DNA from: Shimia aestuarii
Lineage (GTDB): Bacteria > Pseudomonadota > Alphaproteobacteria > Rhodobacterales > Rhodobacteraceae
Direction: 5' to 3'
DNA: 64,000 nt
NCBI RefSeq assembly: GCF_900114635.1
Contig: NZ_FOTQ01000012.1
Span: forward strand, 1-64,000
Shown: positions 1 through 64,000 of the stretch, piece by piece
Layout: each line of letters begins with the position of its first letter
Numbering within the stretch: the first letter of the stretch is position 1
Position numbers and translations under genes: made by a program
The notes under the pieces: generated by a model
What the model was told of the DNA's origin: nothing
The model's database searches: none
Seen by the model: the letters and a program-made list of their open reading frames with translations, nothing else

Positions 1-332
1 TGATCCACTCCGACCAAGGCGCCCAGTTCACCAGCCGTGAATGGGCCGCATTCCTGCGCGAACACAATCTGGAACATTCAATGAGCCGCAGGGGCAATTG
101 CCATGATAACGCAGTGGCTGAGAGCTTCTTTCAGCTCCTGAAGCGGGAAAAGGTCAGACGCCGGAAATACCGGACGCGCGAGGAAGCCCGGCGAGATGTC
201 TTTGAATACATCGAGCTGTTCTACAACCCAAAGCGCAAACATACGAACAACGGCATGCTGTCGCCCGTTGACTTCGAAGAACGACAGCTCAAACTGGAAA
301 AGGCAGGTGTCTAGGAAACTAGGGGCACCTCA
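1..332 (+). mobile_element. Right end of an IS3-family insertion sequence (left part outside window)
   Basis: The window opens inside an IS3-type transposase reading frame, and the element appears to finish shortly after its stop codon. The stretch from about 307 to 332 (GTGTCTAGGAAACT followed by AGGGGCACCTCA) resembles the terminal inverted repeat of IS3-group elements, from memory of the family. The left end and the other repeat are not visible, so the exact boundary is inferred. Confidence 0.6.
3..314 (+). CDS. IS3-family transposase OrfB, C-terminal part (5' truncated by window)
   Basis: The visible 103 residues are the end of a DDE transposase (rve integrase core), which cuts and joins the IS ends. 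The second catalytic Asp lies in HSDQG (visible residue 4) and the catalytic Glu in AVAES (visible residue 40). This gives the D(35)E spacing of the IS3 family. The tail with FYNPKRKH and SPVDFE is also typical of IS3 OrfB. The reading frame is open at the window start and ends in TAG, with no internal stop, so the copy may be intact outside the window. It lies about 350 bases from a tRNA fragment, which fits a mobile-element boundary. Confidence 0.9.
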   Translation: MHSDQGAQFTSREWAAFLREHNLEHSMSRRGNCHDNAVAESFFQLLKREKVRRRKYRTREEARRDVFEYIELFYNPKRKHTNNGMLSPVDFEERQLKLEKAGV

Positions 333-664
333 AAGGTAACAAGCGGGGCCCCAAGCGGTCATCATAGAGGCCCCATCAAGTGACTGCTACCCCATTCCGC
401 ATAGCACTTGACGGTGGTTGTTTCGTGCCTCCGACTTCGGATGGCGTCTTCAGCCAAACATTACTCTCTATGGTCAAATTGCCTTTCCGGTCACCACCGG
501 GTCACCGGCACGAAACTCGACCCAAGTTCACCTAACAGCGCCAATTTTCACATTCACACGCTTGCCGAACTGCCGCTGCAAATCTCTTTTTTAGTGGACT
601 TGGCTTCATTTTCGTCCAGTCTCTTGAACTGGCCTCACAAAACAATCTCGCCCATGGCATTGTA
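333..664. other. Gap without a supported gene
   Basis: This interval separates the IS3 end from the tRNA fragment. A short open frame is present at 408-665, but its composition is unlike a protein, it has no ribosome binding site and I recognise nothing in it. I see no convincing promoter, RNA or repeat. Confidence 0.5.
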
Positions 665-698
665 GAGGTCAGGAGTTCGATCCTCCTAGGCTCCACCA
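665..698 (+). pseudogene. 3' fragment of a tRNA-Ala gene
   Basis: The bases form the variable loop, a complete T arm (stem AGGAG 671-675 with CTCCT 683-687, loop TTCGATC) and the acceptor 3' strand AGGCTCC with ACCA (688-698). The D arm, anticodon arm and 5' acceptor strand are absent upstream. The sequence closely resembles, from memory, the 3' half of tRNA-Ala(UGC) of Roseobacter-group bacteria. A 3' tRNA tail of this kind is what site-specific integration leaves at the far side of an island. It cannot fold into a working tRNA. Confidence 0.75.
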
Positions 699-795
699 AA
701 TTTCCAAAAATTTCAGGAATATTGGGAAGCGTTCGTATGGCGCTGTCGGGTCGTAAGTTGCGTTGGACACAGGTCCGATACGAGACCCATGGTTA

Positions 796-823
796 AAAAG
801 GCCGGGACAGCGCCCGGCCTTTT
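796..823 (-). terminator. Rho-independent terminator of the arylsulfatase gene
   Basis: An 11-bp stem pairs AAAAGGCCGGG (796-806) with CCCGGCCTTTT (813-823) around a 6-base loop. Read on the minus strand it lies just after the arylsulfatase stop and runs into a T tract. It may also stop plus-strand transcription coming from the IS3 side. Confidence 0.8.
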
Positions 824-838
824 GCGTTTTATGGCGCG

Positions 839-2419
839 TTATTGGCGGGCCTTGTTGATGAACTCTTCAACCACGTTGGACATGTCAAAGGACGAGCCTC
901 CCTGAACCGGTGGGTAGTCGGCCAGCGATTGCAAATGGTCCTGCATCAGAACGCCCATGGGCTGAATCAGCCAGGAGACCTTTTGCATCAGGTGTCCGAA
1001 GCTGTCTGACGAATCATAGCTTTCGTACGGATCTGAGCGGATATTGAACACCAGAGGCACGGTGCGCGGAATCACGTTTGCGTAGTAGTCTTCCTTGGTC
1101 GAGAAGTGGAACTTCCACGGTCCCATGCGCACGGCTGTGAGGACGCTTTCGTAATAATGGAAGATATGCGTGCGGGCCGATTTTTCGGCTTCGCCTGCCC
1201 AGTAGGGAAGGTTGTTCACACCGTCGATGAACTGGTCCATTTCTTCGCGGACCCGTGTTACCGGATCGTCGATCCCGGCTGCGACGGCGAGGGTTGTGAA
1301 CATGTCCTGATGGGCCTGCATCCCGTTGAGGGTGACACCCGCAGGCAGCACGCCGGGCCAGCGGATCACGGAAGGCACGCGGACGCCGCCTTCATAGGTC
1401 GTCATCTTTTCGCCCCGGAATGGGGTGGTGCCGCCATGCGGCCAGGAAGAATGCTCGGGACCATTGTCGGTCGAGTACCACACGATCGTATTTTCGCTCA
1501 GCCCGCGATCGTCGAGCCAGTCGAGCACGGTGCCGATATGCATATCATGTTCGATAAGGCCCGAGCCATACATGTCTTCCTCGTGGGTGAACTCTTCGGC
1601 GAGGTAGCGGTTTTCGTCGGAGAGCCGGGTGTAGAGGTGCATCCGGCTGGTGTTCATCCAGACAAAGAACGGCTCCTCTGCATCCTGCGAGGCGGCCATG
1701 AAGTCGAGTGCCTTGGGAATCATCTCCTCGGCATCAAAGGTTCTCATGCGTTCGTTGCTCAGCGGGCCAGTGTCTTCGATGGTTTGCTTGCCGACCACGC
1801 CGAAGCGAGGATGTTCAGTTTCGTCCATCGTGTCGGTGGCAAAGCTGTGCAGGACGCCGCGGGTTCCAAAACGCTCTTCATAGGCTTCGAGCGAGCCGGA
1901 GAACTGTTCCCCAAAGCGCTGGTAATCCCTTTGTTCGGCTTCTTCCTGTGTGTTCAGATGATAGAGGTTGCCGAAAAACTCATCAAAGCCGTGATTTGTG
2001 GGCAGGTGTTCGTTGCGGTCGCCGAGGTGGTTCTTGCCGAACTGTCCCGTGCGGTAGCCCTCAGCCTTGAGCAGTTCGGCCAGGGTGGGCGACTCGGTCT
2101 GCAAGCCAAGCGGCGAGCCGGGTTGGCCCACGGTCGTCATGCCGGAGCGGATGGGGTATTGCCCGGTGATGAAGGCCGCGCGCCCTGCGGTGCAGCTGGG
2201 TTGGGCGTAATGGTCGGTAAAAAGGATGCCGTCGTTGGCGATGCGGTCGATATTGGGGGTAGCGTAGCCCATGACCGCGTGGTTGTAGGCGGACAGGTTG
2301 GACCAACCGATGTCATCCCCCCAGATGACCAGAATGTTGGGGCGTTCCTGATCTTGGGCCATGGCCGATCCGACCATCAGCGCGAAAAGCGCCCCCGAAA
2401 GTCCTAAAGATTTCAACAT
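839..2419 (-). CDS. Secreted arylsulfatase (type I, formylglycine-dependent)
   Basis: This 526-residue type I sulfatase would hydrolyse a sulfate ester in the periplasm; the substrate is not evident. Residues 1-22 form a signal peptide ending AMA-QD. The metal-binding DD is at 35-36, the formylglycine motif C-T-A-G-R at 76-80 (Cys76 is the residue modified), GKNHLG at 128-133 and the metal-site TDNG at 317-320. The Cys-type motif has Ala instead of the usual Pro at its third position, which is tolerated in the family. It is transcribed away from the choline-sulfatase gene, with a 325-base divergent spacer carrying paired palindromes, and ends at a strong terminator. It is clearly a sulfatase rather than an alkaline phosphatase because of the C-x-A-x-R motif. 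Confidence 0.9.
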
Positions 2420-2527
2420 GATATCTCTCTCATTAGTGGGGTGGCGAAAATCATATTGTCAGATGCGTACCTATCGCGTGTCAAATGAAACCATTGTCAC
2501 TTGATGAAGGGCGCTAAAATGAAACCA

Positions 2528-2571
2528 AAGAGCGCTTTCGTTCGTATAGGCGCGGAAATGTCAAAGCGCTT
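2528..2571. promoter_or_regulatory. Two LacI-type palindromic sites in the divergent sulfatase promoter region
   Basis: The 325-base spacer 2420-2744 contains no gene. It carries AAGAGCGCTTTC (2528-2539), a near copy of the palindrome AAGCGCTT, and a perfect AAGCGCTT (2564-2571). The core is the general shape of LacI-family operators. The two centres are about 34 bases apart, roughly three helical turns. The octamers AGCGCTTT (2531-2538) and AAAGCGCT (2563-2570) also form an inverted repeat. No LacI-family gene lies in the window. Confidence 0.4.
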
Positions 2572-2744
2572 GACCCAAAGGCCGGTCCGGCCTCATGGTT
2601 TGCGAAGTGTTGACGAGTCGGTGGATCATCCATTGATGACATATCCCTGTTGCGTGGGGCATCCCGCGAAAAAACCGATGCATTATCAGCCGCCGCCCTT
2701 GGGCAGCGGTTTGAAATTGCATGGTTTGAACAGGGAGAAGAGAT

Positions 2745-4277
2745 ATGACGAAACGCCCTAATATCGTGGTCATCATGGCCGATCAGTTGGCGCCGCATTT
2801 CTGTGGTGCCTATGGCCACAGGACGGCCAAAACCCCCCACATGGATGCCTTGGCCGCGCGCGGGATGCGGTTTGACGCGGCCTATTGCAACAGCCCGCTT
2901 TGCGCGCCGTCGCGGTTCAGCTTCATGTCCGGGCAGCTGATCAGCCGAATCGCGGCCTATGACAACGCGTCGGAGTTCAGGGCCTCGGTGCCGACCTTTG
3001 CGCATTACCTCAAGGCGCTGGGATACCGCACCTGCCTTTCGGGCAAGATGCATTTCGTGGGGCCGGACCAGAAACACGGGTTCCAGGACCGGGTGACGAC
3101 GGATGTCTACCCGTCGGATTTTGCATGGACGCCGGATTGGGAAGCGCCGGACGAGCGAATCGACAAGTGGTATCACAACATGCAGACCGTCAAGGAAAGC
3201 GGTGTGGCAAAGGCGACCTACCAGATCGATTATGACGAGGAGGTCGGGTTTGCCGCGCGGCGGTGGCTGATGAATGTCGGGCGCAGCCGGACGGGGGGGG
3301 ATGAGTCGCCTTTCATGATGGTGGCGAGCTTTATCCACCCGCATGACCCCTATGTCGCGCGGCCCGAGTTCTGGGATTTTTATGACGATGACGACATCGA
3401 TCTGCCGGAATTTGTGCTGACGCCCGAGGAACAGGATCCGGGATCACGGCGGGTGATGGACGGGATCGAGGCCAGCTATACGCCGTTGACGGATGAGGAA
3501 GTGCGCCGGGCGCGGCACGGTTATCTGGCCAATGTCAGCTATTTCGACAGCAAGATCGGCGAAATCGTGAAGACGCTGGAAGAGATCGGTGAGCTGGACA
3601 ACACGATTGTCATGGTCACCGCCGATCACGGCGACATGCTGGGCGAGCGCGGGCTGTGGTACAAGATGAACTTTTTCGAGCATTCGGGCCGGGTGCCGCT
3701 GATCATGATGGGGCCGGGCGTGGCGCAGGGGGTGGCAGGGAATGCCTGTTCGCTGGTCGACCTGTTGCCGACGTTCCTTGAGATCGCCGGGGCGAATGAG
3801 AGCGTGCTTGGCGAGCCGGTGGACGGGCGCAGCCTGATGCCATTGGCGCGCGGCGAGAGCGATCCGGTGGACGAGGCGATTGGCGAATACTGTGCCGAGA
3901 TGACGCCATGGCCGGTGTTCATGATCCGGCGGGGATCGCTCAAATACATTCACTGTGATCCCGATCCGCCGCTGATGTTCGATCTGTCGGTGGACCCGCT
4001 GGAAAAGGTGAACGTGGCGACGGACCCGGCCTATAGGGAGGCAGCGCAGGCATTTGCGGAGGAAGTGGCGCGGCGCTGGGACAGTGCGAAGCTGCGGGCG
4101 GATGTCATGGCGACGCAACGGTCGCGGCGGGCGCTGCATGCGGCGATGGAAGCGGGGGCCGGAGAGCACTGGGATTACAACCCGCCCAGCGACGCGAGCC
4201 AGCAATATGTGCGCAATCACATGGACTGGACCGTCGCGGACAAGGTCTATCGCTTTCCGCCGGTGGAGGAGGGGTGA
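2745..4277 (+). CDS. betC: Choline-sulfatase
   Basis: The 510-residue cytoplasmic sulfatase is expected to split choline-O-sulfate into choline and sulfate, feeding glycine betaine synthesis or catabolism. It lacks a signal peptide. The formylglycine motif C-A-P-S-R is at 53-57, an N-terminal metal Asp at 13 (MADQ), and TADHGDMLGERG forms the second metal region. The C-terminal segment with HWDYNP and the final 35 residues match the extension typical of choline-sulfatases, and the length fits the roughly 510 residues of Sinorhizobium BetC. GGGAGAAG lies just upstream of the ATG. No betA, betB, betI or choline transporter gene is adjacent, so the choline formed would have to be used by genes elsewhere. 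It is divergent from the arylsulfatase gene. Confidence 0.9.
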   Translation: MTKRPNIVVIMADQLAPHFCGAYGHRTAKTPHMDALAARGMRFDAAYCNSPLCAPSRFSFMSGQLISRIAAYDNASEFRASVPTFAHYLKALGYRTCLSGKMHFVGPDQKHGFQDRVTTDVYPSDFAWTPDWEAPDERIDKWYHNMQTVKESGVAKATYQIDYDEEVGFAARRWLMNVGRSRTGGDESPFMMVASFIHPHDPYVARPEFWDFYDDDDIDLPEFVLTPEEQDPGSRRVMDGIEASYTPLTDEEVRRARHGYLANVSYFDSKIGEIVKTLEEIGELDNTIVMVTADHGDMLGERGLWYKMNFFEHSGRVPLIMMGPGVAQGVAGNACSLVDLLPTFLEIAGANESVLGEPVDGRSLMPLARGESDPVDEAIGEYCAEMTPWPVFMIRRGSLKYIHCDPDPPLMFDLSVDPLEKVNVATDPAYREAAQAFAEEVARRWDSAKLRADVMATQRSRRALHAAMEAGAGEHWDYNPPSDASQQYVRNHMDWTVADKVYRFPPVEEG

Positions 4278-4327
4278 GGGCCGTTTGACGGACGCACAGG
4301 CCGGGTTAACAGCGCCGCAGGCGCCCC

Positions 4328-4460
4328 GGCCATCGCCTGTCCGCACCGGAGGGCTGGCGATTTGGCAAGGCTGGGGCTCCGTTTCAAACTCGTACGGAAT
4401 TGGCGAGATAACGTGGCAGGACAGAGCGTTGCGTCGCCATCCCGCGGGCAGGCGATGGCC
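4328..4460. repeat. 133-bp intergenic element with 17-bp terminal inverted repeats
   Basis: GGCCATCGCCTGTCCGC (4328-4344) and GCGGGCAGGCGATGGCC (4444-4460) are inverted copies with one mismatch; the outer 12 bases are perfect. They enclose 99 bases with no gene, between the convergent betC and aminotransferase genes, and the right arm touches the aminotransferase stop codon. It could be a MITE-like element, a dispersed intergenic repeat, or a large bidirectional terminator stem. No target-site duplication is obvious. Confidence 0.55.
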
Positions 4461-5785
4461 TATGCGGGAATCACCTCGTTCATCGCGGTTTCGAGGCAAT
4501 CGAGCGCGCCGTCGAGTTCTGCTTCGGTGGCGATGAAGGGCGGGGCGAGCAAGACGTGATCGCCGTTTTTACCATCGCGGGTGCCGGGCATCGGATAGCA
4601 GATCAGGCCGTTGGCAAAGGCGGCTTTCTTGAGCTTGCCAGCGAGCCCCAGGGACGGGTCGAAGGGGGTCTTGGTCTCGCGATCCGCGACAAATTCCACG
4701 CCCCAGAACAACCCGCGCCCGCGAATGTCGCCGATATGGGCGTGCTGACCAAAGCGGCGGCGCAGCTGGGTTTCGAGATACTGGCCGCGTGACTGCACCT
4801 GGGCAGGCAGGTCGTTGTCGAGCATTTCACGCAGCACGGCGAGACCGGCGGCGGCCGCGACGGGGTGGCCGAGATAGGTGTGGCCGTGCTGGAAGAACCC
4901 GGTGCCTGCGGCAATGGTGTCATAGATGCGCTTGGAGCAGAGCATGGCACCGATGGGCTGATACCCCGCACCCAAGCCCTTGGCGATGCAGAGGATATCG
5001 GGGGCGATGCCCTCTGCGTCGCAGGCAAAGAGATGCCCGGTGCGCCCCATGCCGCACATGACCTCGTCCAAAATCAGCAGCACGCCGTATTTGTCGCAGA
5101 TTTCGCGGATGCGGGTGTAATATCCTTCGACGGGCGGCACGGCACCGAGCGTGGCGCCGACCACGGGTTCGGCCATGAAGGCCATGACGGTGTCGGAGCC
5201 AAGGCGGAGGATTTCGTCTTCCAGCTCCTGCGCGACGCGATGACCGTAATCAGCGAGCGATTCATCCGCGTTGCGCTCGGCATATTCGTAACAGGGCGCG
5301 ATATGGGAGACATCGACCAGAAGCGGCGCGAATTGCTGGCGCCGCCATGCGTTGCCGCCTGCGGCCAGCGCGCCAAGCGTGTTGCCGTGGTAACTCTGGC
5401 GGCGCGCGATCAGGTGGCGGCGCTGGGGTTCGCCGTTCTCGATGTGGAATTGCCGGGCGAGCTTGATGGCGCTTTCCACGGCTTCGGAACCGCCGGAGAC
5501 AAAGTAGACGCGGTCCAGATCACCGGGGGCGTTGGCGATGAGAAGATCGGCCAGCGCTTCGGCGGGTTCGGAGGTGAAGAAGCCGGTATGGGCAAAGGCG
5601 AGCTTGTCGAGTTGGTCCTTGATCGCCTGTGCAACACGTTGGTTGGAGTGGCCGAGACAGGATACGGCGGCGCCGCCGGAGCCGTCAAAGTAGCGCTTGC
5701 CGTTCTGGTCGATCACGAAACACCCGTCGCCGGTGGCGGCGGTGGGGTTGGCGGCGTGGCAGTGGCGGGGGAAGACGTGGCTCAT
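4460..5785 (-). CDS. Class III PLP-dependent aminotransferase
   Basis: The 441-residue enzyme has the fold-type I omega-aminotransferase pattern. The N-terminal phosphate-binding region VSGGSEAVESA lies around 97-107, Glu206 and Asp240 (LLILDEV) would hold the cofactor, and Lys269 (IAKGLG) would form the Schiff base. It would move an amino group from an amine or beta/omega-amino acid to pyruvate or 2-oxoglutarate; the substrate cannot be read from sequence. Its ATG overlaps the stop of the upstream cleavage-enzyme gene by four bases, so the two are co-translated. Coupling to a beta-keto acid cleavage enzyme suggests that transamination makes the beta-keto acid which that enzyme then cuts. The gene ends at the inverted-repeat element. 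Confidence 0.85.
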   Translation of the reverse strand: MSHVFPRHCHAANPTAATGDGCFVIDQNGKRYFDGSGGAAVSCLGHSNQRVAQAIKDQLDKLAFAHTGFFTSEPAEALADLLIANAPGDLDRVYFVSGGSEAVESAIKLARQFHIENGEPQRRHLIARRQSYHGNTLGALAAGGNAWRRQQFAPLLVDVSHIAPCYEYAERNADESLADYGHRVAQELEDEILRLGSDTVMAFMAEPVVGATLGAVPPVEGYYTRIREICDKYGVLLILDEVMCGMGRTGHLFACDAEGIAPDILCIAKGLGAGYQPIGAMLCSKRIYDTIAAGTGFFQHGHTYLGHPVAAAAGLAVLREMLDNDLPAQVQSRGQYLETQLRRRFGQHAHIGDIRGRGLFWGVEFVADRETKTPFDPSLGLAGKLKKAAFANGLICYPMPGTRDGKNGDHVLLAPPFIATEAELDGALDCLETAMNEVIPA

Positions 5786-6540
5786 GAGGACGCGCTTTCA
5801 AGAGAGTGAACGAGGGCCGCGACAGAGGCGGCGTTGTTGGCGTGGGGCGCGCCGTTGGCATCAACGAGGCTGTTTTCAAATCCGACGCGCAGGTTGCCGC
5901 CGTGTTTCGCGGCGTGGATCAGGCAGGCGTGTTCCTGCGGGCCGAAGGCGCAGAGCATCCAGTCGGGGGCATCGGGCAGGGCGGCAAGGAAGGGGGCAAG
6001 GTCGGAGGGGTCTGAGACCTGACCGGGGGAATAGCGGCCCAGCACGAAGAGCACGCTGGATTGATCCGGGTGGATGATGCCTCGCGCCTGCCAGTCCTTG
6101 ACCAAGGCAATGTCGTCGGTGTCATAAAGGATGTGCTGCACGTCGCAGCCCATGTCGGCGCAGGCGGCATAGACGCGCGGGGCGAGGTCCATATCGCGCG
6201 CGGTTTCGCGTACGGCGATCGAGGCCCAGCCGGGGCGGACCTGTTCGAGGCAGTCGAGTTGCTGTGCGACCGAATAGAGTCCCACGGCCTCGGTGGTGAT
6301 TTGCAGGCGCATGTCGGGCACCGCGCGGGCCAGTTCATCCAGCGTCTCGCGGTAGCGGCCTGCGTCGAGCGAATGCGCACCGGAGGCTTCACGCACATGC
6401 AAATGCAATCCATGCGCACCCGCTGCGAAACAGGTGCGGGCGGTATCAACGATTTCGGGCAGGGTCACGGGCAGGGCCGGGTGATCAGCCTTGGTGCGCC
6501 GTGCGCCGTTGGGGGCGACCATGATGAAAGGGTCAGGCAT
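5782..6540 (-). CDS. Beta-keto acid cleavage enzyme (BKACE, DUF849 family)
   Basis: BKACE enzymes condense a beta-keto acid with acetyl-CoA and release acetoacetate plus a new acyl-CoA. This 252-residue protein has the family start APNGARRTKADHP (9-21), the zinc-binding H-L-H at 46-48, and a GFEN segment (220-223) that supplies the last metal ligand region. His46 and His48 fall at the same positions as the zinc histidines I remember for the Kce founder enzyme. The usual HVRD is HVRE here (Asp to Glu), and the protein is slightly short for the family. I chose the ATG at 6540 because the homology begins there; the open frame extends further upstream without similarity. It is the first gene of a two-gene operon with the aminotransferase. 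Confidence 0.85.
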   Translation of the reverse strand: MPDPFIMVAPNGARRTKADHPALPVTLPEIVDTARTCFAAGAHGLHLHVREASGAHSLDAGRYRETLDELARAVPDMRLQITTEAVGLYSVAQQLDCLEQVRPGWASIAVRETARDMDLAPRVYAACADMGCDVQHILYDTDDIALVKDWQARGIIHPDQSSVLFVLGRYSPGQVSDPSDLAPFLAALPDAPDWMLCAFGPQEHACLIHAAKHGGNLRVGFENSLVDANGAPHANNAASVAALVHSLESASS

Positions 6541-6629
6541 CTGCGGGGTCTCGCTGGGCCCGGATCGGGCGTTGGAAATATTCACAAAAAAGAATGGCGG
6601 AAAATCAAAAACAGTCAACGGGAAGGAAA

Positions 6630-6645
6630 AATAACGTATGTTATT
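6630..6645. promoter_or_regulatory. Palindrome in the BKACE/RpiR divergent promoter
   Basis: AATAAC-GTAT-GTTATT is a perfect inverted repeat (6-bp arms, 4-base spacer) in the 137-base spacer between the BKACE start and the RpiR-family start. It is a plausible operator for the adjacent regulator. A single AAATAAC half-site recurs near 7583, upstream of the TAXI gene. Confidence 0.5.
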
Positions 6646-6677
6646 CATCCAGGGAGAAGCAAAGGCACCGATTCGGC

Positions 6678-7565
6678 ATGGATCCGACACTGAAAAACAG
6701 AACGATTTCAGCGCTTAAAAAGATGTTGCCCGAGCTGTCTCCGCGCCTGCGCACGGTGGCCAAGTACATCGTCGACCACCCGTCGGACTTTGGGTTGGAC
6801 CCGATCCGGGAGACGGCGCGCAAATGCGGCGTGAGCACCTACACCCTAGTTCGGATGGCCGAACGGACGGGGTTTGCCAGCTATGACGAGATGCGCGAAC
6901 CGTTCCGGCACGCGCTGGTGTCGTCCACGACAGTGGTGGAACGGCCCGACTGGGTGGAAAGCCTGCATGAGAGCGGGCACCTTGGGCAGGTGCAGGCCGA
7001 TGCCTCGATGAATGCCATGTCGATCGTGCAGCGTTCGCTGGAGCGGCAGGACCCGGCGCGCATGGCGCGGGTGGCACATATGCTTCTTGAGGCCGACAAC
7101 GTCTATCTGACGGCGGTGCGGGCGAGCTATGCGATGGCGTATTATTTCCACTATGTCGGGCGTATGGCGTTGCCGTCATTGCAATTAATTCCGCGCCACA
7201 TGAACAGCGCGATTGACGAACTGAACTATGCCGGGCCCGGGGACGTGATGATCGCGATCAGCGTGACGCCTTATTCTCGCGAGACCATCGAAGCCTGCAA
7301 ATTCGCTCTCGCACGTGGGGTGCGGCTGGTGATGGTTTCAGATAGCGACGTGATCAGTTCCGAGTTCTCGGCGCATGAAACGCTGGTGGCTTCGGTGGTT
7401 TCATCCCATCATTTCGGCTGTTTTGCCGGGCTGATGGCGGTTCTGGAAACGCTGCTGGCGCTGTTGGTGGATCTGGGGGGCGATGCGGCGCGGGCGCGAA
7501 TCAAGTCTTATGAAGATCTGCGCAAGGACAACAACGCGTACTGGATCGCTCAAAAAAAACATTAG
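6678..7565 (+). CDS. MurR/RpiR-family transcriptional regulator
   Basis: The 295-residue protein has an N-terminal helix-turn-helix of the RpiR type (about residues 1-77, with LSPRLRTVAKYIVDHPSDFG and RKCGVSTYTLVRMAERTGF) and a SIS-type ligand domain (about 110-260). SIS domains of these regulators usually sense phosphosugars, but RpiR members also control amino-acid and amine catabolism. The ATG at 6678 is where homology begins; an in-frame upstream ATG at 6594 would add an unrelated leader and place the palindrome inside the gene. It sits between the divergent BKACE-aminotransferase operon and the TAXI-TRAP operon, so it probably controls both. Confidence 0.85.
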   Translation: MDPTLKNRTISALKKMLPELSPRLRTVAKYIVDHPSDFGLDPIRETARKCGVSTYTLVRMAERTGFASYDEMREPFRHALVSSTTVVERPDWVESLHESGHLGQVQADASMNAMSIVQRSLERQDPARMARVAHMLLEADNVYLTAVRASYAMAYYFHYVGRMALPSLQLIPRHMNSAIDELNYAGPGDVMIAISVTPYSRETIEACKFALARGVRLVMVSDSDVISSEFSAHETLVASVVSSHHFGCFAGLMAVLETLLALLVDLGGDAARARIKSYEDLRKDNNAYWIAQKKH

Positions 7566-7661
7566 TTTTTGGGTGACATGGGAAATAACTTTGGCCAGCT
7601 TAGGGTCTACAAAAATGGGCGCGTGTAATGCGTCTGCTATTTCAGTTGGGAGAAAACAGAT

Positions 7662-8636
7662 ATGAATATGAAAACAAAGATTTGCGGCGTTGCGGCTGCG
7701 ATCAGCATGACCGTTGGCGGTGCCGCCATCGCCGCAGACCAGCAATTCGTTACCATCGGCACCGGCGGCGTGACCGGCGTGTATTACCCGACCGGTGGCG
7801 CAATCTGCCGTCTGGTGAACAAGGGCCGCAAGGAACACGGCATCCGCTGTTCGGTCGAATCCACCGGTGGGTCGGTCTACAACATCAACACCATCCGCGA
7901 AGGCGAGCTGGAGTTCGGTGTGGCGCAGTCGGACTGGCAGTACCACGCCTATAACGGCACCTCGAAATTCGCTGATGCGGGCAAGTTCGAAAAGCTGCGC
8001 GCGGTGTTCTCGGTGCATCCTGAGCCCTTTACTGTGGTGGCGCGCGCCGACAGCGGCATCAAGACCTTTGACGACCTCAAGGGCAAGCGCGTGAATATCG
8101 GCAACCCCGGCTCCGGTCAGCGCGGCACGATGGAAGTTCTGCTGGAGGCCAAGGGCTGGACCACGGGCGATTTCGCGCTGGCAACCGAGCTGAAAGCGGC
8201 GGAACAGTCGGCAGCGCTGTGCGACAACCAGATCGACGCGATGGTCTATACCGTCGGCCACCCCTCGGGGTCGATCCAGGAAGCGACCACCGCCTGTGAC
8301 TCGGTTCTCGTGACCGTGGATGGTGCGGCGGTTGAGCAGCTGATCGCGGACAACTCGTTCTACCGTTCGGCGACCATTCCGGGCGGCATGTATCGCGGGT
8401 CGGACGCGGACACGATGACCTTTGGTGTAGGCGCGACCTTTGTCACCTCGGCGGATGTGAGCGAAGATGCGGTTTACGCGGTGGTGAAGTCGGTGTTCGA
8501 AAACTTCGACGACTTCAAGAAGCTGCACCCGGCCTTTGCCGTCCTGAAGCCGGAAGACATGATCTCGGCCGGTCTGTCGGCACCGCTGCATGATGGCGCG
8601 GCCAAGTACTACAAGGAAAAAGGCTGGATGGAGTAA
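7662..8636 (+). CDS. TAXI-family TRAP transporter solute-binding protein
   Basis: The 324-residue periplasmic receptor captures the substrate for the fused TRAP permease encoded next. Residues 1 to about 25 are a signal peptide ending AIA-AD. The mature start [22 protein letters not shown] and the segments [27 protein letters not shown] and [14 protein letters not shown] are hallmarks of TAXI receptors. GGGAGAAAAC precedes the ATG. The gene is followed by a strong hairpin without a T tract, so it is probably expressed at a higher level than the permease. The ligand is unknown; the neighbouring aminotransferase and BKACE suggest an amino acid or amine. Confidence 0.9.
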
Positions 8637-8664
8637 TCCTGTCCGCCTGACGACATAAGATATC

Positions 8665-8690
8665 AAGAGGGGCGGTGCGCCGCCCCTCTT
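8665..8690 (+). terminator. Intra-operon hairpin between receptor and permease genes
   Basis: AAGAGGGGCGG (8665-8675) pairs perfectly with CCGCCCCTCTT (8680-8690) across a TGCG loop. No run of T follows, so it more likely protects the receptor mRNA 3' end or attenuates than fully terminates. Confidence 0.65.
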
Positions 8691-8758
8691 ACCAATAATG
8701 AGCGCGCCCCGATGCGTGCCTTTTCTGCAAAAAAGCAGATTTTCAGGGAGAGATTGTG

Positions 8759-11371
8759 ATGGCCGATAATAACAGCGGCAACCGCGCGTTGAGCGAGGAA
8801 GAACTTCAGGATCTGGTGGCTTCCACTGATTCAGGCGCGCGAAACCCGGCTGGGCCGGTTGGGCAGATGCTGGCGATCGTGGCCGTGGTCTGGTCCCTGT
8901 TCCAGGTTTTGCTGGCTTCGCCGGTTTCCAACTATGTGTTGCCCGGCGACCTGATCAACAACAGCCGCCAGATTCACCTGGCCTTTGCGATTTTCCTGGC
9001 CTTCATGGCCTACCCGGCGTTCCGGTCATCGCCGCGCACCTACATCCCCATCGCGGATTGGATCATGGCCCTGTTGGGGGCCGCAATCGCGATGTACGGG
9101 TTCATTTTCTATGACAAGATCGTCAATGCGGGCGGGCTTGCGGATGATATGGACAAGTGGTTTGCGCTGGTTGGCCTGCTGTTGCTGTTCGAAGGCGCGC
9201 GCCGCGCGCTGGGACCGGCGATGGCGATCATCGCCACGATTTTCCTTGTTTACGTGTTCTTTGGCTCGTCCGAATGGGTGCCGGAGGTGATCCGCTGGAA
9301 AGGCGCGTCGCTCAAGAAAGCGATGAGCCACATGTGGATCACGTCCGAGGGCGTGTTCGGCATTGCGCTGGGCGTGTCGACCAAGTTCGTTTTCCTGTTC
9401 GTGCTGTTTGGCGCATTGCTCGAAAAAGCGGGGGCCGGCAATTACTTCATCAAGATGGCGTTTGGCGCGCTGGGGCACCTGCGTGGTGGTCCGGCCAAGG
9501 CCGCGGTTGTCGGCTCGGCGGCGACCGGCCTGATCTCGGGCTCGTCGATTGCCAATGTCGTGACCACGGGCACCTTCACCATTCCGCTGATGAAGCGGGT
9601 TGGGTTCAGCGCCGAAAAGGGCGGCGCCGTGGAAGTGGCGTCTTCGGTCAACGGTCAGATCATGCCGCCGGTGATGGGGGCTGCGGCCTTTCTGATGGTG
9701 GAATATGTCGGCATTTCCTATGTCGAGGTGATCACCCACGCTTTCCTGCCTGCCGCGATTTCCTATGTCGCGCTGGTCTATATCGTCCACCTTGAAGCGG
9801 TGAAGAACAACATGCCGACGCTGGGCGACCGGGTGGTGAGCCTTGGCAAGACCATTGGCGGCATGGCGGTGTTTTTCGCGGGCTTCGCGGCGCTGTGTTA
9901 CGGGGTGCAATACCCGGTGCGGTGGATCACCTCGGCGTTGCCATCCTCGGGGCTGGTGCTGTCGGCGCTGATCGTGCTGGCCTATGTCGCGTTGCTCTGG
10001 CTGGCGTCCAAGGCGCCCGATCTTGAGCCGGATGACCCCAATGCCGAGCACGTGGAACTTCCTGTTGTGGGCGAAATCTACAAGACCGGTCTCTATTTCC
10101 TGCTGCCGATCATCGTGCTGGTCTATTTCCTGATGATCGAACAGAAATCGCCGGGGCTTTCGGCGTTCTGGGCGACGATGCTGCTTTTTGTGATCCTGCT
10201 CACGCAGCGCCCGTTGAAGGCGATGTTCCGGGGCGAGAGCGCCTTTGGCAACGCGTTCCGCGATGGTGTCGCGGACCTTTGGCAGGGCTTGATTGACGGC
10301 GCGCGCAACATGATCGGGATCGGCCTTGCCACGGCGACGGCGGGTGTGATCGTGGGCACGGTGACTCTGACCGGGGTGGGGCAGGTGATGGCCGATCTTG
10401 TCGAGTTCCTGTCAGGTGGCAACCTGATCCTGATGCTTGTGATGGTGGGCTTGCTGAGCCTTGTTCTGGGCATGGGGCTGCCGACCACGGCGAACTATAT
10501 CGTGGTCAGTTCGCTGATGGCGGGGGTGGTTGTCGAACTGGGCGCGCAATCGGGGCTGATCGTGCCGCTGATCGCGGTGCACCTTTTCGTGTTCTACTTT
10601 GGCATTATGGCAGATGTGACGCCGCCCGTGGGCCTGGCAAGCTTTGCTGCCGCCGCCGTATCGGGCGGGGATGCGATCCGCACCGGGTTCACGGCTTTCT
10701 TCTACAGCTTGCGCACCGTGGCACTGCCTTTCGTGTTCATCTTTAACACCGATCTTCTTTTGATCGATGTCGGATGGGTGCAGGGCATATTGGTCGCGGT
10801 GGTGGCGACAATCGCGATCCTTGTGTTCACGGCAGGGACCATGGGTTATTTCCTCACCAAGAGCCGCATCTATGAGAGCGTGGTTCTGGTGGTGATCGCC
10901 TTTGCCCTGTTCCGTCCGGATTACCTGATCAACCGCATCCAGCCTCCTTTCGAAATGATCGAACCGGCGGGGCTTGAGGCTGCGCTCGACGCCGCGCAGG
11001 ACGGATCGGAGCTGCGCGTGATCGTGGCCGGGCCGGACTTTGACACGGGTGAGATGAAGGAAACCACGCTGGTGCTTCAGGTCAGTGGTGACGGTTCGGG
11101 CAGCGAACGGCTGGATGGCTTTGGCCTGATGCTGCTGGAAGAGGACGGAGCTGTGAAGCTGGATGAGCCGATGTTCGGCACGCCCTTTGCCGACACTATG
11201 CAGGGGTTCGATTTCTACGCCGACGACCCGGTGGTGATTGCCTCGGTCAAGGCGCCGGCGGACCAGTTGCCGAAGGAAATCATGTATATTCCGGCGCTGC
11301 TGCTTCTTGGGCTGGTGGCCCTGGCACAGCGGCGCCGTCAACGCAATGAACCAACGGGAGAAATGGCATGA
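8759..11371 (+). CDS. TRAP transporter fused DctQM-type permease with C-terminal DUF3394-like region
   Basis: This 870-residue inner-membrane protein joins the small (4 TM) and large (12 TM) TRAP permease subunits in one chain, the normal partner of TAXI receptors. It carries out sodium-driven uptake. The N-terminal hydrophobic block covers about 35-180. The large domain includes GSAATGLISGSSIANVVTTGTFTIPLMK and the second conserved segment LVLGMGLPTTANYIV. The C-terminal 150 residues form a soluble region followed by a last membrane helix near the end, as in DUF3394 members. The ATG at 8759 follows CAGGGAGAG. The stop overlaps the usp start by four bases. Confidence 0.9.
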   Translation: MADNNSGNRALSEEELQDLVASTDSGARNPAGPVGQMLAIVAVVWSLFQVLLASPVSNYVLPGDLINNSRQIHLAFAIFLAFMAYPAFRSSPRTYIPIADWIMALLGAAIAMYGFIFYDKIVNAGGLADDMDKWFALVGLLLLFEGARRALGPAMAIIATIFLVYVFFGSSEWVPEVIRWKGASLKKAMSHMWITSEGVFGIALGVSTKFVFLFVLFGALLEKAGAGNYFIKMAFGALGHLRGGPAKAAVVGSAATGLISGSSIANVVTTGTFTIPLMKRVGFSAEKGGAVEVASSVNGQIMPPVMGAAAFLMVEYVGISYVEVITHAFLPAAISYVALVYIVHLEAVKNNMPTLGDRVVSLGKTIGGMAVFFAGFAALCYGVQYPVRWITSALPSSGLVLSALIVLAYVALLWLASKAPDLEPDDPNAEHVELPVVGEIYKTGLYFLLPIIVLVYFLMIEQKSPGLSAFWATMLLFVILLTQRPLKAMFRGESAFGNAFRDGVADLWQGLIDGARNMIGIGLATATAGVIVGTVTLTGVGQVMADLVEFLSGGNLILMLVMVGLLSLVLGMGLPTTANYIVVSSLMAGVVVELGAQSGLIVPLIAVHLFVFYFGIMADVTPPVGLASFAAAAVSGGDAIRTGFTAFFYSLRTVALPFVFIFNTDLLLIDVGWVQGILVAVVATIAILVFTAGTMGYFLTKSRIYESVVLVVIAFALFRPDYLINRIQPPFEMIEPAGLEAALDAAQDGSELRVIVAGPDFDTGEMKETTLVLQVSGDGSGSERLDGFGLMLLEEDGAVKLDEPMFGTPFADTMQGFDFYADDPVVIASVKAPADQLPKEIMYIPALLLLGLVALAQRRRQRNEPTGEMA

Positions 11372-11802
11372 CCAATCACGTGCTCTGCGCCATCGACCTG
11401 ACGCATAAACGCGACGCGGAAGAAAAGCTGCTGCTCAAGGCCGCCGACCTTGCCAAGCATTACGGGGCGACCCTGAGTGTTGTGACCGTGGTGCCGGATT
11501 ACGGGATGTCGATCGTGGGATCCTATTTCAAGGACGGCACACTCGAAAAAGCGGTGGCGTCGGCAAATGACGAGTTGCACAAGTTCGTGGCCAAGACCCT
11601 GCCGGATTTCGGCCATGTGCAGCATATCGTCGAGGTCGGCACGGCCTACGAGATGATCCTTGACGCGATCAAGCGCTCCAAGGCGGACCTTGTGGTGATG
11701 GGCGCGCACAAGCCGGACCTGATGGATCGGCTGCAGGGGCCGAACTCGGCCCGCGTGGCACGTCATGCGCCCTGTTCGGTGCTGGTGGTGCGGCAGGATT
11801 GA
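11368..11802 (+). CDS. UspA-family universal stress protein
   Basis: The 144-residue single-domain Usp fold protein is translationally coupled to the TRAP permease gene (ATGA overlap). In Halomonas the Usp protein TeaD is similarly encoded with a TRAP transporter and modulates it, so a regulatory role here is plausible but inferred. The C-terminal nucleotide-binding signature is degenerate: the usual G-x2-G-x9-G-S/T reads G-A-H-K and then G-P-N with one residue fewer between, so ATP binding is uncertain. The ending APCSVLVVR is typical of the family. Confidence 0.85.
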   Translation: MTNHVLCAIDLTHKRDAEEKLLLKAADLAKHYGATLSVVTVVPDYGMSIVGSYFKDGTLEKAVASANDELHKFVAKTLPDFGHVQHIVEVGTAYEMILDAIKRSKADLVVMGAHKPDLMDRLQGPNSARVARHAPCSVLVVRQD

Positions 11803-11810
11803 GACGGACG

Positions 11811-11829
11811 GCGCGGGGATATCCCGCGT
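11811..11829 (+). terminator. Weak terminator-like hairpin after usp
   Basis: CGCGGG (11812-11817) pairs with CCCGCG (11823-11828) just after the usp stop codon. The downstream T content is poor, so this is a modest candidate for the end of the TRAP operon. Confidence 0.35.
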
Positions 11830-11864
11830 CGCCAAATTTCCTGATTTTCCGTTGAAAATGGGCC

Positions 11865-11894
11865 TTGTGCTTCCGCGGCTTGCAAGGATATACG
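11865..11894 (+). promoter_or_regulatory. Candidate tRNA-Ser promoter
   Basis: TTGTGC (11865-11870) and TATACG (11889-11894) lie 18 bases apart, or 17 if the -10 is read as ATATAC. They end eight bases before the mature tRNA 5' end. The position fits a tRNA promoter, but the match is only moderate. Confidence 0.35.
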
Positions 11895-11901
11895 GGTCAG
11901 C

Positions 11902-11991
11902 GGAGACGTGGCCGAGTGGTCGAAGGCGCTCCCCTGCTAAGGGAGTATACCGGAAACGGTATCGAGGGTTCGAATCCCTTCGTCTCCGCCA
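11902..11991 (+). tRNA. tRNA-Ser(GCU)
   Basis: The 90-base class II tRNA has acceptor GGAGACG paired with CGTCTCC, an anticodon stem CTCCC/GGGAG with loop CTGCTAA (anticodon GCT at 11936-11938), a long variable arm (TATACCG/CGGTATC), a T arm with TTCGAAT and an encoded GCCA 3' end. The long variable arm and anticodon agree on serine (AGC/AGU codons). Confidence 0.96.
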
Positions 11992-12023
11992 CCATGCATT
12001 GTTTTTGGGGATCAAGTCGCGCG

Positions 12024-12062
12024 CCACGCATGGTTCATGCGTGGTTGGTGCGTGTCTTTTTC
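12024..12062 (+). terminator. Terminator-like hairpin after tRNA-Ser
   Basis: CCACGCATG (12024-12032) and CATGCGTGG (12036-12044) form a perfect 9-bp stem with a 3-base loop. A T-rich tract follows about ten bases later. It probably ends the tRNA transcript. Confidence 0.5.
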
Positions 12063-12143
12063 GATGTGTTTTCCAGATCGGATTGCCCGCTTGATCGCAG
12101 ATGCGCAAGTTGCCTCCCGGCGAGATGCGGGGTGGGGGCGTCG

Positions 12144-13178
12144 CTAGCGGCGACTGGCGACCGACACGGACAGAACGCAGAGCAGCTCCCAAAGCATCGT
12201 TGCGGCGACAAGTGCGGTGTTGCCGGATTGATCAAAGGGTGGGGACACCTCGACCACGTCGCCGCCGATCAGGTTGAGCCCGTCGAGCCCACGGATCAGG
12301 ATCTGGACCTCGCGGGGGGTCAGGCCGCCGGTTTCGGGGGTGCCGGTGCCGGGTGTGAAGGCTGGGTCGATGCTGTCGACGTCGAAGCTCACATAGGTGG
12401 GGCCATCGCCGACAATGGATCGGGCTTCGTGCAGCACGGCCTCGAGGCCCATCTCGTAGAATTCTTCGATGTGGATCACCCGCATGCCGCTGTCATAGGA
12501 GAAATCCCAATGCGGTTCGGCGCGGCCGCGAATGCCGATCTGGACAACGCGTTCCGGGTCGAGAACCCCGGCCAGGGCGGCATTGCGAAATGGTCCGCCG
12601 TGATGGAAGCGAGAGCCGTTGAACGGGCCGCCGGTATCGGCATGGGCGTCGATATGGATCATGCCCACGGGCGCGTCCCGGCCCACCGCCTTGAGGATTG
12701 GATAGCTGATCGAGTGATCCCCGCCCACTGAGAGTGGCACGACCCCGGCATCCACGACGCCGTGATAGAAATCCTCGATATCTTGTGTCGCCTGATCGAG
12801 ATTGTAGGTGTTCGGGATCGGCACGTCGCCACAATCGGCATAGTGGGCGATTGCGGCGGGGATCGTGCCGCTGACGTGGTGCTTGGGGCCTGCGGCCAGA
12901 ACCGACATCTCGCGTACCTGCGCCGGGCCGAAGCGGGTGCCCGGACGGTTGGTCACGGCCAGATCGAACGGCACCCCCAGAAGCGCGATATCAAGCCCTT
13001 CGAAGCCTTCCTGCATCGGGGCGCGCAGGAAGGAGGAAAATCCGGCATAGGGCGCCACATGCTCGCGCTTGTCACCGCCATGGGCGCCACCGCCATCCAG
13101 AAAATCCTGCAATTCCCGGTCGTTGAGATCGGTTTTCTCGGCAAGGGCGCGAAGGTGGTCGAGTTTGGTCTGGGGCAT
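12144..13178 (-). CDS. Agmatinase-family ureohydrolase (substrate uncertain)
   Basis: The 344-residue enzyme hydrolyses a guanidino compound to urea plus an amine. The binuclear metal ligands are all present: His155 in GGDHS, Asp177/His179/Asp181 in DAHAD, and Asp266/Asp268 in SFDVDSIDP, followed by the family loop TPGTGTPETGG. An N-terminal extension of about 60 residues before the core is shared with agmatinases and with guanidinobutyrases or guanidinopropionases, so the exact substrate is open. The ATG at 13178 is preceded by GAGAGACC; an upstream in-frame start has no similarity. It is divergent from a LysR regulator, and a lone TctC receptor lies beyond that regulator. Confidence 0.85.
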   Translation of the reverse strand: MPQTKLDHLRALAEKTDLNDRELQDFLDGGGAHGGDKREHVAPYAGFSSFLRAPMQEGFEGLDIALLGVPFDLAVTNRPGTRFGPAQVREMSVLAAGPKHHVSGTIPAAIAHYADCGDVPIPNTYNLDQATQDIEDFYHGVVDAGVVPLSVGGDHSISYPILKAVGRDAPVGMIHIDAHADTGGPFNGSRFHHGGPFRNAALAGVLDPERVVQIGIRGRAEPHWDFSYDSGMRVIHIEEFYEMGLEAVLHEARSIVGDGPTYVSFDVDSIDPAFTPGTGTPETGGLTPREVQILIRGLDGLNLIGGDVVEVSPPFDQSGNTALVAATMLWELLCVLSVSVASRR

Positions 13179-13287
13179 CAGGGTCTCTCGTCTGTCGGTG
13201 TGGGGACGGTGAGAGCATTTTGTCTGGTGAAATAGGTCAAATAAATCCAATATGATGAAAGCTTACTTTTCGAAATTGAGGTATAAA

Positions 13288-14202
13288 ATGCTCAGCCTGC
13301 ATGAAAACTCGATCCGCAAGCTCCGCATCTTTGTCACCGTAGTGGATTGCGGCGGGTTCTCGGCGGCGCAGAGCGTGTTGGGGGCGTCGGCTGCCACCAT
13401 CAGTATCCAGATGAAGGAACTCGAAGAGCAACTGGGCATGACGCTTTGTCATCGCGGACGATCGGGGTTCCGGATGACCGAGCAGGGGCGGGCGGTTTAT
13501 GACGCGGCGCAGAACGTGCTGGGCGCGTTCAGCAACTTCAACCTGGCCACGGCGGAAATACAGAACCAGCTGGTGGGAGAGGTAAAGATCGGCATGCAGG
13601 CGAACATGGCCACCAACCCGGCCTTGAAGTTGTCCGAAGCAATCCGTCAGTTTCAAACCCGGGAAAACGAGGTTGTTTTCCGGCTTGAGGAAACCCGTTC
13701 CGCCGATCAGCAAAGTCGCACGCTGGAGGGGCGCTATGATCTGAGTATCGGGCTTTATCCCAACCGGATTTCCGGGCTGGATTACACCGAGCTCTTTTCG
13801 GAGACGGTCGCGCTCTATTGTGCCTCGGAGCATCCGCTGGCGGGCATGGAGGATCTGTCCGAGATCGAAAGGCAGCTTGGAAAATTCAAGCTGGTGTCAT
13901 CGGGAACCGGGCTGGAACGCGCGATCAGCAAACCTGCGACCCTGCCGGAGCCAACGGCCTTTACCGAGGACATGGATGCGGCGATGCTTTTGATCCTGTC
14001 GGGGTGTTACCTTGGATTTCTGCCGACACATTTTGCCGAAACATGGCGACGCAGGGATATGGTGCGTGCAGTTATGCCCGAGAGGTTCAGCACCGAGATT
14101 CCGTTCCACCTCATCACCAGGCGCGGCGGGCGGGACAATAACGTTGTCGACGTTTTCATCGCCGATGTGTTGCGTGCGCATGCAAAAGCGCAAAAGGAAT
14201 GA
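13288..14202 (+). CDS. LysR-family transcriptional regulator
   Basis: The 304-residue protein has an N-terminal winged helix (about residues 5-65: IRKLRIFVTVVDCGGFSAAQSV then the recognition helix SAATISIQMKELEEQLG) and a periplasmic-binding-fold effector domain. I start it at the ATG at 13288, which has TTGAGG eight bases upstream; an ATG at 13252 lacks a ribosome binding site. It is divergent from the ureohydrolase and convergent with the TctC gene, so it may regulate either. The divergent spacer is AT-rich, with TTTCGAAA at 13268-13275. Confidence 0.85.
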   Translation: MLSLHENSIRKLRIFVTVVDCGGFSAAQSVLGASAATISIQMKELEEQLGMTLCHRGRSGFRMTEQGRAVYDAAQNVLGAFSNFNLATAEIQNQLVGEVKIGMQANMATNPALKLSEAIRQFQTRENEVVFRLEETRSADQQSRTLEGRYDLSIGLYPNRISGLDYTELFSETVALYCASEHPLAGMEDLSEIERQLGKFKLVSSGTGLERAISKPATLPEPTAFTEDMDAAMLLILSGCYLGFLPTHFAETWRRRDMVRAVMPERFSTEIPFHLITRRGGRDNNVVDVFIADVLRAHAKAQKE

Positions 14203-14244
14203 CGCGGCGGGCAGATGCCACACCGCGCCATCAGGGAGGTCGGG

Positions 14245-15183
14245 TTATTCGGACGTCAGCGCCTGGAAGGTCTTGATATCTTTTGCAATGAGGGCTTCGG
14301 CTTCGGCGCGGGGTTTCCAGTAGATCTGGGCGCCGTTCGAGGCGACGTAGTCCTTGGCGGCGTCGCTTGCGATTGCCTTGAGCGCGGCGGCCTCGAGTTT
14401 CTGGATGATGTCTTCGGGGGTGCCCTTGCGCACGAACAACCCGTTCCACAGAACAATGTCGAGTTCCGGGACAAGCTCAGCCACGGTTGGGGCGTCGGGG
14501 GTCAGGGATATGCGTTCGGACGTGACGGTGGCCAGCACTTTCAGGTCATCAAGGCAGGGCTGTACCAGACCGGCGACCGAGTTCATCACGTCGACATCGC
14601 CGGATGCAAGCGTGTTGCAGTCGAGATTGTCGTAGGCTGCGTCCGAACCGAATTCGAACCCGAATTTCTCGGCCAGACCAAAGGTGACGTGGGTTGGCAC
14701 AAGACCCGCGCCGAAATGGCCAAGCGCGACGTCGTTGTCCTGTACATAGGCCGCCAGTTCTTCCATGGTTTCATATGGCGCGTCCTTGGCGGCCACGAGC
14801 AGGAAGGGGTAGGTCAGGAAGACGCCGACCGGGACAAACGGATCGGGGTCCAGTTCCTCGATCCCGATGGCCGGTCCGACGACGGGCACACCGATCACGA
14901 AGGACCCGACGGTATATCCATCGGCCGGGGCAGTCGCGACCTCGATCGCGCCGGGAAACGGGCCGCCGCCGCCACCGGGCTTGTTCACCACAGCTGCGGG
15001 CGATCCGTACAAGGCCTGGAACTCGTCAGCGATCATGCGCGTCAGCACATCCTCTTCACCCCCGGGAGGCCAGGGCACAACGAAGGAAACGGGCTTTTCG
15101 GGGTACTCGGCGGCGACGGGTAGTGTCATTGGCAGCAGCGACACCATCGCGATGGCGGTTGAGCGTAGGAACAGGTTGGTCAT
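14245..15183 (-). CDS. Tripartite tricarboxylate transporter (TctC-type) substrate-binding protein
   Basis: This 312-residue periplasmic receptor belongs to the Bug/TctC family that binds carboxylates for TctAB membrane proteins. The signal peptide ends PVAA-EYPEKP. The conserved segments VVPWPPGGEEDVLTRMIADEF and VVNKPGGGGG and a late GTPEDIIQKLEAAA are visible. AGGGAGCC precedes the chosen ATG at 15183. No TctA or TctB gene is nearby, so it either uses a transporter encoded elsewhere or serves as a sensor, as orphan Bug proteins do in some Proteobacteria. Confidence 0.88.
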   Translation of the reverse strand: MTNLFLRSTAIAMVSLLPMTLPVAAEYPEKPVSFVVPWPPGGEEDVLTRMIADEFQALYGSPAAVVNKPGGGGGPFPGAIEVATAPADGYTVGSFVIGVPVVGPAIGIEELDPDPFVPVGVFLTYPFLLVAAKDAPYETMEELAAYVQDNDVALGHFGAGLVPTHVTFGLAEKFGFEFGSDAAYDNLDCNTLASGDVDVMNSVAGLVQPCLDDLKVLATVTSERISLTPDAPTVAELVPELDIVLWNGLFVRKGTPEDIIQKLEAAALKAIASDAAKDYVASNGAQIYWKPRAEAEALIAKDIKTFQALTSE

Positions 15184-15598
15184 GGGGGCTCCCTGAGATT
15201 GCGAAGGCACGGACATGCGACCGGTTCAAGGCCACGTTGGAGCGAGGGTGGCACGCGTCGTCAGATTGAAAAATCTAAAAGATAGAAAGTTCATTTTACC
15301 TTTTATGAATGAAATTCATCGGCGACCCGGCCCCTGTTTCGGTGCACCTCCGATGTCTCGGGAGGGGGCGCCTTTATGAAAGCCTGCTCAACACATAAGC
15401 AGACGATGCGGCGCTTACCGTAGAAATCAATGGGATTGATGGGAGACCGGGCAAAGGTTTGCCAGATTGGCGGAATGCCCGGATTTGTGGGGATTTCCCG
15501 GGTGGCTTGGCCTTCTATTTGCAAGTAATTATTGAGTATTTTCCGTATTTGGCGGTGAAGTCGATTTGAGGATTTACAGTCTTGATGCAGGCAATTTC
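15184..15598. other. Intergenic region between TctC and the AEP transporter operon
   Basis: About 545 bases separate the divergent tctC-like and AEP receptor genes. The part near 15265-15320 and the part near 15520-15660 are AT-rich and probably hold the two promoters. A 73-codon open frame on the minus strand (15303-15524) has no ribosome binding site and no recognisable domain, so I do not call it a gene. Confidence 0.5.
15305..15319. promoter_or_regulatory. Inverted repeat upstream of the TctC gene
   Basis: ATGAAT-GAA-ATTCAT is a perfect 6-bp inverted repeat with a 3-base spacer in an AT-rich patch about 120 bases upstream of the TctC start. It contains T-N11-A spacing and could be a LysR-type operator, possibly for the regulator at 13288. 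Confidence 0.35.
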
Positions 15599-15613
15599 AT
15601 AGGCTGAGCTTAT
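15599..15613. promoter_or_regulatory. LysR-type box upstream of the AEP transporter operon
   Basis: ATAGG-CTGAG-CTTAT has T-N11-A geometry and 4 of 5 arm bases paired. It lies 116 bases upstream of the receptor ATG. The same arrangement, ATAGG-N5-CCTAT, is found at 20961-20975 between the LysR gene and phnW, which suggests one regulator binds both. Confidence 0.55.
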
Positions 15614-15728
15614 AATCCATTAGGAAAAAACGATTTCCCCTGATGTTGGAAAATTCACAGTCTCATCGTCACAGGTGGCGCCTGAGGTCGGATGGCCGGG
15701 CAAAACCGAACCAACAGAGGAGCAATCC

Positions 15729-16748
15729 ATGAAAACAACGTCAAAAACCCTGACCATCGCGGCAGCCGCCGCCATTGCGGCCACAGGGGTCTTCGCGGAA
15801 ACCGAGCTGACGGTCTATACCGCGTTCGAGGCAGAGGATCTCAAGCGGTACGCCGACACGTTCAACGAAGCGCATCCGGACATCAAGATCAACTGGGTAC
15901 GCGACTCCACGGGCATCGTGACCGCGAAGCTTCTCGCGGAGAAAGACAATCCGCAGGCCGATGTTGTCTGGGGGCTGGCGGCAACGTCGTTACTGCTGCT
16001 CAAGAGCGAAGACATGCTGGAGCCCTACGCCCCCAAGGGTGTGGAGGCGCTCGATCCCAAATTCGTCGATTCCGACAACCCGCCCTACTGGGTCGGGCAG
16101 GACGCCTGGGCCGGCGCGATCTGCTACAACACGGTTGAGGCCGAGAAGAATGGCCTGACACCGCCGACGTCGTGGAAAGACCTGCATGACCCGATGTACA
16201 AGGGCCATATCATCATGCCCAACCCGAACTCGTCGGGCACCGGGTTCCTGGACGTTTCGAGCTGGTTGCAGATGTTTGGCGAAGAAGCCGGCTGGGACTA
16301 CATGGACGGGCTGCACGAGAACATCGCGCGCTATACCCATTCCGGTTCCAAGCCCTGCAAACTGGCCGCTTCGGGTGAAATTCCGATCGGGATCTCCTTT
16401 GCGTTCCGTGGCGCCAAGTCGAAAGCCGCAGGCGCGCCGCTCGAAGTGATCGTGCCGAGCGAAGGTGTTGGCTGGGACATGGAAGCGGGCGGTATCATTG
16501 CCGGGACCGCGAACCTTGAGGCCGCGCAGACGCTTCTGGACTTTGCAGTGAGCACGAAGGCCATGGAAATGTACAATGTTGGCTATGCCATCATCGGCAT
16601 ACCAAGCCTTGCCAAGCCGGTCGAACATTTCCCCGACGGTCTGAAGGACGCCCTGATCGAGAACGATTTCGAATGGGCCGCCAACAACCGCGCGGCGATC
16701 CTGGCCGAGTGGCAGAGCCGCTACGACGGCAAGTCGGACCCCAAGTAA
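15729..16748 (+). CDS. aepX: 2-aminoethylphosphonate ABC transporter substrate-binding protein (AepX/PhnS2 type)
   Basis: The 339-residue periplasmic receptor is predicted to capture 2-aminoethylphosphonate. The signal peptide (1-24) ends VFA-ETE. The mature protein starts ELTVYTAFEAEDLKRYADTF and contains DVVWGLAATSLLLLKSEDMLEPY, both characteristic of iron/phosphonate-type receptors of the AEP family. AGAGGAGC precedes the ATG. It heads an operon with an ATPase and a double permease and lies within 5.3 kb of phnW, which is the main support for AEP as ligand. Fe(III) receptors are related, but context favours AEP. The name follows the AepXVW system described in marine bacteria. Confidence 0.85.
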   Translation: MKTTSKTLTIAAAAAIAATGVFAETELTVYTAFEAEDLKRYADTFNEAHPDIKINWVRDSTGIVTAKLLAEKDNPQADVVWGLAATSLLLLKSEDMLEPYAPKGVEALDPKFVDSDNPPYWVGQDAWAGAICYNTVEAEKNGLTPPTSWKDLHDPMYKGHIIMPNPNSSGTGFLDVSSWLQMFGEEAGWDYMDGLHENIARYTHSGSKPCKLAASGEIPIGISFAFRGAKSKAAGAPLEVIVPSEGVGWDMEAGGIIAGTANLEAAQTLLDFAVSTKAMEMYNVGYAIIGIPSLAKPVEHFPDGLKDALIENDFEWAANNRAAILAEWQSRYDGKSDPK

Positions 16749-16757
16749 GACCTCTGT

Positions 16758-16793
16758 GCCGGCGGGGTTCCTCCCCCCTCGCCGGCCCCTTTT
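16758..16793 (+). terminator. Hairpin with short T tract after the AEP receptor gene
   Basis: GCCGGCG (16758-16764) pairs with CGCCGGC (16780-16786), extended by GGG/CCC inside, and is followed by CCCCTTTT. It probably lowers read-through into the ATPase gene so that the receptor is made in excess. Confidence 0.6.
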
Positions 16794-16866
16794 GCGCGGG
16801 CCGTGACGGCCTGCGCAACCTCCCATCCCATTCCCTTCCCGCCGAAAACGATCCGAGGCACTAATT

Positions 16867-18018
16867 ATGAACGCGCTAAAATCGGCCCCCGTGCTTGCCC
16901 ACGAAGTCCCGGCCAAAGACCCTTATCTGGAGATTTCCGATCTCTGGAAGTTGTACGGAGATTTCGTCGCGCTGCGCGACGTGTCGCTCAAAGTTGAAGA
17001 GGGCGAGTTCGTCTGTTTCCTGGGGCCGTCGGGCTGTGGCAAGACCACCCTGTTGCGCGCCATTGCGGGGCTTGACCTGCAGACACGCGGCACGGTCATC
17101 CAGAATGGACAGGACGTGTCGAACCTGCCGCCATCGCGCCGCGATTTCGGGATCGTGTTCCAGTCGTATGCCCTGTTCCCCAACCTGACCATTCGCAAGA
17201 ATATCGCCTATGGGCTGGAAAACGCCGGGCGTAGCAAGGAAGAGATCACGGTACGCGTCACCGAGCTTCTGGACATGGTGGGCCTGAGCGAGCAGGGCAA
17301 CAAGTATCCGGCGCAGCTTTCGGGCGGGCAACAGCAGCGGATCGCGCTGGCGCGCGCCATCGCCACGTCGCCGGGGCTGCTTTTGCTGGATGAACCTCTG
17401 TCGGCGCTGGATGCCAAGGTGCGTGTACATCTGCGTCACGAGATCAAGGAGCTTCAGCGCAAGCTGGGCGTCACGACCGTCATGGTGACACATGACCAGG
17501 AAGAGGCGCTGTCCATGGCGGACCGCATCGTGGTCATGAACCATGGCGTGATCGAGCAGGTGGGCGCTCCGACCGAGGTATACAAGAACCCGGCGTCACT
17601 TTTCGTCGCGGGTTTCATCGGCGAGATGAACCAGCTTGAAGCACAGATCCTGAGCGAAAACCGTCTGCGCATCGGCAAGCATGAATTCGAGTGCCGCGAC
17701 CATGACTTTGATCCAGGCACAACCGTCGTTGCGGCGATCCGCCCGGATGACGTGGTGCCGCACGGGTCGGATTTCGTGCCGGACGCAGGCGCGAAGAACT
17801 GTGAGCTGGTGCGTATCGGGGACATGGAGTTCCTCGGGTCGTTCTGGCGCTGCCACCTGATCAGCGATGACTTCCACGGTGCCGAACTGATCGCGGACTT
17901 CTCGGTCAACGCAGTGCGCCGCCTGTCGCTGGCCACCAGGCAGGAGATCCATGTGGAGCTGCCGCGCGAAAACCTGATTGCATTCGCGCCCGAGGCACAA
18001 GGGGGCGACGATGACTGA
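16867..18018 (+). CDS. aepV: 2-aminoethylphosphonate ABC transporter ATP-binding protein (AepV/PhnT2 type)
   Basis: The 383-residue ATPase energises the AEP importer. Walker A GPSGCGKTT is at 53-61, the Q-loop in IVFQSYALFPN near 99, the signature LSGGQ at 151-155, Walker B LLLLDE at 171-176 and the switch His at 209. A C-terminal TOBE-like domain (about 255-370) is present, as in MalK- and PotA-like importers of this class. Its last eight bases overlap the permease start, so the two are translationally coupled. Confidence 0.87.
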   Translation: MNALKSAPVLAHEVPAKDPYLEISDLWKLYGDFVALRDVSLKVEEGEFVCFLGPSGCGKTTLLRAIAGLDLQTRGTVIQNGQDVSNLPPSRRDFGIVFQSYALFPNLTIRKNIAYGLENAGRSKEEITVRVTELLDMVGLSEQGNKYPAQLSGGQQQRIALARAIATSPGLLLLDEPLSALDAKVRVHLRHEIKELQRKLGVTTVMVTHDQEEALSMADRIVVMNHGVIEQVGAPTEVYKNPASLFVAGFIGEMNQLEAQILSENRLRIGKHEFECRDHDFDPGTTVVAAIRPDDVVPHGSDFVPDAGAKNCELVRIGDMEFLGSFWRCHLISDDFHGAELIADFSVNAVRRLSLATRQEIHVELPRENLIAFAPEAQGGDDD

Positions 18019-20020
18019 CGCCGCCACTCTTCCGCCCGGACGGGACGTGAAACCACGCCTGAGCCGAGATGACGTGATGATGCGATCATGGATGATCGTG
18101 ATCGCTCTTTACCTTGTCGTGACGCTGGTGTTTCCGCTTTATGCGATGCTGTCCAAGTCGTTCTCGACCTATCATTTTGATCTCGGCCAGTTCGAGTTCC
18201 AGGTTTCGGACGACGATGGCGTCTTTGCGACCGATCCGGTTCTGGCCAGCACGCTGAACGATCAACTGGGCGTGTTCGGCGAAGCCGATCTGCGCGCGGG
18301 CAGTGACGGGCGCCTTCCGGCCACCAAGCTGTTCCCGGATTTCAGCTTTCGCAGTTCGAAGATGTATCGCGTGCGCGGGACCAGTGACGAGGCGGTCTAT
18401 CTTGTCGGGTCGACGCGTCACAGCGGGACCGCGTGGCAGGAGCTGGATTCCAACACCTTCCGCCGGGTGCAGATGCGCCCCGTGTCGGGGACAGGCTTTG
18501 GCAACTTTGTCACCTATTTCTCGACACCGGCGCTTTCAAACTCGATCAAGAATTCGCTTGTGATCTCGACCATTGCGACCGTGTTGACGGTGACGTTGGC
18601 CTTTGGATTTGCCTATGCGCTCAACCGGTCCTGCCTGCGGTTCAAGGGGGCGTTCCGCATCATCGCCATGGCGCCGATCCTCGTGCCGTCGCTGTTGCCC
18701 GGTATCGCGCTGGTTTACCTGTTCGGTAATCAGGGCATGCTGAAGGAATTGCTGATGGGGCAGAGCATCTATGGCCCGATCGGTATCCTGATCGGATCCG
18801 TGTTCTTTACCTTTCCGCATGCGTTCCTGATCCTGTCGACAGCGCTGGCGATCTCGGATGCGCGGCTTTACGAGGCCGCCGACAGCCTTAAGACCTCGCC
18901 GTGGAAAACCTTCTGGACGGTGACGATCCCCGGCGCACGGTACGGCATCATCTCGGCAACTTTCGTGGTCTTCAACCTTGTCATCACCGATTTTGGCTTG
19001 CCCAAGGTGATTGGCGGACAATTCAATGTTCTGGCGGTCGACATCTACAAGCAGGTGATCGGGCAACAGAACTTTGAAATGGGCGCGGTGGTGTCGGTTG
19101 TCCTGCTGATCCCGGCGGTCTTTGCCTTTGCCATCGACCGTATCGTGCAGCGCCGCCAGGTGGCGCAGCTGTCGGCGCGGTCGGTGCCTTATGAGCCCAA
19201 ACCGCAGAAGGGGCGGGACCGGGTCGCGATGATCTACTGCTCGGTCATCGGCGTCTTCATCATCGGGCTGCTGGCCATCTGCCAGTATGCGGCCTTGATT
19301 AAGTTCTGGCCCTATGACCTGTCACTGAGCCTGAACAACTATCAGTTCGACCTGATGGACGGGGGCGGCTGGGGCAGCTATTTCAACTCGATCAAGCTGG
19401 GGCTTCTGACGGCGATTGTCGGCACGGGTGTCGTGTTCTTCGGGGCCTATCTTGTGGAAAAGGCAAACGGGTTCGAAATGGGGCGCGGCTTTTTCCAGAT
19501 GGTTGCGATGCTGCCGATGGCGGTGCCGGGGATGGTGCTGGGCCTGGCCTACATCTTCTTCTTCAACAACCCGGCCAACCCGCTGAACGCGATTTACGGC
19601 ACCATGGCCATTCTCGTGGTCTGCACAGTCACGCACTTTTACACGGTGTCCCACCTGACGGCCGTGACCGCGCTCAAGCAGATGGATCGTGAGTTTGAAT
19701 CGGTGTCGGCGTCGTTGAAACAGCCCACGATGAAGCTTTTCCGGCGTGTGACCGTGCCGGTGTGCTTGCCTGCGCTGCTGGACATCTCGATCTACCTGTT
19801 CGTGAACGCGATGACGACGGTTTCGGCGGTGGTGTTCCTGTATTCGCCCAAGACGGCGCTGGCTTCGATCGCGGTTTTGAACATGGATGATGCCGGGGAT
19901 ATCGCCCCCGCTGCGGCGATGGGCATGATGATCTTCTACACGAATGCCGCGGCGCGGATCATACACCTGCTCGTCTCACGCGGGTTGCTGACGCGCACCC
20001 AGGCCTGGCGGTTCCGCTAG
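18011..20020 (+). CDS. aepW: 2-aminoethylphosphonate ABC transporter permease, double-length (AepW/PhnU2 type)
   Basis: This 669-residue inner-membrane protein contains two ABC permease units in one chain. The first has its EAA loop at YEAADSLKTSPWKTFWTVTIPGA and the second at FESVSASLKQPTMKLFRRVTVPVC. Each half has about six membrane helices. A large extracytoplasmic segment (about 55-175) follows the first helix. One polypeptide therefore replaces the usual two permease subunits. The ATG at 18011 is favoured over an upstream in-frame ATG because it gives the usual short overlap with the ATPase gene. It is convergent with the LysR gene. Confidence 0.87.
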   Translation: MTDAATLPPGRDVKPRLSRDDVMMRSWMIVIALYLVVTLVFPLYAMLSKSFSTYHFDLGQFEFQVSDDDGVFATDPVLASTLNDQLGVFGEADLRAGSDGRLPATKLFPDFSFRSSKMYRVRGTSDEAVYLVGSTRHSGTAWQELDSNTFRRVQMRPVSGTGFGNFVTYFSTPALSNSIKNSLVISTIATVLTVTLAFGFAYALNRSCLRFKGAFRIIAMAPILVPSLLPGIALVYLFGNQGMLKELLMGQSIYGPIGILIGSVFFTFPHAFLILSTALAISDARLYEAADSLKTSPWKTFWTVTIPGARYGIISATFVVFNLVITDFGLPKVIGGQFNVLAVDIYKQVIGQQNFEMGAVVSVVLLIPAVFAFAIDRIVQRRQVAQLSARSVPYEPKPQKGRDRVAMIYCSVIGVFIIGLLAICQYAALIKFWPYDLSLSLNNYQFDLMDGGGWGSYFNSIKLGLLTAIVGTGVVFFGAYLVEKANGFEMGRGFFQMVAMLPMAVPGMVLGLAYIFFFNNPANPLNAIYGTMAILVVCTVTHFYTVSHLTAVTALKQMDREFESVSASLKQPTMKLFRRVTVPVCLPALLDISIYLFVNAMTTVSAVVFLYSPKTALASIAVLNMDDAGDIAPAAAMGMMIFYTNAAARIIHLLVSRGLLTRTQAWRFR

Positions 20021-20038
20021 AAAGTTTCGCTTGGGGGG

Positions 20039-20070
20039 CGGGCGGTTCGGATTACTCCGGGCCGCCCGTT
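20039..20070 (+). terminator. Terminator at the end of the AEP transporter operon
   Basis: CGGGCGG (20039-20045) pairs with CCGCCCG (20062-20068) and runs into TTT. It overlaps the last codons of the convergent LysR gene. Confidence 0.45.
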
Positions 20071-20939
20071 TCCGTTGAGAGGTAGCGGTTGGCCAGATCC
20101 ATGAAGGACCGGATGACACGGACCTCGCCGCGCTGGGCCAGGTGAACGATGGATTCCGGCATGCGGGTGTCGACGTTCAGGATGGGGATTTGCTCGATCC
20201 GGTCGTCGTGGCTGTATTCCGCTTCGGACACGAAGCCGATACCGCCGCCGGACAGAACAATGGACCGCACCGCCTCGCGCCCCTCGGCCACGATGGCGGG
20301 TTCCAGCGCCACGCCGAGCTTTGCCGCCTCGTCGACGACCATTTGACGAGTCCGGGACCGCTCTTCGCGGAAAATGAGCGGGTATTGCGCGATTTGCTGC
20401 ATGGTCATGCCCGCAGCGCCCTCTTTGAGAGTGCCGCGTCGGGCAAAGGCGATGATCTCGCTCGCGCCGATGCTGAGCGAGGTCAGTTCGCGGGAGGTGG
20501 GAACCTGCCCGACCACGCCGATTTCGGCGTTGTACTGGCGCAGCTGGTCAAGGATTTCCTCGGAGTTGCCCGAGCGCAGTGAAATCCGCACATTGGGATA
20601 ATTGGCCCGGAATTTTGCGAGCACGTCGGTGACGTGCTGGGCGGAGTCCGCGACGATGCGCAATTCTCCTGATACAGCGGCGTTTCGTTCAGACAGGTAT
20701 TCGCCGATCTGCGTTTCGATGTCGAAATACTGCTTGGTCAGGTGAAACAGCTCTTCGCCCGCGCTTGTCAGGACAACCTGTCGTTTCTTGCGTTCGAACA
20801 GCAGGACATCATTTTCGACTTCGAGATTCTTGACCTGTTCCGACACTGCCGGCTGGGTCAGGTGCAGAACCTCGGCAGCCTTCGAAAAGCCGCCAAGATG
20901 CGCGACGTAGTGAAAGGCTCTGAGCTGGCTGTGGCGCAT
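20052..20939 (-). CDS. LysR-family regulator of phosphonate genes
   Basis: The 295-residue regulator has a clear LysR helix-turn-helix (residues 1-60: LRAFHYVAHLGGFSKAAEVLHLTQPAVSEQVKNLE) and an effector-binding domain with AGEELFHLTKQYF in the linker. It lies between the AEP import operon (convergent) and phnW (divergent), so it is the natural candidate to activate both when AEP or an intermediate is present. The ATAGG-N5-CCTAT box lies 22-36 bases upstream of its start codon and would allow autoregulation. Confidence 0.88.
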   Translation of the reverse strand: MRHSQLRAFHYVAHLGGFSKAAEVLHLTQPAVSEQVKNLEVENDVLLFERKKRQVVLTSAGEELFHLTKQYFDIETQIGEYLSERNAAVSGELRIVADSAQHVTDVLAKFRANYPNVRISLRSGNSEEILDQLRQYNAEIGVVGQVPTSRELTSLSIGASEIIAFARRGTLKEGAAGMTMQQIAQYPLIFREERSRTRQMVVDEAAKLGVALEPAIVAEGREAVRSIVLSGGGIGFVSEAEYSHDDRIEQIPILNVDTRMPESIVHLAQRGEVRVIRSFMDLANRYLSTETGGPE

Positions 20940-20960
20940 GGGAAGGGCTCACTTTTTTGG

Positions 20961-20975
20961 ATAGGGTTGACCTAT
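20961..20975. promoter_or_regulatory. LysR-type operator in the lysR/phnW divergent promoter
   Basis: ATAGG-GTTGA-CCTAT is a perfect 5-bp inverted repeat with T-N11-A geometry, 80 bases upstream of the phnW ATG and 21 upstream of the regulator start. A one-mismatch relative lies before the transporter operon at 15599-15613. Confidence 0.65.
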
Positions 20976-21054
20976 ACATAAATCACAATTTTCAATTTCT
21001 CATATGACGCAAGGCTTGGCAATTTGTTTTCAGAACAGTTTGGGAATCAAAGCC

Positions 21055-22242
21055 ATGACCAGCCAAAAAACTCCGATTGCACCTCCGAAGCTTGGCGAGC
21101 CGTACCTGCTGACGCCGGGTCCGTTGACCACGGCCTATGAAACCAAGGAAGCGATGCTGCGCGACTGGGGCAGCTGGGACGGCGATTTTCGGGCCATGAC
21201 GGCCGAGATGCGCACCCGCCTGCTGGACATGCTTGGGCCCGGTAAAGAAGAGTTCGACTGTGTCCCGATGCAGGGCAGCGGGACCTTTGCAGTCGAGGCC
21301 ATGCTGGGATCGCTCACAGCGCGGGATAGCAAGATCCTTGTTCTGGCCAACGGGGCTTATGGTCAGCGCTCTGCCAAGACGCTTGCTTATCTGGGGCGCG
21401 ATCACGTGGTTCTGGACAAGGGGGATTACCTGCCGCCGCGTGGTGACGAGGTCGCGCAGATCCTGGCAGATGATCCGGCGATCACCCATGTCGTGGCTAT
21501 TCATTGCGAAACCTCGTCGGGCATTCTGAACCCGGTTGGGGAAATCTCGGACGCGGTCTATGCCGCTGGACGCAAGCTGCTGATCGACTCGATGTCGGCC
21601 TTTGGCGCGATCGAGCTGCGCCCGTCGGAAGTGCGGTTCGAGGCTTTGGTGTCGTCCGCGAACAAGTGCATCGAGGGTGTGCCGGGGTTCGGCTTCGTGC
21701 TGGCGCGCAAATCCGAGCTGGAAGCGGCCAAGGGCAACTGCCAGTCTTTGAGCCTGGATGTGCATGATCAGTGGGCGCACATGGAAAAGACGGGGCAGTG
21801 GCGGTTTACCCCCCCGACCCACGCGGTGGCGGCCTTCCTGACGGCGCTGCGCGCCCATGAAGCGGAAGGTGGCGTGGCCGGTCGCGGTGGTCGTTACACC
21901 GCCAACCGGGACACGCTGGTGGCGGGCATGCGCGACATCGGGCTTGAGACGCTGTTGCAGGATCGCTGGCTGAGCCCGATCATCGTGACGTTCTTCTGCC
22001 CGGATGATCCGAAGTTCAGCTTTGACCGTTTCTACGACCTGATGAAAGCGAAGAACTTCATCATCTACCCCGGCAAATTGACCATTGTCGACAGCTTCCG
22101 TGTCGGCTGTATTGGCCAGATGGATGAGCACGTGATGCGGCAGGTTGTCGAGGCAACACGTGAAACACTGAATGAAATGGGCGTGACCAACGCCGCGCCC
22201 CCGGAAATTGCAATCAAGGAACGCGCCAAGCTGGCGGCCTGA
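21055..22242 (+). CDS. phnW: 2-aminoethylphosphonate--pyruvate transaminase
   Basis: PhnW transfers the amino group of AEP to pyruvate, giving phosphonoacetaldehyde and alanine. The 395-residue protein has the family start YLLTPGPLTTAYETKEAMLRDWGSWD (17-42), Asp178 (LIDSMSAFG), which holds the cofactor ring, and the PLP lysine Lys204 in SSANKCIEGVPGFGFVLA. The C-terminal IIYPGKLTIVDSFRVGCIG is also diagnostic. It is about 25 residues longer than many PhnW proteins at the N terminus. The ATG at 21055 has only a weak ribosome binding site; the upstream ATG at 21004 has none. It heads the phnW-phnA-phnY-pbfA operon. Confidence 0.93.
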   Translation: MTSQKTPIAPPKLGEPYLLTPGPLTTAYETKEAMLRDWGSWDGDFRAMTAEMRTRLLDMLGPGKEEFDCVPMQGSGTFAVEAMLGSLTARDSKILVLANGAYGQRSAKTLAYLGRDHVVLDKGDYLPPRGDEVAQILADDPAITHVVAIHCETSSGILNPVGEISDAVYAAGRKLLIDSMSAFGAIELRPSEVRFEALVSSANKCIEGVPGFGFVLARKSELEAAKGNCQSLSLDVHDQWAHMEKTGQWRFTPPTHAVAAFLTALRAHEAEGGVAGRGGRYTANRDTLVAGMRDIGLETLLQDRWLSPIIVTFFCPDDPKFSFDRFYDLMKAKNFIIYPGKLTIVDSFRVGCIGQMDEHVMRQVVEATRETLNEMGVTNAAPPEIAIKERAKLAA

Positions 22243-22261
22243 GACGAAAAAAGGAACCACC

Positions 22262-23509
22262 ATGACCATTCACACCCCCGTCGAAGCGAACGAGCGCGTA
22301 TACCCGACCCCCAAGGTGCCCGCCGTGGCGATCTGCCTGGATGGCTGCGAGCCGGAATACCTGGATGTGGCCATTGCCAAGGGGCTGATGCCCAACCTCA
22401 AGCGCATGCGCGAGGAAGGCACGGACCGGCTGGCGCATTCGGTGATCCCGTCCTTCACCAACCCCAACAACTTGTCGATTGCCACCGGGCGTCCTCCGAT
22501 CGTGCACGGCATCTGCGGCAACTACCTGATCGACCCGGATACGGGCGAAGAAGTGATGATGAACGACGTGCGCTTCCTGCGCGCGCCGACGATCTTTTCG
22601 CAGTTCTACGATGCGGGGTTCCGGGTTGCGATGGTGACCGCCAAGGACAAGCTGCGCGCCTTGCTGGGGGCGGGTCTGAAGTTTGACGAAGACCGCGCAG
22701 TTGCGTTTTCGTCGGAGCGGTCCGGGGAAACGACCAAGGCGGACCACGGTATCGACAACGCGTCGGAGTGGCTGGGCATGGAAGTGCCCGAGGTCTATTC
22801 GGCAGAGCTTAGCGAGTTTGTCTTTGCTGCCGGTGTGAAGCTGCTCAAAGAGTTCAAACCGGACGTGATGTATCTTTCGACCACCGACTACATTCAGCAC
22901 AAGTTTGCCCCCGAGCAGCAGGGCGCGCTCGACTTTTATGCGATGTTCGATCGCTATCTTGGCGAGCTGGACGCGCTGGGCGCAGCCATTGTCGTGACTG
23001 CGGACCACGGCATGAAGCCCAAGCACCATGCCGACGGCACGCCGAACGTGATCTATGCGCAGGACCTTCTGGACGTGTGGCTGGGCAAGGACGAGGCCCG
23101 CGTGATCCTGCCGATCACCGACCCCTATGTGGTTCACCACGGAGCGTTGGGCTCGTTTGCCACGGCCTACCTTCCGGAAGAGGCGGATCGCGCCAAGGTC
23201 ATGGAGAAGCTGCGCGCGCAGAAGGGCATCACCCATGTCCTGACCAAGGAAGAGGCGATTGAACGGTTCGAGCTTCCGGGCGACCGGATCGGTGATATCG
23301 TGATGGTGTCGGGAGAAAATATCTGCATCGGCACTTCGGAGCATCGCCACGACCTTGCCGCGTTGAAAGAGCCGCTGCGCAGCCACGGTGGTCTGACCGA
23401 GCAGGAAGTCCCGTTCATCGTCAACCGCAAGGTCGACCTGCCGTCGAACCCGGCCGAACTGCGCAACTTCGATGCATTCTTCTATGCCACGACCGCGGCG
23501 GCGCTTTGA
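22262..23509 (+). CDS. phnA: Phosphonoacetate hydrolase
   Basis: PhnA of the alkaline phosphatase superfamily splits the C-P bond of phosphonoacetate, giving acetate and phosphate. The 415-residue protein has the first metal Asp27 in CLDGCEP and the nucleophile Thr66 in SFTNPNNLS. The second metal site lies in [14 protein letters not shown], and a late histidine in [11 protein letters not shown] completes it. The overall order matches Sinorhizobium PhnA. AAAAAAGGAACC precedes the ATG. It follows phnW by 19 bases and phnY starts one base after its stop, so the three are one transcript. It is not the unrelated zinc-ribbon protein also called PhnA in E. coli. Confidence 0.94.
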
Positions 23510-23510
23510 G

Positions 23511-24974
23511 ATGGACGGCGTCATGACCGAAAGTGAAATCCGCAACGAGGGCATGCGCATCGGTGGCGAGGTCGTCTTTACGGACGACGTCGTACCGGTG
23601 CACTATCCCTACACCAACGAGGTGGTTGGGACGGTTCCGGCGGGCAAGGCCGAACACGCCGCACGCGCGTTCGAGATTGCCGCCAACTACAAGTCGACAC
23701 TCAGCCGCTATGAACGCAGTCAGATTCTCACCCGCGCGGGTGAACTGATTGGCGAGAAACGCGACTGGCTGGCGAAATGGCTGACGCTGGAACTTGGCAT
23801 CTGTCACCAACACGCGATCTACGAGACCAAGCGGGCGCAGGATGTGTTTGGCTTTGCCGCGCAGATGGCGCTGGTGGATGATGGCGAGATTTTCTCGTGC
23901 GATCTCACGCATAACGGCAAAGAGCGCAAGATCTTTACCAAGCGCGAGCCGGTGCGGGCGATTTCGGCCATCACGCCGTTCAACCATCCGCTCAACATGG
24001 TCAGCCACAAGATCGCGCCCGCAGTGGCTACCAATAACTGTGTTGTCTGCAAGCCGACCGAGCTGACCCCGCTCACGGCGATTGCGCTGGCGGACATTCT
24101 CTATGAGGCGGGCTTGCCGCCCGAGATGTTCCAGATCGTGACCGGGTGGCCGCAGGACATCGGCGAAGAGATGATGCTCAACGACAATATCGACATCATC
24201 ACCTTCACGGGCGGCGTGCCCGTGGGCAAGCTGATTGCGTCGAAGGCGGGGTACAAGCGGCTGGCGCTGGAACTGGGCGGGAATGATCCGCTGATCGTTC
24301 TGAATGATCTGGAAGATGCGGATCTCGACAAGGCCGCGACCATTGCCGTGGCCGGGGCCACTGGCAACTCGGGTCAGCGGTGCACCGCCGTCAAGCGCAT
24401 CCTTGTGCAGGAAAGCGTCGCGGACAGGTTCGTGCCGCTGGTTCTGGAAAAGGCCAAGGCGCTCAAATTCGGCGATCCGATGGACCCGGAAACCCAGCTG
24501 GGCTGCGTGGTGCACGAGCAAGCGGCGGAGCTGTTTGAAAAGCGCGTCTACATGGCCGAGGAAGAAGGGGCCAAGATTCTCTATCACCCGGGGCGCCAGG
24601 GCGCGTTGTTGCCGCCCATCGTCGTGGATCACGTGCGCCATGACAGCGAGCTGGTGATGGAAGAGACCTTTGGCCCGATCGTGCCGATCGTGCGGGTGCC
24701 GGATGATGACGTTGAAGTCATGCGGATTTCCAACTCGACCCAGTTCGGTCTGTCTTCGGGGGTTTGCACCAACGATCTCAACCGCGCGATTGCCTATATC
24801 AACGGGCTCGACGTTGGCACCTGCAACATCTGGGAACAGCCCGGCTACCGGATCGAGATGTCCCCCTTCGGTGGCATCAAGGACAGTGGCAACGCGGTCA
24901 AGGAAGGCGTGCAGGAAGCGATGAAATTCTTCACCAACCAGAAGACTTATTCGTTGCCGTGGCCGGGGGCGTGA
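23511..24974 (+). CDS. phnY: Phosphonoacetaldehyde dehydrogenase
   Basis: PhnY oxidises phosphonoacetaldehyde to phosphonoacetate with NAD+. The 487-residue aldehyde dehydrogenase has the nucleophile Cys291 (SGQRC) and the general-base Glu254 (LELGG). Phosphonate-contacting residues remembered for the Sinorhizobium enzyme (Arg108, His159, Arg290) occur at the same numbers when translation starts at 23511, which supports this start over an in-frame ATG at 23523. The gene begins one base after the phnA stop. Together with PhnW and PhnA it completes the pathway from AEP to acetate plus phosphate without a phosphonatase (PhnX). Confidence 0.94.
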
Positions 24975-25003
24975 GCAGCCCGCAATAAATGAAAAACCGA
25001 AGA

Positions 25004-25027
25004 GCGCGGGCCGCTGGGAGCCCGCGC
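25004..25027 (+). other. Intra-operon hairpin between phnY and pbfA
   Basis: GCGCGGGC (25004-25011) and GCCCGCGC (25020-25027) form a perfect 8-bp GC stem with an 8-base loop in the 68-base spacer. No T tract follows. It ends 15 bases before the pbfA start and 7 bases before its ribosome binding site, so it could affect mRNA stability or pbfA translation. Confidence 0.5.
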
Positions 25028-25042
25028 AACACAGGGGGCACA

Positions 25043-26398
25043 ATGGCTGTAAATCTCGTTCACACGGAAGGTGAGTCCAATACTTCCGACGCCCGCCGCG
25101 CATGGGCAGACAAGGCTGTTGGCCCGAAATCTGCCCCGCTTCTGGCGCGGGATGCGGATGCGTTCCTTCACCAGAGCCTGTCGAGCCCTTGCGTGAGCAC
25201 GATCGAAAAGGCCGAAGGCATATGGATCACCGACCGTGACGGGCGGGTGTTCATGGATTTTCATGGCAACTCGGTGCATCACATCGGCTATGGGCACCCC
25301 AAGGTCGTCGCGGCGATCAAGGATCAGCTCGATACGCTGCCCTTTGCGCCGCGCCGGTTCACCAACGAGCCCGCTGTTGCGCTGGCCGAGAAACTCGCCG
25401 CCATTGCGCCAGGTGAACTTGGCAAGGTTCTGTTCACCACCGGCGGGTCGGACGCCAACGAAGTTGCGCTCAAGATCGCGCGGGCGGCGACCGGGCGGTT
25501 CAAGACAATTTCGTTCTGGGATTCCTTTCACGGGGCGGGCTTTGGCGCGGCTTCGGTCGGTGGCGAGGCGACGTTCCGCAGCCATATCGCGGGGCCGCTT
25601 TTGCCGGGGACCGAGCATGTCGCGCCCTTTGCCTGTTATCGCTGCCCCTATGGGCACGCCGGGCCGGAGAGCTGCGGGTTGGCCTGTGCAAACATGGTTG
25701 ATTTCGTGCTCGAGCGGGAAGGCGATGTTGCCGCCGTGATCGCCGAGCCGATGCGCGCCGTGCCTTACGTGCCGCCGCCGGGGTTCTGGAAGGCGGTGCG
25801 CGAGGCCTGCAATCGCCGGGGCGCCCTGTTGATCATGGATGAGATTCCGACGGGGTTAGGGAAGACCGGACGCATGTTCGCCTTTGAACATGACGACATC
25901 ATTCCCGACATCGTGACCATGGGCAAGGCGCTTGGCGGGGGCATTCTTCCCATTGCGGCCTGTATCGCGCGCAAATCTCTGGATGTGTGCGGTGATTTCG
26001 CGATTGGTCACTACACCCACGAGAAGAACCCGGTCACGACGCGCGCCGCGTTGGCGACCATTGAGGTGATCGAGGAAGAAGGGCTGGTGGAGCGCGCCGC
26101 CGAGATCGGAGAGATCGCGATGGGGCGTCTGCGGGACGAGCTGGCGCATGTGCCCATCGTGGGCGATATCCGCGGGCGCGGCACCATGTTCGGCGTCGAG
26201 ATTGTCACGGATCGCGCAACACGCGAACCGGGCCATGCGCTTGCGGAACAGATCTATTACGCCTGTCTGGAAGGCGGGGTCAGTTTCAAGATCAGCCAAG
26301 GCTGCGTGTTGACCCTGTCACCGCCGATGACGATCTCGGATGAAGACCTTCACAAGGCGCTGGGTGTCGTCATCGCGTCGATCAAGGCCGCAATTTGA
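25043..26398 (+). CDS. pbfA: (R)-1-hydroxy-2-aminoethylphosphonate ammonia-lyase, PbfA type
   Basis: The 451-residue protein belongs to fold-type I class III aminotransferases: Asp266 (LLIMDEIPTG), PLP Lys295 (TMGKALGGG) and a cysteine-containing CYRCPYG loop (198-204) are present. In phnWAY clusters an enzyme of this type, PbfA, is not a transaminase. It eliminates ammonia from (R)-1-hydroxy-AEP to give phosphonoacetaldehyde, so the organism can feed a second natural phosphonate into PhnY-PhnA. Assignment rests on family resemblance plus its place directly downstream of phnY; sequence alone does not exclude a plain transaminase. CAGGGGGC precedes the ATG. Confidence 0.8.
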   Translation: MAVNLVHTEGESNTSDARRAWADKAVGPKSAPLLARDADAFLHQSLSSPCVSTIEKAEGIWITDRDGRVFMDFHGNSVHHIGYGHPKVVAAIKDQLDTLPFAPRRFTNEPAVALAEKLAAIAPGELGKVLFTTGGSDANEVALKIARAATGRFKTISFWDSFHGAGFGAASVGGEATFRSHIAGPLLPGTEHVAPFACYRCPYGHAGPESCGLACANMVDFVLEREGDVAAVIAEPMRAVPYVPPPGFWKAVREACNRRGALLIMDEIPTGLGKTGRMFAFEHDDIIPDIVTMGKALGGGILPIAACIARKSLDVCGDFAIGHYTHEKNPVTTRAALATIEVIEEEGLVERAAEIGEIAMGRLRDELAHVPIVGDIRGRGTMFGVEIVTDRATREPGHALAEQIYYACLEGGVSFKISQGCVLTLSPPMTISDEDLHKALGVVIASIKAAI

Positions 26399-26486
26399 CT
26401 GTGCTTTTTGCGAATTGCATCAGATAATGGCCGTTCGAACCCACCCGAACGCGGGTAGAGATTATTGACGGCAGGAGCCTGACCCC

Positions 26487-28166
26487 ATGGATATCATCCG
26501 TTTCCTGATCAGTCTTGCCGGGGCCACGATGCTGTTGCTGTTTGCGGTGCGCATGGTGCGCACGGGGATCGAGCGAAGTTTCGGGGCGTCGTTCCAGAGG
26601 TTGCTGACCTCGAACAACAGCCTTGTCGGTGCGGCCACGGTGGGGATTGCGCTGGCGATCGTCTTGCAGAGTTCGGCGGCCGTGGCGTTGCTGGCGACCG
26701 GGTTCTCTGCCGGGGGCTACATGAGTTTTGCGACCGCGTTGGCGGTGGTGCTCGGGGGCGATCTGGGCTCGGCGCTGGTGATCCAGGTGCTGTCTTTCCG
26801 GCTGGATTGGCTGGTGCCGGTGCTGCTGGCCTTTGGCGGGTGGATGTTCGTCAAGGTCGAGCAGAAACGCTGGCGTCAGCTTGGGCGAATCCTCATGGGG
26901 GTGGCGTTCATTCTGATTTCGCTGCGCTTTCTGCGCGAGGCGATGGACCCGATCCGCGACAGCGCCTTTCTGCCCGCGATCTCGAACTACCTCGCACAGG
27001 ATTACGTGACCGCGTTCATCGTTGGCGCGGTGCTGGCCTTTGTGATGCATTCCAGCGTGGCCGCGATCCTGATGTGCGTGACCCTTGTGCAGATTGGCGC
27101 GCTGCCCTTTGCGGCGGGACTTTCTCTGGTGTTGGGCGCCAATTTCGGAAGTGCCTTCATTCCGGTCTGGCTGAGCCGGGGACAGCCGGTGTCGGCGCGG
27201 CGGATTCCGTATGCCAACCTTGGATTGCGCGGCAGTCTCGCCAGTCTGGCGTTGGTGATTTTGAACACCCTGTTCGATCCCGCCATGCTGATCATCGCGT
27301 CCCCGGCGCAGTCACTGATCTATGCACATATCGGGTTCAACCTTGTGCTTCTGGTATTGGCCCTGCCGGTGTGCCGTCTTTTGGAGACGCCAGTGCGGCA
27401 GCTTTTCCCGGACCCGCAGACGGCGCAGGAACATGACCCGACCAAGGATGTACCCGGCGCGGCGCTAGACCCCGAGGCGGTGGACCGTCCTGCGCGCGCG
27501 ATTGCCTGCATCAAGCAGGAACTTCTGCGTATGACCGAGCGTGTCGAGGGCATGTTCCGTCCCGTCCTCAGCATTTACGAAGACACTGACCCGCAAAGCA
27601 TCGCGGCAGTGCGTGCCCGAGATCTCGAGGTAAATGACAGCCTTGCCAGCATCCGGGACTATGTCGCGTCCATTCCGCGCAAGACCTGCTCGAAGGCCGA
27701 GTTGAAGACCATCCGGGGGTTGATGGAATATGCCATCCGGCTTGAAACGGCGGGGGACGTCGTGGCCAAACGCCTGACCGCGATTGCCGAGGAAAGACGC
27801 GAGGCCGGCGCACGGTTTTCGCGCGAGGGCTGGTCGGAATTGATCCGCATTCAGGAATCCATCCTGGCCAATCTGCGCCTTGCCAAGAATGTGCTCTTGT
27901 CGGATGACCTTGAGAGTGCGCGCCTGTTGATGACCGAGAAGACCGAGGTGAAACGGTTGGAATACACGAGCCGCAAGCGCCACCTGAAACGGCTTCAGAA
28001 CGGGGACCGGGACAGCATGCAATCAAGCGACATGCATCTGGAGACGATCCGCGCGTTCCGCGAATTCAACAGCCATATTGCGGCTGTGGCCTATCCGATC
28101 CTGTACCGCAACGGACAACTGCTCGAAACGCGGTTGATCGAGGATATGGAGCCGGCAGAAAGCTGA
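26487..28166 (+). CDS. Na+/phosphate cotransporter-family protein with C-terminal PhoU-like domain
   Basis: The 559-residue inner-membrane protein has two Na/Pi-cotransporter repeats in about residues 1-310. The first carries the signature LQSSAAVALLATGFSAGGY, and the second the variant MHSSVAAILMCVTLVQIG, where QSS has become HSS. A cytoplasmic, helical PhoU-like domain follows (about 335-550). Members such as YjbB of E. coli export phosphate, while others import it. It lies 88 bases downstream of pbfA on the same strand, so it probably handles the phosphate freed by PhnA. Direction of transport is inferred from context. Confidence 0.85.
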   Translation: MDIIRFLISLAGATMLLLFAVRMVRTGIERSFGASFQRLLTSNNSLVGAATVGIALAIVLQSSAAVALLATGFSAGGYMSFATALAVVLGGDLGSALVIQVLSFRLDWLVPVLLAFGGWMFVKVEQKRWRQLGRILMGVAFILISLRFLREAMDPIRDSAFLPAISNYLAQDYVTAFIVGAVLAFVMHSSVAAILMCVTLVQIGALPFAAGLSLVLGANFGSAFIPVWLSRGQPVSARRIPYANLGLRGSLASLALVILNTLFDPAMLIIASPAQSLIYAHIGFNLVLLVLALPVCRLLETPVRQLFPDPQTAQEHDPTKDVPGAALDPEAVDRPARAIACIKQELLRMTERVEGMFRPVLSIYEDTDPQSIAAVRARDLEVNDSLASIRDYVASIPRKTCSKAELKTIRGLMEYAIRLETAGDVVAKRLTAIAEERREAGARFSREGWSELIRIQESILANLRLAKNVLLSDDLESARLLMTEKTEVKRLEYTSRKRHLKRLQNGDRDSMQSSDMHLETIRAFREFNSHIAAVAYPILYRNGQLLETRLIEDMEPAES

Positions 28167-28194
28167 TCCGGGCAAGGGAGGTCCTGCCAAGCCG

Positions 28195-29184
28195 ATGAAG
28201 ATTGTTCGAACCGACTGCGAGCTGGAGACGCCGCTCGTCGACAAGGCGCTGCGCGAGGCGGGGCATGAGCTGGTCTTGTTGCCCGATGGGGTGTCGCAGG
28301 ATGAGCTGATCGCCGCTGTGCGCGATGCCGAAATTTTGCTGATGTGCTATACGCCGGTACCGCGCGCGGTGATCGAAGCCGCGCCCAAGCTGCGTGGGAT
28401 CGTGAAATACGGCGTGGGTATTGATGCCATCGACACGGTGGCGGCCCATGAACACGGCGTGAGTGTCGTCAATATCCCCGAATACGCCGAGGAAACCGTG
28501 GCCGAGGGGGCGTTTGCGCTCATGATCGCTTTGGCCAAGCGGCTTCCGGCACTGCGGGACGAGATGAATCGGGCGGGGTGGACATGGCCCGAGTCGCGCT
28601 GGCTGGGGTCGGATATTGCCGGGCAGACGGTGGGGATCGTCGGATTTGGCAAGATCGGGCGCAGCATGGCGCGCATGGCTGGGCAGGGATTCCGGGCCAA
28701 CGTGATCGCCTTTGATCGGCGCGCGAGCGCGGAGGAGATGCGGTCTCTGGGTGTCACCAAGGTCGACAGTCTTGAGGCGCTGGCGGCGCAGTCGGATTTC
28801 GTCACGATACACGCGACGCTTTCGGCGGAGTCCCGTGGCATGTTCGGCGCAAACCAAATTGCCGCGATGAAGCCGACCGCCTTTCTGATCAACACTGCGC
28901 GGGGGGCCATCGTTGATGAGACGGCGCTTGCCCATGCCATTCTTGAAGGCCGGATCGCGGGGGGCGGGCTTGACGTGTTTTCACAAGAGCCGTTGAACCG
29001 GGCAGATCATCCGCTGAAAGACCTGTTCGACCTGCCGAATGTCATCCTGTCGCCGCACCTGACATTCTATACCCGACAAGCCATGGAGCGGCTTGAGACC
29101 GAGACCTTGGAGCGTTGTTTCGAGTTGATTGAGGGGCGGGAGGTGTTGATCAAGTCAAGCGACCCGCGCTTGCAGGTCCGGTAG
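28195..29184 (+). CDS. D-2-hydroxyacid dehydrogenase family protein
   Basis: This 329-residue NAD(P)-dependent oxidoreductase has the Rossmann motif GIVGFGKIG (about 147-155), the substrate Arg in NTARGAIVDE, the catalytic Glu region in DVFSQEPL and the catalytic His in LSPHLTFY. This is the family of phosphoglycerate, lactate and glyoxylate/hydroxypyruvate reductases; the substrate is not evident. It starts 28 bases after the Na+/Pi gene and is followed by a strong terminator, so it is the last gene of the phosphonate unit. It might process a 2-oxo or 2-hydroxy acid derived from a phosphonate or from pyruvate turnover, which is speculation. Confidence 0.85.
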   Translation: MKIVRTDCELETPLVDKALREAGHELVLLPDGVSQDELIAAVRDAEILLMCYTPVPRAVIEAAPKLRGIVKYGVGIDAIDTVAAHEHGVSVVNIPEYAEETVAEGAFALMIALAKRLPALRDEMNRAGWTWPESRWLGSDIAGQTVGIVGFGKIGRSMARMAGQGFRANVIAFDRRASAEEMRSLGVTKVDSLEALAAQSDFVTIHATLSAESRGMFGANQIAAMKPTAFLINTARGAIVDETALAHAILEGRIAGGGLDVFSQEPLNRADHPLKDLFDLPNVILSPHLTFYTRQAMERLETETLERCFELIEGREVLIKSSDPRLQVR

Positions 29185-29207
29185 CAGGGGCGTTTTCAAC
29201 GGGCTTG

Positions 29208-29243
29208 CCCGCCCCTTGCCGCGTAGCGACAGGGGCGGGTTTT
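29208..29243 (+). terminator. Terminator at the end of the phosphonate operon
   Basis: CCCGCCCC (29208-29215) pairs with GGGGCGGG (29232-29239), followed by TTTT. It lies 23 bases after the dehydrogenase stop and next to the convergent RND pump gene. Confidence 0.7.
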
Positions 29244-29247
29244 GGCG

Positions 29248-32200
29248 TCAGGTCTTGAAGACCCGGTAGATCGCAGGGATCACCAGCACCGTAAGCAGGG
29301 TGGAGCTGAGCAAACCGAAGAGCAGCGAAATTGCCAGCCCTTGGAAGATCGGGTCAAACAGGATCACACCGGCCCCGATCATGGCGGCGATGGCCGTCAG
29401 GAGGATGGGTTTAAAGCGGATGGCGCCCGCGTCGATCAGGATATCCAGCTCGGATTTCCCGTCGCGGTCCGCATGGCGGATGAAATCGACCAGCAGTATC
29501 GAGTTGCGCACGATGATCCCGGCCAGCGCGATGAACCCGATCATCGACGGGGCCGAGAAGGGCGCGTTCAGCCACCAGTGCCCAAGCATGATCCCGAGAA
29601 AGGTCAGCGGAACCGGCGTCAGCACCACCAGCGGCAGGCGGAACGACCCGAACTGTGCCACGACAAGGATGTAGATCCCCAGAAGTGCGACGGCAAAGGC
29701 AGCGCCCATATCGCGGAAAGTGATTGCCGTGACCTCCCATTCACCATCCCAAAGCAGGGTCGGGTGGCTTTCGTCGGTGGGTTGCCCGAGAAGCTTGATC
29801 TGCGGTTTCTGCCCCTCGGGCCAGTCCATCCGGTCCAGCGCGTCGGACACGGCCATCATGCCATACAGCGGGCTTTCATAGGTGCCGGCCAGCTCGGCCA
29901 TGACCATTTCGGCGGCGCGGCCATTGTGGCGGAAAATCGGGAATGAGGCGTATTCTTCGGAGATTTCGACCACGTCGCCCAGTTCGACCACGCCCCGCGC
30001 ACCGGGCAGTACGTTGGCCGGAACGGGGGTGGACAGGAAGCGTTCGTCCATGACCCGGTCGGATTTGTCACGTTCGACACGGATCGGGATGGGGTAGCGC
30101 CCTTCGCCCCGGTGGGAATAGCCCACGACCGACCCATGGTTGAGTAGGGCGAGCGTCGAGAACACATCTTGTTCCTGCACCCCGAAGAATTCGAGCTGGT
30201 CCGGGGAAATGCTGGCGCGCAGCTTGCGGGGCTGTTCGCCGAAACTGTCATCCACGTCGACGATGAAGGGCACGCTTTCGAACGCGGCGCGAATCTTGCG
30301 GGCGGTGTCGCGGCGGGTTTCCAGGTCAGGGCCATAAACCTCGGCCAGAAGCGTGGAAATGACTGGCGGTCCGGGGGGCGGCTCGACCGTCTTGAGGCTG
30401 GTACCGGCAGGCAGGTCGAGCGTGTTCAGACGTTCACGGATATCGAGCGCGATATCGTGGCTGGTCCGGTCGCGGTGATGCTTGGCATCAAGGTTGATCT
30501 GGACATCGCCCAGATGGGGGCGTTCACGCAGGTAGTAGTGGCGCACAAGCCCGTTGAAGTTGAACGGTGCGGCGTCGCCCGCATGGGTTTGCACGGAAAG
30601 GACCTCGGGCAGGTCGAGAACGGCGTTGGCAACCTGTTGCGCCACCGCATCCGTCGCTTCGACCGCGCTGCCTTCGGGCATGTCGATGACCACCGACAGT
30701 TCGGATTTGTTGTCGAAGGGGAGCAGTTTGACGGTCACATCCTTGGTGTAGAGCATGGCGAGCGAGCCAAAGGACAGGCCCGCCGCGACCAGCAGAAACA
30801 GACCGCTGCGCCCCTTGGAGGCCAGAACCGGTTTTGCGACGGCGGCATAGGCGCGCCCGAGCGCGCCGCCGGAATGGGCGCCCGCGTCGTCATGATGGGC
30901 CGGGGCCTTGCCGCTGACCTTGACCATCAGCCATGGGGTGATGATCACCGCGACGAAAAAGGAAAAGATCATCGCTGCGGAGGCATTGACCGGGATCGGG
31001 CTCATGTAGGGACCCATGAGGCCGGACACGAAGAGCATCGGCAGAAGGGCGGCCACCACGGTCAGGGTGGCGACGATGGTGGGATTGCCAACCTCGGCCA
31101 CGGCGCGAACCGCCTTGGTCACGCGGTCGCTCTTGTCCGGCATGCCCCAGTGGCGCGCAATATTCTCGATCACCACGATGGCGTCATCGACAAGGATGCC
31201 GATGGAAAAGATCAGTGCAAAGAGCGACACGCGGTTCAGCGTGTATCCAAGAACCCAGGCTGCAAAGAGGGTCAGCAGGATCGTCACCGGAATGACGATG
31301 GCCACGACGATGCTTTCGCGCCAGCCAATGGCGATCAGCACAAGGCCGACGATTGAAATCGTTGCGAGGCCGAGGTGGAACAGCAGCTCGTTGGCCTTTT
31401 CGTCCGCCGTCTCACCATAGTCGCGGGTCACGGCGATTTCGATGCTATCCGGGATCAGCTTCCCTTCGAGCGCATGGACAGAATGCAGGATTTCCTCGGC
31501 CACGAGCACAGCGTTGGCCCCGGCACGCTTGGCCAGGGCAAGGGTGACGGCGGGAGCCCGGTGCAGGTCGCCGTTTTCATCCCTTGTGACGTTGGAGACG
31601 ATCTTTTCCGCGCCATTGGCGACAAAGGACACGTCGGCCACGTCACGCACATAGACGGGCCGGTTGTCGCGCGAGGTCAGCAACAGGTTGCCGATTTCGG
31701 AAGGCGTTTTCAGGGTCTCTCCGGCGACGAGCATGATCTGTTGGCCCTGATCGCGCACCATACCGGTCGAGAAGGAGGTGTTCGCGCCCTGCACCTTGCC
31801 GGCAAGCTGTTGCAGGGTCACGCCGTAAAGCGCCAGCCTTTCGGGATCGGGGGCGATGCGGATGGCTTCGTCGGTTTCGCCGACGATATAGGTAAAGCCC
31901 ACGTCGCCGATCTTGGCCAGTTCCACCTGCAGCTCGCGCGCGACGCGGGTGAGATCGTTGGCGGTGATGTTCTTGGCGTCATGGCGAGGGGTCAGCGTCA
32001 GCGACACGATGGCGACGTCATCAATTCCGCGCCCGACGATCAGGGGCTCGTCGATGCCGACCGGAATACGATCCATGTTCGCGCGGATTTTTTCGTGCAC
32101 GCGCAGGATTGCCGTATCCGAGGAGGTGCCCACGATGAAGCGGGCGGTGATCATGGCATAGTCGTCCTGGGTCTGGGAGTAGACATGTTCGACCCCGTTC

Positions 32201-32457
32201 AGGCTCTTGACGATGCTCTCGACCGGTTCGGTGATCAGCTTGACGGCATCCTGGGCCTGAAGGCCGGGGGCCTGGATATGGATGTCGACCAGCGGCACCG
32301 AGATCTGCGGTTCTTCTTCTCGGGGCAGGCTGACCAGTGCGACAAGCCCGACCGCCAGCGCGGCAAGGATCATCAGCGGCGTCAGGGCGGATTGGATGAA
32401 CGCCTTGGTCAGGCCACCGGCGATCCCCAGCGGCGTTTTGACGGGTTCATTACTCAT
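29248..32457 (-). CDS. RND-family efflux pump inner-membrane subunit (AcrB/CzcA-like)
   Basis: This 1069-residue proton-driven exporter has the usual architecture: a first helix at about 20-45, a large periplasmic loop, a helix block around 330-520, a second loop, and a final helix block from about 880. The helix-4 proton-relay motif is GILVDDAIVVIENIARH, and the later segment LAGIIVRNSILLVDFI is also typical. The proton-relay Asp pair is visible, which supports activity. The substrate is unknown. The gene overlaps the adaptor gene by eight bases. No outer-membrane TolC-type gene is next to it, so the pump must use a channel encoded elsewhere. Confidence 0.9.
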   Translation of the reverse strand: MSNEPVKTPLGIAGGLTKAFIQSALTPLMILAALAVGLVALVSLPREEEPQISVPLVDIHIQAPGLQAQDAVKLITEPVESIVKSLNGVEHVYSQTQDDYAMITARFIVGTSSDTAILRVHEKIRANMDRIPVGIDEPLIVGRGIDDVAIVSLTLTPRHDAKNITANDLTRVARELQVELAKIGDVGFTYIVGETDEAIRIAPDPERLALYGVTLQQLAGKVQGANTSFSTGMVRDQGQQIMLVAGETLKTPSEIGNLLLTSRDNRPVYVRDVADVSFVANGAEKIVSNVTRDENGDLHRAPAVTLALAKRAGANAVLVAEEILHSVHALEGKLIPDSIEIAVTRDYGETADEKANELLFHLGLATISIVGLVLIAIGWRESIVVAIVIPVTILLTLFAAWVLGYTLNRVSLFALIFSIGILVDDAIVVIENIARHWGMPDKSDRVTKAVRAVAEVGNPTIVATLTVVAALLPMLFVSGLMGPYMSPIPVNASAAMIFSFFVAVIITPWLMVKVSGKAPAHHDDAGAHSGGALGRAYAAVAKPVLASKGRSGLFLLVAAGLSFGSLAMLYTKDVTVKLLPFDNKSELSVVIDMPEGSAVEATDAVAQQVANAVLDLPEVLSVQTHAGDAAPFNFNGLVRHYYLRERPHLGDVQINLDAKHHRDRTSHDIALDIRERLNTLDLPAGTSLKTVEPPPGPPVISTLLAEVYGPDLETRRDTARKIRAAFESVPFIVDVDDSFGEQPRKLRASISPDQLEFFGVQEQDVFSTLALLNHGSVVGYSHRGEGRYPIPIRVERDKSDRVMDERFLSTPVPANVLPGARGVVELGDVVEISEEYASFPIFRHNGRAAEMVMAELAGTYESPLYGMMAVSDALDRMDWPEGQKPQIKLLGQPTDESHPTLLWDGEWEVTAITFRDMGAAFAVALLGIYILVVAQFGSFRLPLVVLTPVPLTFLGIMLGHWWLNAPFSAPSMIGFIALAGIIVRNSILLVDFIRHADRDGKSELDILIDAGAIRFKPILLTAIAAMIGAGVILFDPIFQGLAISLLFGLLSSTLLTVLVIPAIYRVFKT

Positions 32458-33430
32458 GGCCGATCACCAGGGTTTCGTCCGGTCCCAGACCTGACAGGAT
32501 TTCAATAACGGTGGCCCCGTCAAGCAGATGGGTTTCGCCGACCACGACGGTTCTTTCGATCGGTTCGCCCCCGGAGGTCCGGATCGTCACGAAATCAAGC
32601 CCCATGCGGGAATGCACGGCGTTCAGCGGCACGACGACCGCACTGTTGGAGCCAACCGGCAGGCGCACCAGAACGCGGGCATCGACGAAGTCGGTGTCCA
32701 GTTCGGGCACATCGACATCCGCGATCATGCGGCCGTTTTCGATCAGCGGGTAAATCTTGGCCAGCGTTCCGCGCAGTTCCGAGCCGTCGCTGCCGATCAG
32801 GATCTGGTCCCCCTGTTTGAGGGTGCCGGCATGGCGTTCAGGCACGGCCAGTCGCAGGAAAAATCCGCCGCCGCCAATCACGGCAACGGGCTCGCCGGGC
32901 ATGATCACGGAACCGGCGGTGACCGGCACCTGAAGCACGCGGCCCGTCATCGGGGCGAGCACGGCGCCCTCGGCAATGCGTTGCAGCAGAACGTCACGCT
33001 CGGCGCCAACCGTGTCGATTCGGCCCTGCAGAACTTCGACCTCGGTGCGCAGCCCGTCGACCCTCTGGGCGGTGGTCACGCCCTGTTTCAGGAGGTTTTC
33101 TCCGCGGGCCAGTTCGCTTTGCGCGTTTTCGAGCTGGGACGCCAAAGACCGCGCCTGCGAGTCGATCGCTTCCATTTGAAGGCGCAGCTTCTCGTCCTTG
33201 ACCAGTCCGATGATGTCGTCTTTCTGGACGGTATCCCCTTCGGATACCTTGATTTCATCCAAAGTGCCGCCAAGGCGGCTTCGGGCGGGCACGCGATCAC
33301 GGGTTTCGATGCGGGCAAAGACGGCTTTCCATTCCGGCACCTCGGCGATGCGGGATGTTTCCGCGACAGCGTGAAACGGCCATGCGGCGGACAGCAGCGC
33401 AAGCATGGACATCACTTTCAAGGCTTTCAT
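32450..33430 (-). CDS. RND efflux periplasmic adaptor (membrane fusion protein)
   Basis: The 326-residue adaptor has a cleavable signal peptide (1 to about 24, ending AVA-ETS), a split lipoyl/barrel-sandwich domain (RSRLGGTLDEIKVSEGDTVQKDD near the start and GAVLAPMTGRVLQVPV later) and a coiled-coil hairpin between them (about 95-155). It links the RND pump to an outer-membrane channel. It is the promoter-proximal gene of the two-gene operon and overlaps the pump gene. The strong -10 at 33479-33484 lies in the right place for its promoter. Confidence 0.88.
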   Translation of the reverse strand: MKALKVMSMLALLSAAWPFHAVAETSRIAEVPEWKAVFARIETRDRVPARSRLGGTLDEIKVSEGDTVQKDDIIGLVKDEKLRLQMEAIDSQARSLASQLENAQSELARGENLLKQGVTTAQRVDGLRTEVEVLQGRIDTVGAERDVLLQRIAEGAVLAPMTGRVLQVPVTAGSVIMPGEPVAVIGGGGFFLRLAVPERHAGTLKQGDQILIGSDGSELRGTLAKIYPLIENGRMIADVDVPELDTDFVDARVLVRLPVGSNSAVVVPLNAVHSRMGLDFVTIRTSGGEPIERTVVVGETHLLDGATVIEILSGLGPDETLVIGHE

Positions 33431-33478
33431 CTATACGCCCTCCGATCTGGTGCAGGATGAATAATCAAAACTTGCTTC

Positions 33479-33507
33479 ATTATATATTCCACTTTTTGAA
33501 TTTAAAA
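33479..33507 (-). promoter_or_regulatory. Candidate promoter of the RND operon
   Basis: On the minus strand a perfect TATAAT (33484-33479) lies 17 bases downstream of TTTTAA (33507-33502), a weak -35. Transcription would start about 40 bases before the adaptor ATG. The surrounding 33431-33631 has no gene and is notably AT-rich. Confidence 0.5.
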
Positions 33508-33631
33508 GGCATTATGTGAAATTTACTGTGATTGTCCCTAAAAGGGGATTACGGGACACAATGCCCAACGCTGTAGGCCATTTGGGTTGTTTGTCGAATG
33601 ACAAGACAAAGGCGGACCGACTTGCATGGGA

Positions 33632-34513
33632 TCAGTCATATCCGGGCCAGTTCAGGGCACGGATCACGTCAATTGCATCCCCGACTATCCGGGCAGAAGA
33701 CGGTTCCGTGCGTTGGTAGAGAAACACTTGGCGGTGTGCAGGCAGGTCGCTGATACGGCGAAAGGTCAGCCCTGTTCCGACCAGTCGCGCTGCCGAACAA
33801 GGCAGCAGCGTGACCCAGTCGCCTTCAAGCAGCATGGCCAGAAGAGACTGGGTGTTGCGCATGTTGACATCCACGTCCGACAGGCGATCCAGAACTTCGG
33901 GGTTGTCGATCTGGTCACACAGCCCGTTGCGCAGGAACCGGGCGGCAAAGACGTCGTGGATTGTGATGGGTCCGGCCCGGGTGGCGAGAGCGTGGGTTTC
34001 AGACAGGACAAGGCCGAACGGTTCCCGGAACAACGCGGTTGCCGTCACGCCGTTCAGGTTCCGCTTTGCCGAAGTGATGCCGATATCGGCCCACCCTTGC
34101 AGAAGCGCATCGAACACCTGTTGTGTATCGGCGTCGCGCAGTTCGATCTTCACGCCGGGATGTTGCGTGGTCAGGTGCCGAACGACGGGTGGAAAAGCGA
34201 AAGCCGCCACCGAGGGAACAGCGGCGATGCGCAGCACGCCCCGCGGTGCGCTGGCCAGTGTTTCCATGGCCTGAACCGTCTTGTCGAACTGAGCGATCTG
34301 GCTTTCGGCCAGCAAGAGCACCTGTTCGCCAAGTTTGGTCAAACGGTTCTTGCGCTCGGTTTCGAATAGCGCGCCGCCGAGGGTGTGTTCGAACTGTTTG
34401 AGCGTCATGGAGATGGCCGATTGCGTACGGCCCAGCCTGCGGGCGGCGTCTGACAGGTTGCCTGCACGGGCGACGGCGCAAAAGCTCCGCAAAGTTTCGA
34501 TCTTGAATGTCAT
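33632..34513 (-). CDS. LysR-family transcriptional regulator
   Basis: The 293-residue regulator has a LysR helix-turn-helix (residues 1-60: LRSFCAVARAGNLSDAARRLGRTQSAISMTLKQFE) and an effector domain. It is divergent from the dipeptidase-like gene, with 120 bases between the two start codons. A perfect palindrome lies immediately upstream of its own ATG, so autoregulation and control of the divergent operon are likely. The inducer is unknown. Confidence 0.87.
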   Translation of the reverse strand: MTFKIETLRSFCAVARAGNLSDAARRLGRTQSAISMTLKQFEHTLGGALFETERKNRLTKLGEQVLLLAESQIAQFDKTVQAMETLASAPRGVLRIAAVPSVAAFAFPPVVRHLTTQHPGVKIELRDADTQQVFDALLQGWADIGITSAKRNLNGVTATALFREPFGLVLSETHALATRAGPITIHDVFAARFLRNGLCDQIDNPEVLDRLSDVDVNMRNTQSLLAMLLEGDWVTLLPCSAARLVGTGLTFRRISDLPAHRQVFLYQRTEPSSARIVGDAIDVIRALNWPGYD

Positions 34514-34514
34514 G

Positions 34515-34531
34515 TTTCAGAAACTCTGAAA
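34515..34531. promoter_or_regulatory. LysR-type operator, perfect palindrome
   Basis: TTTCAGA-AAC-TCTGAAA has perfect 7-bp arms and T-N11-A geometry and starts one base upstream of the LysR ATG. A degenerate second copy with TTCAG (34537-34541) and TTTGA (34545-34549) follows, so a tetramer could bind both sites across the divergent promoter. Confidence 0.6.
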
Positions 34532-34633
34532 TTGGGTTCAGTAATTTGAGTTTGACGAAAGGCGCTGGTCAAGTCCACCATCGAGCTGTGCCGCTTGGCA
34601 GGAGCGGAGTGCCGGTACGAAGGGGGCCAAGCG

Positions 34634-35620
34634 ATGCGCATTGATGGTCTGCAATATGCCAACTGGAGCGAGAAGATCTTTCGTCAGCTGCGCGAAGGTG
34701 GGGTGGACGCGATCCACGTGACCATCGCCTATCACGAGACATTCCGGGAAACTGTTCTGAACTTTGAAAAGTGGAACCGTTGGTTCGAGCAATATTCCGA
34801 CCTGATCATGAAGGGGCAGTGGGCGTCCGACATCGACGCAGCCTGCCAAACCGGGCGCACGGCGGTGTTCTTCGGTTTCCAGAACCCGTCCCCGATCGAG
34901 GATGATATCGGGCTGGTTGAAATTCTGCACTCGCTGGGCGCGCGCTTCATGCAGCTCACCTATAACAACCAATCCCTTCTGGCGACCGGCTGTTACGAGG
35001 CCGAAGACAGCGGTTTGACCCGAATGGGCAAGCAGGTGGTGAAGGAGATGAACCGGGTCGGGCTTGTCGTGGACATGAGCCATTCGGGCGACCGTTCGAC
35101 CATCGAGGCCGCCGATCATTCGCAGAGGCCGATCACGATCACCCATGCCAACCCGCATGACTGGCAACCGGCCCTGCGCAACAAGCGGGACGAGGTGATC
35201 CGGGCCGTGACGCAGAACGGCGGCATGTTCGGGTTCTCGCTCTATCCGCACCACCTTCGGGGCAAGTCGGCCTGCACGCTCACCGATTTCTGCGAGATGA
35301 TTGCGCGGACGGCGGACAAGTTTGGCACGGCGCATTTGGGGATCGGGTCGGACCTGTGTCAGGATCAACCCGACAGTGTTGTGGAGTGGATGCGCGTGGG
35401 ACGCTGGACCAAGGACATCGACTATGGCGAAGGCTCACAGGCGGCCCCCGGGTTTCCGCCCATGCCGGATTGGTTCCGGGACAACCGTGATTTTGGCAAT
35501 ATCGAGCAGGGATTGCGCGACGTTGGCATGAGCGCTGACGAGGTGGCCGGGATCATGGGCGGCAACTGGTATCGTTTCTTTGCCGAGAATTTCGGGCCGA
35601 TGGGAGAGAAGCATGGTTGA
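34634..35620 (+). CDS. M19 (membrane dipeptidase)-like protein with altered metal site
   Basis: The 328-residue protein has the M19/renal-dipeptidase TIM-barrel pattern: YNNQSLLATGCYE, the histidine in VVDMSHSGD and the second histidine in ITHANPHDW. The N-terminal H-x-D zinc motif (normally DGHND) reads DGLQYANWS, and the bridging Glu (normally VEGG) reads GFQNPS. The usual ligands of one zinc are therefore gone. Related M19 homologues next to dimethylglycine demethylation genes in Pseudomonas have, from memory, similar DGL and GFQN versions, so this is probably a distinct subfamily and not a peptidase. AAGGGGGCC precedes the ATG. It heads a tight operon and overlaps the next gene by eight bases. 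Confidence 0.8.
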   Translation: MRIDGLQYANWSEKIFRQLREGGVDAIHVTIAYHETFRETVLNFEKWNRWFEQYSDLIMKGQWASDIDAACQTGRTAVFFGFQNPSPIEDDIGLVEILHSLGARFMQLTYNNQSLLATGCYEAEDSGLTRMGKQVVKEMNRVGLVVDMSHSGDRSTIEAADHSQRPITITHANPHDWQPALRNKRDEVIRAVTQNGGMFGFSLYPHHLRGKSACTLTDFCEMIARTADKFGTAHLGIGSDLCQDQPDSVVEWMRVGRWTKDIDYGEGSQAAPGFPPMPDWFRDNRDFGNIEQGLRDVGMSADEVAGIMGGNWYRFFAENFGPMGEKHG

Positions 35621-37280
35621 GCTGCGCCCCCCGGAACAGGTCATGACCCTGTCGCGGCTGGGGTCGCTGCATCAATGCCGGTTGAGCTTCATGCGTCAGC
35701 TCACGCGACGGATGGCGGTCGAGGGTTGGGTGTTCGCGCAGTCGCGATTTGACATGGATGCGCGGGGTGTGGGGGTGGCGGTCTATACCGCACAAGGGCC
35801 CGAGCGGGCTTATTCGCTGGTGGCTTTTGCCCATGATCTGCCTGCCGAAATGCGTTCGGACCGGGTGATCGCGAAGGCGTGGGATGCGACCTTCACCCTG
35901 TTTGACGGCATTCCGGAGCAGGCCGACATCGACAGGCTGGCCAAGAACGTTCCATTGCAGGAAGCCGGGCGGGTGAGCGCGCGCGAAATCTCGGTCAGCC
36001 GTGCAAACCGGTCGGTCCGGCTTTGGGCGCATGTGGTCGAGGCGCTGTCCGAGGGGCGGCAGCCGGAACCGGCGCAACTTGACGCGGTTGGCTACCTGAT
36101 GCGCACGACGGCGGTCTACGGGTCGGGAAAGCTGGGCGCGGCGGATCGCGAAATGATCGCGGACCGGCCCGAGATGCAGGCCCCGTTCCAGGCCGAAATG
36201 CTGTCGGTCTACCTGACCCGCTGGTTCGTGCGTGACCTTGTGGAGCACATGGCGCGGGCGCGCGGCGGAGACGTGGCGGTCGGGCTTGATCCGGCGCTGG
36301 CGCGGCGGTTGGGGATCGGAAATTCCACCGGGCTCGGGATGGCGCCCTATATCATCAACCACCCGATCCTGTTCAACAACTGGATCAGGGCGCGGGAAAC
36401 CGCGATAGCGCGGGTGCGTTCGGTGGCGCATGCAACACCTGAAGCGCTTGCGCAGTTTCGCAAGCTGTTGGAGCGGAGCAAGGTGTCGGTTGAGATGTGG
36501 CGCTCGGACCATCCCGTTCAGATCGAGAAGGTGGCGAGCCTGAAACGTGATCTTGCGGCGCTTGAAGCGCATCTTGAAGCAGAGGGATTGGCCGAGCCCA
36601 GCCCATGGGACACGCTCATGCACTGGGCCGCTGGTGCGCTGAGCGAAGAAGGGCAGGAGCTGCTGGCCTCGTTGATCCTTGAACCCTATCCCGAGCTGGT
36701 CGACGCGTTGGGGTCCACCATGTCGGACGATGCGCCCGAGGCGTTTCATATCGACGGAAGCATGACGGTGGGGGCGGTGCGCGCGCTGATGCGGGCGCGG
36801 TTCGGCTGGGCGTTTGGGATTGACTGGGCGGCGCCTGAAAACTGTGCCCGTGCCTGGTATGTGTCCGAGGAAAAGCTTGAGCCGCGCCTTGGCGAACGGT
36901 TCGAGGAACCGATCGACGCCTATGAACAACCGCTGGCCCCGGCGCGGGATGCGGCGGCGGCAGAGGATGTGCTGTCGACGTGGGATCAAGCCGCCCCGGT
37001 GGCTCGGTTTCTTGCGCGACACCCCGAACACCGCCACACGGTGCGCCGCGCGCAAATGTCCCTGAACGCACCTTATGGAGAACTGCAATCCAACACGATC
37101 GCGGCGGATGTCATGCCGATTGACATGCTGCGGGCGAAGCTGTCGTTTTTTGGCGTGACGCGGTTTGATCCCCGTTCGGATCGCTGGGTCCGGGTCAACA
37201 TGTACTCCGGCGCGCCTTATCCCGAAGAGTTGAGCTGCGAGAATGCCGATCTTTGGGTGTATCCGGAGGAAACGGCATGA
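35613..37280 (+). CDS. Unrecognised 555-residue cytoplasmic protein
   Basis: I do not recognise this protein. It has no signal peptide or membrane helix and is rich in charged helices. Notable segments are LGSLHQCRLSFMRQLTRRMA near the start (17-36), GNSTGLGMAPYIINHPIL and FNNWIRARE around 238-265, and a C-terminal WVRVNMYSGAPYPEEL (about 530-545). GGGAGAGAAGC precedes the ATG, which lies within the last codons of the dipeptidase-like gene, and its stop overlaps the DUF3726-like start by four bases. Translational coupling on both sides means the three products are probably needed together, perhaps as a complex or pathway. Confidence 0.75.
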   Translation: MVELRPPEQVMTLSRLGSLHQCRLSFMRQLTRRMAVEGWVFAQSRFDMDARGVGVAVYTAQGPERAYSLVAFAHDLPAEMRSDRVIAKAWDATFTLFDGIPEQADIDRLAKNVPLQEAGRVSAREISVSRANRSVRLWAHVVEALSEGRQPEPAQLDAVGYLMRTTAVYGSGKLGAADREMIADRPEMQAPFQAEMLSVYLTRWFVRDLVEHMARARGGDVAVGLDPALARRLGIGNSTGLGMAPYIINHPILFNNWIRARETAIARVRSVAHATPEALAQFRKLLERSKVSVEMWRSDHPVQIEKVASLKRDLAALEAHLEAEGLAEPSPWDTLMHWAAGALSEEGQELLASLILEPYPELVDALGSTMSDDAPEAFHIDGSMTVGAVRALMRARFGWAFGIDWAAPENCARAWYVSEEKLEPRLGERFEEPIDAYEQPLAPARDAAAAEDVLSTWDQAAPVARFLARHPEHRHTVRRAQMSLNAPYGELQSNTIAADVMPIDMLRAKLSFFGVTRFDPRSDRWVRVNMYSGAPYPEELSCENADLWVYPEETA

Positions 37281-37882
37281 CCTTTTCGCTGAACGAAGTC
37301 GAGGCAATGGCCAAGAAGGCGACGCGCGGGGCCGGATACCCATGGGGACTGGCCGAGGAGGCCTCGAAAGCGACGCGCTGGCTTTGCGCGCAGGGTATAG
37401 ACGGGGTTGCAGTACTGGCGCGCGTGCTGGCGCGGCGGCAGGGGTGCGCGGCAAAGGGAATGGAAGACTGTTTGCCCTGTGCAGACTGCCCGATTGGGAT
37501 GGGGTTGGCGCTGTCGGATGAAGCGGCACAGCTTGTCTCGACGCCGAAATCATTTGAAGCGGCACCGGTTCCGGTGTTTCTTCTACCCTTTGCCGCCATG
37601 GCGGCGCGTCGGCTCGGCACAACGGTTATGGTGCGGGGGGACGGTTTCGAGGCGGTCACGAACGGAGCGCGCCTGTCGTTGCGGGGCGCGGTTCCGGTCG
37701 CGGCGGCGGTGCAGGTCATGGCGGGGGGAGAATTGGGCGATGTTGCCGCCCTTGCCACGCGTGCGACGCCGGACCCCGAAGCCTGGGACATGCTGAGTGC
37801 GCTTGCCCATCGCACCTATGCCCCTGCCACCGAGGAGAGCCGCCTTCTGGGGGCAGGTGCTGGAACCACAGACAATGATTGA
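37277..37882 (+). CDS. DUF3726-like protein with a four-cysteine motif
   Basis: The 201-residue protein begins FSLNEVEAMAKKATRGAGYPWGLAEEASKA, which I associate with DUF3726, a family without known function. Cysteines 57, 65, 68 and 71 form C-x7-C-x2-C-x2-C, a spacing that could hold zinc or an iron-sulfur cluster. No membrane helix or signal is present. The start overlaps the preceding stop (ATGA) and the Ldh2-type gene follows after 12 bases. A role as a partner or electron-transfer subunit for the neighbouring enzymes is conceivable but unproved. Confidence 0.75.
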   Translation: MTFSLNEVEAMAKKATRGAGYPWGLAEEASKATRWLCAQGIDGVAVLARVLARRQGCAAKGMEDCLPCADCPIGMGLALSDEAAQLVSTPKSFEAAPVPVFLLPFAAMAARRLGTTVMVRGDGFEAVTNGARLSLRGAVPVAAAVQVMAGGELGDVAALATRATPDPEAWDMLSALAHRTYAPATEESRLLGAGAGTTDND

Positions 37883-37894
37883 TCCGAGGATGCC

Positions 37895-38917
37895 ATGATT
37901 GAGACACGAACCCTGACGCTTGCTGAAATCGAAAACCTGTCGCTGCGCGCGCTGGTGGCCGCAGGTACATCCGAGGAAAACGCCCGCCCGCTGGCGGTTG
38001 CGACGGCAGCGACCGAGGCCGATGGTGTTGCCAGTCACGGTCTCGCCTATATCCCGATCTATTGCGAGCATGTGCAATGCGGCAAGGTGGATGGGCAGGC
38101 GATCCCGGTTGTCACGCAGCCCCGGCCCGGCGTGGTGACGGTGGATGCCGCGACCGGGTTTGCCCACGCGGCGATTGACGCGGGTTTTGACCGGCTGATC
38201 CCGCTGGCGCGGGAACAGGGCATTGCGGCTTTGGCGATCCACAACAGCTATAATTGCGGAGTGTTGGGGTATCATACCTATCGGTTGGCACAGGCGGGCC
38301 TGCTGGGGCTCGGGTTTACCAATGCCCCGGCGTCGATTGCGCCGTCGGGCGGTGCGCGGCCCGTTGTGGGCACCAATCCGTTCTCGATTGCGGCGCCCGG
38401 CGCGAATGGCGAGCCGTCGGTGTTGATTGATCAATCCGCCAGCACGATTGCCAAGTCCGAAGTGATGAAACATGCGCGCGAAGGCAAACCGATCCCGGTT
38501 GGCTGGGCGCTGGATGCGGATGGCAATCCCACGACAGACCCCGAGGTGGGGCTCAAAGGGTCGATGGCGCCGTCCGGCGGTTACAAGGGGGTGGGCGTTG
38601 CCCTGCTGACCGAGATCATGGCGGCGGCCATGACTGGGGCGACGCTGGGCATTCACGCTTCGCCTTTTTCGGGGACGGCAGGCGGGCCGCCGCGCACGGG
38701 GCAGATGTTCCTGGCGATTGATCCAACGGTCAGCTCGGCCGGGGGCTTTGCCGATCGCATGCGCGATCTGGTCGGGGCGATCCATGATCAGGAGGGCGCA
38801 CACCTTCCCGGTGACGGAAGGCGCAAAAAACGGCTTGCAGCGCGCGAAGATGGGGTTGCGGTCAACACCGCCACCCTTGCGCGGATCGAGGCTGTTCTGC
38901 AGGCGGCCAGAGAATAG
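37895..38917 (+). CDS. Ldh2/malate-lactate dehydrogenase-family oxidoreductase
   Basis: The 340-residue NAD(P)-dependent enzyme belongs to the family of malate/sulfolactate/ureidoglycolate dehydrogenases and delta1-pyrroline or piperideine-2-carboxylate reductases. Family marks are DGVASHGLAYIPIYCEHV (33-50), AIHNSYNCGVLGYHTYRLA, GTNPFSIAAPG and GYKGVGVALLTEIM. The presence of the HG-x-x motif and the conserved His-containing segment suggests an active enzyme. The substrate cannot be read. In this operon an imino acid or 2-hydroxy acid is a reasonable guess, given the amine-related flavour of the M19 homologue. Confidence 0.85.
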   Translation: MIETRTLTLAEIENLSLRALVAAGTSEENARPLAVATAATEADGVASHGLAYIPIYCEHVQCGKVDGQAIPVVTQPRPGVVTVDAATGFAHAAIDAGFDRLIPLAREQGIAALAIHNSYNCGVLGYHTYRLAQAGLLGLGFTNAPASIAPSGGARPVVGTNPFSIAAPGANGEPSVLIDQSASTIAKSEVMKHAREGKPIPVGWALDADGNPTTDPEVGLKGSMAPSGGYKGVGVALLTEIMAAAMTGATLGIHASPFSGTAGGPPRTGQMFLAIDPTVSSAGGFADRMRDLVGAIHDQEGAHLPGDGRRKKRLAAREDGVAVNTATLARIEAVLQAARE

Positions 38918-39007
38918 GTTCGGCACGTTGCGGCACAGGCTGATTCCAGTGGACCGGGAGGGCGGGCTTTCCTAGAATTTCAGGAAAGACACTTGGGGAG
39001 ACGCCGG

Positions 39008-40543
39008 ATGAGTGCCCAGAAAAACGTGCTGTTCATTACCATCGACCAGCTGCGCGCCGACTGCGTGGCCGGTGCCCTGGCGGATCATGTGGATCTGCCC
39101 AACCTGCGGGCGCTGATGCAGGATGCGGTGAGTTTCGATCGCCACTACACGGTCACAAGCCCCTGCGGCCCGGCGCGGGTTTCGCTTTTGACCGGGCAAT
39201 ACGCGATGAACCACCGGTCGGTGCGCAACGGCACGCCCTTGCGACATGACACGGCCAACCTTGCCACGGAAATCCGCAAGGCGGGATATCTGCCGATGGT
39301 CTTCGGCTATACCGATACGGCGGCGGACCCGCGGATTCACGACCCCAAGGACCCGGCAGTGCAGACTTATGAATACCCGATGAACGGATTTCACGAGATG
39401 CTGGAAATGCGCATGGAAATGTCTTTCCCGTGGCGCGCTCACCTAATCCACAAGGGCTATGAGTTTGGCGGGTACGAAAACGTCTACAAACCCGTCACTC
39501 CGGAGGGACGGGAGGCGCGGATCGGTGATCCCGCGTTTTACCGGGCCGAGGATAGCGACACCGCGTTCCTGACGGACCGGTTCATCGACACGATCGCGGG
39601 ATATCACACGGAAAACTGGTTTGCCCATCTGACCTATATCCGCCCACATTGGCCCCTGATCGCGCCGGAACCCTATAACCGGATGTATGACCCAAAGGCC
39701 CTGCCGATGCCGACCCGCGCAGCGACGCCGGAAGAGGCGGCGGCGCTGCATCCGTTCATGGGGCCGGCACAGCTCAAGGAAACGCCGGCAACGCCGTTCT
39801 TCGGCTTTCCCGGTTTCGAGGTGAATGACGAGGTCACGCAGGGCGCGCGGGCGGTCTATCTCGGGCTGGCGACCGAGGTGGACCACCATATCGGACGGGT
39901 CGTGAAATACCTCAAGGACAGTGAGCAATACGATTCGACGCTGCTGATCGTGACGGCAGATCATGGCGAATTGCTGGGGGATCATCACGCCTGGGGCAAG
40001 ATGTCGGTTTTTGACGCGGCCTATCGTATTCCATTGATCGTGCGGTTGCCGGAAAACGCGGCGCAGGCCGGGGCGCGGATTGATGCGCCGACCGAGTCCA
40101 TCGACATCGTCCCGACCATCCTCGACTGGATCGGGCAGGCCATTCCGAACTCGGTCGACGGGCGGTCTTTGCTGCCCCTGCTGCGCGGTTCTGTGCCGTC
40201 GGATTGGCGCGCTTTTTCGTTTTCCGAGTTCGATTTCGCGGACCTGAAGAAACCGACGGTCTGGCAGCAGGAACTTGGCACGGGGGCCAGCGAATCCTGT
40301 CTGGGCATATTGCGCGATGGGCGGTTCACGCTGGTCGAATTCGCCTGTGACCTGCCGCCGATCCTGTTTGACCATGCGCATAACGGCGAATTCGAGAATG
40401 TCGCGGATGACCCGGATTATGCTGCCGACATGTTGCGTCTGACACGCGTGATGCTGCGCCATCGGATGCGCAACATGGACCACACCCTGTCTCTGGACCA
40501 GATCACCAGCAACGGCCCGATCCGGCAGGCGCGCCACGGCTAA
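39008..40543 (+). CDS. Phosphonate monoester hydrolase-like enzyme of the sulfatase superfamily
   Basis: This 511-residue cytoplasmic enzyme has the formylglycine motif C-G-P-A-R at 53-57, metal Asp13 (TIDQLRAD) and the second metal site in TADHGELLGDHH. NVLFITIDQLRADC, SPCGPARVSLLTGQYAMNHRSVRN and the segment GYTDTAADPR (100-109) resemble phosphonate monoester hydrolases/phosphodiesterases of Rhizobium and Burkholderia more than aryl- or choline-sulfatases. Those enzymes are promiscuous for phosphonate monoesters, phosphodiesters and sulfate esters. The ATG at 39008 has GGGGAG upstream; a TTG at 38993 is less likely. It lies 90 bases after the Ldh2-type gene, so it probably belongs to the same operon, and is convergent with the DeoR gene. 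Confidence 0.82.
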   Translation: MSAQKNVLFITIDQLRADCVAGALADHVDLPNLRALMQDAVSFDRHYTVTSPCGPARVSLLTGQYAMNHRSVRNGTPLRHDTANLATEIRKAGYLPMVFGYTDTAADPRIHDPKDPAVQTYEYPMNGFHEMLEMRMEMSFPWRAHLIHKGYEFGGYENVYKPVTPEGREARIGDPAFYRAEDSDTAFLTDRFIDTIAGYHTENWFAHLTYIRPHWPLIAPEPYNRMYDPKALPMPTRAATPEEAAALHPFMGPAQLKETPATPFFGFPGFEVNDEVTQGARAVYLGLATEVDHHIGRVVKYLKDSEQYDSTLLIVTADHGELLGDHHAWGKMSVFDAAYRIPLIVRLPENAAQAGARIDAPTESIDIVPTILDWIGQAIPNSVDGRSLLPLLRGSVPSDWRAFSFSEFDFADLKKPTVWQQELGTGASESCLGILRDGRFTLVEFACDLPPILFDHAHNGEFENVADDPDYAADMLRLTRVMLRHRMRNMDHTLSLDQITSNGPIRQARHG

Positions 40544-40554
40544 AGCGGGCGCGC

Positions 40555-41337
40555 TCAGGGGGCAATGATGGCCTCGACTTCCCACAGGGCAAACTGGGTC
40601 GTGAAGGCCGGGGCCAGCGGCTGGTCGGACACGACAAGGTCGACGCAGCCGGTCGGGAAGGCAACGATGGGCGCCCGGCTTCCGAACTTGGCGCTGTCAC
40701 AGGCGACGATAGTACGCTGCGCCCGCGCCGCCACGGCGCGGGCAAGGTCGGCTTCTGAAGAAACAGTCAGCAGGAACCCGGAATTCAGGTCGACCCCATC
40801 AATGGAAAACACGGCGGTGTCGATGCTGAATTGCGTCACGAATTCGATGGCGCCTTTTCCGACGGTGCCCCCGATATCGGGCAGCAATTCGCCACCAGCA
40901 AAGAACACGCGGTGCGTGCCTTGTGCTGCAAGCGCATTGGCGGCGTGCAGCCCGTTGGTGATGATCGTCAGGTCCTTGTGCGCCGCAAGCGCCTCGGCCA
41001 CAAAGGCGGTGGTGCTGCCCACGTCGAGAAAGACCGAGGATCCTGAGGGTATCTGGCGGGCAACTTCGCGGGCGATGGCGAGCTTTTCCGCTGTCCGTGT
41101 CTCAAGCCGCAAGCCGACAGGGCTGAGGGCCTCGGTATTGGAGAGGTAGACGCCGCCATGCACGCGCTCCACGCGGCCCGCCTTGGCAAGTGCCTTGACC
41201 GTGCGGCGCACGGTTTCCTCGCTGACATTCAGCATTTCGGCCAGCCGTGCGGTGCGCGCCGACCCTCCCTCGGAACGCAATGTGTCGAGCAGTTCCACTT
41301 CCCGATGGGTCGCGTGAGGTTCTTTTATGTCAGACAT
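40555..41337 (-). CDS. DeoR-family transcriptional regulator
   Basis: The 260-residue regulator has an N-terminal DeoR winged helix (about residues 10-65: REVELLDTLRSEGGSARTARLAEMLNVSEETVRRTVKAL) and the DeoR C-terminal sensor domain with IFLDVGSTT-like VFLDVGSTTAFVAEAL, TIITNGLHAA and FFAGGELLPDIGGTVG. Such sensors bind phosphorylated sugars or related metabolites. AGGAGG precedes the ATG at 41337; longer in-frame starts lack similarity. It is divergent, across 598 bases, from an ABC importer operon that it may control. Confidence 0.86.
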   Translation of the reverse strand: MSDIKEPHATHREVELLDTLRSEGGSARTARLAEMLNVSEETVRRTVKALAKAGRVERVHGGVYLSNTEALSPVGLRLETRTAEKLAIAREVARQIPSGSSVFLDVGSTTAFVAEALAAHKDLTIITNGLHAANALAAQGTHRVFFAGGELLPDIGGTVGKGAIEFVTQFSIDTAVFSIDGVDLNSGFLLTVSSEADLARAVAARAQRTIVACDSAKFGSRAPIVAFPTGCVDLVVSDQPLAPAFTTQFALWEVEAIIAP

Positions 41338-41935
41338 CGCCGCCGCCTCCTGCGCGCAGTTTAGGCAAAGCGGGGAATCAATGTCCATCAGCCTCTCTCT
41401 CAAGAGCGGCGCGTGAATGTTCGTCCCCCGGAGCAAGGGCTGACGCGCTGCCAGCTAGAGAGATGCAGTCTCTGGGGGCTGAAAGGGGCCTGTTTCGCAA
41501 GGGGTTGGGGGCGCGGTTGCGGACAACGGGCGGGTTTCGATGTGCGTATTGCGTCGGCAAGTTTCGGAAAAACAAGCACATAGGTGAAAGGGGTGCGACA
41601 AAATGCTTGATCGGTTTTTGGAAACCGGGTTTGCTGGGTCCAGTTAAAACCAAGGGGGTAAACACCAGAAGTTTGAGGGGGTGATCGTCCGGCGCCCGGA
41701 TTTCGCACGGCTTGGTTTTGAGGCTGTGTGATGTGGCGCCAAAGTGGAACGATCCTCGTGGCTGAAAGAAAACGGTTACATGCATGTCATAGGACACAGG
41801 GTGGAAACGCCCGCATGACAGGACCAGGCACGCCACGCCACCTTGCTGGCTCGTCGAGCATAATCCGGCGCATAACATTGCGTTCTAGAAAAAGGCGGAT
41901 CCAACTGCCGAAACTGATAACCAACTGGAGGTCAT
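41338..41935. promoter_or_regulatory. Long divergent regulatory region (DeoR / ABC importer) with palindromes
   Basis: No gene is supported in these 598 bases; the open frames here lack ribosome binding sites and domain similarity. It contains CGGTTT-TTGG-AAACCG (41612-41627), a perfect 6-bp inverted repeat, and ACATGCATGT (41778-41787), a 10-bp palindrome. Either could be the DeoR operator. The importer ATG follows CTGGAGGTC. Confidence 0.45.
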
Positions 41936-43975
41936 ATGAAACGTCTACTTCTATCCGGTGCAGCCATCGCATTGATGCCTGTCGCCGCCATGGCGAGTTG
42001 CCCGGCTATCACGGTCGCGGACATGCAGGGCGTCGCGCCCGGCGCCAACCCACAACAATACGAAGTCTCGGAATTTGAAGCCGCCGCAGGCTGCAAGATG
42101 GAATTTTCCGGCAACCCGGATGCAGCGGCGCTGAATGCGCGCATCCAGGGCAACGGCGATCTGCCGCCGCTGGCCGAGCGTCTGCCCGAAGAACCGCTGG
42201 TCATGGTGCCCTATGCCTCGGTCGGGAAATACGGTGGCACGCTGGATGTGCTGTCGAACGCGCCCGAAGCCGGGACCTCGGACTTCCTGTCAGTGCGCCA
42301 CGTGAACCTCGCCCGGTTCTCGGATGATTTGCAGACCATCGTGCCGAACATCGCCAAGTCGTTCACCTGGAACGATGATTTCACGCAGCTGACCTTTAAA
42401 CTGCGCAAGGGTCACAAGTGGTCGGACGGCGCGCCGTTCACCTCGGCGGATGTGAAGTTCTGGTATGACAACCTGATGATGGACACGAACATCTTCTCCG
42501 AACCCAAGGACTATGCCCTTGTTGGTGGAGAACGGATGACGGTGGACACGCCGGATGATGTGACCGTGATCTTCAAACTGCCGGCACCCAAGCCGGGCCT
42601 GACGGCGCACTTTGCCAACTCGTTTGCGCAGGGCTTCCAGCCCAAGCATTTCCTTGGCCAGTTCCACCCGGATATCGACCCGAACGCGGATGCAAACGCG
42701 CAAGCGCTTGGATTCGAAAACGGGTACGATGCGATCAAGGCCTATTATGGCAACTCGGACTGGACCGACACGCCAAGCCCGATGCTCTCGATCCCGGATC
42801 GCGTGGCCGGTCTGCCCAAGGCGGCCGTACCGACGCTGGAGAGCCATTTCGTCGTGACCGAGACGCCTGAAGGCCGTCATCTGGTCGCCAACCCATATTT
42901 CCATCAGGTGGATACGGCGGGCAACCAACTGCCCTATATCTCGGAGCAGGATGAAGTCTATATCAACGACAACGAAGTGCGTATCCTGAAGCTTGTGAAT
43001 GGCGAGGTCGACTACAAGTCGCAGTCGCTGCAGCTCGCTTCGGCGCCGATCCTGCTGGAAAACCAGGAGAGCGGGAACTACTCGATCTACCTGCGGCCAG
43101 AGATCACCATGGGTGTCTTTGGCTTCAACGTCACGCATCCCGATGCGGGCAAGCGCGCGGCGTTTGCCGATATCCGCTTCCGCGAAGCGATGTCGCTGGC
43201 GATCAACCGTGACGAGCTCAACGAGGTTGGCTTCTTCGGACTGGGTACGCCGCAGCAATATGTCGGCTTCTCGCCGCTGCCTGAATTCGCGGATGCGAAT
43301 CTCAAGGGCTATATGGCCAATTTCGATCCGGCCGGTGCAAATGAGCGTCTGGACGCGATGGGTATGAAAGATACCGATGGCGACGGGTTCCGCGAACTGC
43401 CCAACGGTGACAAGCTGGTTCTGAACCTGAACTTCTCGACGCAGGGCATCGCCGGTCAGACAGTGGAACTGGTCGCGCAGTACTGGGCCGAAGTTGGCGT
43501 TCAGTCGGTCGTCAAGGAAGTGACCCCGGACGAATATCGCTCGGCACAGTCCTCGAACCAGCTTGACGTTGCAATGTGGCGCAAGGGTCAGCCGCTGGCC
43601 ATCGTGCTTGGCAACAACGAGCTTTGGGTGCCGCCTTACGAGAACTATTTCGGGGTGCGCAACGCGATGCTGTGGGCCGAACATATCTCTTCGGGTGGCA
43701 GCGCAGGTGAAAAGCCGGCGGACTGGGCGATGGCGATGATCGACGACATCAACACGCTGCAATCTGCGCCGCAGGGTTCGGATGCGTTCAACGACGCGGG
43801 TGCGCGCATGGTCGACGTGATGACCAAGCAACTGATGTTCATCGGGACGGTGAACGCGCCTGCGCCGATCTACCAGTCGAACCGTGTTCAGAACTTTGTC
43901 GAGTTCAAGACGCATTCGTATGAGTACTACCGGACCTATCCGTACCGCGCCACGCAGTGGTGGCTGGACGAATAA
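41936..43975 (+). CDS. ABC transporter family-5 substrate-binding protein (oligopeptide/oligosaccharide type)
   Basis: The 679-residue periplasmic receptor has a signal peptide (1-20, ending AMA-SC). SBP_bac_5 features such as LTFKLRKGHKWSDGAPFTSADVKFWYDNLM and FRFREAMSLAINRDELNEVGF-like FREAMSLAINRDEL are present. It is about 130 residues longer than typical DppA/OppA, with an extra N-terminal region (about 20-100), as in receptors for larger ligands. The ligand is unknown; the DeoR neighbour hints at a sugar or sugar-containing compound. It is the first gene of a five-gene importer operon and is followed by a hairpin. Confidence 0.88.
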   Translation: MKRLLLSGAAIALMPVAAMASCPAITVADMQGVAPGANPQQYEVSEFEAAAGCKMEFSGNPDAAALNARIQGNGDLPPLAERLPEEPLVMVPYASVGKYGGTLDVLSNAPEAGTSDFLSVRHVNLARFSDDLQTIVPNIAKSFTWNDDFTQLTFKLRKGHKWSDGAPFTSADVKFWYDNLMMDTNIFSEPKDYALVGGERMTVDTPDDVTVIFKLPAPKPGLTAHFANSFAQGFQPKHFLGQFHPDIDPNADANAQALGFENGYDAIKAYYGNSDWTDTPSPMLSIPDRVAGLPKAAVPTLESHFVVTETPEGRHLVANPYFHQVDTAGNQLPYISEQDEVYINDNEVRILKLVNGEVDYKSQSLQLASAPILLENQESGNYSIYLRPEITMGVFGFNVTHPDAGKRAAFADIRFREAMSLAINRDELNEVGFFGLGTPQQYVGFSPLPEFADANLKGYMANFDPAGANERLDAMGMKDTDGDGFRELPNGDKLVLNLNFSTQGIAGQTVELVAQYWAEVGVQSVVKEVTPDEYRSAQSSNQLDVAMWRKGQPLAIVLGNNELWVPPYENYFGVRNAMLWAEHISSGGSAGEKPADWAMAMIDDINTLQSAPQGSDAFNDAGARMVDVMTKQLMFIGTVNAPAPIYQSNRVQNFVEFKTHSYEYYRTYPYRATQWWLDE

Positions 43976-44003
43976 GCCGCAACAAACTGGACCTACCGTT
44001 CCA

Positions 44004-44040
44004 GCGCGGGCCGGTCACTCTTGAGCGATCTGGCCCGTGC
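44004..44040 (+). other. Intra-operon hairpin after the importer receptor gene
   Basis: GCGCGGGCCGG (44004-44014) can pair with CTGGCCCGTGC (44030-44040), with two imperfect pairs. No T tract follows. It likely uncouples receptor from permease expression. Confidence 0.45.
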
Positions 44041-44105
44041 CAAAACGGGACCAACAAAAGATCGGGGGCGCGACATGACGCCCCCGACACCAACAGAGAA
44101 ACCCG

Positions 44106-45149
44106 ATGCGCCCACAAGAGGCCACGGGATATGGGACCGAACTTATGTTGCAATTCGGACGCTTTGTTCTGACACGGGCATTGATGGCGCTGCTCACGCT
44201 GATCATCGTGTCGCTGGTCGTGTTTTCACTCATGGAGCTGGTGCCCGGTGATTGCGCCGAACGCTATCTTGCTTTCAAGAACACCCAAGGGTCGGGCATT
44301 TCGGTGGCCGATATCGAGGTGGAACGCCAGCGGCTTGGGCTGGACAAACCGTTCCTGACCCGCTGGACGATCTGGATCACCAACGCCTTTCAGGGTGAAT
44401 TCGGGGATAGCTGTATCCTTCGAGTGAACATTGCCAACCTTCTGGGCCAGAAGTTCTGGTTCTCGCTTGGCATCTGTCTTGCCTCGCTGGTTCTGGCCTA
44501 TGCGATTGCCATTCCGGTGGGCATCATCGCGGCGGCGTCGAACAATGCCACGCTGAACAACACACTGAAATTCATCAGCTATTTTGGCCTTGCCATGCCG
44601 AACTTCCTGCTGGCGCTGATGATAATGCTGATATCAACCGTCTGGTTCGGGGAAACGTTAACCGGGCTGTTTTCCAAGGAATACCGGGATGCGGCGTGGA
44701 GTTGGGCCAAGTTTGTCGATCTGCTCAAACATGCCTGGCTTCCAATCTTTATCCTCGGGTGGTCGGCCACGGCCTTTGCGCTTCAGACCGTTCGGGCTCT
44801 GATGTCGGACGAGATCGGCAAGCTTTATGTGACGGCCGCATCGGCGCGGGGCGTGTTCGGGCGCAAGCTTTTGTGGAACTATCCGGCGCGTCATGCTCTG
44901 GGGCCGATCGTCAATTCGCTCGGGTTCGACCTCAACCGGATCTTCAACGAACTGCCCATTGTCGCACTGATCCTGACGCTGACCGAGGCAGGGGCGTTGC
45001 TAATCGACGCGCTGGCGCGGTCGAACGATCAGCAGCTTGCAGGGGCGATCATCTTTTTGCTGACCGCGTCCATCGTGACGCTCAACTTCCTGACTGACGT
45101 GATGCTGGCGGTGCTTGATCCGCGCGTCCGCAAGAGCATCCTGAGGTAA
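44106..45149 (+). CDS. ABC importer permease (DppB/OppB type)
   Basis: The 347-residue inner-membrane subunit has a first helix at about 20-45, a periplasmic loop with DIEVERQRLGLDKPFLTRW typical of DppB, and an EAA-type loop YVTAASARGVFGRKLLWNYPARHA (about 240-263). It forms the channel with the next gene product. The first ATG (44106) has a weak ribosome binding site; an in-frame ATG at 44145 is an alternative that would trim 13 residues. The next permease gene begins three bases after its stop. Confidence 0.88.
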   Translation: MRPQEATGYGTELMLQFGRFVLTRALMALLTLIIVSLVVFSLMELVPGDCAERYLAFKNTQGSGISVADIEVERQRLGLDKPFLTRWTIWITNAFQGEFGDSCILRVNIANLLGQKFWFSLGICLASLVLAYAIAIPVGIIAAASNNATLNNTLKFISYFGLAMPNFLLALMIMLISTVWFGETLTGLFSKEYRDAAWSWAKFVDLLKHAWLPIFILGWSATAFALQTVRALMSDEIGKLYVTAASARGVFGRKLLWNYPARHALGPIVNSLGFDLNRIFNELPIVALILTLTEAGALLIDALARSNDQQLAGAIIFLLTASIVTLNFLTDVMLAVLDPRVRKSILR

Positions 45150-45152
45150 GCC

Positions 45153-46307
45153 ATGACCAGCCAAACACAGACTGAAGGGCCGTTGTCGGCAGAGGATCAG
45201 AAAGCCAAGGAAGCCTATTTCACCGCCTCGCAGCGGCAGCTGATCTGGGCGCGCTTCAAGAAGCAGCGAACGGCGATGGTGGCGGCTTTCGTTCTTATCG
45301 CCCTGATCCTTGCCGGGCTGTTAGCGCCGTTCCTGTCGCCCTATGACCCGACGATTGCCGGGCGGGACAAGGACTATACCAACGGCGCGCCGCAGCTCAT
45401 GCAGTTCTGCGACAAGAACGGATGTTCTATCCGTCCCTTCATTCACGCGGTGGAACGTGAGCGGTCCATGGCGACCAATTTCCGCTGGGTGACAACGGTC
45501 AACGAAGACAAGCGGCTTTACGTGCAGTGGTTCGTGACAGGGGACCGTTACAAGCTTTTTGGATTCATCCCCGGCAACCTGCATCTGTTCGGTGTCGAAG
45601 GGGGCAAGATCCACCTGTTCGGCACGGATGAGGACGGGCAGGACATATTCTCGCGCACCCTGCACGCGGTCTGGACCTCGTTGCAGGTCGGGTCCATCGG
45701 TGTGTTCATCGCCTTTGTGCTGGCCCTGATCATAGGAGGGGTGGCCGGCTATTACGGTGGCGCGATTGACGGGTTCATACAGATGATCACGGATGCGGTG
45801 CGGGTTGTGCCTGCGATCCCGCTTTTCATGGCCGTGGCGGCATTCATGCCTCCCGAGACCAGTGCCGAGGCCAGGTTCTTTTACATATCCCTGATCCTTG
45901 GCTTCATCGGCTGGCCCACGCTGGCGCGACGCGTGCGCACGCACCTTCTGACCGAGCGCAATCAGGAATACGTATTGGCGGCCCAACTTTGCGGTGCCTC
46001 GTCCAGCCACGTGATCCGCCGCCACCTGCTGCCCAGTTTCACCAGCTATATCATCGTCGACCTTGTGATTTCCTTCCCCTACATGGTGCTGAGCGAAACC
46101 GCGCTGTCCTTTATCGGTCTGGGTCTCAAAGACCCGGTCAGTTCGCTTGGCGTGATGCTGCAAAAGGCGACCAGTGCCGACGTGATGTTGAACTATCAGT
46201 GGTATTTCATCCCGGTGATCTTTTTCATCGTGCTTGTGATGGCTTTCGTTTTCGTGGGCGATGGCCTGCGCGATGCCGCTGACCCCTATTCGGATTCCCA
46301 TAAATGA
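45153..46307 (+). CDS. ABC importer permease (DppC/OppC type) with large periplasmic insertion
   Basis: The 384-residue inner-membrane subunit has a first helix at about 42-65. A long insertion of about 100 residues (roughly 68-165), containing CDKNGCSIRPF with two cysteines, precedes the usual GTDEDGQDIFSRTLHAVWTSLQVG segment. The EAA loop YVLAAQLCGASSSHVIRRHLLPS lies near 275-297. The insertion is unusual for DppC and fits importers with oversized receptors, such as the YejE type. Its stop overlaps the first ATPase gene by four bases. Confidence 0.88.
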   Translation: MTSQTQTEGPLSAEDQKAKEAYFTASQRQLIWARFKKQRTAMVAAFVLIALILAGLLAPFLSPYDPTIAGRDKDYTNGAPQLMQFCDKNGCSIRPFIHAVERERSMATNFRWVTTVNEDKRLYVQWFVTGDRYKLFGFIPGNLHLFGVEGGKIHLFGTDEDGQDIFSRTLHAVWTSLQVGSIGVFIAFVLALIIGGVAGYYGGAIDGFIQMITDAVRVVPAIPLFMAVAAFMPPETSAEARFFYISLILGFIGWPTLARRVRTHLLTERNQEYVLAAQLCGASSSHVIRRHLLPSFTSYIIVDLVISFPYMVLSETALSFIGLGLKDPVSSLGVMLQKATSADVMLNYQWYFIPVIFFIVLVMAFVFVGDGLRDAADPYSDSHK

Positions 46308-47302
46308 GCAGCTTGATTGACGTTGAAAACCTGACGCTGCAGTTCAAGACCGATGAAGGTCTGATCACGGCTGTCGACAATGTGAGTTTCTCGCTCAAGA
46401 AGGGCGAGGTGATGGGGCTGGTGGGTGAGTCCGGGTCGGGCAAGTCGGTCACGGCCAAGGCGTTGATGCATCTCAATGCCCGCAACGCGGTTTACAGCCC
46501 CGAAAGCAAGATCACGCTGCATCTGGATGATCGGGAGGTCGACGTGCTGTCGCTGCGCAAACCGTCGGAATTGCAGGTTGTGCGCGGCGGGGCGATCTCG
46601 ATGATCTTCCAGGAGCCGATGGCCAGTTTTGCCCCGGCGATCACCATCGGCAAACAGATGGTTGAACAGCTGATGCTGCACGGAGACATGTCCAAGGCCA
46701 AGGCCAAGGAAATCTCGGTGGAGATGCTGGATCGGGTTGGGATTTCGGATGCGCATAAGCGGTTCGATCAGTACGCGTTCGAATTGTCGGGCGGGATGCG
46801 CCAGCGGGCGATGATCGCCATGGCCTTGTCGACCCAGCCCAAGCTTTTGATCGCGGACGAGCCGACGACCGCGCTTGACGTGACCATCCAGGCGCAGGTG
46901 ATCGACCTGATGAAAGACCTCGTGAACGAGTTTCACATGGGTATCATTTTCATCACCCATGACCTTGGCGTGGTGGCCCAGACTGCCGACAAAGTCTCGG
47001 TGATGTATCTTGGCGAGTTAATCGAGGAAGGCCCGGTGCGCGAAGTGATCCGCACCCCGGCGCACCCTTATACACAAGGGCTTTTGTCGGCCCTGCCCAA
47101 GCTTGATGATCTCGACGCACCGCTCACGCCGGTGCCGGGCGACATCCCGTCGCCGCTCGAGCGGCCAAGTGGCTGCGTGTTCCATACCCGCTGTTCTCAG
47201 GTGGTGGGTGACCAGTGCATGAAGGCGTTGCCCGAACGCTATGATCTCGATGGGAACCATTCCGTGTCGTGTCACATCTATCCCAAGGGAGCGCGCGCAT
47301 GA
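46304..47302 (+). CDS. ABC importer ATP-binding protein (DppD/OppD type)
   Basis: The 332-residue ATPase has Walker [10 protein letters not shown] at 41-49, a signature LSGGMRQR, Walker [15 protein letters not shown] and the C-terminal oligopeptide-transporter extension with the cysteine motif region [15 protein letters not shown] (often an iron-sulfur or zinc site in this family). It pairs with the next ATPase to energise import. Both ends overlap neighbouring genes by four bases, so the operon is tightly coupled. Confidence 0.9.
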
Positions 47303-48300
47303 GTGGCGATATCCTGATCCGTGCCGATGGGCTGTCCGTGGGGTTCCAGATCGGCAAGGGCATGTTCAACAAGCAGATCCTGAAGGCCGTCGACGGAGTG
47401 ACTGTCGAGATCGAGAAGGGGTCGTTCTTTGGGCTTGTGGGCGAGTCCGGGTCCGGCAAGACAACGCTGGGCCGCGCGCTTTTGAAGGCGGTGCCGATCA
47501 CCGGCGGTCATGCGCGTTATGACGATGGTGAGGTGCAGTATGATCTGGCTGAACTTGGAGGGACCGAGCTCAAGGATTACCGCAAGCGGGCGCAGTTGAT
47601 CTTTCAGGATCCTTATGCCGCGCTGAGCCCGCGCATGACTGTGCGCGACATCATTGCCGAACCGCTTGAGGTGATGGGGCTAACGTCCTCTCGAGCGGAA
47701 ACGGATGAAAAGGTGCGCGAGATTGCCGCCAAGTGCCGTTTGAACCTCGAACACCTGCGCCGCTTTCCGCATGCGTTTTCCGGGGGGCAGCGTCAGCGAA
47801 TTTCGATTGCGCGGGCGCTGGTCAGCGATCCGAAATTCGTGGTGGCGGATGAAAGTGTGGCGGCGCTTGACGTGTCAATTCAGGCGGATGTGCTTAACCT
47901 TTTGAAAGAGTTGCAGCGTGATCTGGGCCTGACCTTCATGTTCATCAGTCACGACCTGTCGGTGGTGGCGCACACCTGTGATCATGTGGCCGTGATGTAC
48001 CTCGGGCGGCTGGTGGAAACCGCGCCGACGCGGACCTTGTTCAATGCGCCCAAGCATCCCTATACCAAGGCGCTGTTTTCCGCGATCCCATCGCTGGACC
48101 CGGATGACCGGGGCAAGACGCAGAAGCTCGAGGGCGAGATTCCATCTCCGACGAACCAGCCGTCAGGCTGCAAGTTCCACACCCGCTGCCCTCATGCGGT
48201 GGATCGCTGCAAGGTCGAGGAGCCGAGCTTGCAACATGCGGAGGCGGAAGGGCACGAGGTGGCCTGTCACCGCTGGCAGGAGTTGTTCGAACCCGCGTGA
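47299..48300 (+). CDS. ABC importer ATP-binding protein (DppF/OppF type)
   Basis: The 333-residue partner ATPase has Walker A GESGSGKTT at 48-56, signature FSGGQRQR and Walker B VVADESVAALDVS. The Pro that normally follows the Walker-B Glu (DEP) is Ser here, a mild departure from the family. The C-terminal CKFHTRCPHAVDRCKVEEP motif is present. The ATG at 47299 overlaps the previous stop and follows AAGGGAGC. It is the last gene of the importer operon and is convergent with the monooxygenase gene, four bases apart. Confidence 0.9.
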   Translation: MSGDILIRADGLSVGFQIGKGMFNKQILKAVDGVTVEIEKGSFFGLVGESGSGKTTLGRALLKAVPITGGHARYDDGEVQYDLAELGGTELKDYRKRAQLIFQDPYAALSPRMTVRDIIAEPLEVMGLTSSRAETDEKVREIAAKCRLNLEHLRRFPHAFSGGQRQRISIARALVSDPKFVVADESVAALDVSIQADVLNLLKELQRDLGLTFMFISHDLSVVAHTCDHVAVMYLGRLVETAPTRTLFNAPKHPYTKALFSAIPSLDPDDRGKTQKLEGEIPSPTNQPSGCKFHTRCPHAVDRCKVEEPSLQHAEAEGHEVACHRWQELFEPA

Positions 48301-48304
48301 CAGG

Positions 48305-49585
48305 TCAGGCCTTGGCCCCTGCGGGAATAATCGGCGGGGCCGCGTTCAGCGTGTCGATGGCAAAGCCTGCGGCTGCCTTGTACCCGGCCATGAAGTCGGC
48401 CCGTTCCTGCGCGGGGATCACGTCGTCGATGTTTTCGAACACGCCGCCACAGCGGTCTTCCACGAGGTTCAGAAGCCCAAACGGCCCGGCACCGCGATTG
48501 CGCAGGATGAGGTCCGACACCGGGCCGCAGAGCTTGGCATCATACGCGGCCAGCGCTGCGGACGTGACGCCGTTCTCCAGCATCGCTGCGCCAAGCGTTC
48601 GAGCATCAATCACCGCCTGGCTCGCCCCGTTGGACCCGGTGGGATACATGGCGTGGGCCGCATCCCCGATCAGGGCAACAGCGCCATCGCGCCAGGTGGG
48701 GATGGGATCGCGGTCGATCATCGGGTTTTCAAAGGCGATGTCGGCGCCGCGGATCATCGCGGGCACATCGAGCCAGTCATAGGTGAAGTCTTTGAAGTGA
48801 TGCACGAATTCGTCGATCTCGACCTGCCGGAACCAGCCGCTTTTCTGCCAGTCCTCGGTGTTGTCGACGGTGACCTCGGCAATCCAGTTCACTTCGGCCT
48901 CACCCGTCTCGGGATCGGGTGCAGAGATCGGGTAGATCACCATGCGGTGACGATGTGTGCCGAGCCCGACAAAGGACGAACCGGTGCGGATCGGCTTGCA
49001 CCGGGTCGTGCCGCGCCACATCAGCGCGCCGCCCCAATGGATCGGGGGTTGGTCGGGATGCATCTGCGCGCGGATCGCGGAATGGATACCGTCGGCCCCG
49101 ATGAGCAACGAACCGGTTTCGTGCCGTGTGGTGCCGTCGGCCTGTTCGATCACGGCCGTTACGGTTCCGTCCGCGTTATTTTCATAGCCGGTGACCCGCG
49201 CACCAAGCTGCACGGCATCTTGCCCGGCGCGGGCGATGAAGGCGTCATACAGCATCATGTGGAAGGTGCCCCGGTGCACGGCGTATTGCGGCCAGTTATA
49301 GCCCGCCTCTTCGCCACGTGGTTCGGCGTAGATGTCATTTCCGTTGAGCCCGACGAGCGCCCATTCCTTGGCAGAAACGCCAACCTTATCAAGGTCTTCG
49401 CGCGAGAATCCCATATCGAACAATTCGCGCACGGCATTGGGTTGCAGGTTGATGCCAACACCAAGCGGACGCAGTTCGTCAACCGCTTCGAAGACGATGC
49501 AGGGCACGCCGATCTGGTGCAGGGTCAGGGCGACGCTCAGGCCGCCGATGCCGCCTCCGGCGATCAGGACAGGGCGTTGTGTCAT
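48305..49585 (-). CDS. FAD-dependent aromatic-ring monooxygenase (PhzS/salicylate hydroxylase-like)
   Basis: The 426-residue flavoprotein has the N-terminal dinucleotide motif AGGGIGGLSVAL (9-20), the middle LLIGADGIHSAIR motif (DG box) and the FAD ribityl motif ALIGDAAHAMYPTGSNGASQAV. It would hydroxylate an aromatic or heteroaromatic substrate using NAD(P)H and O2. The overall pattern is closer to PhzS-like flavin oxidoreductases than to phenol hydroxylases, but the substrate is unknown. It stands alone between the importer operon (convergent) and modA (divergent). Confidence 0.86.
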   Translation of the reverse strand: MTQRPVLIAGGGIGGLSVALTLHQIGVPCIVFEAVDELRPLGVGINLQPNAVRELFDMGFSREDLDKVGVSAKEWALVGLNGNDIYAEPRGEEAGYNWPQYAVHRGTFHMMLYDAFIARAGQDAVQLGARVTGYENNADGTVTAVIEQADGTTRHETGSLLIGADGIHSAIRAQMHPDQPPIHWGGALMWRGTTRCKPIRTGSSFVGLGTHRHRMVIYPISAPDPETGEAEVNWIAEVTVDNTEDWQKSGWFRQVEIDEFVHHFKDFTYDWLDVPAMIRGADIAFENPMIDRDPIPTWRDGAVALIGDAAHAMYPTGSNGASQAVIDARTLGAAMLENGVTSAALAAYDAKLCGPVSDLILRNRGAGPFGLLNLVEDRCGGVFENIDDVIPAQERADFMAGYKAAAGFAIDTLNAAPPIIPAGAKA

Positions 49586-49719
49586 ATGCGTTCCTCCTCG
49601 ACTGCTGGCAGCAGTCTTAGCAAGTCTTGCGTCCGGCTCAAGCGGGAAGGCGCGTGTTGCGACAACGGGGGTTATTCGGTATCCCTTTGAAATCGAAAGT
49701 GTTCCACCCCGGGAGAATG

Positions 49720-50508
49720 ATGGTCAGGCGCCGTGGATTGATAGGCCTTGTGGCTGTTCTGACCCTGTTCCTAGGGGGCTTGGCGTCGGCTGCCATGGCG
49801 GGTGAGGTGACGGTTTTTGCGGCTGCCAGCCTCAAGAATGCACTGGACGAGATTGCCGAAACCTTTGAGGCCGAGACGGGGCATCGCGTGGTGGTATCGC
49901 TGGCGGGATCGTCGGCCCTGGCGCGTCAGATCGCGTATGGCGCGCCTGCGGATGTCTATCTGTCGGCCAACACGATGTGGATGGATTACCTTGAAAACAA
50001 AGGGTTGGTGCTTTCGGAGAGTCGGGTCGATCTCTTGGAAAACCAACTTGTGCTGATCGCGCCGAAAGGGGCGGTGCCCGTGGCGCGCCCGGTGATTGGC
50101 GAGGATGTGCGCTTGCTTTTGGGCGATGGGCGGCTGGCGATGGCCTTGGTCGACGGGGTGCCTGCCGGGCAATATGGCAAGGCCGCGTTGAGCGCGCTTG
50201 GCGTCTGGGACGATGTTGCGCCACAGGTTGCACAGGCCGACAATGTGCGGGCCGCGTTGGCGTTGGTTGCTTTGGGGGAGGCGCCGTTGGGGATCGTGTA
50301 TGAAACCGATGCGCGCGCCAGTGATGATGTTGTGATCGTTGGCGCTTTCCCGGCAGACTTGGTGCCGGAAATCATCTATCCGGCGGCGGTTGTTGCGGGG
50401 CGTGGACGCGGTCTCGGAGTGGATTTTCTGCAATATATGCAAGGCGATACGGCGCGCGCGGCGTTTGAGAGGCAGGGGTTCCGGATGCGGTCGGAGGGCG
50501 GGTCATGA
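49720..50508 (+). CDS. modA: Molybdate ABC transporter substrate-binding protein
   Basis: The 262-residue periplasmic molybdate receptor has a signal peptide (to about residue 28, ending AMA-GE). The mature start EVTVFAAASLKNALDEIAETFE, SLAGSSALARQI and GAPADVYLSAN contain the oxyanion-binding serines of ModA. GGGAGA lies best spaced for the second of two adjacent ATGs, at 49720. The modB start overlaps its stop by four bases. Confidence 0.93.
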   Translation: MVRRRGLIGLVAVLTLFLGGLASAAMAGEVTVFAAASLKNALDEIAETFEAETGHRVVVSLAGSSALARQIAYGAPADVYLSANTMWMDYLENKGLVLSESRVDLLENQLVLIAPKGAVPVARPVIGEDVRLLLGDGRLAMALVDGVPAGQYGKAALSALGVWDDVAPQVAQADNVRAALALVALGEAPLGIVYETDARASDDVVIVGAFPADLVPEIIYPAAVVAGRGRGLGVDFLQYMQGDTARAAFERQGFRMRSEGGS

Positions 50509-51200
50509 CCGACTGGTTGGGGCCTGAGGAATGGGCGGCGGTGGCGTTGTCGCTCAAGGTGGCGTTCTGGGCCACGCTGGGGGCGTTGGGGCCGGGGATT
50601 TTCGTGGCATATGCGCTGGCGCGCTGGTCCTTTCCGGGTAAGCAATTGGTTAATGGGCTGGTGCACCTGCCGCTGATCCTGCCTCCTGTCGCGACCGGCT
50701 ATCTGCTGTTGATGGCCTTCGGAACACAGGGCGGATTTGGAAGCTTTCTCAAGGAGTTGGGTATCGTTTTTGCGTTCCGCTGGACCGGGGCGGCCTTGGC
50801 GGCGGCGGTGATGGCTTTTCCTCTTTTGGTACGGGCGGTGCGGTTGTCGATTGAAGCGGTCGACCCGAAGCTGGAACAGGCGGCGTCGACCTTGGGGGCG
50901 TCGCGCATCTGGGTGTTCCTCACGGTAACCATGCCCTTGATATTGCCGGGAATTCTGGCTGGGGCGGTGTTGGCCTTTGCCAAGGCGATGGGCGAGTTTG
51001 GGGCAACGATCACCTTTGTGTCCAACATTCCCGGTCAGACACGCACGCTGCCCTCTGCGATCTACAGTTTCCTGCAGGTGCCCGGGGGGGAAACGGCGGC
51101 GTTGCGGCTGGTCATGGTGTCGGTCTTTGTGGCCATGGCGGCGCTGTTGCTGAGCGAGTTCATAGGGCGTTATCTCGCGCGCCGGGTTGGTGGGGAATGA
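50505..51200 (+). CDS. modB: Molybdate ABC transporter permease
   Basis: The 231-residue inner-membrane protein has about five helices and the ABC permease EAA loop EQAASTLGASRIWVFLTVTMPL (about 125-146), followed by AKAMGEFGATITFVSNIPGQTRT, which is diagnostic of ModB. It overlaps modA and modC by four bases each, forming a compact modABC operon. Confidence 0.94.
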   Translation: MTDWLGPEEWAAVALSLKVAFWATLGALGPGIFVAYALARWSFPGKQLVNGLVHLPLILPPVATGYLLLMAFGTQGGFGSFLKELGIVFAFRWTGAALAAAVMAFPLLVRAVRLSIEAVDPKLEQAASTLGASRIWVFLTVTMPLILPGILAGAVLAFAKAMGEFGATITFVSNIPGQTRTLPSAIYSFLQVPGGETAALRLVMVSVFVAMAALLLSEFIGRYLARRVGGE

Positions 51201-52282
51201 GCCTTTTTGTCAAGGTAAAACAAAAGGTTGAAGGCTTCGACCTGGATGTGGATTTCGAGGCACCCACGGGGGCGACAGTGCTGTTTGGGGCCTCGGGTTC
51301 GGGCAAGACAACCCTGATCAACGCGGTGGCCGGGCTGTCGCGTGGGAGCGTGGGGCGCGTGGCGGTCGATGACTGGGTTTTACAGGATAGCGCGGCGGGC
51401 ATCTGGTTGCCGCCCCACAAGCGTCGGCTTGGCTATGTGTTTCAGGAGGGGCGGCTGTTTCCGCATATGAGTGTGAAGCAAAATCTGGCTTATGGTCAGA
51501 GGTTTGCGCCGAAAGACGGGGCGGTTTCCGAGCTCGATAAAGTGGTCCACATGCTCGGGATTGAACCGCTTTTGGGGCGGCGTCCGGGGATGCTGTCGGG
51601 TGGCGAAAAACAGCGGGTGGCGATTGGGCGGGCGTTGCTGGCGCGGCCCCGATTGATCCTGGCCGATGAACCGCTTGCGGCGCTTGACGAGGCGCGCAAG
51701 GCCGAGATTATGCCTTATTTTGAGAGGCTTAGGGATGAGGCGGATGTGCCGATCCTGTATGTGAGCCATTCGATGGGCGAGGTGGCGCGGCTGGCGACGA
51801 CGGTTGTGGCGCTGGAGCGGGGACGGGTGAGCCGGGTGGGTCCGGCCGCCGAAGTGCTGGGTGATCCGGGGTTCACTCCCGCCGGGGTGCGGGCCGTGGG
51901 CGCGGTGCTTGAGGCGCGGGTTGTGGCGCATCACGAGGATGGGTTGAGCGAGCTGGACGCGGGCGGCAACCCGTTGTTTTTGCCAAGGATTTCGCAACGG
52001 ATTGGTACGTTGATGCGGGTGCGGATCGCGGCGCATGACGTGATCTTGAGCCGTGAGGAACCCAAGGGGCTTTCGGCGCTCAACATGATGGCTGGTGAGA
52101 TTGATGCGGTGCGCGCGGGCGATGGGCCGGGGGCAATTGTCTCGGTCAAGACAAATGCCGGGCCGGTGCTGGCGCGGGTGACGCGGCGCTCTGCGGATGC
52201 GCTGGGGCTGGTGCCCGGGGTGAAGTGTTACGCAGTGGTTAAGACCGTGTCGATTGCGCCCGAGGATGTGGGCGGGCGCTGA
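51197..52282 (+). CDS. modC: Molybdate ABC transporter ATP-binding protein
   Basis: The 361-residue ATPase has Walker A GASGSGKTT at 31-39, signature LSGGEKQR, Walker B LILADEPLAALD and the switch histidine in LYVSHSMGEV. A C-terminal molybdate-binding TOBE domain follows (about 290-355). It completes the importer that supplies molybdenum cofactor enzymes. No modE gene or obvious ModE site is visible upstream of modA. Confidence 0.94.
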   Translation: MSLFVKVKQKVEGFDLDVDFEAPTGATVLFGASGSGKTTLINAVAGLSRGSVGRVAVDDWVLQDSAAGIWLPPHKRRLGYVFQEGRLFPHMSVKQNLAYGQRFAPKDGAVSELDKVVHMLGIEPLLGRRPGMLSGGEKQRVAIGRALLARPRLILADEPLAALDEARKAEIMPYFERLRDEADVPILYVSHSMGEVARLATTVVALERGRVSRVGPAAEVLGDPGFTPAGVRAVGAVLEARVVAHHEDGLSELDAGGNPLFLPRISQRIGTLMRVRIAAHDVILSREEPKGLSALNMMAGEIDAVRAGDGPGAIVSVKTNAGPVLARVTRRSADALGLVPGVKCYAVVKTVSIAPEDVGGR

Positions 52283-52331
52283 GCGCCGCGAATCGGGGGT
52301 AAGGCGTTGGGTTAACGTCGAAAAACCCTTG

Positions 52332-52360
52332 CGGTATCACGTCGGTATCGCGTCGGTATT
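52332..52360. repeat. Three CGGTATC-like repeats at 11-bp period upstream of tex
   Basis: CGGTATC (52332-52338), CGGTATC (52343-52349) and CGGTATT (52354-52360) recur every 11 bases, about one helical turn, separated by ACGT and GCGT. They lie in the 215-base modC-tex spacer, which has no other gene. Confidence 0.55.
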
Positions 52361-52497
52361 TTGCGCTGAAATCGCTGGGTTTACGACCCGCGCGGCGGTG
52401 ACGCGAAATTGCAGGGTTTGGTGGGGCGAAACGCGGTTGGCGGCGAATCGAGGGGGCGTTAGAAAGAGCTTCCCCGAGTCAGGCAGGAGACAGACCT

Positions 52498-54828
52498 TTG
52501 GACACGAGCGCGCGCATTTCACGGACAATCGCAACCGAGATCGGAGCCCGGCCCGAACAGGTGGGGGCGGCGGTCAAGCTGCTCGACGAGGGGGCGACGG
52601 TGCCGTTTGTGGCGCGCTACCGCAAAGAAGTGACCGGCGGGCTGGATGATACGCAGCTGCGGACCCTGTCGGATCGGCTGGTCTATCTGCGCGAGCTGGA
52701 GGCGCGGCGCGAGACCGTGGCGGCGTCGATCACGGAACAGGACAAGATGAGCGATGACCTTGCCAAGGCGATTGCCGGGGCGGAAACCAAGGCGGCGCTG
52801 GAAGACATTTACCTGCCTTACAAACCCAAGCGGCGTACCAAGGCGATGATTGCCCGCGAAAACGGATTGGAGCCGTTGGCCGAGGCGATTTTGGCAGACC
52901 GGAATGCTGATCCGGAGTGTCTCGCCAAAGGCTATCTGAGCGAGGCCGTCGCGGATGAGAAGGCGGCGCTTGAAGGCGCGCGGGATATCATTGTCGAGGG
53001 GCTGTGCGAGAATGCAGACCTGTTGGGGCAGCTGCGCAGTTTTTTGCAGAAAGAGGCGATTGTCACGGCGCGGGTCATTCCGGGGCAGGAACAGGCCGGG
53101 GCGAAGTTCTCGGATTATTTCGACCATGCGGAACCTTGGGCCAAGGTTCCGAGCCACCGGGCGCTGGCGATGATGCGGGCCAGCAAAGAGGGTGTGATCT
53201 CGATGGATATCGGGCCGGACCCCGAGGGCGGCAAGGAGCGGGCCGAGAGCATGGTGGCCGCGCAATTGGAAACGCGTGGCGACGGGCCGGGGGATCTGTG
53301 GCTGCGCAAGGTGGCCGGGTGGACCTGGCGGGTGAAGCTTTCGCTCACGATGACGGTTGAGCTGATGGGCGAGCTGCGGGCGCGGGCGCAGGAAGAGGCG
53401 ATTGCCGTCTTTGCGCGCAACCTCAAGGATTTGCTCTTGGCCGCACCAGCGGGGGCCAAGGCGACGCTGGGATTGGATCCGGGTATTCGCACGGGCTGCA
53501 AGGTGGCGGTGGTGGATGCCACGGGCAAGCTTTTGGACACGGCGACGATCTATCCGTTCCAGCCCAAGAACGACGTGCGCGGGGCCGAGGCGGTTTTGCT
53601 GGGGCTGATTGCCAAGCATGGCGTGGAGCTGATCGCGATTGGTAATGGCACGGCGAGCCGCGAGAGCGAGCGGTTGGTGGGCGATGTGTTGAAGCTGTTG
53701 CCGAAGGGTGTGAAGGCGCCGACCAAGGTGGTGGTGAGCGAGGCCGGGGCCAGCGTGTATTCGGCGAGCGAGCTGGCAGCGCGGGAATTTCCGGGGCTGG
53801 ACGTGTCCTTGCGCGGGGCGGTGTCGATAGCGCGGCGCTTGCAGGATCCGCTGGCGGAGTTGGTGAAGATCGAACCCAAGTCGATCGGTGTGGGCCAGTA
53901 TCAGCATGATGTGGACCAGTTCCGGCTTGGAAAGTCGCTGGAGGCGGTGGTCGAAGATGCGGTGAACGCGGTTGGCGTGGACCTCAACATGGCGTCGGCA
54001 CCGCTCTTGGCGCATGTGTCGGGGCTTGGGCCGGGATTGGCCGAGGCGATCGTGGCGCACCGCGATGCCAATGGCGCCTTTGCCTCGCGCAAGGAGTTGC
54101 TGAAGGTGGCGCGGCTGGGGCCGGTGGCGTTTGAGCAATGCGCCGGCTTCCTGCGGATCAGGGACGGTTCAGAGCCGCTGGACGCGAGTGCGGTGCATCC
54201 CGAGGCCTATGACGTTGCGCGGCGGATCGTGAAAGCCTGTGGGCGCGATGTGCGGTCCTTGATGGGGGATGAGGGCGCCTTGAAGCGGGTGCGGGCGGAA
54301 GAATTCGTGGATGCGCAGTTTGGTCTGCCGACGGTGCGCGACATTTTGAGCGAATTGGAAAAGCCGGGGCGTGATCCGCGCCCGACCTTCAAGACGGCGG
54401 CCTTTGCCGATGGGGTCGAGGAGATTACCGACCTCAAGCCGGGCATGATGCTGGAGGGGACGGTGACAAACGTGGCAGCCTTTGGCGCGTTTGTGGATAT
54501 CGGGGTGCATCAGGATGGGCTGGTGCATGTGAGCCAGCTGGCGGACCGGTTCGTGAAGGACCCGCATGAGGTGGTCAAGGCGGGGGATGTCGTGAAGGTG
54601 CGCGTGACCGAGGTGGACGTCGCGCGCAAGCGGATTGGCCTTAGCATGAAGAAGGATGGCGGCACCTCGGCGCGCGAGGCGCGCAACGAGCGCGGCGGGC
54701 CGCAGGGGCGCGGTGGTCCGGGTAAGGGGCCGCGTGGGGGCGGTGGCAAGCCTCAGACGCGTTCGAAGCCGGACAGCGGCAATGGTGCGCTGGGTGCGGC
54801 GTTGCTGGATGCGATGAAGAAGCGGTAG
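52498..54828 (+). CDS. tex: Tex-family RNA-binding transcription accessory protein
   Basis: This 776-residue conserved nucleic-acid-binding protein has the Tex N-terminal helical region ([21 protein letters not shown], 37-57), a YqgF-like domain around 318-450 ([17 protein letters not shown]), a helix-hairpin-helix section (about 500-570) and a C-terminal S1 domain (about 645-720: [21 protein letters not shown]). The tail is Gly/Arg/Lys-rich. Translation appears to begin at TTG (52498), which has AGGAG nine bases upstream and gives the normal family N terminus. Housekeeping gene, monocistronic here. Confidence 0.93.
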
Positions 54829-54926
54829 GGGTGGCCCCTCTCGGCAGATTTTCTTTAGAAAAGCGCCTGCCGGTCAATGCTGGCGATCGCGCGGCGGCCT
54901 GCGGCCTTGATTCCGCGCGGGATTGC

Positions 54927-55364
54927 TTATCCCAGAAGGGTTGCCATGCGGCGCAGGGCGAGTTCGTAGCCCTCAACCCCGAAGCCTGCGATCACGCCGT
55001 TGGCGCGCAGCGAAACATAAGAATGGTGCCGGAAGCTTTCACGCTGATGCACGTTGGAGATGTGCACTTCGAGCACGGGGCCCTTGAAGGTATTGAGCGC
55101 ATCGAGGATGGCCACGGAAGTATGGGTGAAGGCCGCGGGGTTGATGATGATGCCGTCCGAATCTTCGCGGGCCGCGTGAATCCAGTCGATCAGCTGGCCT
55201 TCGTGGTTGGACTGTAACAGCGTCGTGTCGATCCCGAGATCCTTGCCCAGTGTCGCGCAGTTGTTGGCGACGTCCTCGAGCGTGTCCGAGCCGTAGATTT
55301 CGGGTTCGCGTTTGCCGAGCAGGTTGAGGTTGGGGCCGTTCAGGATGGTGACTTTGCGGGTCAT
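54927..55364 (-). CDS. aroQ: 3-dehydroquinate dehydratase, type II
   Basis: AroQ dehydrates 3-dehydroquinate in the shikimate pathway as a dodecamer. The 145-residue protein has the start [19 protein letters not shown] with the catalytic Tyr, [27 protein letters not shown] and the catalytic His in [11 protein letters not shown]. The ATG at 55364 gives the usual length; an in-frame ATG at 55388 would add eight residues. It is a single gene between tex (convergent) and the Lrp gene. Confidence 0.95.
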
Positions 55365-55432
55365 GGGAAGTTTCTCGCTTGGTTTCATACGCAGTACCCG
55401 GCGCGGAGCCCCGGATCAAGTCCGGGGCGGAG

Positions 55433-55876
55433 TCAGCGGGATTTCAGGTCGCGCAATATGACGTTGGTCTGGGCCGAGCGCACGGCGGGCAGGGTGAACA
55501 ACACGTCTTCGAGAAAACGGTTATAGGCGTCGATGTCGGTGCAGCGGATGCGCAGGTGATAATCTGCCGCGCCGGTGGTGGCAAAGCAATCGCGCACCTC
55601 GGGGCGGTTGGGGATGACCTCGATAAAGCGCTTCAGAGCCGGTTTGTCGTGCCGGGTCAGCTGGACATGCACGATGGCATGAAAGCCAAGGCCCAGCTTT
55701 TCCGGACGCAGGCGCGCGCCGTAGCCGTCGATCAGCCCGGCCTCTTCAAACGCCTTGATCCGGCGCCAGCAGGCCGAGGTGGACATGCCGACCTGTTCGG
55801 CCAGTTCCGCGTTGGACAGGCGGCTGTCGCGTTCGATCAGGGCGAGAAGGCGGCGGTCCTTGGCATCAAGTTGCAT
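55433..55876 (-). CDS. Lrp/AsnC-family transcriptional regulator
   Basis: The 147-residue regulator has an N-terminal helix-turn-helix (residues 3-60: DAKDRRLLALIERDSRLSNAELAEQVGMSTSACWRRIKAFEEAG) and a RAM ligand domain (about 65-140) that usually binds an amino acid. It is divergent from the indolepyruvate oxidoreductase gene across 126 bases. It may therefore control aromatic amino acid breakdown in response to Trp, Phe or Tyr (inferred). Confidence 0.9.
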   Translation of the reverse strand: MQLDAKDRRLLALIERDSRLSNAELAEQVGMSTSACWRRIKAFEEAGLIDGYGARLRPEKLGLGFHAIVHVQLTRHDKPALKRFIEVIPNRPEVRDCFATTGAADYHLRIRCTDIDAYNRFLEDVLFTLPAVRSAQTNVILRDLKSR

Positions 55877-55908
55877 GGTTTTTCATTTCTAAATAATGCG
55901 CCTCAGCG

Positions 55909-55926
55909 AGATGATTTTTCGCATCT
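55909..55926. promoter_or_regulatory. Inverted repeat in the Lrp/indolepyruvate oxidoreductase promoter
   Basis: AGATG (55909-55913) and CATCT (55922-55926) face each other across eight AT-rich bases between the divergent genes. The size resembles Lrp/AsnC-type sites, but the match is short. Confidence 0.3.
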
Positions 55927-56002
55927 TAGGGTTTTGGCGTGGGAATGGGAACGGTTTTTCGAGGGATTCGTGTCATACTCTTCGTTCCAAAGGAGACGCG
56001 CC

Positions 56003-59000
56003 ATGACCAAATCTGCCCATGATTTTCAAAGCTATGCCCTGTCGGATCGATATGACCGCGAAACGGGCCGGGTCTTTTTGACCGGAACACAGGCGCTTGT
56101 GCGGGTGATGTTTGACCAGGCGCGGCGGGACCGGGCGGCGGGGCTCAATACGGGCGGGTTCGTCTCGGGCTATCGCGGTTCGCCGCTGGGAGGGCTGGAT
56201 CTTGAGTTCTGGCGTGAGAAAAAGCGGGCGGAAGCGGAGCGGATTACTTTCATGCCGGCGGTGAACGAGGATCTCGGTGCGACGGCTGTTTTGGGGGCGC
56301 AGCAGGCAGTGCTGGACCCGGATTGTGAATATGATGGCCTGTTTTCGATGTGGTACGGCAAGGGGCCGGGGGTCGACCGGTCGGGCGATGCGCTCAAACA
56401 CGGGAACGCCTATGGGTCGTCGCCCAAGGGCGGCGTTCTGGTCGTGGCTGGGGATGACCATGGGTGTGTAAGCTCGTCGATGCCGCATCAGTCGGACGTA
56501 GCGTTCATGTCGTGGTTCATGCCGACGCTGAACCCGGCGAGCGTCGAGGAATACCTCGCCTTTGGGGAATACGGCTTTGCGCTGTCGCGGTTCTCGGGGA
56601 CATGGGTCGGGTTCAAGGCGATCTCGGAAACGGTGGAGTCGGGGCGGTCGGTGGAATTGCAACCCGACCGGCAGTTCGTGACGCCCGCGTTCGACATGCC
56701 GCCGGGGGGCTTGCACGTGCGCCCCAGCGACCTGCCCAGCCCGGAGATTGAAACCCGGATCGGGCACAAGCTTGAGGCGGTGGAAGCCTTTGTCGAGGCG
56801 AACCCGATTGACCGGCGCATCTATGATATCGAGGACGCGACCTATGGGTTTGTGACCACCGGTAAGGGCCATCTGGACCTGATGGAGGCGCTGCGCCTTC
56901 TTGGGCTTGATGAGGCCGCCTGTCGGCGGCTGGGGATCGACATCTACAAGGTGGGTATGGTCTGGCCGCTGGCGCGGCGCGATGCGCTGGCCTTTGTGAC
57001 CGGCAAGCGCGAGGTGCTGGTGGTCGAGGAAAAGCGCGGCATCATCGAGAGCCAGTTCAAGGAGTATTTCTATGACTGGCCCGGCGCGAAACCCGAGCGC
57101 ATGGTGGGCAAACATCGTGCGGTGGGCGATCCGTTGTTGCCGTGGACGGGCGAGTTGAGCCCGCTGATGCTGGTGCCGGTGGTTGCCGAGCGGTTGTCGC
57201 GGTTCTTCCCAGAAGAAGGTCTGGAAGAAAAGGCGCGGGCGCTGGTGGCGGAAAAGCCGCCCGTGCTGAACGTGCCGGGGGCGACGCGGACGCCCTATTT
57301 CTGTTCCGGCTGTCCGCATAATACGTCGACCAAGGTGCCCGAAGGCAGCCGCGCGATGAGCGGGATCGGCTGTCACGTGATGGCAAGCTGGATGGGGCGC
57401 AATACCGGCGGCTATGCCCAGATGGGGGGCGAGGGCGTGCCCGTGGCCGTGGCGCAGAAGTTCAACGGCGGGCGGCATGTGTTCCAGAATTTGGGCGAAG
57501 GGACGTGGTATCATTCGGGGTCCTTGGCGATCCGGCAGGCCGTCGCGGTGGGGGCGAATATCACCTACAAGGTGCTGTTCAATGACGCGGTGGCGATGAC
57601 CGGCGGGCAGCCCGTGGACGGCCCGGTTTCGGTGCAGGGCATTGCATGGAACGCGCGCGCCGAAGGGGTGACGCGGATTGCGCTGGTGAGCGACAATATC
57701 GGCAAGTTCAGCCACGGCGATTTCCCACCCGGCACCACGTTCCGCGATCGCAGCGCCTTGGACGCGGTGCAGCGGGAGCTGCGTGAGATCAAGGGCGTGA
57801 CGCTTTTGATCTATGAGCAGACCTGTGCCACGGAAAAGCGGCGGCGGCGCAAGCGGGGGACGATGGAAGACCCCGATACCTTTGCCTTTATCAACGAACT
57901 GGTCTGTGAAGGCTGTGGCGATTGCTCGGTTGAGAGCAACTGTCTGAGTGTGGAGCCTGTTGAGACCGAGTTTGGCCGTAAACGGAAAATCAACCTCTCC
58001 ACCTGTAACAAGGACTTCTCTTGTGTGAACGGGTTCTGTCCCAGCTTTGTGACCGTGACCGGGGCAAAGCGGCGCAAACGGGACGGCGCGGACATAGACC
58101 TGGCCGGGTTGATGGCCGGGTTGCCCTCACCTGCGGTGCCATCACTCGCGGAACCATTTGACTTGTTGGTCACAGGTGTGGGCGGCACCGGCGTTGTGAC
58201 CGTGGGCGCGCTGATCACCATGGCGGCGCATCTGGAAGGGTCGGGGGCAAGTGTGCTCGACTTTACCGGCTTTGCGCAGAAGTTCGGCACGGTGCTGAGC
58301 TATATCCGGCTGGGGGCCAGCCCGAACGCGCTCTATCAGGTGCGCACCGAGGCGGGCGCGGCGGATGCGGTGATTGGCTGTGACGTGGTTGTGTCCTCGG
58401 CGCCCAAGGCGAGCGTGCATTACCGGAAAGGGTCGCGGGTGGTGCTCAATACGGCGGCGATGCCGACCGGGGACCTGGTGCTGAACCGGGACGCGGATTT
58501 GAAGATCGGGCTGCGTGAGCGGGTCATTCGAGATGCGGTTGGCGCCGAAAACCTGTCGGCACTGGATGCCAATGCGCTGGCGGAACGGTTGATGGGGGAT
58601 TCGGTTTTTGCCAATGTCATGATGCTGGGCTTTGCGTGGCAGAAGGGGCTGGTGCCGGTCAGTGAGGGCGCGTTGAAACAGGCGATCCTTCTGAATGGCG
58701 TGGCCGTGGAAAAGAATGCGCGGGCCTTTGATCTGGGGCGGGTGCTGGCGCATGATGCTTCGGCTTTTGCCGTCGAGGAGAGCCCAAAGCCGCAGGAGCT
58801 TGATGAGGTGATTGCCCGGCGGGTGGCGTTCCTGAGCGAGTATCAGGATGCGGCTTATGGCGAGCGGTTCCGTCGCCAGATCGAAGCGGTGCGTGGCGTG
58901 TTGCCAGAGGCGCAGGCAATCGAGGCGGCAAAATCGCTGTTCCGCCTGATGGCTTACAAGGACGAATACGAGGTTGCGCGGCTGCATGTGGAGACCGGGT

Positions 59001-59410
59001 TTGACGACGTGTTGCGGCGCGAATTCGAGGGTGACTTCAAGGTGCATTACCACATGGCGCCGCCGATCCTGCCCTTGGGCAAGGATGGGCGCGGGCGGCC
59101 AAAGAAGATGCGGATGGGCCCGTGGATGCGCCCTGTGCTGAAGCGGCTGGCCAAGATGCGTGGACTGCGCGGCGGTGCGTTCGACCCGTTCCGCTTCAGC
59201 GCCGATCGCAAGCTCGACCGGGAATTGCTCGCTTGGTTCGAGGGCGTGCTTGCGCAGGTGGCCGCCGGTTATGACGCGGCACAGGAAGAGGCCGTGGCGT
59301 CCCTTGTGAAGGCGCCGCAGGAGATCCGGGGCTATGGGCCGGTGCGCGAAGCGGCGGCCAAGAAGGTGCGCGCAGAATGTGATGCGCATCTGGCGGCACT
59401 GCGGGGTTGA
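56003..59410 (+). CDS. Indolepyruvate ferredoxin oxidoreductase, fused alpha/beta(gamma) form
   Basis: This 1135-residue enzyme oxidatively decarboxylates arylpyruvates from Trp, Phe and Tyr to aryl-acetyl-CoA. The order is an N-terminal pyrimidine-binding domain (GFVSGYRGSPLGGLD; FMPAVNEDLGATAVLGAQQ), a thiamine-diphosphate domain (YFCSGCPHNTSTK; GIGCHVMASWMGRNTGG), a cysteine cluster from about residue 635 (CEGCGDC, then NCLS, CNKDFSCVNGFCPS) for iron-sulfur binding and a C-terminal gamma domain (VTGVGGTGVVTVGALITMAA). Fused long forms are usual in Proteobacteria. AAGGAG precedes the ATG at 56003; the open frame continues upstream through the antisense of the Lrp gene and is not coding there. 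The divergent Lrp gene is its likely regulator. Confidence 0.93.
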   Translation: MTKSAHDFQSYALSDRYDRETGRVFLTGTQALVRVMFDQARRDRAAGLNTGGFVSGYRGSPLGGLDLEFWREKKRAEAERITFMPAVNEDLGATAVLGAQQAVLDPDCEYDGLFSMWYGKGPGVDRSGDALKHGNAYGSSPKGGVLVVAGDDHGCVSSSMPHQSDVAFMSWFMPTLNPASVEEYLAFGEYGFALSRFSGTWVGFKAISETVESGRSVELQPDRQFVTPAFDMPPGGLHVRPSDLPSPEIETRIGHKLEAVEAFVEANPIDRRIYDIEDATYGFVTTGKGHLDLMEALRLLGLDEAACRRLGIDIYKVGMVWPLARRDALAFVTGKREVLVVEEKRGIIESQFKEYFYDWPGAKPERMVGKHRAVGDPLLPWTGELSPLMLVPVVAERLSRFFPEEGLEEKARALVAEKPPVLNVPGATRTPYFCSGCPHNTSTKVPEGSRAMSGIGCHVMASWMGRNTGGYAQMGGEGVPVAVAQKFNGGRHVFQNLGEGTWYHSGSLAIRQAVAVGANITYKVLFNDAVAMTGGQPVDGPVSVQGIAWNARAEGVTRIALVSDNIGKFSHGDFPPGTTFRDRSALDAVQRELREIKGVTLLIYEQTCATEKRRRRKRGTMEDPDTFAFINELVCEGCGDCSVESNCLSVEPVETEFGRKRKINLSTCNKDFSCVNGFCPSFVTVTGAKRRKRDGADIDLAGLMAGLPSPAVPSLAEPFDLLVTGVGGTGVVTVGALITMAAHLEGSGASVLDFTGFAQKFGTVLSYIRLGASPNALYQVRTEAGAADAVIGCDVVVSSAPKASVHYRKGSRVVLNTAAMPTGDLVLNRDADLKIGLRERVIRDAVGAENLSALDANALAERLMGDSVFANVMMLGFAWQKGLVPVSEGALKQAILLNGVAVEKNARAFDLGRVLAHDASAFAVEESPKPQELDEVIARRVAFLSEYQDAAYGERFRRQIEAVRGVLPEAQAIEAAKSLFRLMAYKDEYEVARLHVETGFDDVLRREFEGDFKVHYHMAPPILPLGKDGRGRPKKMRMGPWMRPVLKRLAKMRGLRGGAFDPFRFSADRKLDRELLAWFEGVLAQVAAGYDAAQEEAVASLVKAPQEIRGYGPVREAAAKKVRAECDAHLAALRG

Positions 59411-59460
59411 TCCGTTGATCCGGCGCGGGCAGTCTTGCCTTGAATGCGAGGAGATTGCCC

Positions 59461-59946
59461 ATGTCTGACATCGAGAAACGCTTGCAGGCGCTGGGCCTGG
59501 CTTTGCCCGCGGCGACCCGTCTGCCCGAGGGTCTGCATCTGCCGTTCAGCCTTGTGAATGTGCGCGGCAACCGGGTGCTGATCTCGGGGCATCCGAAATC
59601 GAATGCCGATGGCAGTATTGGCGGGCCGTTCGGACAGCTCGGCGCGGAGCTGACGACGCAGCAAGGCTATGACGCGGCGCGCGAGATCGCGCTTGCGGTG
59701 CTGGCGAATGTGAAGGCCGAGATCGGGGATTTATCGCGGATCACGGGCTGGACACGGGTCTTCGGGATGGTCAATTCCGCACCGGGGTTTTGTGAGCAGC
59801 ACCTTGTCATCAACGGGTTCAGCGATCTGATCCTTGAGGTGTTCGGCCCGGATGTGGGGCGCCATGCGCGGTCTGCCATCGGGACGGCGGGATTGCCGAT
59901 GAATTTCGCGATCGAGATCGAAGCGGAATTGGACATCGCGGACTAG
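59461..59946 (+). CDS. RidA/YjgF-family protein
   Basis: The 161-residue RidA-type protein (GNRVLISGHPKSNADGSIGGPFGQLG; TRVFGMVNSAPGF) is longer than the about 128-residue RidA core because of an N-terminal segment (SDIEKRLQALGLALP). The conserved Arg that binds carboxylates in classic RidA is not evident in the C-terminal region (IGTAGLPMNFAIEIEAEL), so deaminase activity is uncertain. GCGAGGAGATT precedes the ATG. It follows the indolepyruvate oxidoreductase gene by 50 bases and may be co-transcribed, perhaps dealing with reactive imine or enamine intermediates of amino acid catabolism. Confidence 0.85.
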   Translation: MSDIEKRLQALGLALPAATRLPEGLHLPFSLVNVRGNRVLISGHPKSNADGSIGGPFGQLGAELTTQQGYDAAREIALAVLANVKAEIGDLSRITGWTRVFGMVNSAPGFCEQHLVINGFSDLILEVFGPDVGRHARSAIGTAGLPMNFAIEIEAELDIAD

Positions 59947-59963
59947 GGCCGGAAAAGACGAAA

Positions 59964-59985
59964 CCCGGATGCGTCGGCATCCGGG
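59964..59985 (-). terminator. Bidirectional terminator between ridA-like gene and tRNA-Met
   Basis: CCCGGATGC (59964-59972) pairs perfectly with GCATCCGGG (59977-59985) around GTCG. On the minus strand it is followed by TTTCGTCTTTT, which suits the tRNA-Met transcript. It may also serve the ridA-like gene. Confidence 0.7.
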
Positions 59986-59998
59986 CTTCTGGAATTCT

Positions 59999-60075
59999 TG
60001 GTGGCGGTGCAGGGACTTGAACCCCGGACACGCGGATTATGATTCCGCTGCTCTAACCAACTGAGCTACACCGCC
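59999..60075 (-). tRNA. tRNA-Met(CAU), elongator type
   Basis: On the minus strand, acceptor GGCGGTG pairs with CACCGCC, a D arm with GTAGCTCAGTTGG is present, the anticodon stem GCGGA/TCCGC encloses loop ATCATAA (anticodon CAT at 60041-60039), the T arm contains TTCAAGT, and CCA is encoded. The fully paired acceptor, with G-C as first pair, points to an elongator rather than an initiator tRNA. A CAU anticodon could also be a lysidine-modified tRNA-Ile, which I consider less likely. Confidence 0.9.
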
Positions 60076-60239
60076 GTAAGTGGAGTGCGATTTAGGGGAG
60101 TCGGCGGGCCGGGTCAAGAGAGAAATCGCACCTTTCGGGCGGGTTTTGAACGGGTCTGGAAATTTCCCCTACCGGGCAGGGTCTGCTGCCGGAAACAGAA
60201 CGCAGGCGGTCTGCGAAACAGGCCACTTATCCACAGGCG

Positions 60240-60268
60240 CCGTCACGAAAGCTTCACCGGCCTGTCAA
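60240..60268 (+). promoter_or_regulatory. Pho-box-like array upstream of phnC
   Basis: Three heptamers CCGTCAC (60240-60246), GCTTCAC (60251-60257) and CTGTCAA (60262-60268) are spaced exactly 11 bases apart. Each keeps the TCA core, and two keep GTCA, of the PhoB consensus CTGTCAT. The array ends 47 bases before the phnC ATG. This suggests activation by phosphate starvation. Confidence 0.65.
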
Positions 60269-60315
60269 TTTTCCTTTGAACGCGCCCTCTAAGCAGCCCC
60301 TCGAATGACGAGGGG

Positions 60316-61116
60316 ATGACCGTGCTTACAATCAAGAAGCTCACCAAGGCCTTTGGGCCGAATGTCGCGGTGGACAAGGCCGACATCCAGATCGACCGTC
60401 CGGCGATGATCGGGATCATCGGGCGGTCCGGTGCGGGCAAGTCCACGCTTCTCAGGATGCTGAACCGGCTGAGCGATGCGACCAGCGGGCAGATGATCTT
60501 TGAGGGGCGCGACATTACCGGCCTGACGGGACACGACAAGCGCGCGTGGCAGAGTGAATGCGCGATGATCTTCCAGCAGTTCAACCTTGTGCCGCGCATG
60601 GATGTGGTGAGCAACGTGCTGCATGGCACGCTCAACAGGCGCTCGACCCTGACCACGATGTTCAACCTGTTTCCAACGGCGGATATTCACCGGGCTATCG
60701 ACATTCTTGACCGGCTCGGCATTGCCGAACACGGGCCGAAACGCGCCGAGGCGCTTTCGGGGGGACAACAGCAGCGCGTGGCGATTGCGCGCGCGTTGAT
60801 GCAGGACCCCAAGATCATCCTGGCGGATGAACCGATTGCCTCGCTTGACCCGATGAACGCCCAGGTGGTGATGCAGAGCCTGCGCCGCATTCACGAGGAA
60901 GACGGGCGCATGGTGATTGCCAACCTGCACACGCTGGACACGGCGCGCCGCTATTGCGACCGGGTGATCGGGATGCGCGACGGGCGGATCGTGTTCGATG
61001 GCACCCCCGAGCAGCTGACCACCGGCGTGGCGCGCGACATCTACGGCGCCGATGACAGTTTCAACGAAGCCTACACCTCGACCGAGATCCAGACGCTGAA
61101 CCGGGTCCCGGCCTGA
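60316..61116 (+). CDS. phnC: Phosphonate ABC transporter ATP-binding protein
   Basis: PhnC energises uptake of organophosphonates. The 266-residue ATPase has Walker A GRSGAGKS at 36-43, Q-loop [21 protein letters not shown] (a PhnC-typical stretch), signature LSGGQQQR, Walker [14 protein letters not shown] and the switch histidine in [18 protein letters not shown] overlaps the start region. It is the first gene of phnC-phnD-phnE1-phnE2, downstream of the Pho-box-like array. Confidence 0.93.
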
Positions 61117-61179
61117 CATTTCCGACTTTCATCTGCCCTGTTCAGTGACGGCGGGGCTTTACACAACTGGAGAGACAAG

Positions 61180-62082
61180 ATGAAAAAGCTGATCGCTGCC
61201 GTTCTGGCAACCACCGCCCTGACCGCGCCGGCCATGGCAGAAGACATCAAGGAATTCCGCATCGGTATCCTTGGTGGTGAAAACGCCCAGGATCGTCTGA
61301 ATTCGAACGAATGCCTGCGTGCCAAGACCGCAGACCTGCTGGGCGTGGAAACCAAGCTGTTTGCCCCGGCCGACTACAATGGCGTGATTCAGGGACTGCT
61401 GGGCGGCACCATCGACATGGCGTGGCTGGGCGCGTCGGGCTATGCCAAGACCTTTCTGAGCGATCCCGAAGCGGTTGAGCCGATCCTCGTCAAGGTGAAC
61501 AACGACGGTGGCTATGGCTATTACTCGATCGGATTTGCCCGCAAGGACAGCGGCATCGACAGCCTTGAAGCGATGAAGGGCAAGGTGTTCGGTTTCGGCG
61601 ATCCGAACTCGACCTCGGGCTTTTTGATCCCGTCGATCGAAATCCCGCAGGCGACCGGCGCAACCATGACCTCGGGTGACTATTTCGGCGAAGTGAAGTT
61701 CACCGGTGGTCATGAGCAGACCATCGTGGCCGTCTATAATGGCGATATCGACGGTGGTGTGACCTGGGCCGATGGGCTTGGCGAGTGGGAAGACGGGTTC
61801 AACTCGGGCGCGCTGCGCAAGGCGGTTGACGCGGGTCTCGTGGACATGAACGAGCTGGTACAGATCTGGAAATCCAAGCCGATCCCGGAAGGCCCGGTGG
61901 TGCTGCGCAAGTCGCTGCCCGAAGACGTGAAGCTGAAGATGACCGGCCTGATGGCGTCGCTCAAGTCGATGGACGAGGAATGCGCCTATGGCGTTCTGCA
62001 GGGCGATGCGAAAGGCTTCATGCCGATTACCCACGAAGCCTATGAGGTGATCGTGGAAGCGCGCAAGCTCAAGTCCAACTGA
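61180..62082 (+). CDS. phnD: Phosphonate ABC transporter substrate-binding protein
   Basis: The 300-residue periplasmic receptor binds phosphonates for PhnCE. The signal peptide ends AMA-ED (residue 20). The mature start FRIGILGGENAQDR, the segment GGTIDMAWLGASGYAKTF and GFGDPNSTSGFLIPS are characteristic of PhnD. ACTGGAGAGAC precedes the ATG. A stable hairpin follows the gene. Confidence 0.93.
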   Translation: MKKLIAAVLATTALTAPAMAEDIKEFRIGILGGENAQDRLNSNECLRAKTADLLGVETKLFAPADYNGVIQGLLGGTIDMAWLGASGYAKTFLSDPEAVEPILVKVNNDGGYGYYSIGFARKDSGIDSLEAMKGKVFGFGDPNSTSGFLIPSIEIPQATGATMTSGDYFGEVKFTGGHEQTIVAVYNGDIDGGVTWADGLGEWEDGFNSGALRKAVDAGLVDMNELVQIWKSKPIPEGPVVLRKSLPEDVKLKMTGLMASLKSMDEECAYGVLQGDAKGFMPITHEAYEVIVEARKLKSN

Positions 62083-62102
62083 TTATTTCGCACGGATGAT
62101 GG

Positions 62103-62134
62103 CAGGCTCCGCGGTTTCGCGGGGCCTGTGTTTT
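62103..62134 (+). terminator. Hairpin with short T tract after phnD
   Basis: CAGGCTCCGCG (62103-62113) pairs with CGCGGGGCCTG (62118-62128), with one G-T pair, then TGTTTT. It probably causes partial termination so that more PhnD than permease is made. Confidence 0.6.
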
Positions 62135-62151
62135 GACGGAAAGGGGCCAGG

Positions 62152-63027
62152 ATGGCGGACCTGACAGGCGGTGTCGGCGCGTTGCGCGCGGATTACATGG
62201 CGCTGACGCGGCGCAAGCGGATGATGGACGGCATTATCCTGGCGATATTCGTGGCCCTGATGGTGTCGGGGTTCATGATTGCGGATGACCGCAATGCGGG
62301 TGGTTTCTGGAGCGGGTTGCACCGGTTGTTCGACTTTCCCAAGGAGGTTCTGGGCGAAGCGGTCGAGAAGGTCGACACGCTGCCCGCGCATTTCGTGAAG
62401 TTTTTCCCGTCGCTGGTCGAGACGATCAATATCGCGGGGGCATCGACCCTGATCGGGGCGCTGGCGGCGATGGTGCTGTCGCTGTTGTCGACGCGGGGCA
62501 TGGCGCGCTGGCCGCGCATGATCCCGGTGTTTCGGCGGATCATGGATATCATGCGGGCGGTGCCTGAGATCGTGATCGCGCTGGTGCTGATCTTCGTGAT
62601 GGGCGGCGGCCCGGTTCCGGCGATGATCGCGATTGCGTTTCACACGGCGGGGGCGCTGGGAAAGCTGTTTTCCGAGGTGAACGAGAACGCGTCTCTGAAA
62701 CCCGTTGAGGGGTTGCAGTCGGTTGGCGCGAACTGGTCGCAGCGGATGATTTTGGGTGTCATTCCGCAGGTCAGCCCGAACTACCTGAGTTATGCGCTCC
62801 TGCGGTTCGAGATCAACATTCGCGCCTCGGCCATCCTTGGCTTCGTGGGGGCGGGCGGCATTGGCTACGAGCTCAAGAACGCGATGAGTTGGGGCAAGGG
62901 GCAGTATGACGAGGCGGCGGCGATTTTCCTGCTGTTGTTCGCGACGATCATCGTGGTGGATCAGGTGTCGAGCCATTTCCGTGACCGCCTGACCCATGGC
63001 AAGACAGACAGGAAGGTGGCGGCATGA
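62152..63027 (+). CDS. phnE: Phosphonate ABC transporter permease
   Basis: The 291-residue inner-membrane subunit has a first helix around 27-43 and later helices. The conserved PhnE segments are FFPSLVETINIAGASTLIGALAAMVLS, RRIMDIMRAVPEIVIALVLIFVMGGGP and FEINIRASAILGFVGAGGIGYEL. AAAGGGGCCAGG precedes the ATG. Its stop overlaps the second permease start by four bases. Confidence 0.92.
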   Translation: MADLTGGVGALRADYMALTRRKRMMDGIILAIFVALMVSGFMIADDRNAGGFWSGLHRLFDFPKEVLGEAVEKVDTLPAHFVKFFPSLVETINIAGASTLIGALAAMVLSLLSTRGMARWPRMIPVFRRIMDIMRAVPEIVIALVLIFVMGGGPVPAMIAIAFHTAGALGKLFSEVNENASLKPVEGLQSVGANWSQRMILGVIPQVSPNYLSYALLRFEINIRASAILGFVGAGGIGYELKNAMSWGKGQYDEAAAIFLLLFATIIVVDQVSSHFRDRLTHGKTDRKVAA

Positions 63028-64000
63028 GCGCGCTGGATGTTGATATGATCCCGGTCAAGATGCAGGCGGATGCGCTTTTCCGGCGCAAGCGGCTGGTGAG
63101 TTTCGGGTTGCCCGCGCTGGTGCTGGCCTATTTGACCTATATTTTCTTTGCCTTTGACATTCCGGGGCTGGCGCAGCGGTTCGAAGTGGACAATGCGCGG
63201 GCGCTGGTGGCGGACAGCTACAGCTACAAGACCCACGTGACGCGCGATAACCGGTCGGGCGAGGTGAGTGTGGCGATCGAGGGCGAGCGCAAGGGCACCT
63301 ACGAGGCAGGCACCGCGCCCGATTGGGTGGCGCTGGGGAACGAGACGCTGATTGACCTTGGTGAAGGGCATGTCGTGACCTTCGGGGCCGAGAATTTCAT
63401 GAGCTACATCGTGCCGGGTTATGGTGAAATCACCGCCCAGCCGAGCCGCGCCAAGGGGGTGGATGCGACCCTGCCCGAAGGGGATGTGCCGGAATGGATC
63501 AACGTGTCGCGGAACCGGATGACGGTCACAACCGAGGCCGGGCGGCTGACGGTGACGCGCAACCGGACGGAAGTGTTCCGCTATTTCGCGGGCTGGGAGT
63601 TGTTCTTTTTCACGCTGGACAGTCCCTATCACGGGTTGGGCTTTGGCGAGGTGATGGCGCGGGCGTTGGGCGGCGAGGCGGCGGACATCTGGCTCGATTT
63701 CTGGACCAACAAGATGTGGCGTCATTCCGACGTGGCCTGGGCGCTTTTTGAAACGATTCTGATGGCGTTCCTTGGCACGATGGGCGCGGCGATTGTCGCC
63801 CTGCCGCTGGCCTTTCTCGCGGCCAAGAATTTCTCGCCGCTGATGGCGGTGCGGCAGGTGATGCGGCGGTTCTTTGATTTCTTCCGCGGCGTGGATGCGC
63901 TGATCTGGACGATCGTGCTCGCGCGGGCCTTTGGGCCGGGGCCGCTGACCGGGGCGCTGGCGATCCTGATCACGGATACCGGATCTTTCGGCAAGATGTT
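63024..64000 (+). CDS. phnE: Second phosphonate ABC transporter permease (3' end outside window)
   Basis: The visible 325 residues form a longer PhnE paralogue: a first helix at about 28-46, a periplasmic insertion of roughly 170 residues (about 48-215) and then the PhnE-like region LFETILMAFLGTMGAAIVALPLAFLAAKNF and FFDFFRGVDALIWTIVLARAFGPGPLTG. Tandem phnE1-phnE2 genes are common in alphaproteobacterial phn loci, where C-P lyase genes often follow; that part is not in the window. The ATG at 63024 overlaps the first phnE stop (ATGA). Confidence 0.9.
   Translation, partial: MSALDVDMIPVKMQADALFRRKRLVSFGLPALVLAYLTYIFFAFDIPGLAQRFEVDNARALVADSYSYKTHVTRDNRSGEVSVAIEGERKGTYEAGTAPDWVALGNETLIDLGEGHVVTFGAENFMSYIVPGYGEITAQPSRAKGVDATLPEGDVPEWINVSRNRMTVTTEAGRLTVTRNRTEVFRYFAGWELFFFTLDSPYHGLGFGEVMARALGGEAADIWLDFWTNKMWRHSDVAWALFETILMAFLGTMGAAIVALPLAFLAAKNFSPLMAVRQVMRRFFDFFRGVDALIWTIVLARAFGPGPLTGALAILITDTGSFGKM

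Follow-up and report, generated by a model that had tools for sequence, protein, structure and literature searches.

Analysis of the 64,000-nucleotide window (the whole stretch of Shimia aestuarii DNA studied here) revealed a gene for a Na/Pi-cotransporter-family protein with a PhoU domain inside a cluster of genes for aminophosphonate catabolism (Table 1). The open reading frame of this Na/Pi gene, which was judged to be real, starts with ATG, and a Shine-Dalgarno-like AGGAG, recognized by eye, ends 9 nt ahead of the start codon. As stated in the original prediction, the gene lies directly downstream of pbfA, beginning 88 nt after the pbfA stop. The same prediction missed the gene that follows on the same strand after a gap of 28 nt. 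This following gene (28195-29184) belongs to the D-2-hydroxyacid dehydrogenase family (PF02826), and its product is 71% identical to that of a gene near phnWAY-pbfA of Aliiroseovarius crassostreae (L022), a species given as a PbfF carrier in Table 1 of PMC12366243 (the comparison holds at the level of the species, not of the accession). PbfF was shown to be a HAEP racemase (PMC12366243), and the gene at 28195-29184 is, by its sequence, probably pbfF. Its position right after the Na/Pi gene makes the latter internal to the cluster, between pbfA and pbfF. With a pbfF present, the cluster is also predicted to use both HAEP enantiomers.

No promoter consensus was found across 20900-29300, the gaps on either side of the Na/Pi gene included, and neither the 88-nt nor the 28-nt gap contained a terminator-like site. 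The RNA fold of the 88-nt gap was not better than that of shuffled sequences (z 0.64). That the 88-nt gap holds an attenuator or a terminator was therefore rejected, as there is neither a terminator-like site nor an unusual fold. Gaps of 88 and 28 nt lacking promoter and terminator consensus are only consistent with one transcript shared with pbfA and pbfF. At the N-terminus of PhnA no obvious signal peptide was seen by eye.

Table 1. Features of the aminophosphonate cluster surrounding the Na/Pi gene (positions in the window; scores against profile models with their cut-offs).
Feature	Position	Strand	Evidence or remark
phnS2/aepS-like 2-AEP ABC transporter substrate-binding protein	15729..16748	+	TIGR03261 510.5 bits, cut-off 392.75
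phnT2/aepT-like ATPase	16867..18018	+	TIGR03265 523.2 bits, cut-off 457.7
phnU2/aepU-like permease, start uncertain	18011..20020	+	TIGR03262 792.1 bits, cut-off 593.25
LysR-type regulator, divergent to phnW	20052..20939	-	best model TIGR03339 phn_lysR 260.8 bits, below cut-off 341.1
phnW, 2-AEP:pyruvate transaminase	21055..22242	+	TIGR02326 464.9 bits (cut-off 400.8), NF010006 544.6 bits (cut-off 296); start by eye
phnA, phosphonoacetate hydrolase, Pi-freeing step	22262..23509	+	TIGR02335 501.9 bits, cut-off 407.55
phnY, phosphonoacetaldehyde dehydrogenase, start uncertain	23511..24974	+	TIGR03250 741.2 bits, cut-off 635.65
pbfA	24989..26398	+	NF049939 668.7 bits, cut-off 525
88-nt gap between pbfA and the Na/Pi gene	26399..26486	+	promoter/terminator consensus absent, fold ordinary
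Na/Pi-cotransporter-family + PhoU protein, YjbB-like, 559 aa	26487..28166	+	
repeat 1 motif QSSA, residues 61-64	26667..26678	+	model: helix break at 61-62
repeat 2 motif HSSV, residues 188-191	27048..27059	+	model: helix break at 188-189
C-terminal PhoU domain, residues ~335-545	27489..28121	+	Pfam and fold match
probable pbfF, 2-amino-1-hydroxyethylphosphonate racemase (S-HAEP), PF02826 family	28195..29184	+	

Linkage of the Na/Pi gene to phosphonate genes was assessed in 394 genomes of the source organism's family, about one per genus (393 genera); to judge from named relatives, this is the Roseobacter/Rhodobacter family. Both phnA and Na/Pi matches were called at E<=1e-60, and up to three Na/Pi candidates were scored per genome, so that extra copies may be missed. 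Homologues were divided into A and B by an identity cut of about 43% (42.5%) to the Na/Pi protein, which does not define a clade; on the tree the 'B' rows L148 and L176 stand among A, and several further B rows lie outside the main B group. phnA was present in 55 of the 394 genomes (in 53 of them above the family's cut-off) and a Na/Pi match in 135. A homologues were detected in 53 genomes, and 32 of these also carried phnA, compared to 7.4 expected (Fisher OR 21, p 1.3e-18), while B homologues were found in 85 genomes, 15 of them with phnA (OR 1.4, p 0.29); as genomes and loci are related, all p-values given here are optimistic. Position gave the same picture: in 21 of the 394 genomes, the source genome included, phnA and an A homologue were less than 12 kb apart, at distances of 1.3-11.3 kb and on the same strand in 21/21 cases, whereas no B homologue came that close to phnA in any of the 394. 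One genome (G184) carries the A/phnA pair twice, apparently on redundant contig ends, and was counted once. Chance placement of the Na/Pi gene was rejected on the basis of this linkage. Both where A homologues occur and where they are placed thus depend strongly on phnA, and this linkage is recurrent, co-directional and beyond chance; the co-occurrence check suggested along with the original prediction turned out in its favor.

The place of the Na/Pi gene within the clusters varies. It precedes phnW in L053, L060, and L066 and aepS in L059, follows phnY in L063 and L068 and pbfA in L054, L062, and the source locus, and elsewhere follows a DeoR or EamA gene. At least 19 label changes were counted on the tree, of which 15 are forced by well-supported branches. 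pbfA was commoner in linked (16/21) than in unlinked phnA loci (14/34; p 0.014).

The Na/Pi gene is not universal among phnA genomes, and some loci do not fit. In 34 of the 55 phnA genomes the contig carrying phnA showed no A gene up to 12 kb away; 8 of these 34 regions are under 19 kb, and fragmented genomes can hide linkage, as in G089, where the Na/Pi gene stands beside aepSTU, phnW, and pbfA (L129) and phnA on another contig (L097). Any Na/Pi match was found in 46/55 phnA genomes vs 89/339 others, and among genomes without A, B was present in 14/23 with phnA vs 68/318 without (p 1e-4). The remaining 9 genomes with phnA lacked any Na/Pi match at E<=1e-60, so that other exits for Pi must exist. 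The claim that the gene would explain Pi release by AEP-using bacteria proved too broad in view of the 34 and 9 genomes just described. The sole sampled congener (G210) had neither phnA nor a Na/Pi match at these cut-offs.

PhnI, PhnJ (E<=1e-20), Pit, and PstB (>50% identity) were not found in the fetched A loci, and the source genome encodes PstB and Pit elsewhere, away from the Na/Pi gene. A homologues were rarer in genomes with PhnJ (17/53, expected 27, OR 0.40), and so was phnA (17/55, expected 28.1). However, B homologues showed the same deficit (31/85, expected 43.4, OR 0.47), and a negative association specific to A was therefore rejected; the A-PhnJ deficit lends weak support. The absence of a positive link to C-P lyase speaks weakly against a starvation importer.

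The Na/Pi protein matched PF02690 with 120.2 bits over two stretches and the PhoU domain PF01895 with 36.6 bits (aa 346-425), both above the curated Pfam cut-offs. E. coli YjbB has this domain set in common with it, two PF02690 stretches and a C-terminal PhoU domain (the likeness extends to YjbB of E. coli/Salmonella). The second PF02690 protein of the source genome, C18 (L107:9414-11231), carries the motifs QSSS/QSSH, had no PhoU match and aligned to the solved SLC34A2a sequences with E 4.6e-13. The Na/Pi protein is 29.2% identical to YjbB vs 18.8% to this paralog. In SLC34 Na+-Pi symporters the Gln of the QSSS-type motif has a functional role in both repeats. The NptA/SLC34 importers and the Na/Pi protein belong to the same Pfam family, but the latter has QSSA and HSSV, without Gln in the second motif, where the aligned SLC34A2a chains have QSS and QSSS. 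At the repeat-2 site (188) YjbB has Tyr and C18 Gln; among 112 homologues Gln was observed in two (0/53 A, 2/40 B, 0/19 class-wide). YjbB also shares the D in the repeat-1 'LGxD' motif. Residues Q61, S62, H188, S189, S190, and V191 were invariant in 20 homologues of the Na/Pi protein, and a profile of its homologues gave a weak alignment to SLC34A2a (E 0.011). As an SLC34-like protein of the same genome, C18 offers a natural comparison of import vs export.

Among the profile models, TIGR01013 scored 569 bits for YjbB, 112.8 for the Na/Pi protein and 57.5 for C18, and the Na/Pi protein stayed under two curated cut-offs that YjbB passes (TIGR00704, 155.2 vs 210.1; TIGR01013, 112.8 vs 306.15). 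NF037997 Na_Pi_symport (cut-off 50) was passed by the Na/Pi protein (113.5 bits), YjbB (140.2), and C18 (162.6) and therefore does not discriminate. In a quick tree of 114 rows, YjbB shared a group (SH-aLRT 97) with all 19 class-wide loci plus a single row from the family. The Na/Pi gene fell into the neighboring group of 86 rows (SH-aLRT 100); C18 is both the sole SLC34-like row and the outgroup of this tree, with long branches meeting at the root, so that the tree has no power on the split between YjbB and NptA/SLC34. Domains, motifs, and identity all bring the Na/Pi protein closer to YjbB than to the SLC34-like C18. Given the missed cut-offs and the limits of the tree, it is a YjbB-like relative, not a YjbB orthologue. 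The genomic setting differs as well, as E. coli yjbB sits between metH and pepE. YjbB has been called a Pi exporter on data that use plasmid expression (PMC11389368) and was reported to be not sufficient for Pi import (PMC13170248). The word 'exporter' does not appear in the annotations examined for the alphaproteobacterial members of the Na/Pi protein's family, whose name says symporter.

A structure model of the Na/Pi protein reached modest confidence (mean pLDDT 78.1, pTM 0.50). Its helices break at residues 61-62 and 188-189, the sites of the two motifs, and its C-terminal part matched Pseudomonas aeruginosa PhoU (4q25) with a TM score of 0.86 by target length and E 1.6e-3, the best of the PhoU structures that the Foldseek search gave for this part; no row reached E<=0.001. 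The PhoU domain is thereby supported by the modeled fold. For the membrane part, the PDB offered no credible structural match, and searching its sequences with the protein by itself returned zero matches.

The association with phosphonate genes extends beyond the family. In a class-wide sample of 385 genomes (matches at E<=1e-90 only), 22 had a Na/Pi match, 44 phnA, and 14 both (OR 19). Outside the source family, phnA was present in 13 of 19 genomes with a Na/Pi match vs 43/380 overall. All 19 non-family loci were examined, and in nine of them phosphonate genes adjoin the Na/Pi gene. The nine represent five families: f2, f37 (four genomes, all from a single genus), f66 (two, likewise from a single genus), f127, and f155. 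The Na/Pi proteins of these nine are 38-41% identical to YjbB. A similar arrangement is present in Aminobacter sp. MSH1 (L207), with the order LysR(-), Na/Pi, phnW, phnA, phnY, DMT, aepSTU and a Na/Pi protein 46.8% identical to that of the source.

Gene neighborhoods within 10 kb were compared between 55 A loci (the source locus, 20 linked and 34 others) and 40 B loci chosen by hand from 89 B matches. For a locus to be scored as phosphonate, either PhnW or PhnA sufficed, as did any two members of the set. Among the A loci, 21 had phosphonate genes, 8 an ethanolamine gene set, 23 IMPase and/or PehA, and 15, of which some are at contig ends, none of these, and a row of DeoR, IMPase, and Na/Pi was common; among the B loci, none had phosphonate or ethanolamine genes, one had IMPase/PehA, and 39 had none. 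One IMPase and one PehA N-terminus, inspected by eye, showed no obvious signal peptide. In Sinorhizobium the neighbors of the Na/Pi gene include genes annotated as IMPase, as dual-specificity phosphatase, or as metallophosphoesterase. In L212 and L215 of this genus the row reads IMPase, dual-specificity phosphatase, metallophosphoesterase, Na/Pi, LacI, ABC transporter, and a second IMPase, resembling an inositol- or sugar-phosphate catabolic set. In Rhodobacter CZR27 the Na/Pi gene precedes ugpBAEC. In L134 a PhnD-type binding-protein gene adjoins the Na/Pi gene, which would also suit a setting of uptake.

Among plasmid matches, 13 regions were examined, which were chosen by hand and are not independent, and two of them lack annotation. 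Genes named for organophosphorus cleavage or uptake were nearby in 10 of the 11 annotated regions, one of these ten being a Devosia region that lacks an annotated Na/Pi gene and in which 58% of the query is matched. The exception is Ruegeria pomeroyi DSS-3, whose Na/Pi locus contains no annotated Pi-releasing gene. Two Ti plasmids have the Na/Pi gene before sucrose phosphorylase and traR, adjoining genes for a DeoR-family protein, an ABC transporter, a GDPD-family phosphodiesterase, and IMPase, and an At plasmid has a similar gene set. On these Agrobacterium/Rhizobium plasmids with agrocinopine-type genes, the YjbB-like Na/Pi genes are at L209:10932-12584, L210:10932-12590, and L216:7932-9593; in L210 an epimerase gene stands between the Na/Pi gene and the genes on the traR side. 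From their annotation we read the Ti and At regions as acc/arc, the agrocinopine regulon of Ti plasmids. Like the source locus, this regulon would include a Na/Pi gene (PF02690 + PhoU), there ahead of sucrose phosphorylase and traR; its substrate is a sugar phosphodiester instead, and the identity between the Na/Pi protein and the L191 homologue is 38.2%. AccF is described as a phosphodiesterase that cleaves agrocinopine in the cytoplasm and AccG as a putative phosphatase (PMC4526662), and acc and arc are induced together (PMC3907764). The accessible text of both papers does not discuss the Na/Pi gene of these regions.

Ethanolamine genes form a further setting. Six loci (L006, L015, L036, L108, L112, L121) have the row PehA(-), DeoR, IMPase, Na/Pi, FGase, GS-like, ALDH, Fe-ADH, and a PotABCD-like ABC transporter, except that FGase was not called in L036 and the transporter is absent in L121. 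By gene content these PehA-DeoR-IMPase loci are candidates for taking up an ethanolamine phosphate ester intact and for gamma-glutamylating ethanolamine. In L126 and L136 the Na/Pi gene is inside an operon of the order FGase, TRAP, Na/Pi, GS, ALDH, with Fe-ADH also in L126; scans detected DctQ, DctM, and DctP in L126 and DctM and DctP in L136, and L127, with the same spacing, is probably of the same kind. In these loci, probably including L127, the Na/Pi gene lies between etoX-like and ethanolamine gamma-glutamylase-like genes, with no scored phosphatase nearby. Upstream in L136 are pbfA and pbfF. Ethanolamine catabolism by itself does not release Pi. The ethanolamine operons of L126, L136, and probably L127 are left unexplained by a Pi valve. 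The gene order of L126 and L136 is that of the Phaeobacter MED193 ethanolamine genes (PMC10132767) with the Na/Pi gene added.

We consider it likely that the Na/Pi protein is a YjbB-like valve for Pi export in the aminophosphonate cluster of a marine-type bacterium. Gene content and order, domains, motifs, and recurrent linkage are read directly from the sequences, and from them we infer the following scheme. The cluster would degrade AEP, R-HAEP, and, through PbfF, S-HAEP. AEP would enter via the AepSTU-like transporter, PhnW, PbfA, and PbfF would lead to phosphonoacetaldehyde, PhnY to phosphonoacetate, and PhnA would cleave the latter to acetate and Pi within the cell. Cells that draw N or C from the substrate would be left with most of its Pi as surplus, which the Na/Pi protein would release, its PhoU domain gating the exit by Pi status. 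The QSSA/HSSV residues may mean weak Na+ coupling, in which case the membrane potential could drive the anion out. Induction of the Na/Pi gene would occur with the cluster, through LysR and as one transcript.

The role of the Na/Pi protein looks wider than phosphonates, to judge from its neighbors, and may concern operons that free Pi inside the cell. The original prediction, in which the gene serves AEP catabolism as a release valve for Pi, is thus partly supported, by the co-occurrence and position of A and phnA and by the YjbB-like loci of other families, and needs correction in its restriction to phosphonates. On the broader proposal our judgment is evenly balanced: YjbB-like Na/Pi-PhoU proteins might constitute a dedicated 'Pi exit' module, repeatedly recruited into operons that import organophosphorus compounds for N or C and cleave them inside, with AEP/HAEP, agrocinopine opines, inositol or glycerol phosphates, and perhaps phosphoethanolamine as substrates.

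Could the protein instead import 2-aminoethyl phosph(on)ates (AEP, HAEP, or phosphoethanolamine) with Na+, its changed motifs reflecting a changed substrate? AEP and phosphoethanolamine are analogues, A neighbors include phosphonate, phosphatase, and ethanolamine genes, and the operons in L126 and L136 fit such an importer better than a valve. In 12 of the 21 linked loci aepSTU was absent within the fetched region. Nevertheless, aepSTU was not less frequent in linked (9/21) than in unlinked phnA loci (8/34; p 0.15) and was next door in 6 of the 9 linked loci of other families. The relatives found with agrocinopine-type, phosphatase, and Ugp genes have ABC transporters of their own, which makes Pi the likelier common factor; that the substrates differ and come with their own importers, while the released Pi is seemingly common, is our main argument for Pi export over phosphonate import, and we regard the latter as unlikely.

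An ordinary Na+-coupled Pi importer that is in the cluster by happenstance would agree with the family name and with Staphylococcus aureus NptA, which has a PhoU domain and imports Pi (PMC13170248). Against this stand the non-random linkage, the YjbB-like motifs and the lack of PhnI, PhnJ, Pst, and Pit genes in the fetched A loci, with PstB and Pit encoded elsewhere in the genome; moreover, an importer would gain the cell little beside enzymes that free Pi inside. We consider this reading highly improbable. NptA also bears on the idea that the protein is mainly a sensor, its PhoU domain reporting Pi flux to PhoR or the cluster regulator and transport being secondary: the PhoU domain of NptA affects PhoPR signaling in S. 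aureus (PMC13170248), and that of the Na/Pi protein is present with a matching fold. A sensor is nevertheless very unlikely, given the invariant residues of the membrane motifs and the absence of any link to PhoR from all results obtained here. Export of Pi remains the preferred reading.

Bacteria that use AEP as N source release or export Pi, which can feed primary production (PMC8316502); the accessible text of that study does not name the Pi exporter. The phnWYA-pbfA-pbfF clusters of PMC12366243 have the same gene set and are alphaproteobacterial, like the one described here. Differently from our locus, the words 'cotransporter' and 'symporter' do not occur in the main text of that paper, where Figure 2, outside this count, marks 'putative transporter genes'; nor do they occur in the main text of PMC8154272, PMC8316502, PMC10590968, or PMC9381506. 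In the full-text passages covered here, mainly those of open papers, no Na/Pi or YjbB gene was linked to phosphonate clusters. The Na/Pi gene is therewith a specific, deletable candidate for the Pi exporter of AEP users and comes with a genome-wide marker. If the 'Pi exit' module holds true, Pi-insensitive AEP mineralization would have its missing exporter in this gene, and a copy next to phnA would be the mark of cells that do not keep their Pi but regenerate it to the benefit of the community. A possible role is also offered for those Na/Pi genes whose neighbors are of the agrocinopine, phosphatase, or Ugp kind. For Pho-independent headgroup catabolism, a route left open in the accessible part of PMC10132767, the PehA-DeoR-IMPase loci might supply a candidate gene set.

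Some minor observations were made along the way. The locus L025, from a record titled Nocardioides marinus, is of Roseobacter type, and the record name is probably wrong. On the megaplasmid of R. pomeroyi DSS-3 (L206:10685-14618), the genes that come after Na/Pi encode an EamA protein and two FAD-binding oxidoreductases. An EamA-type membrane protein matching TIGR03340 'phosphonate utilization associated' below the cut-off (for example L008:11841-12680) is encoded in 18 of the 55 A loci, and this gene recurs in phosphonate and non-phosphonate Na/Pi loci alike.
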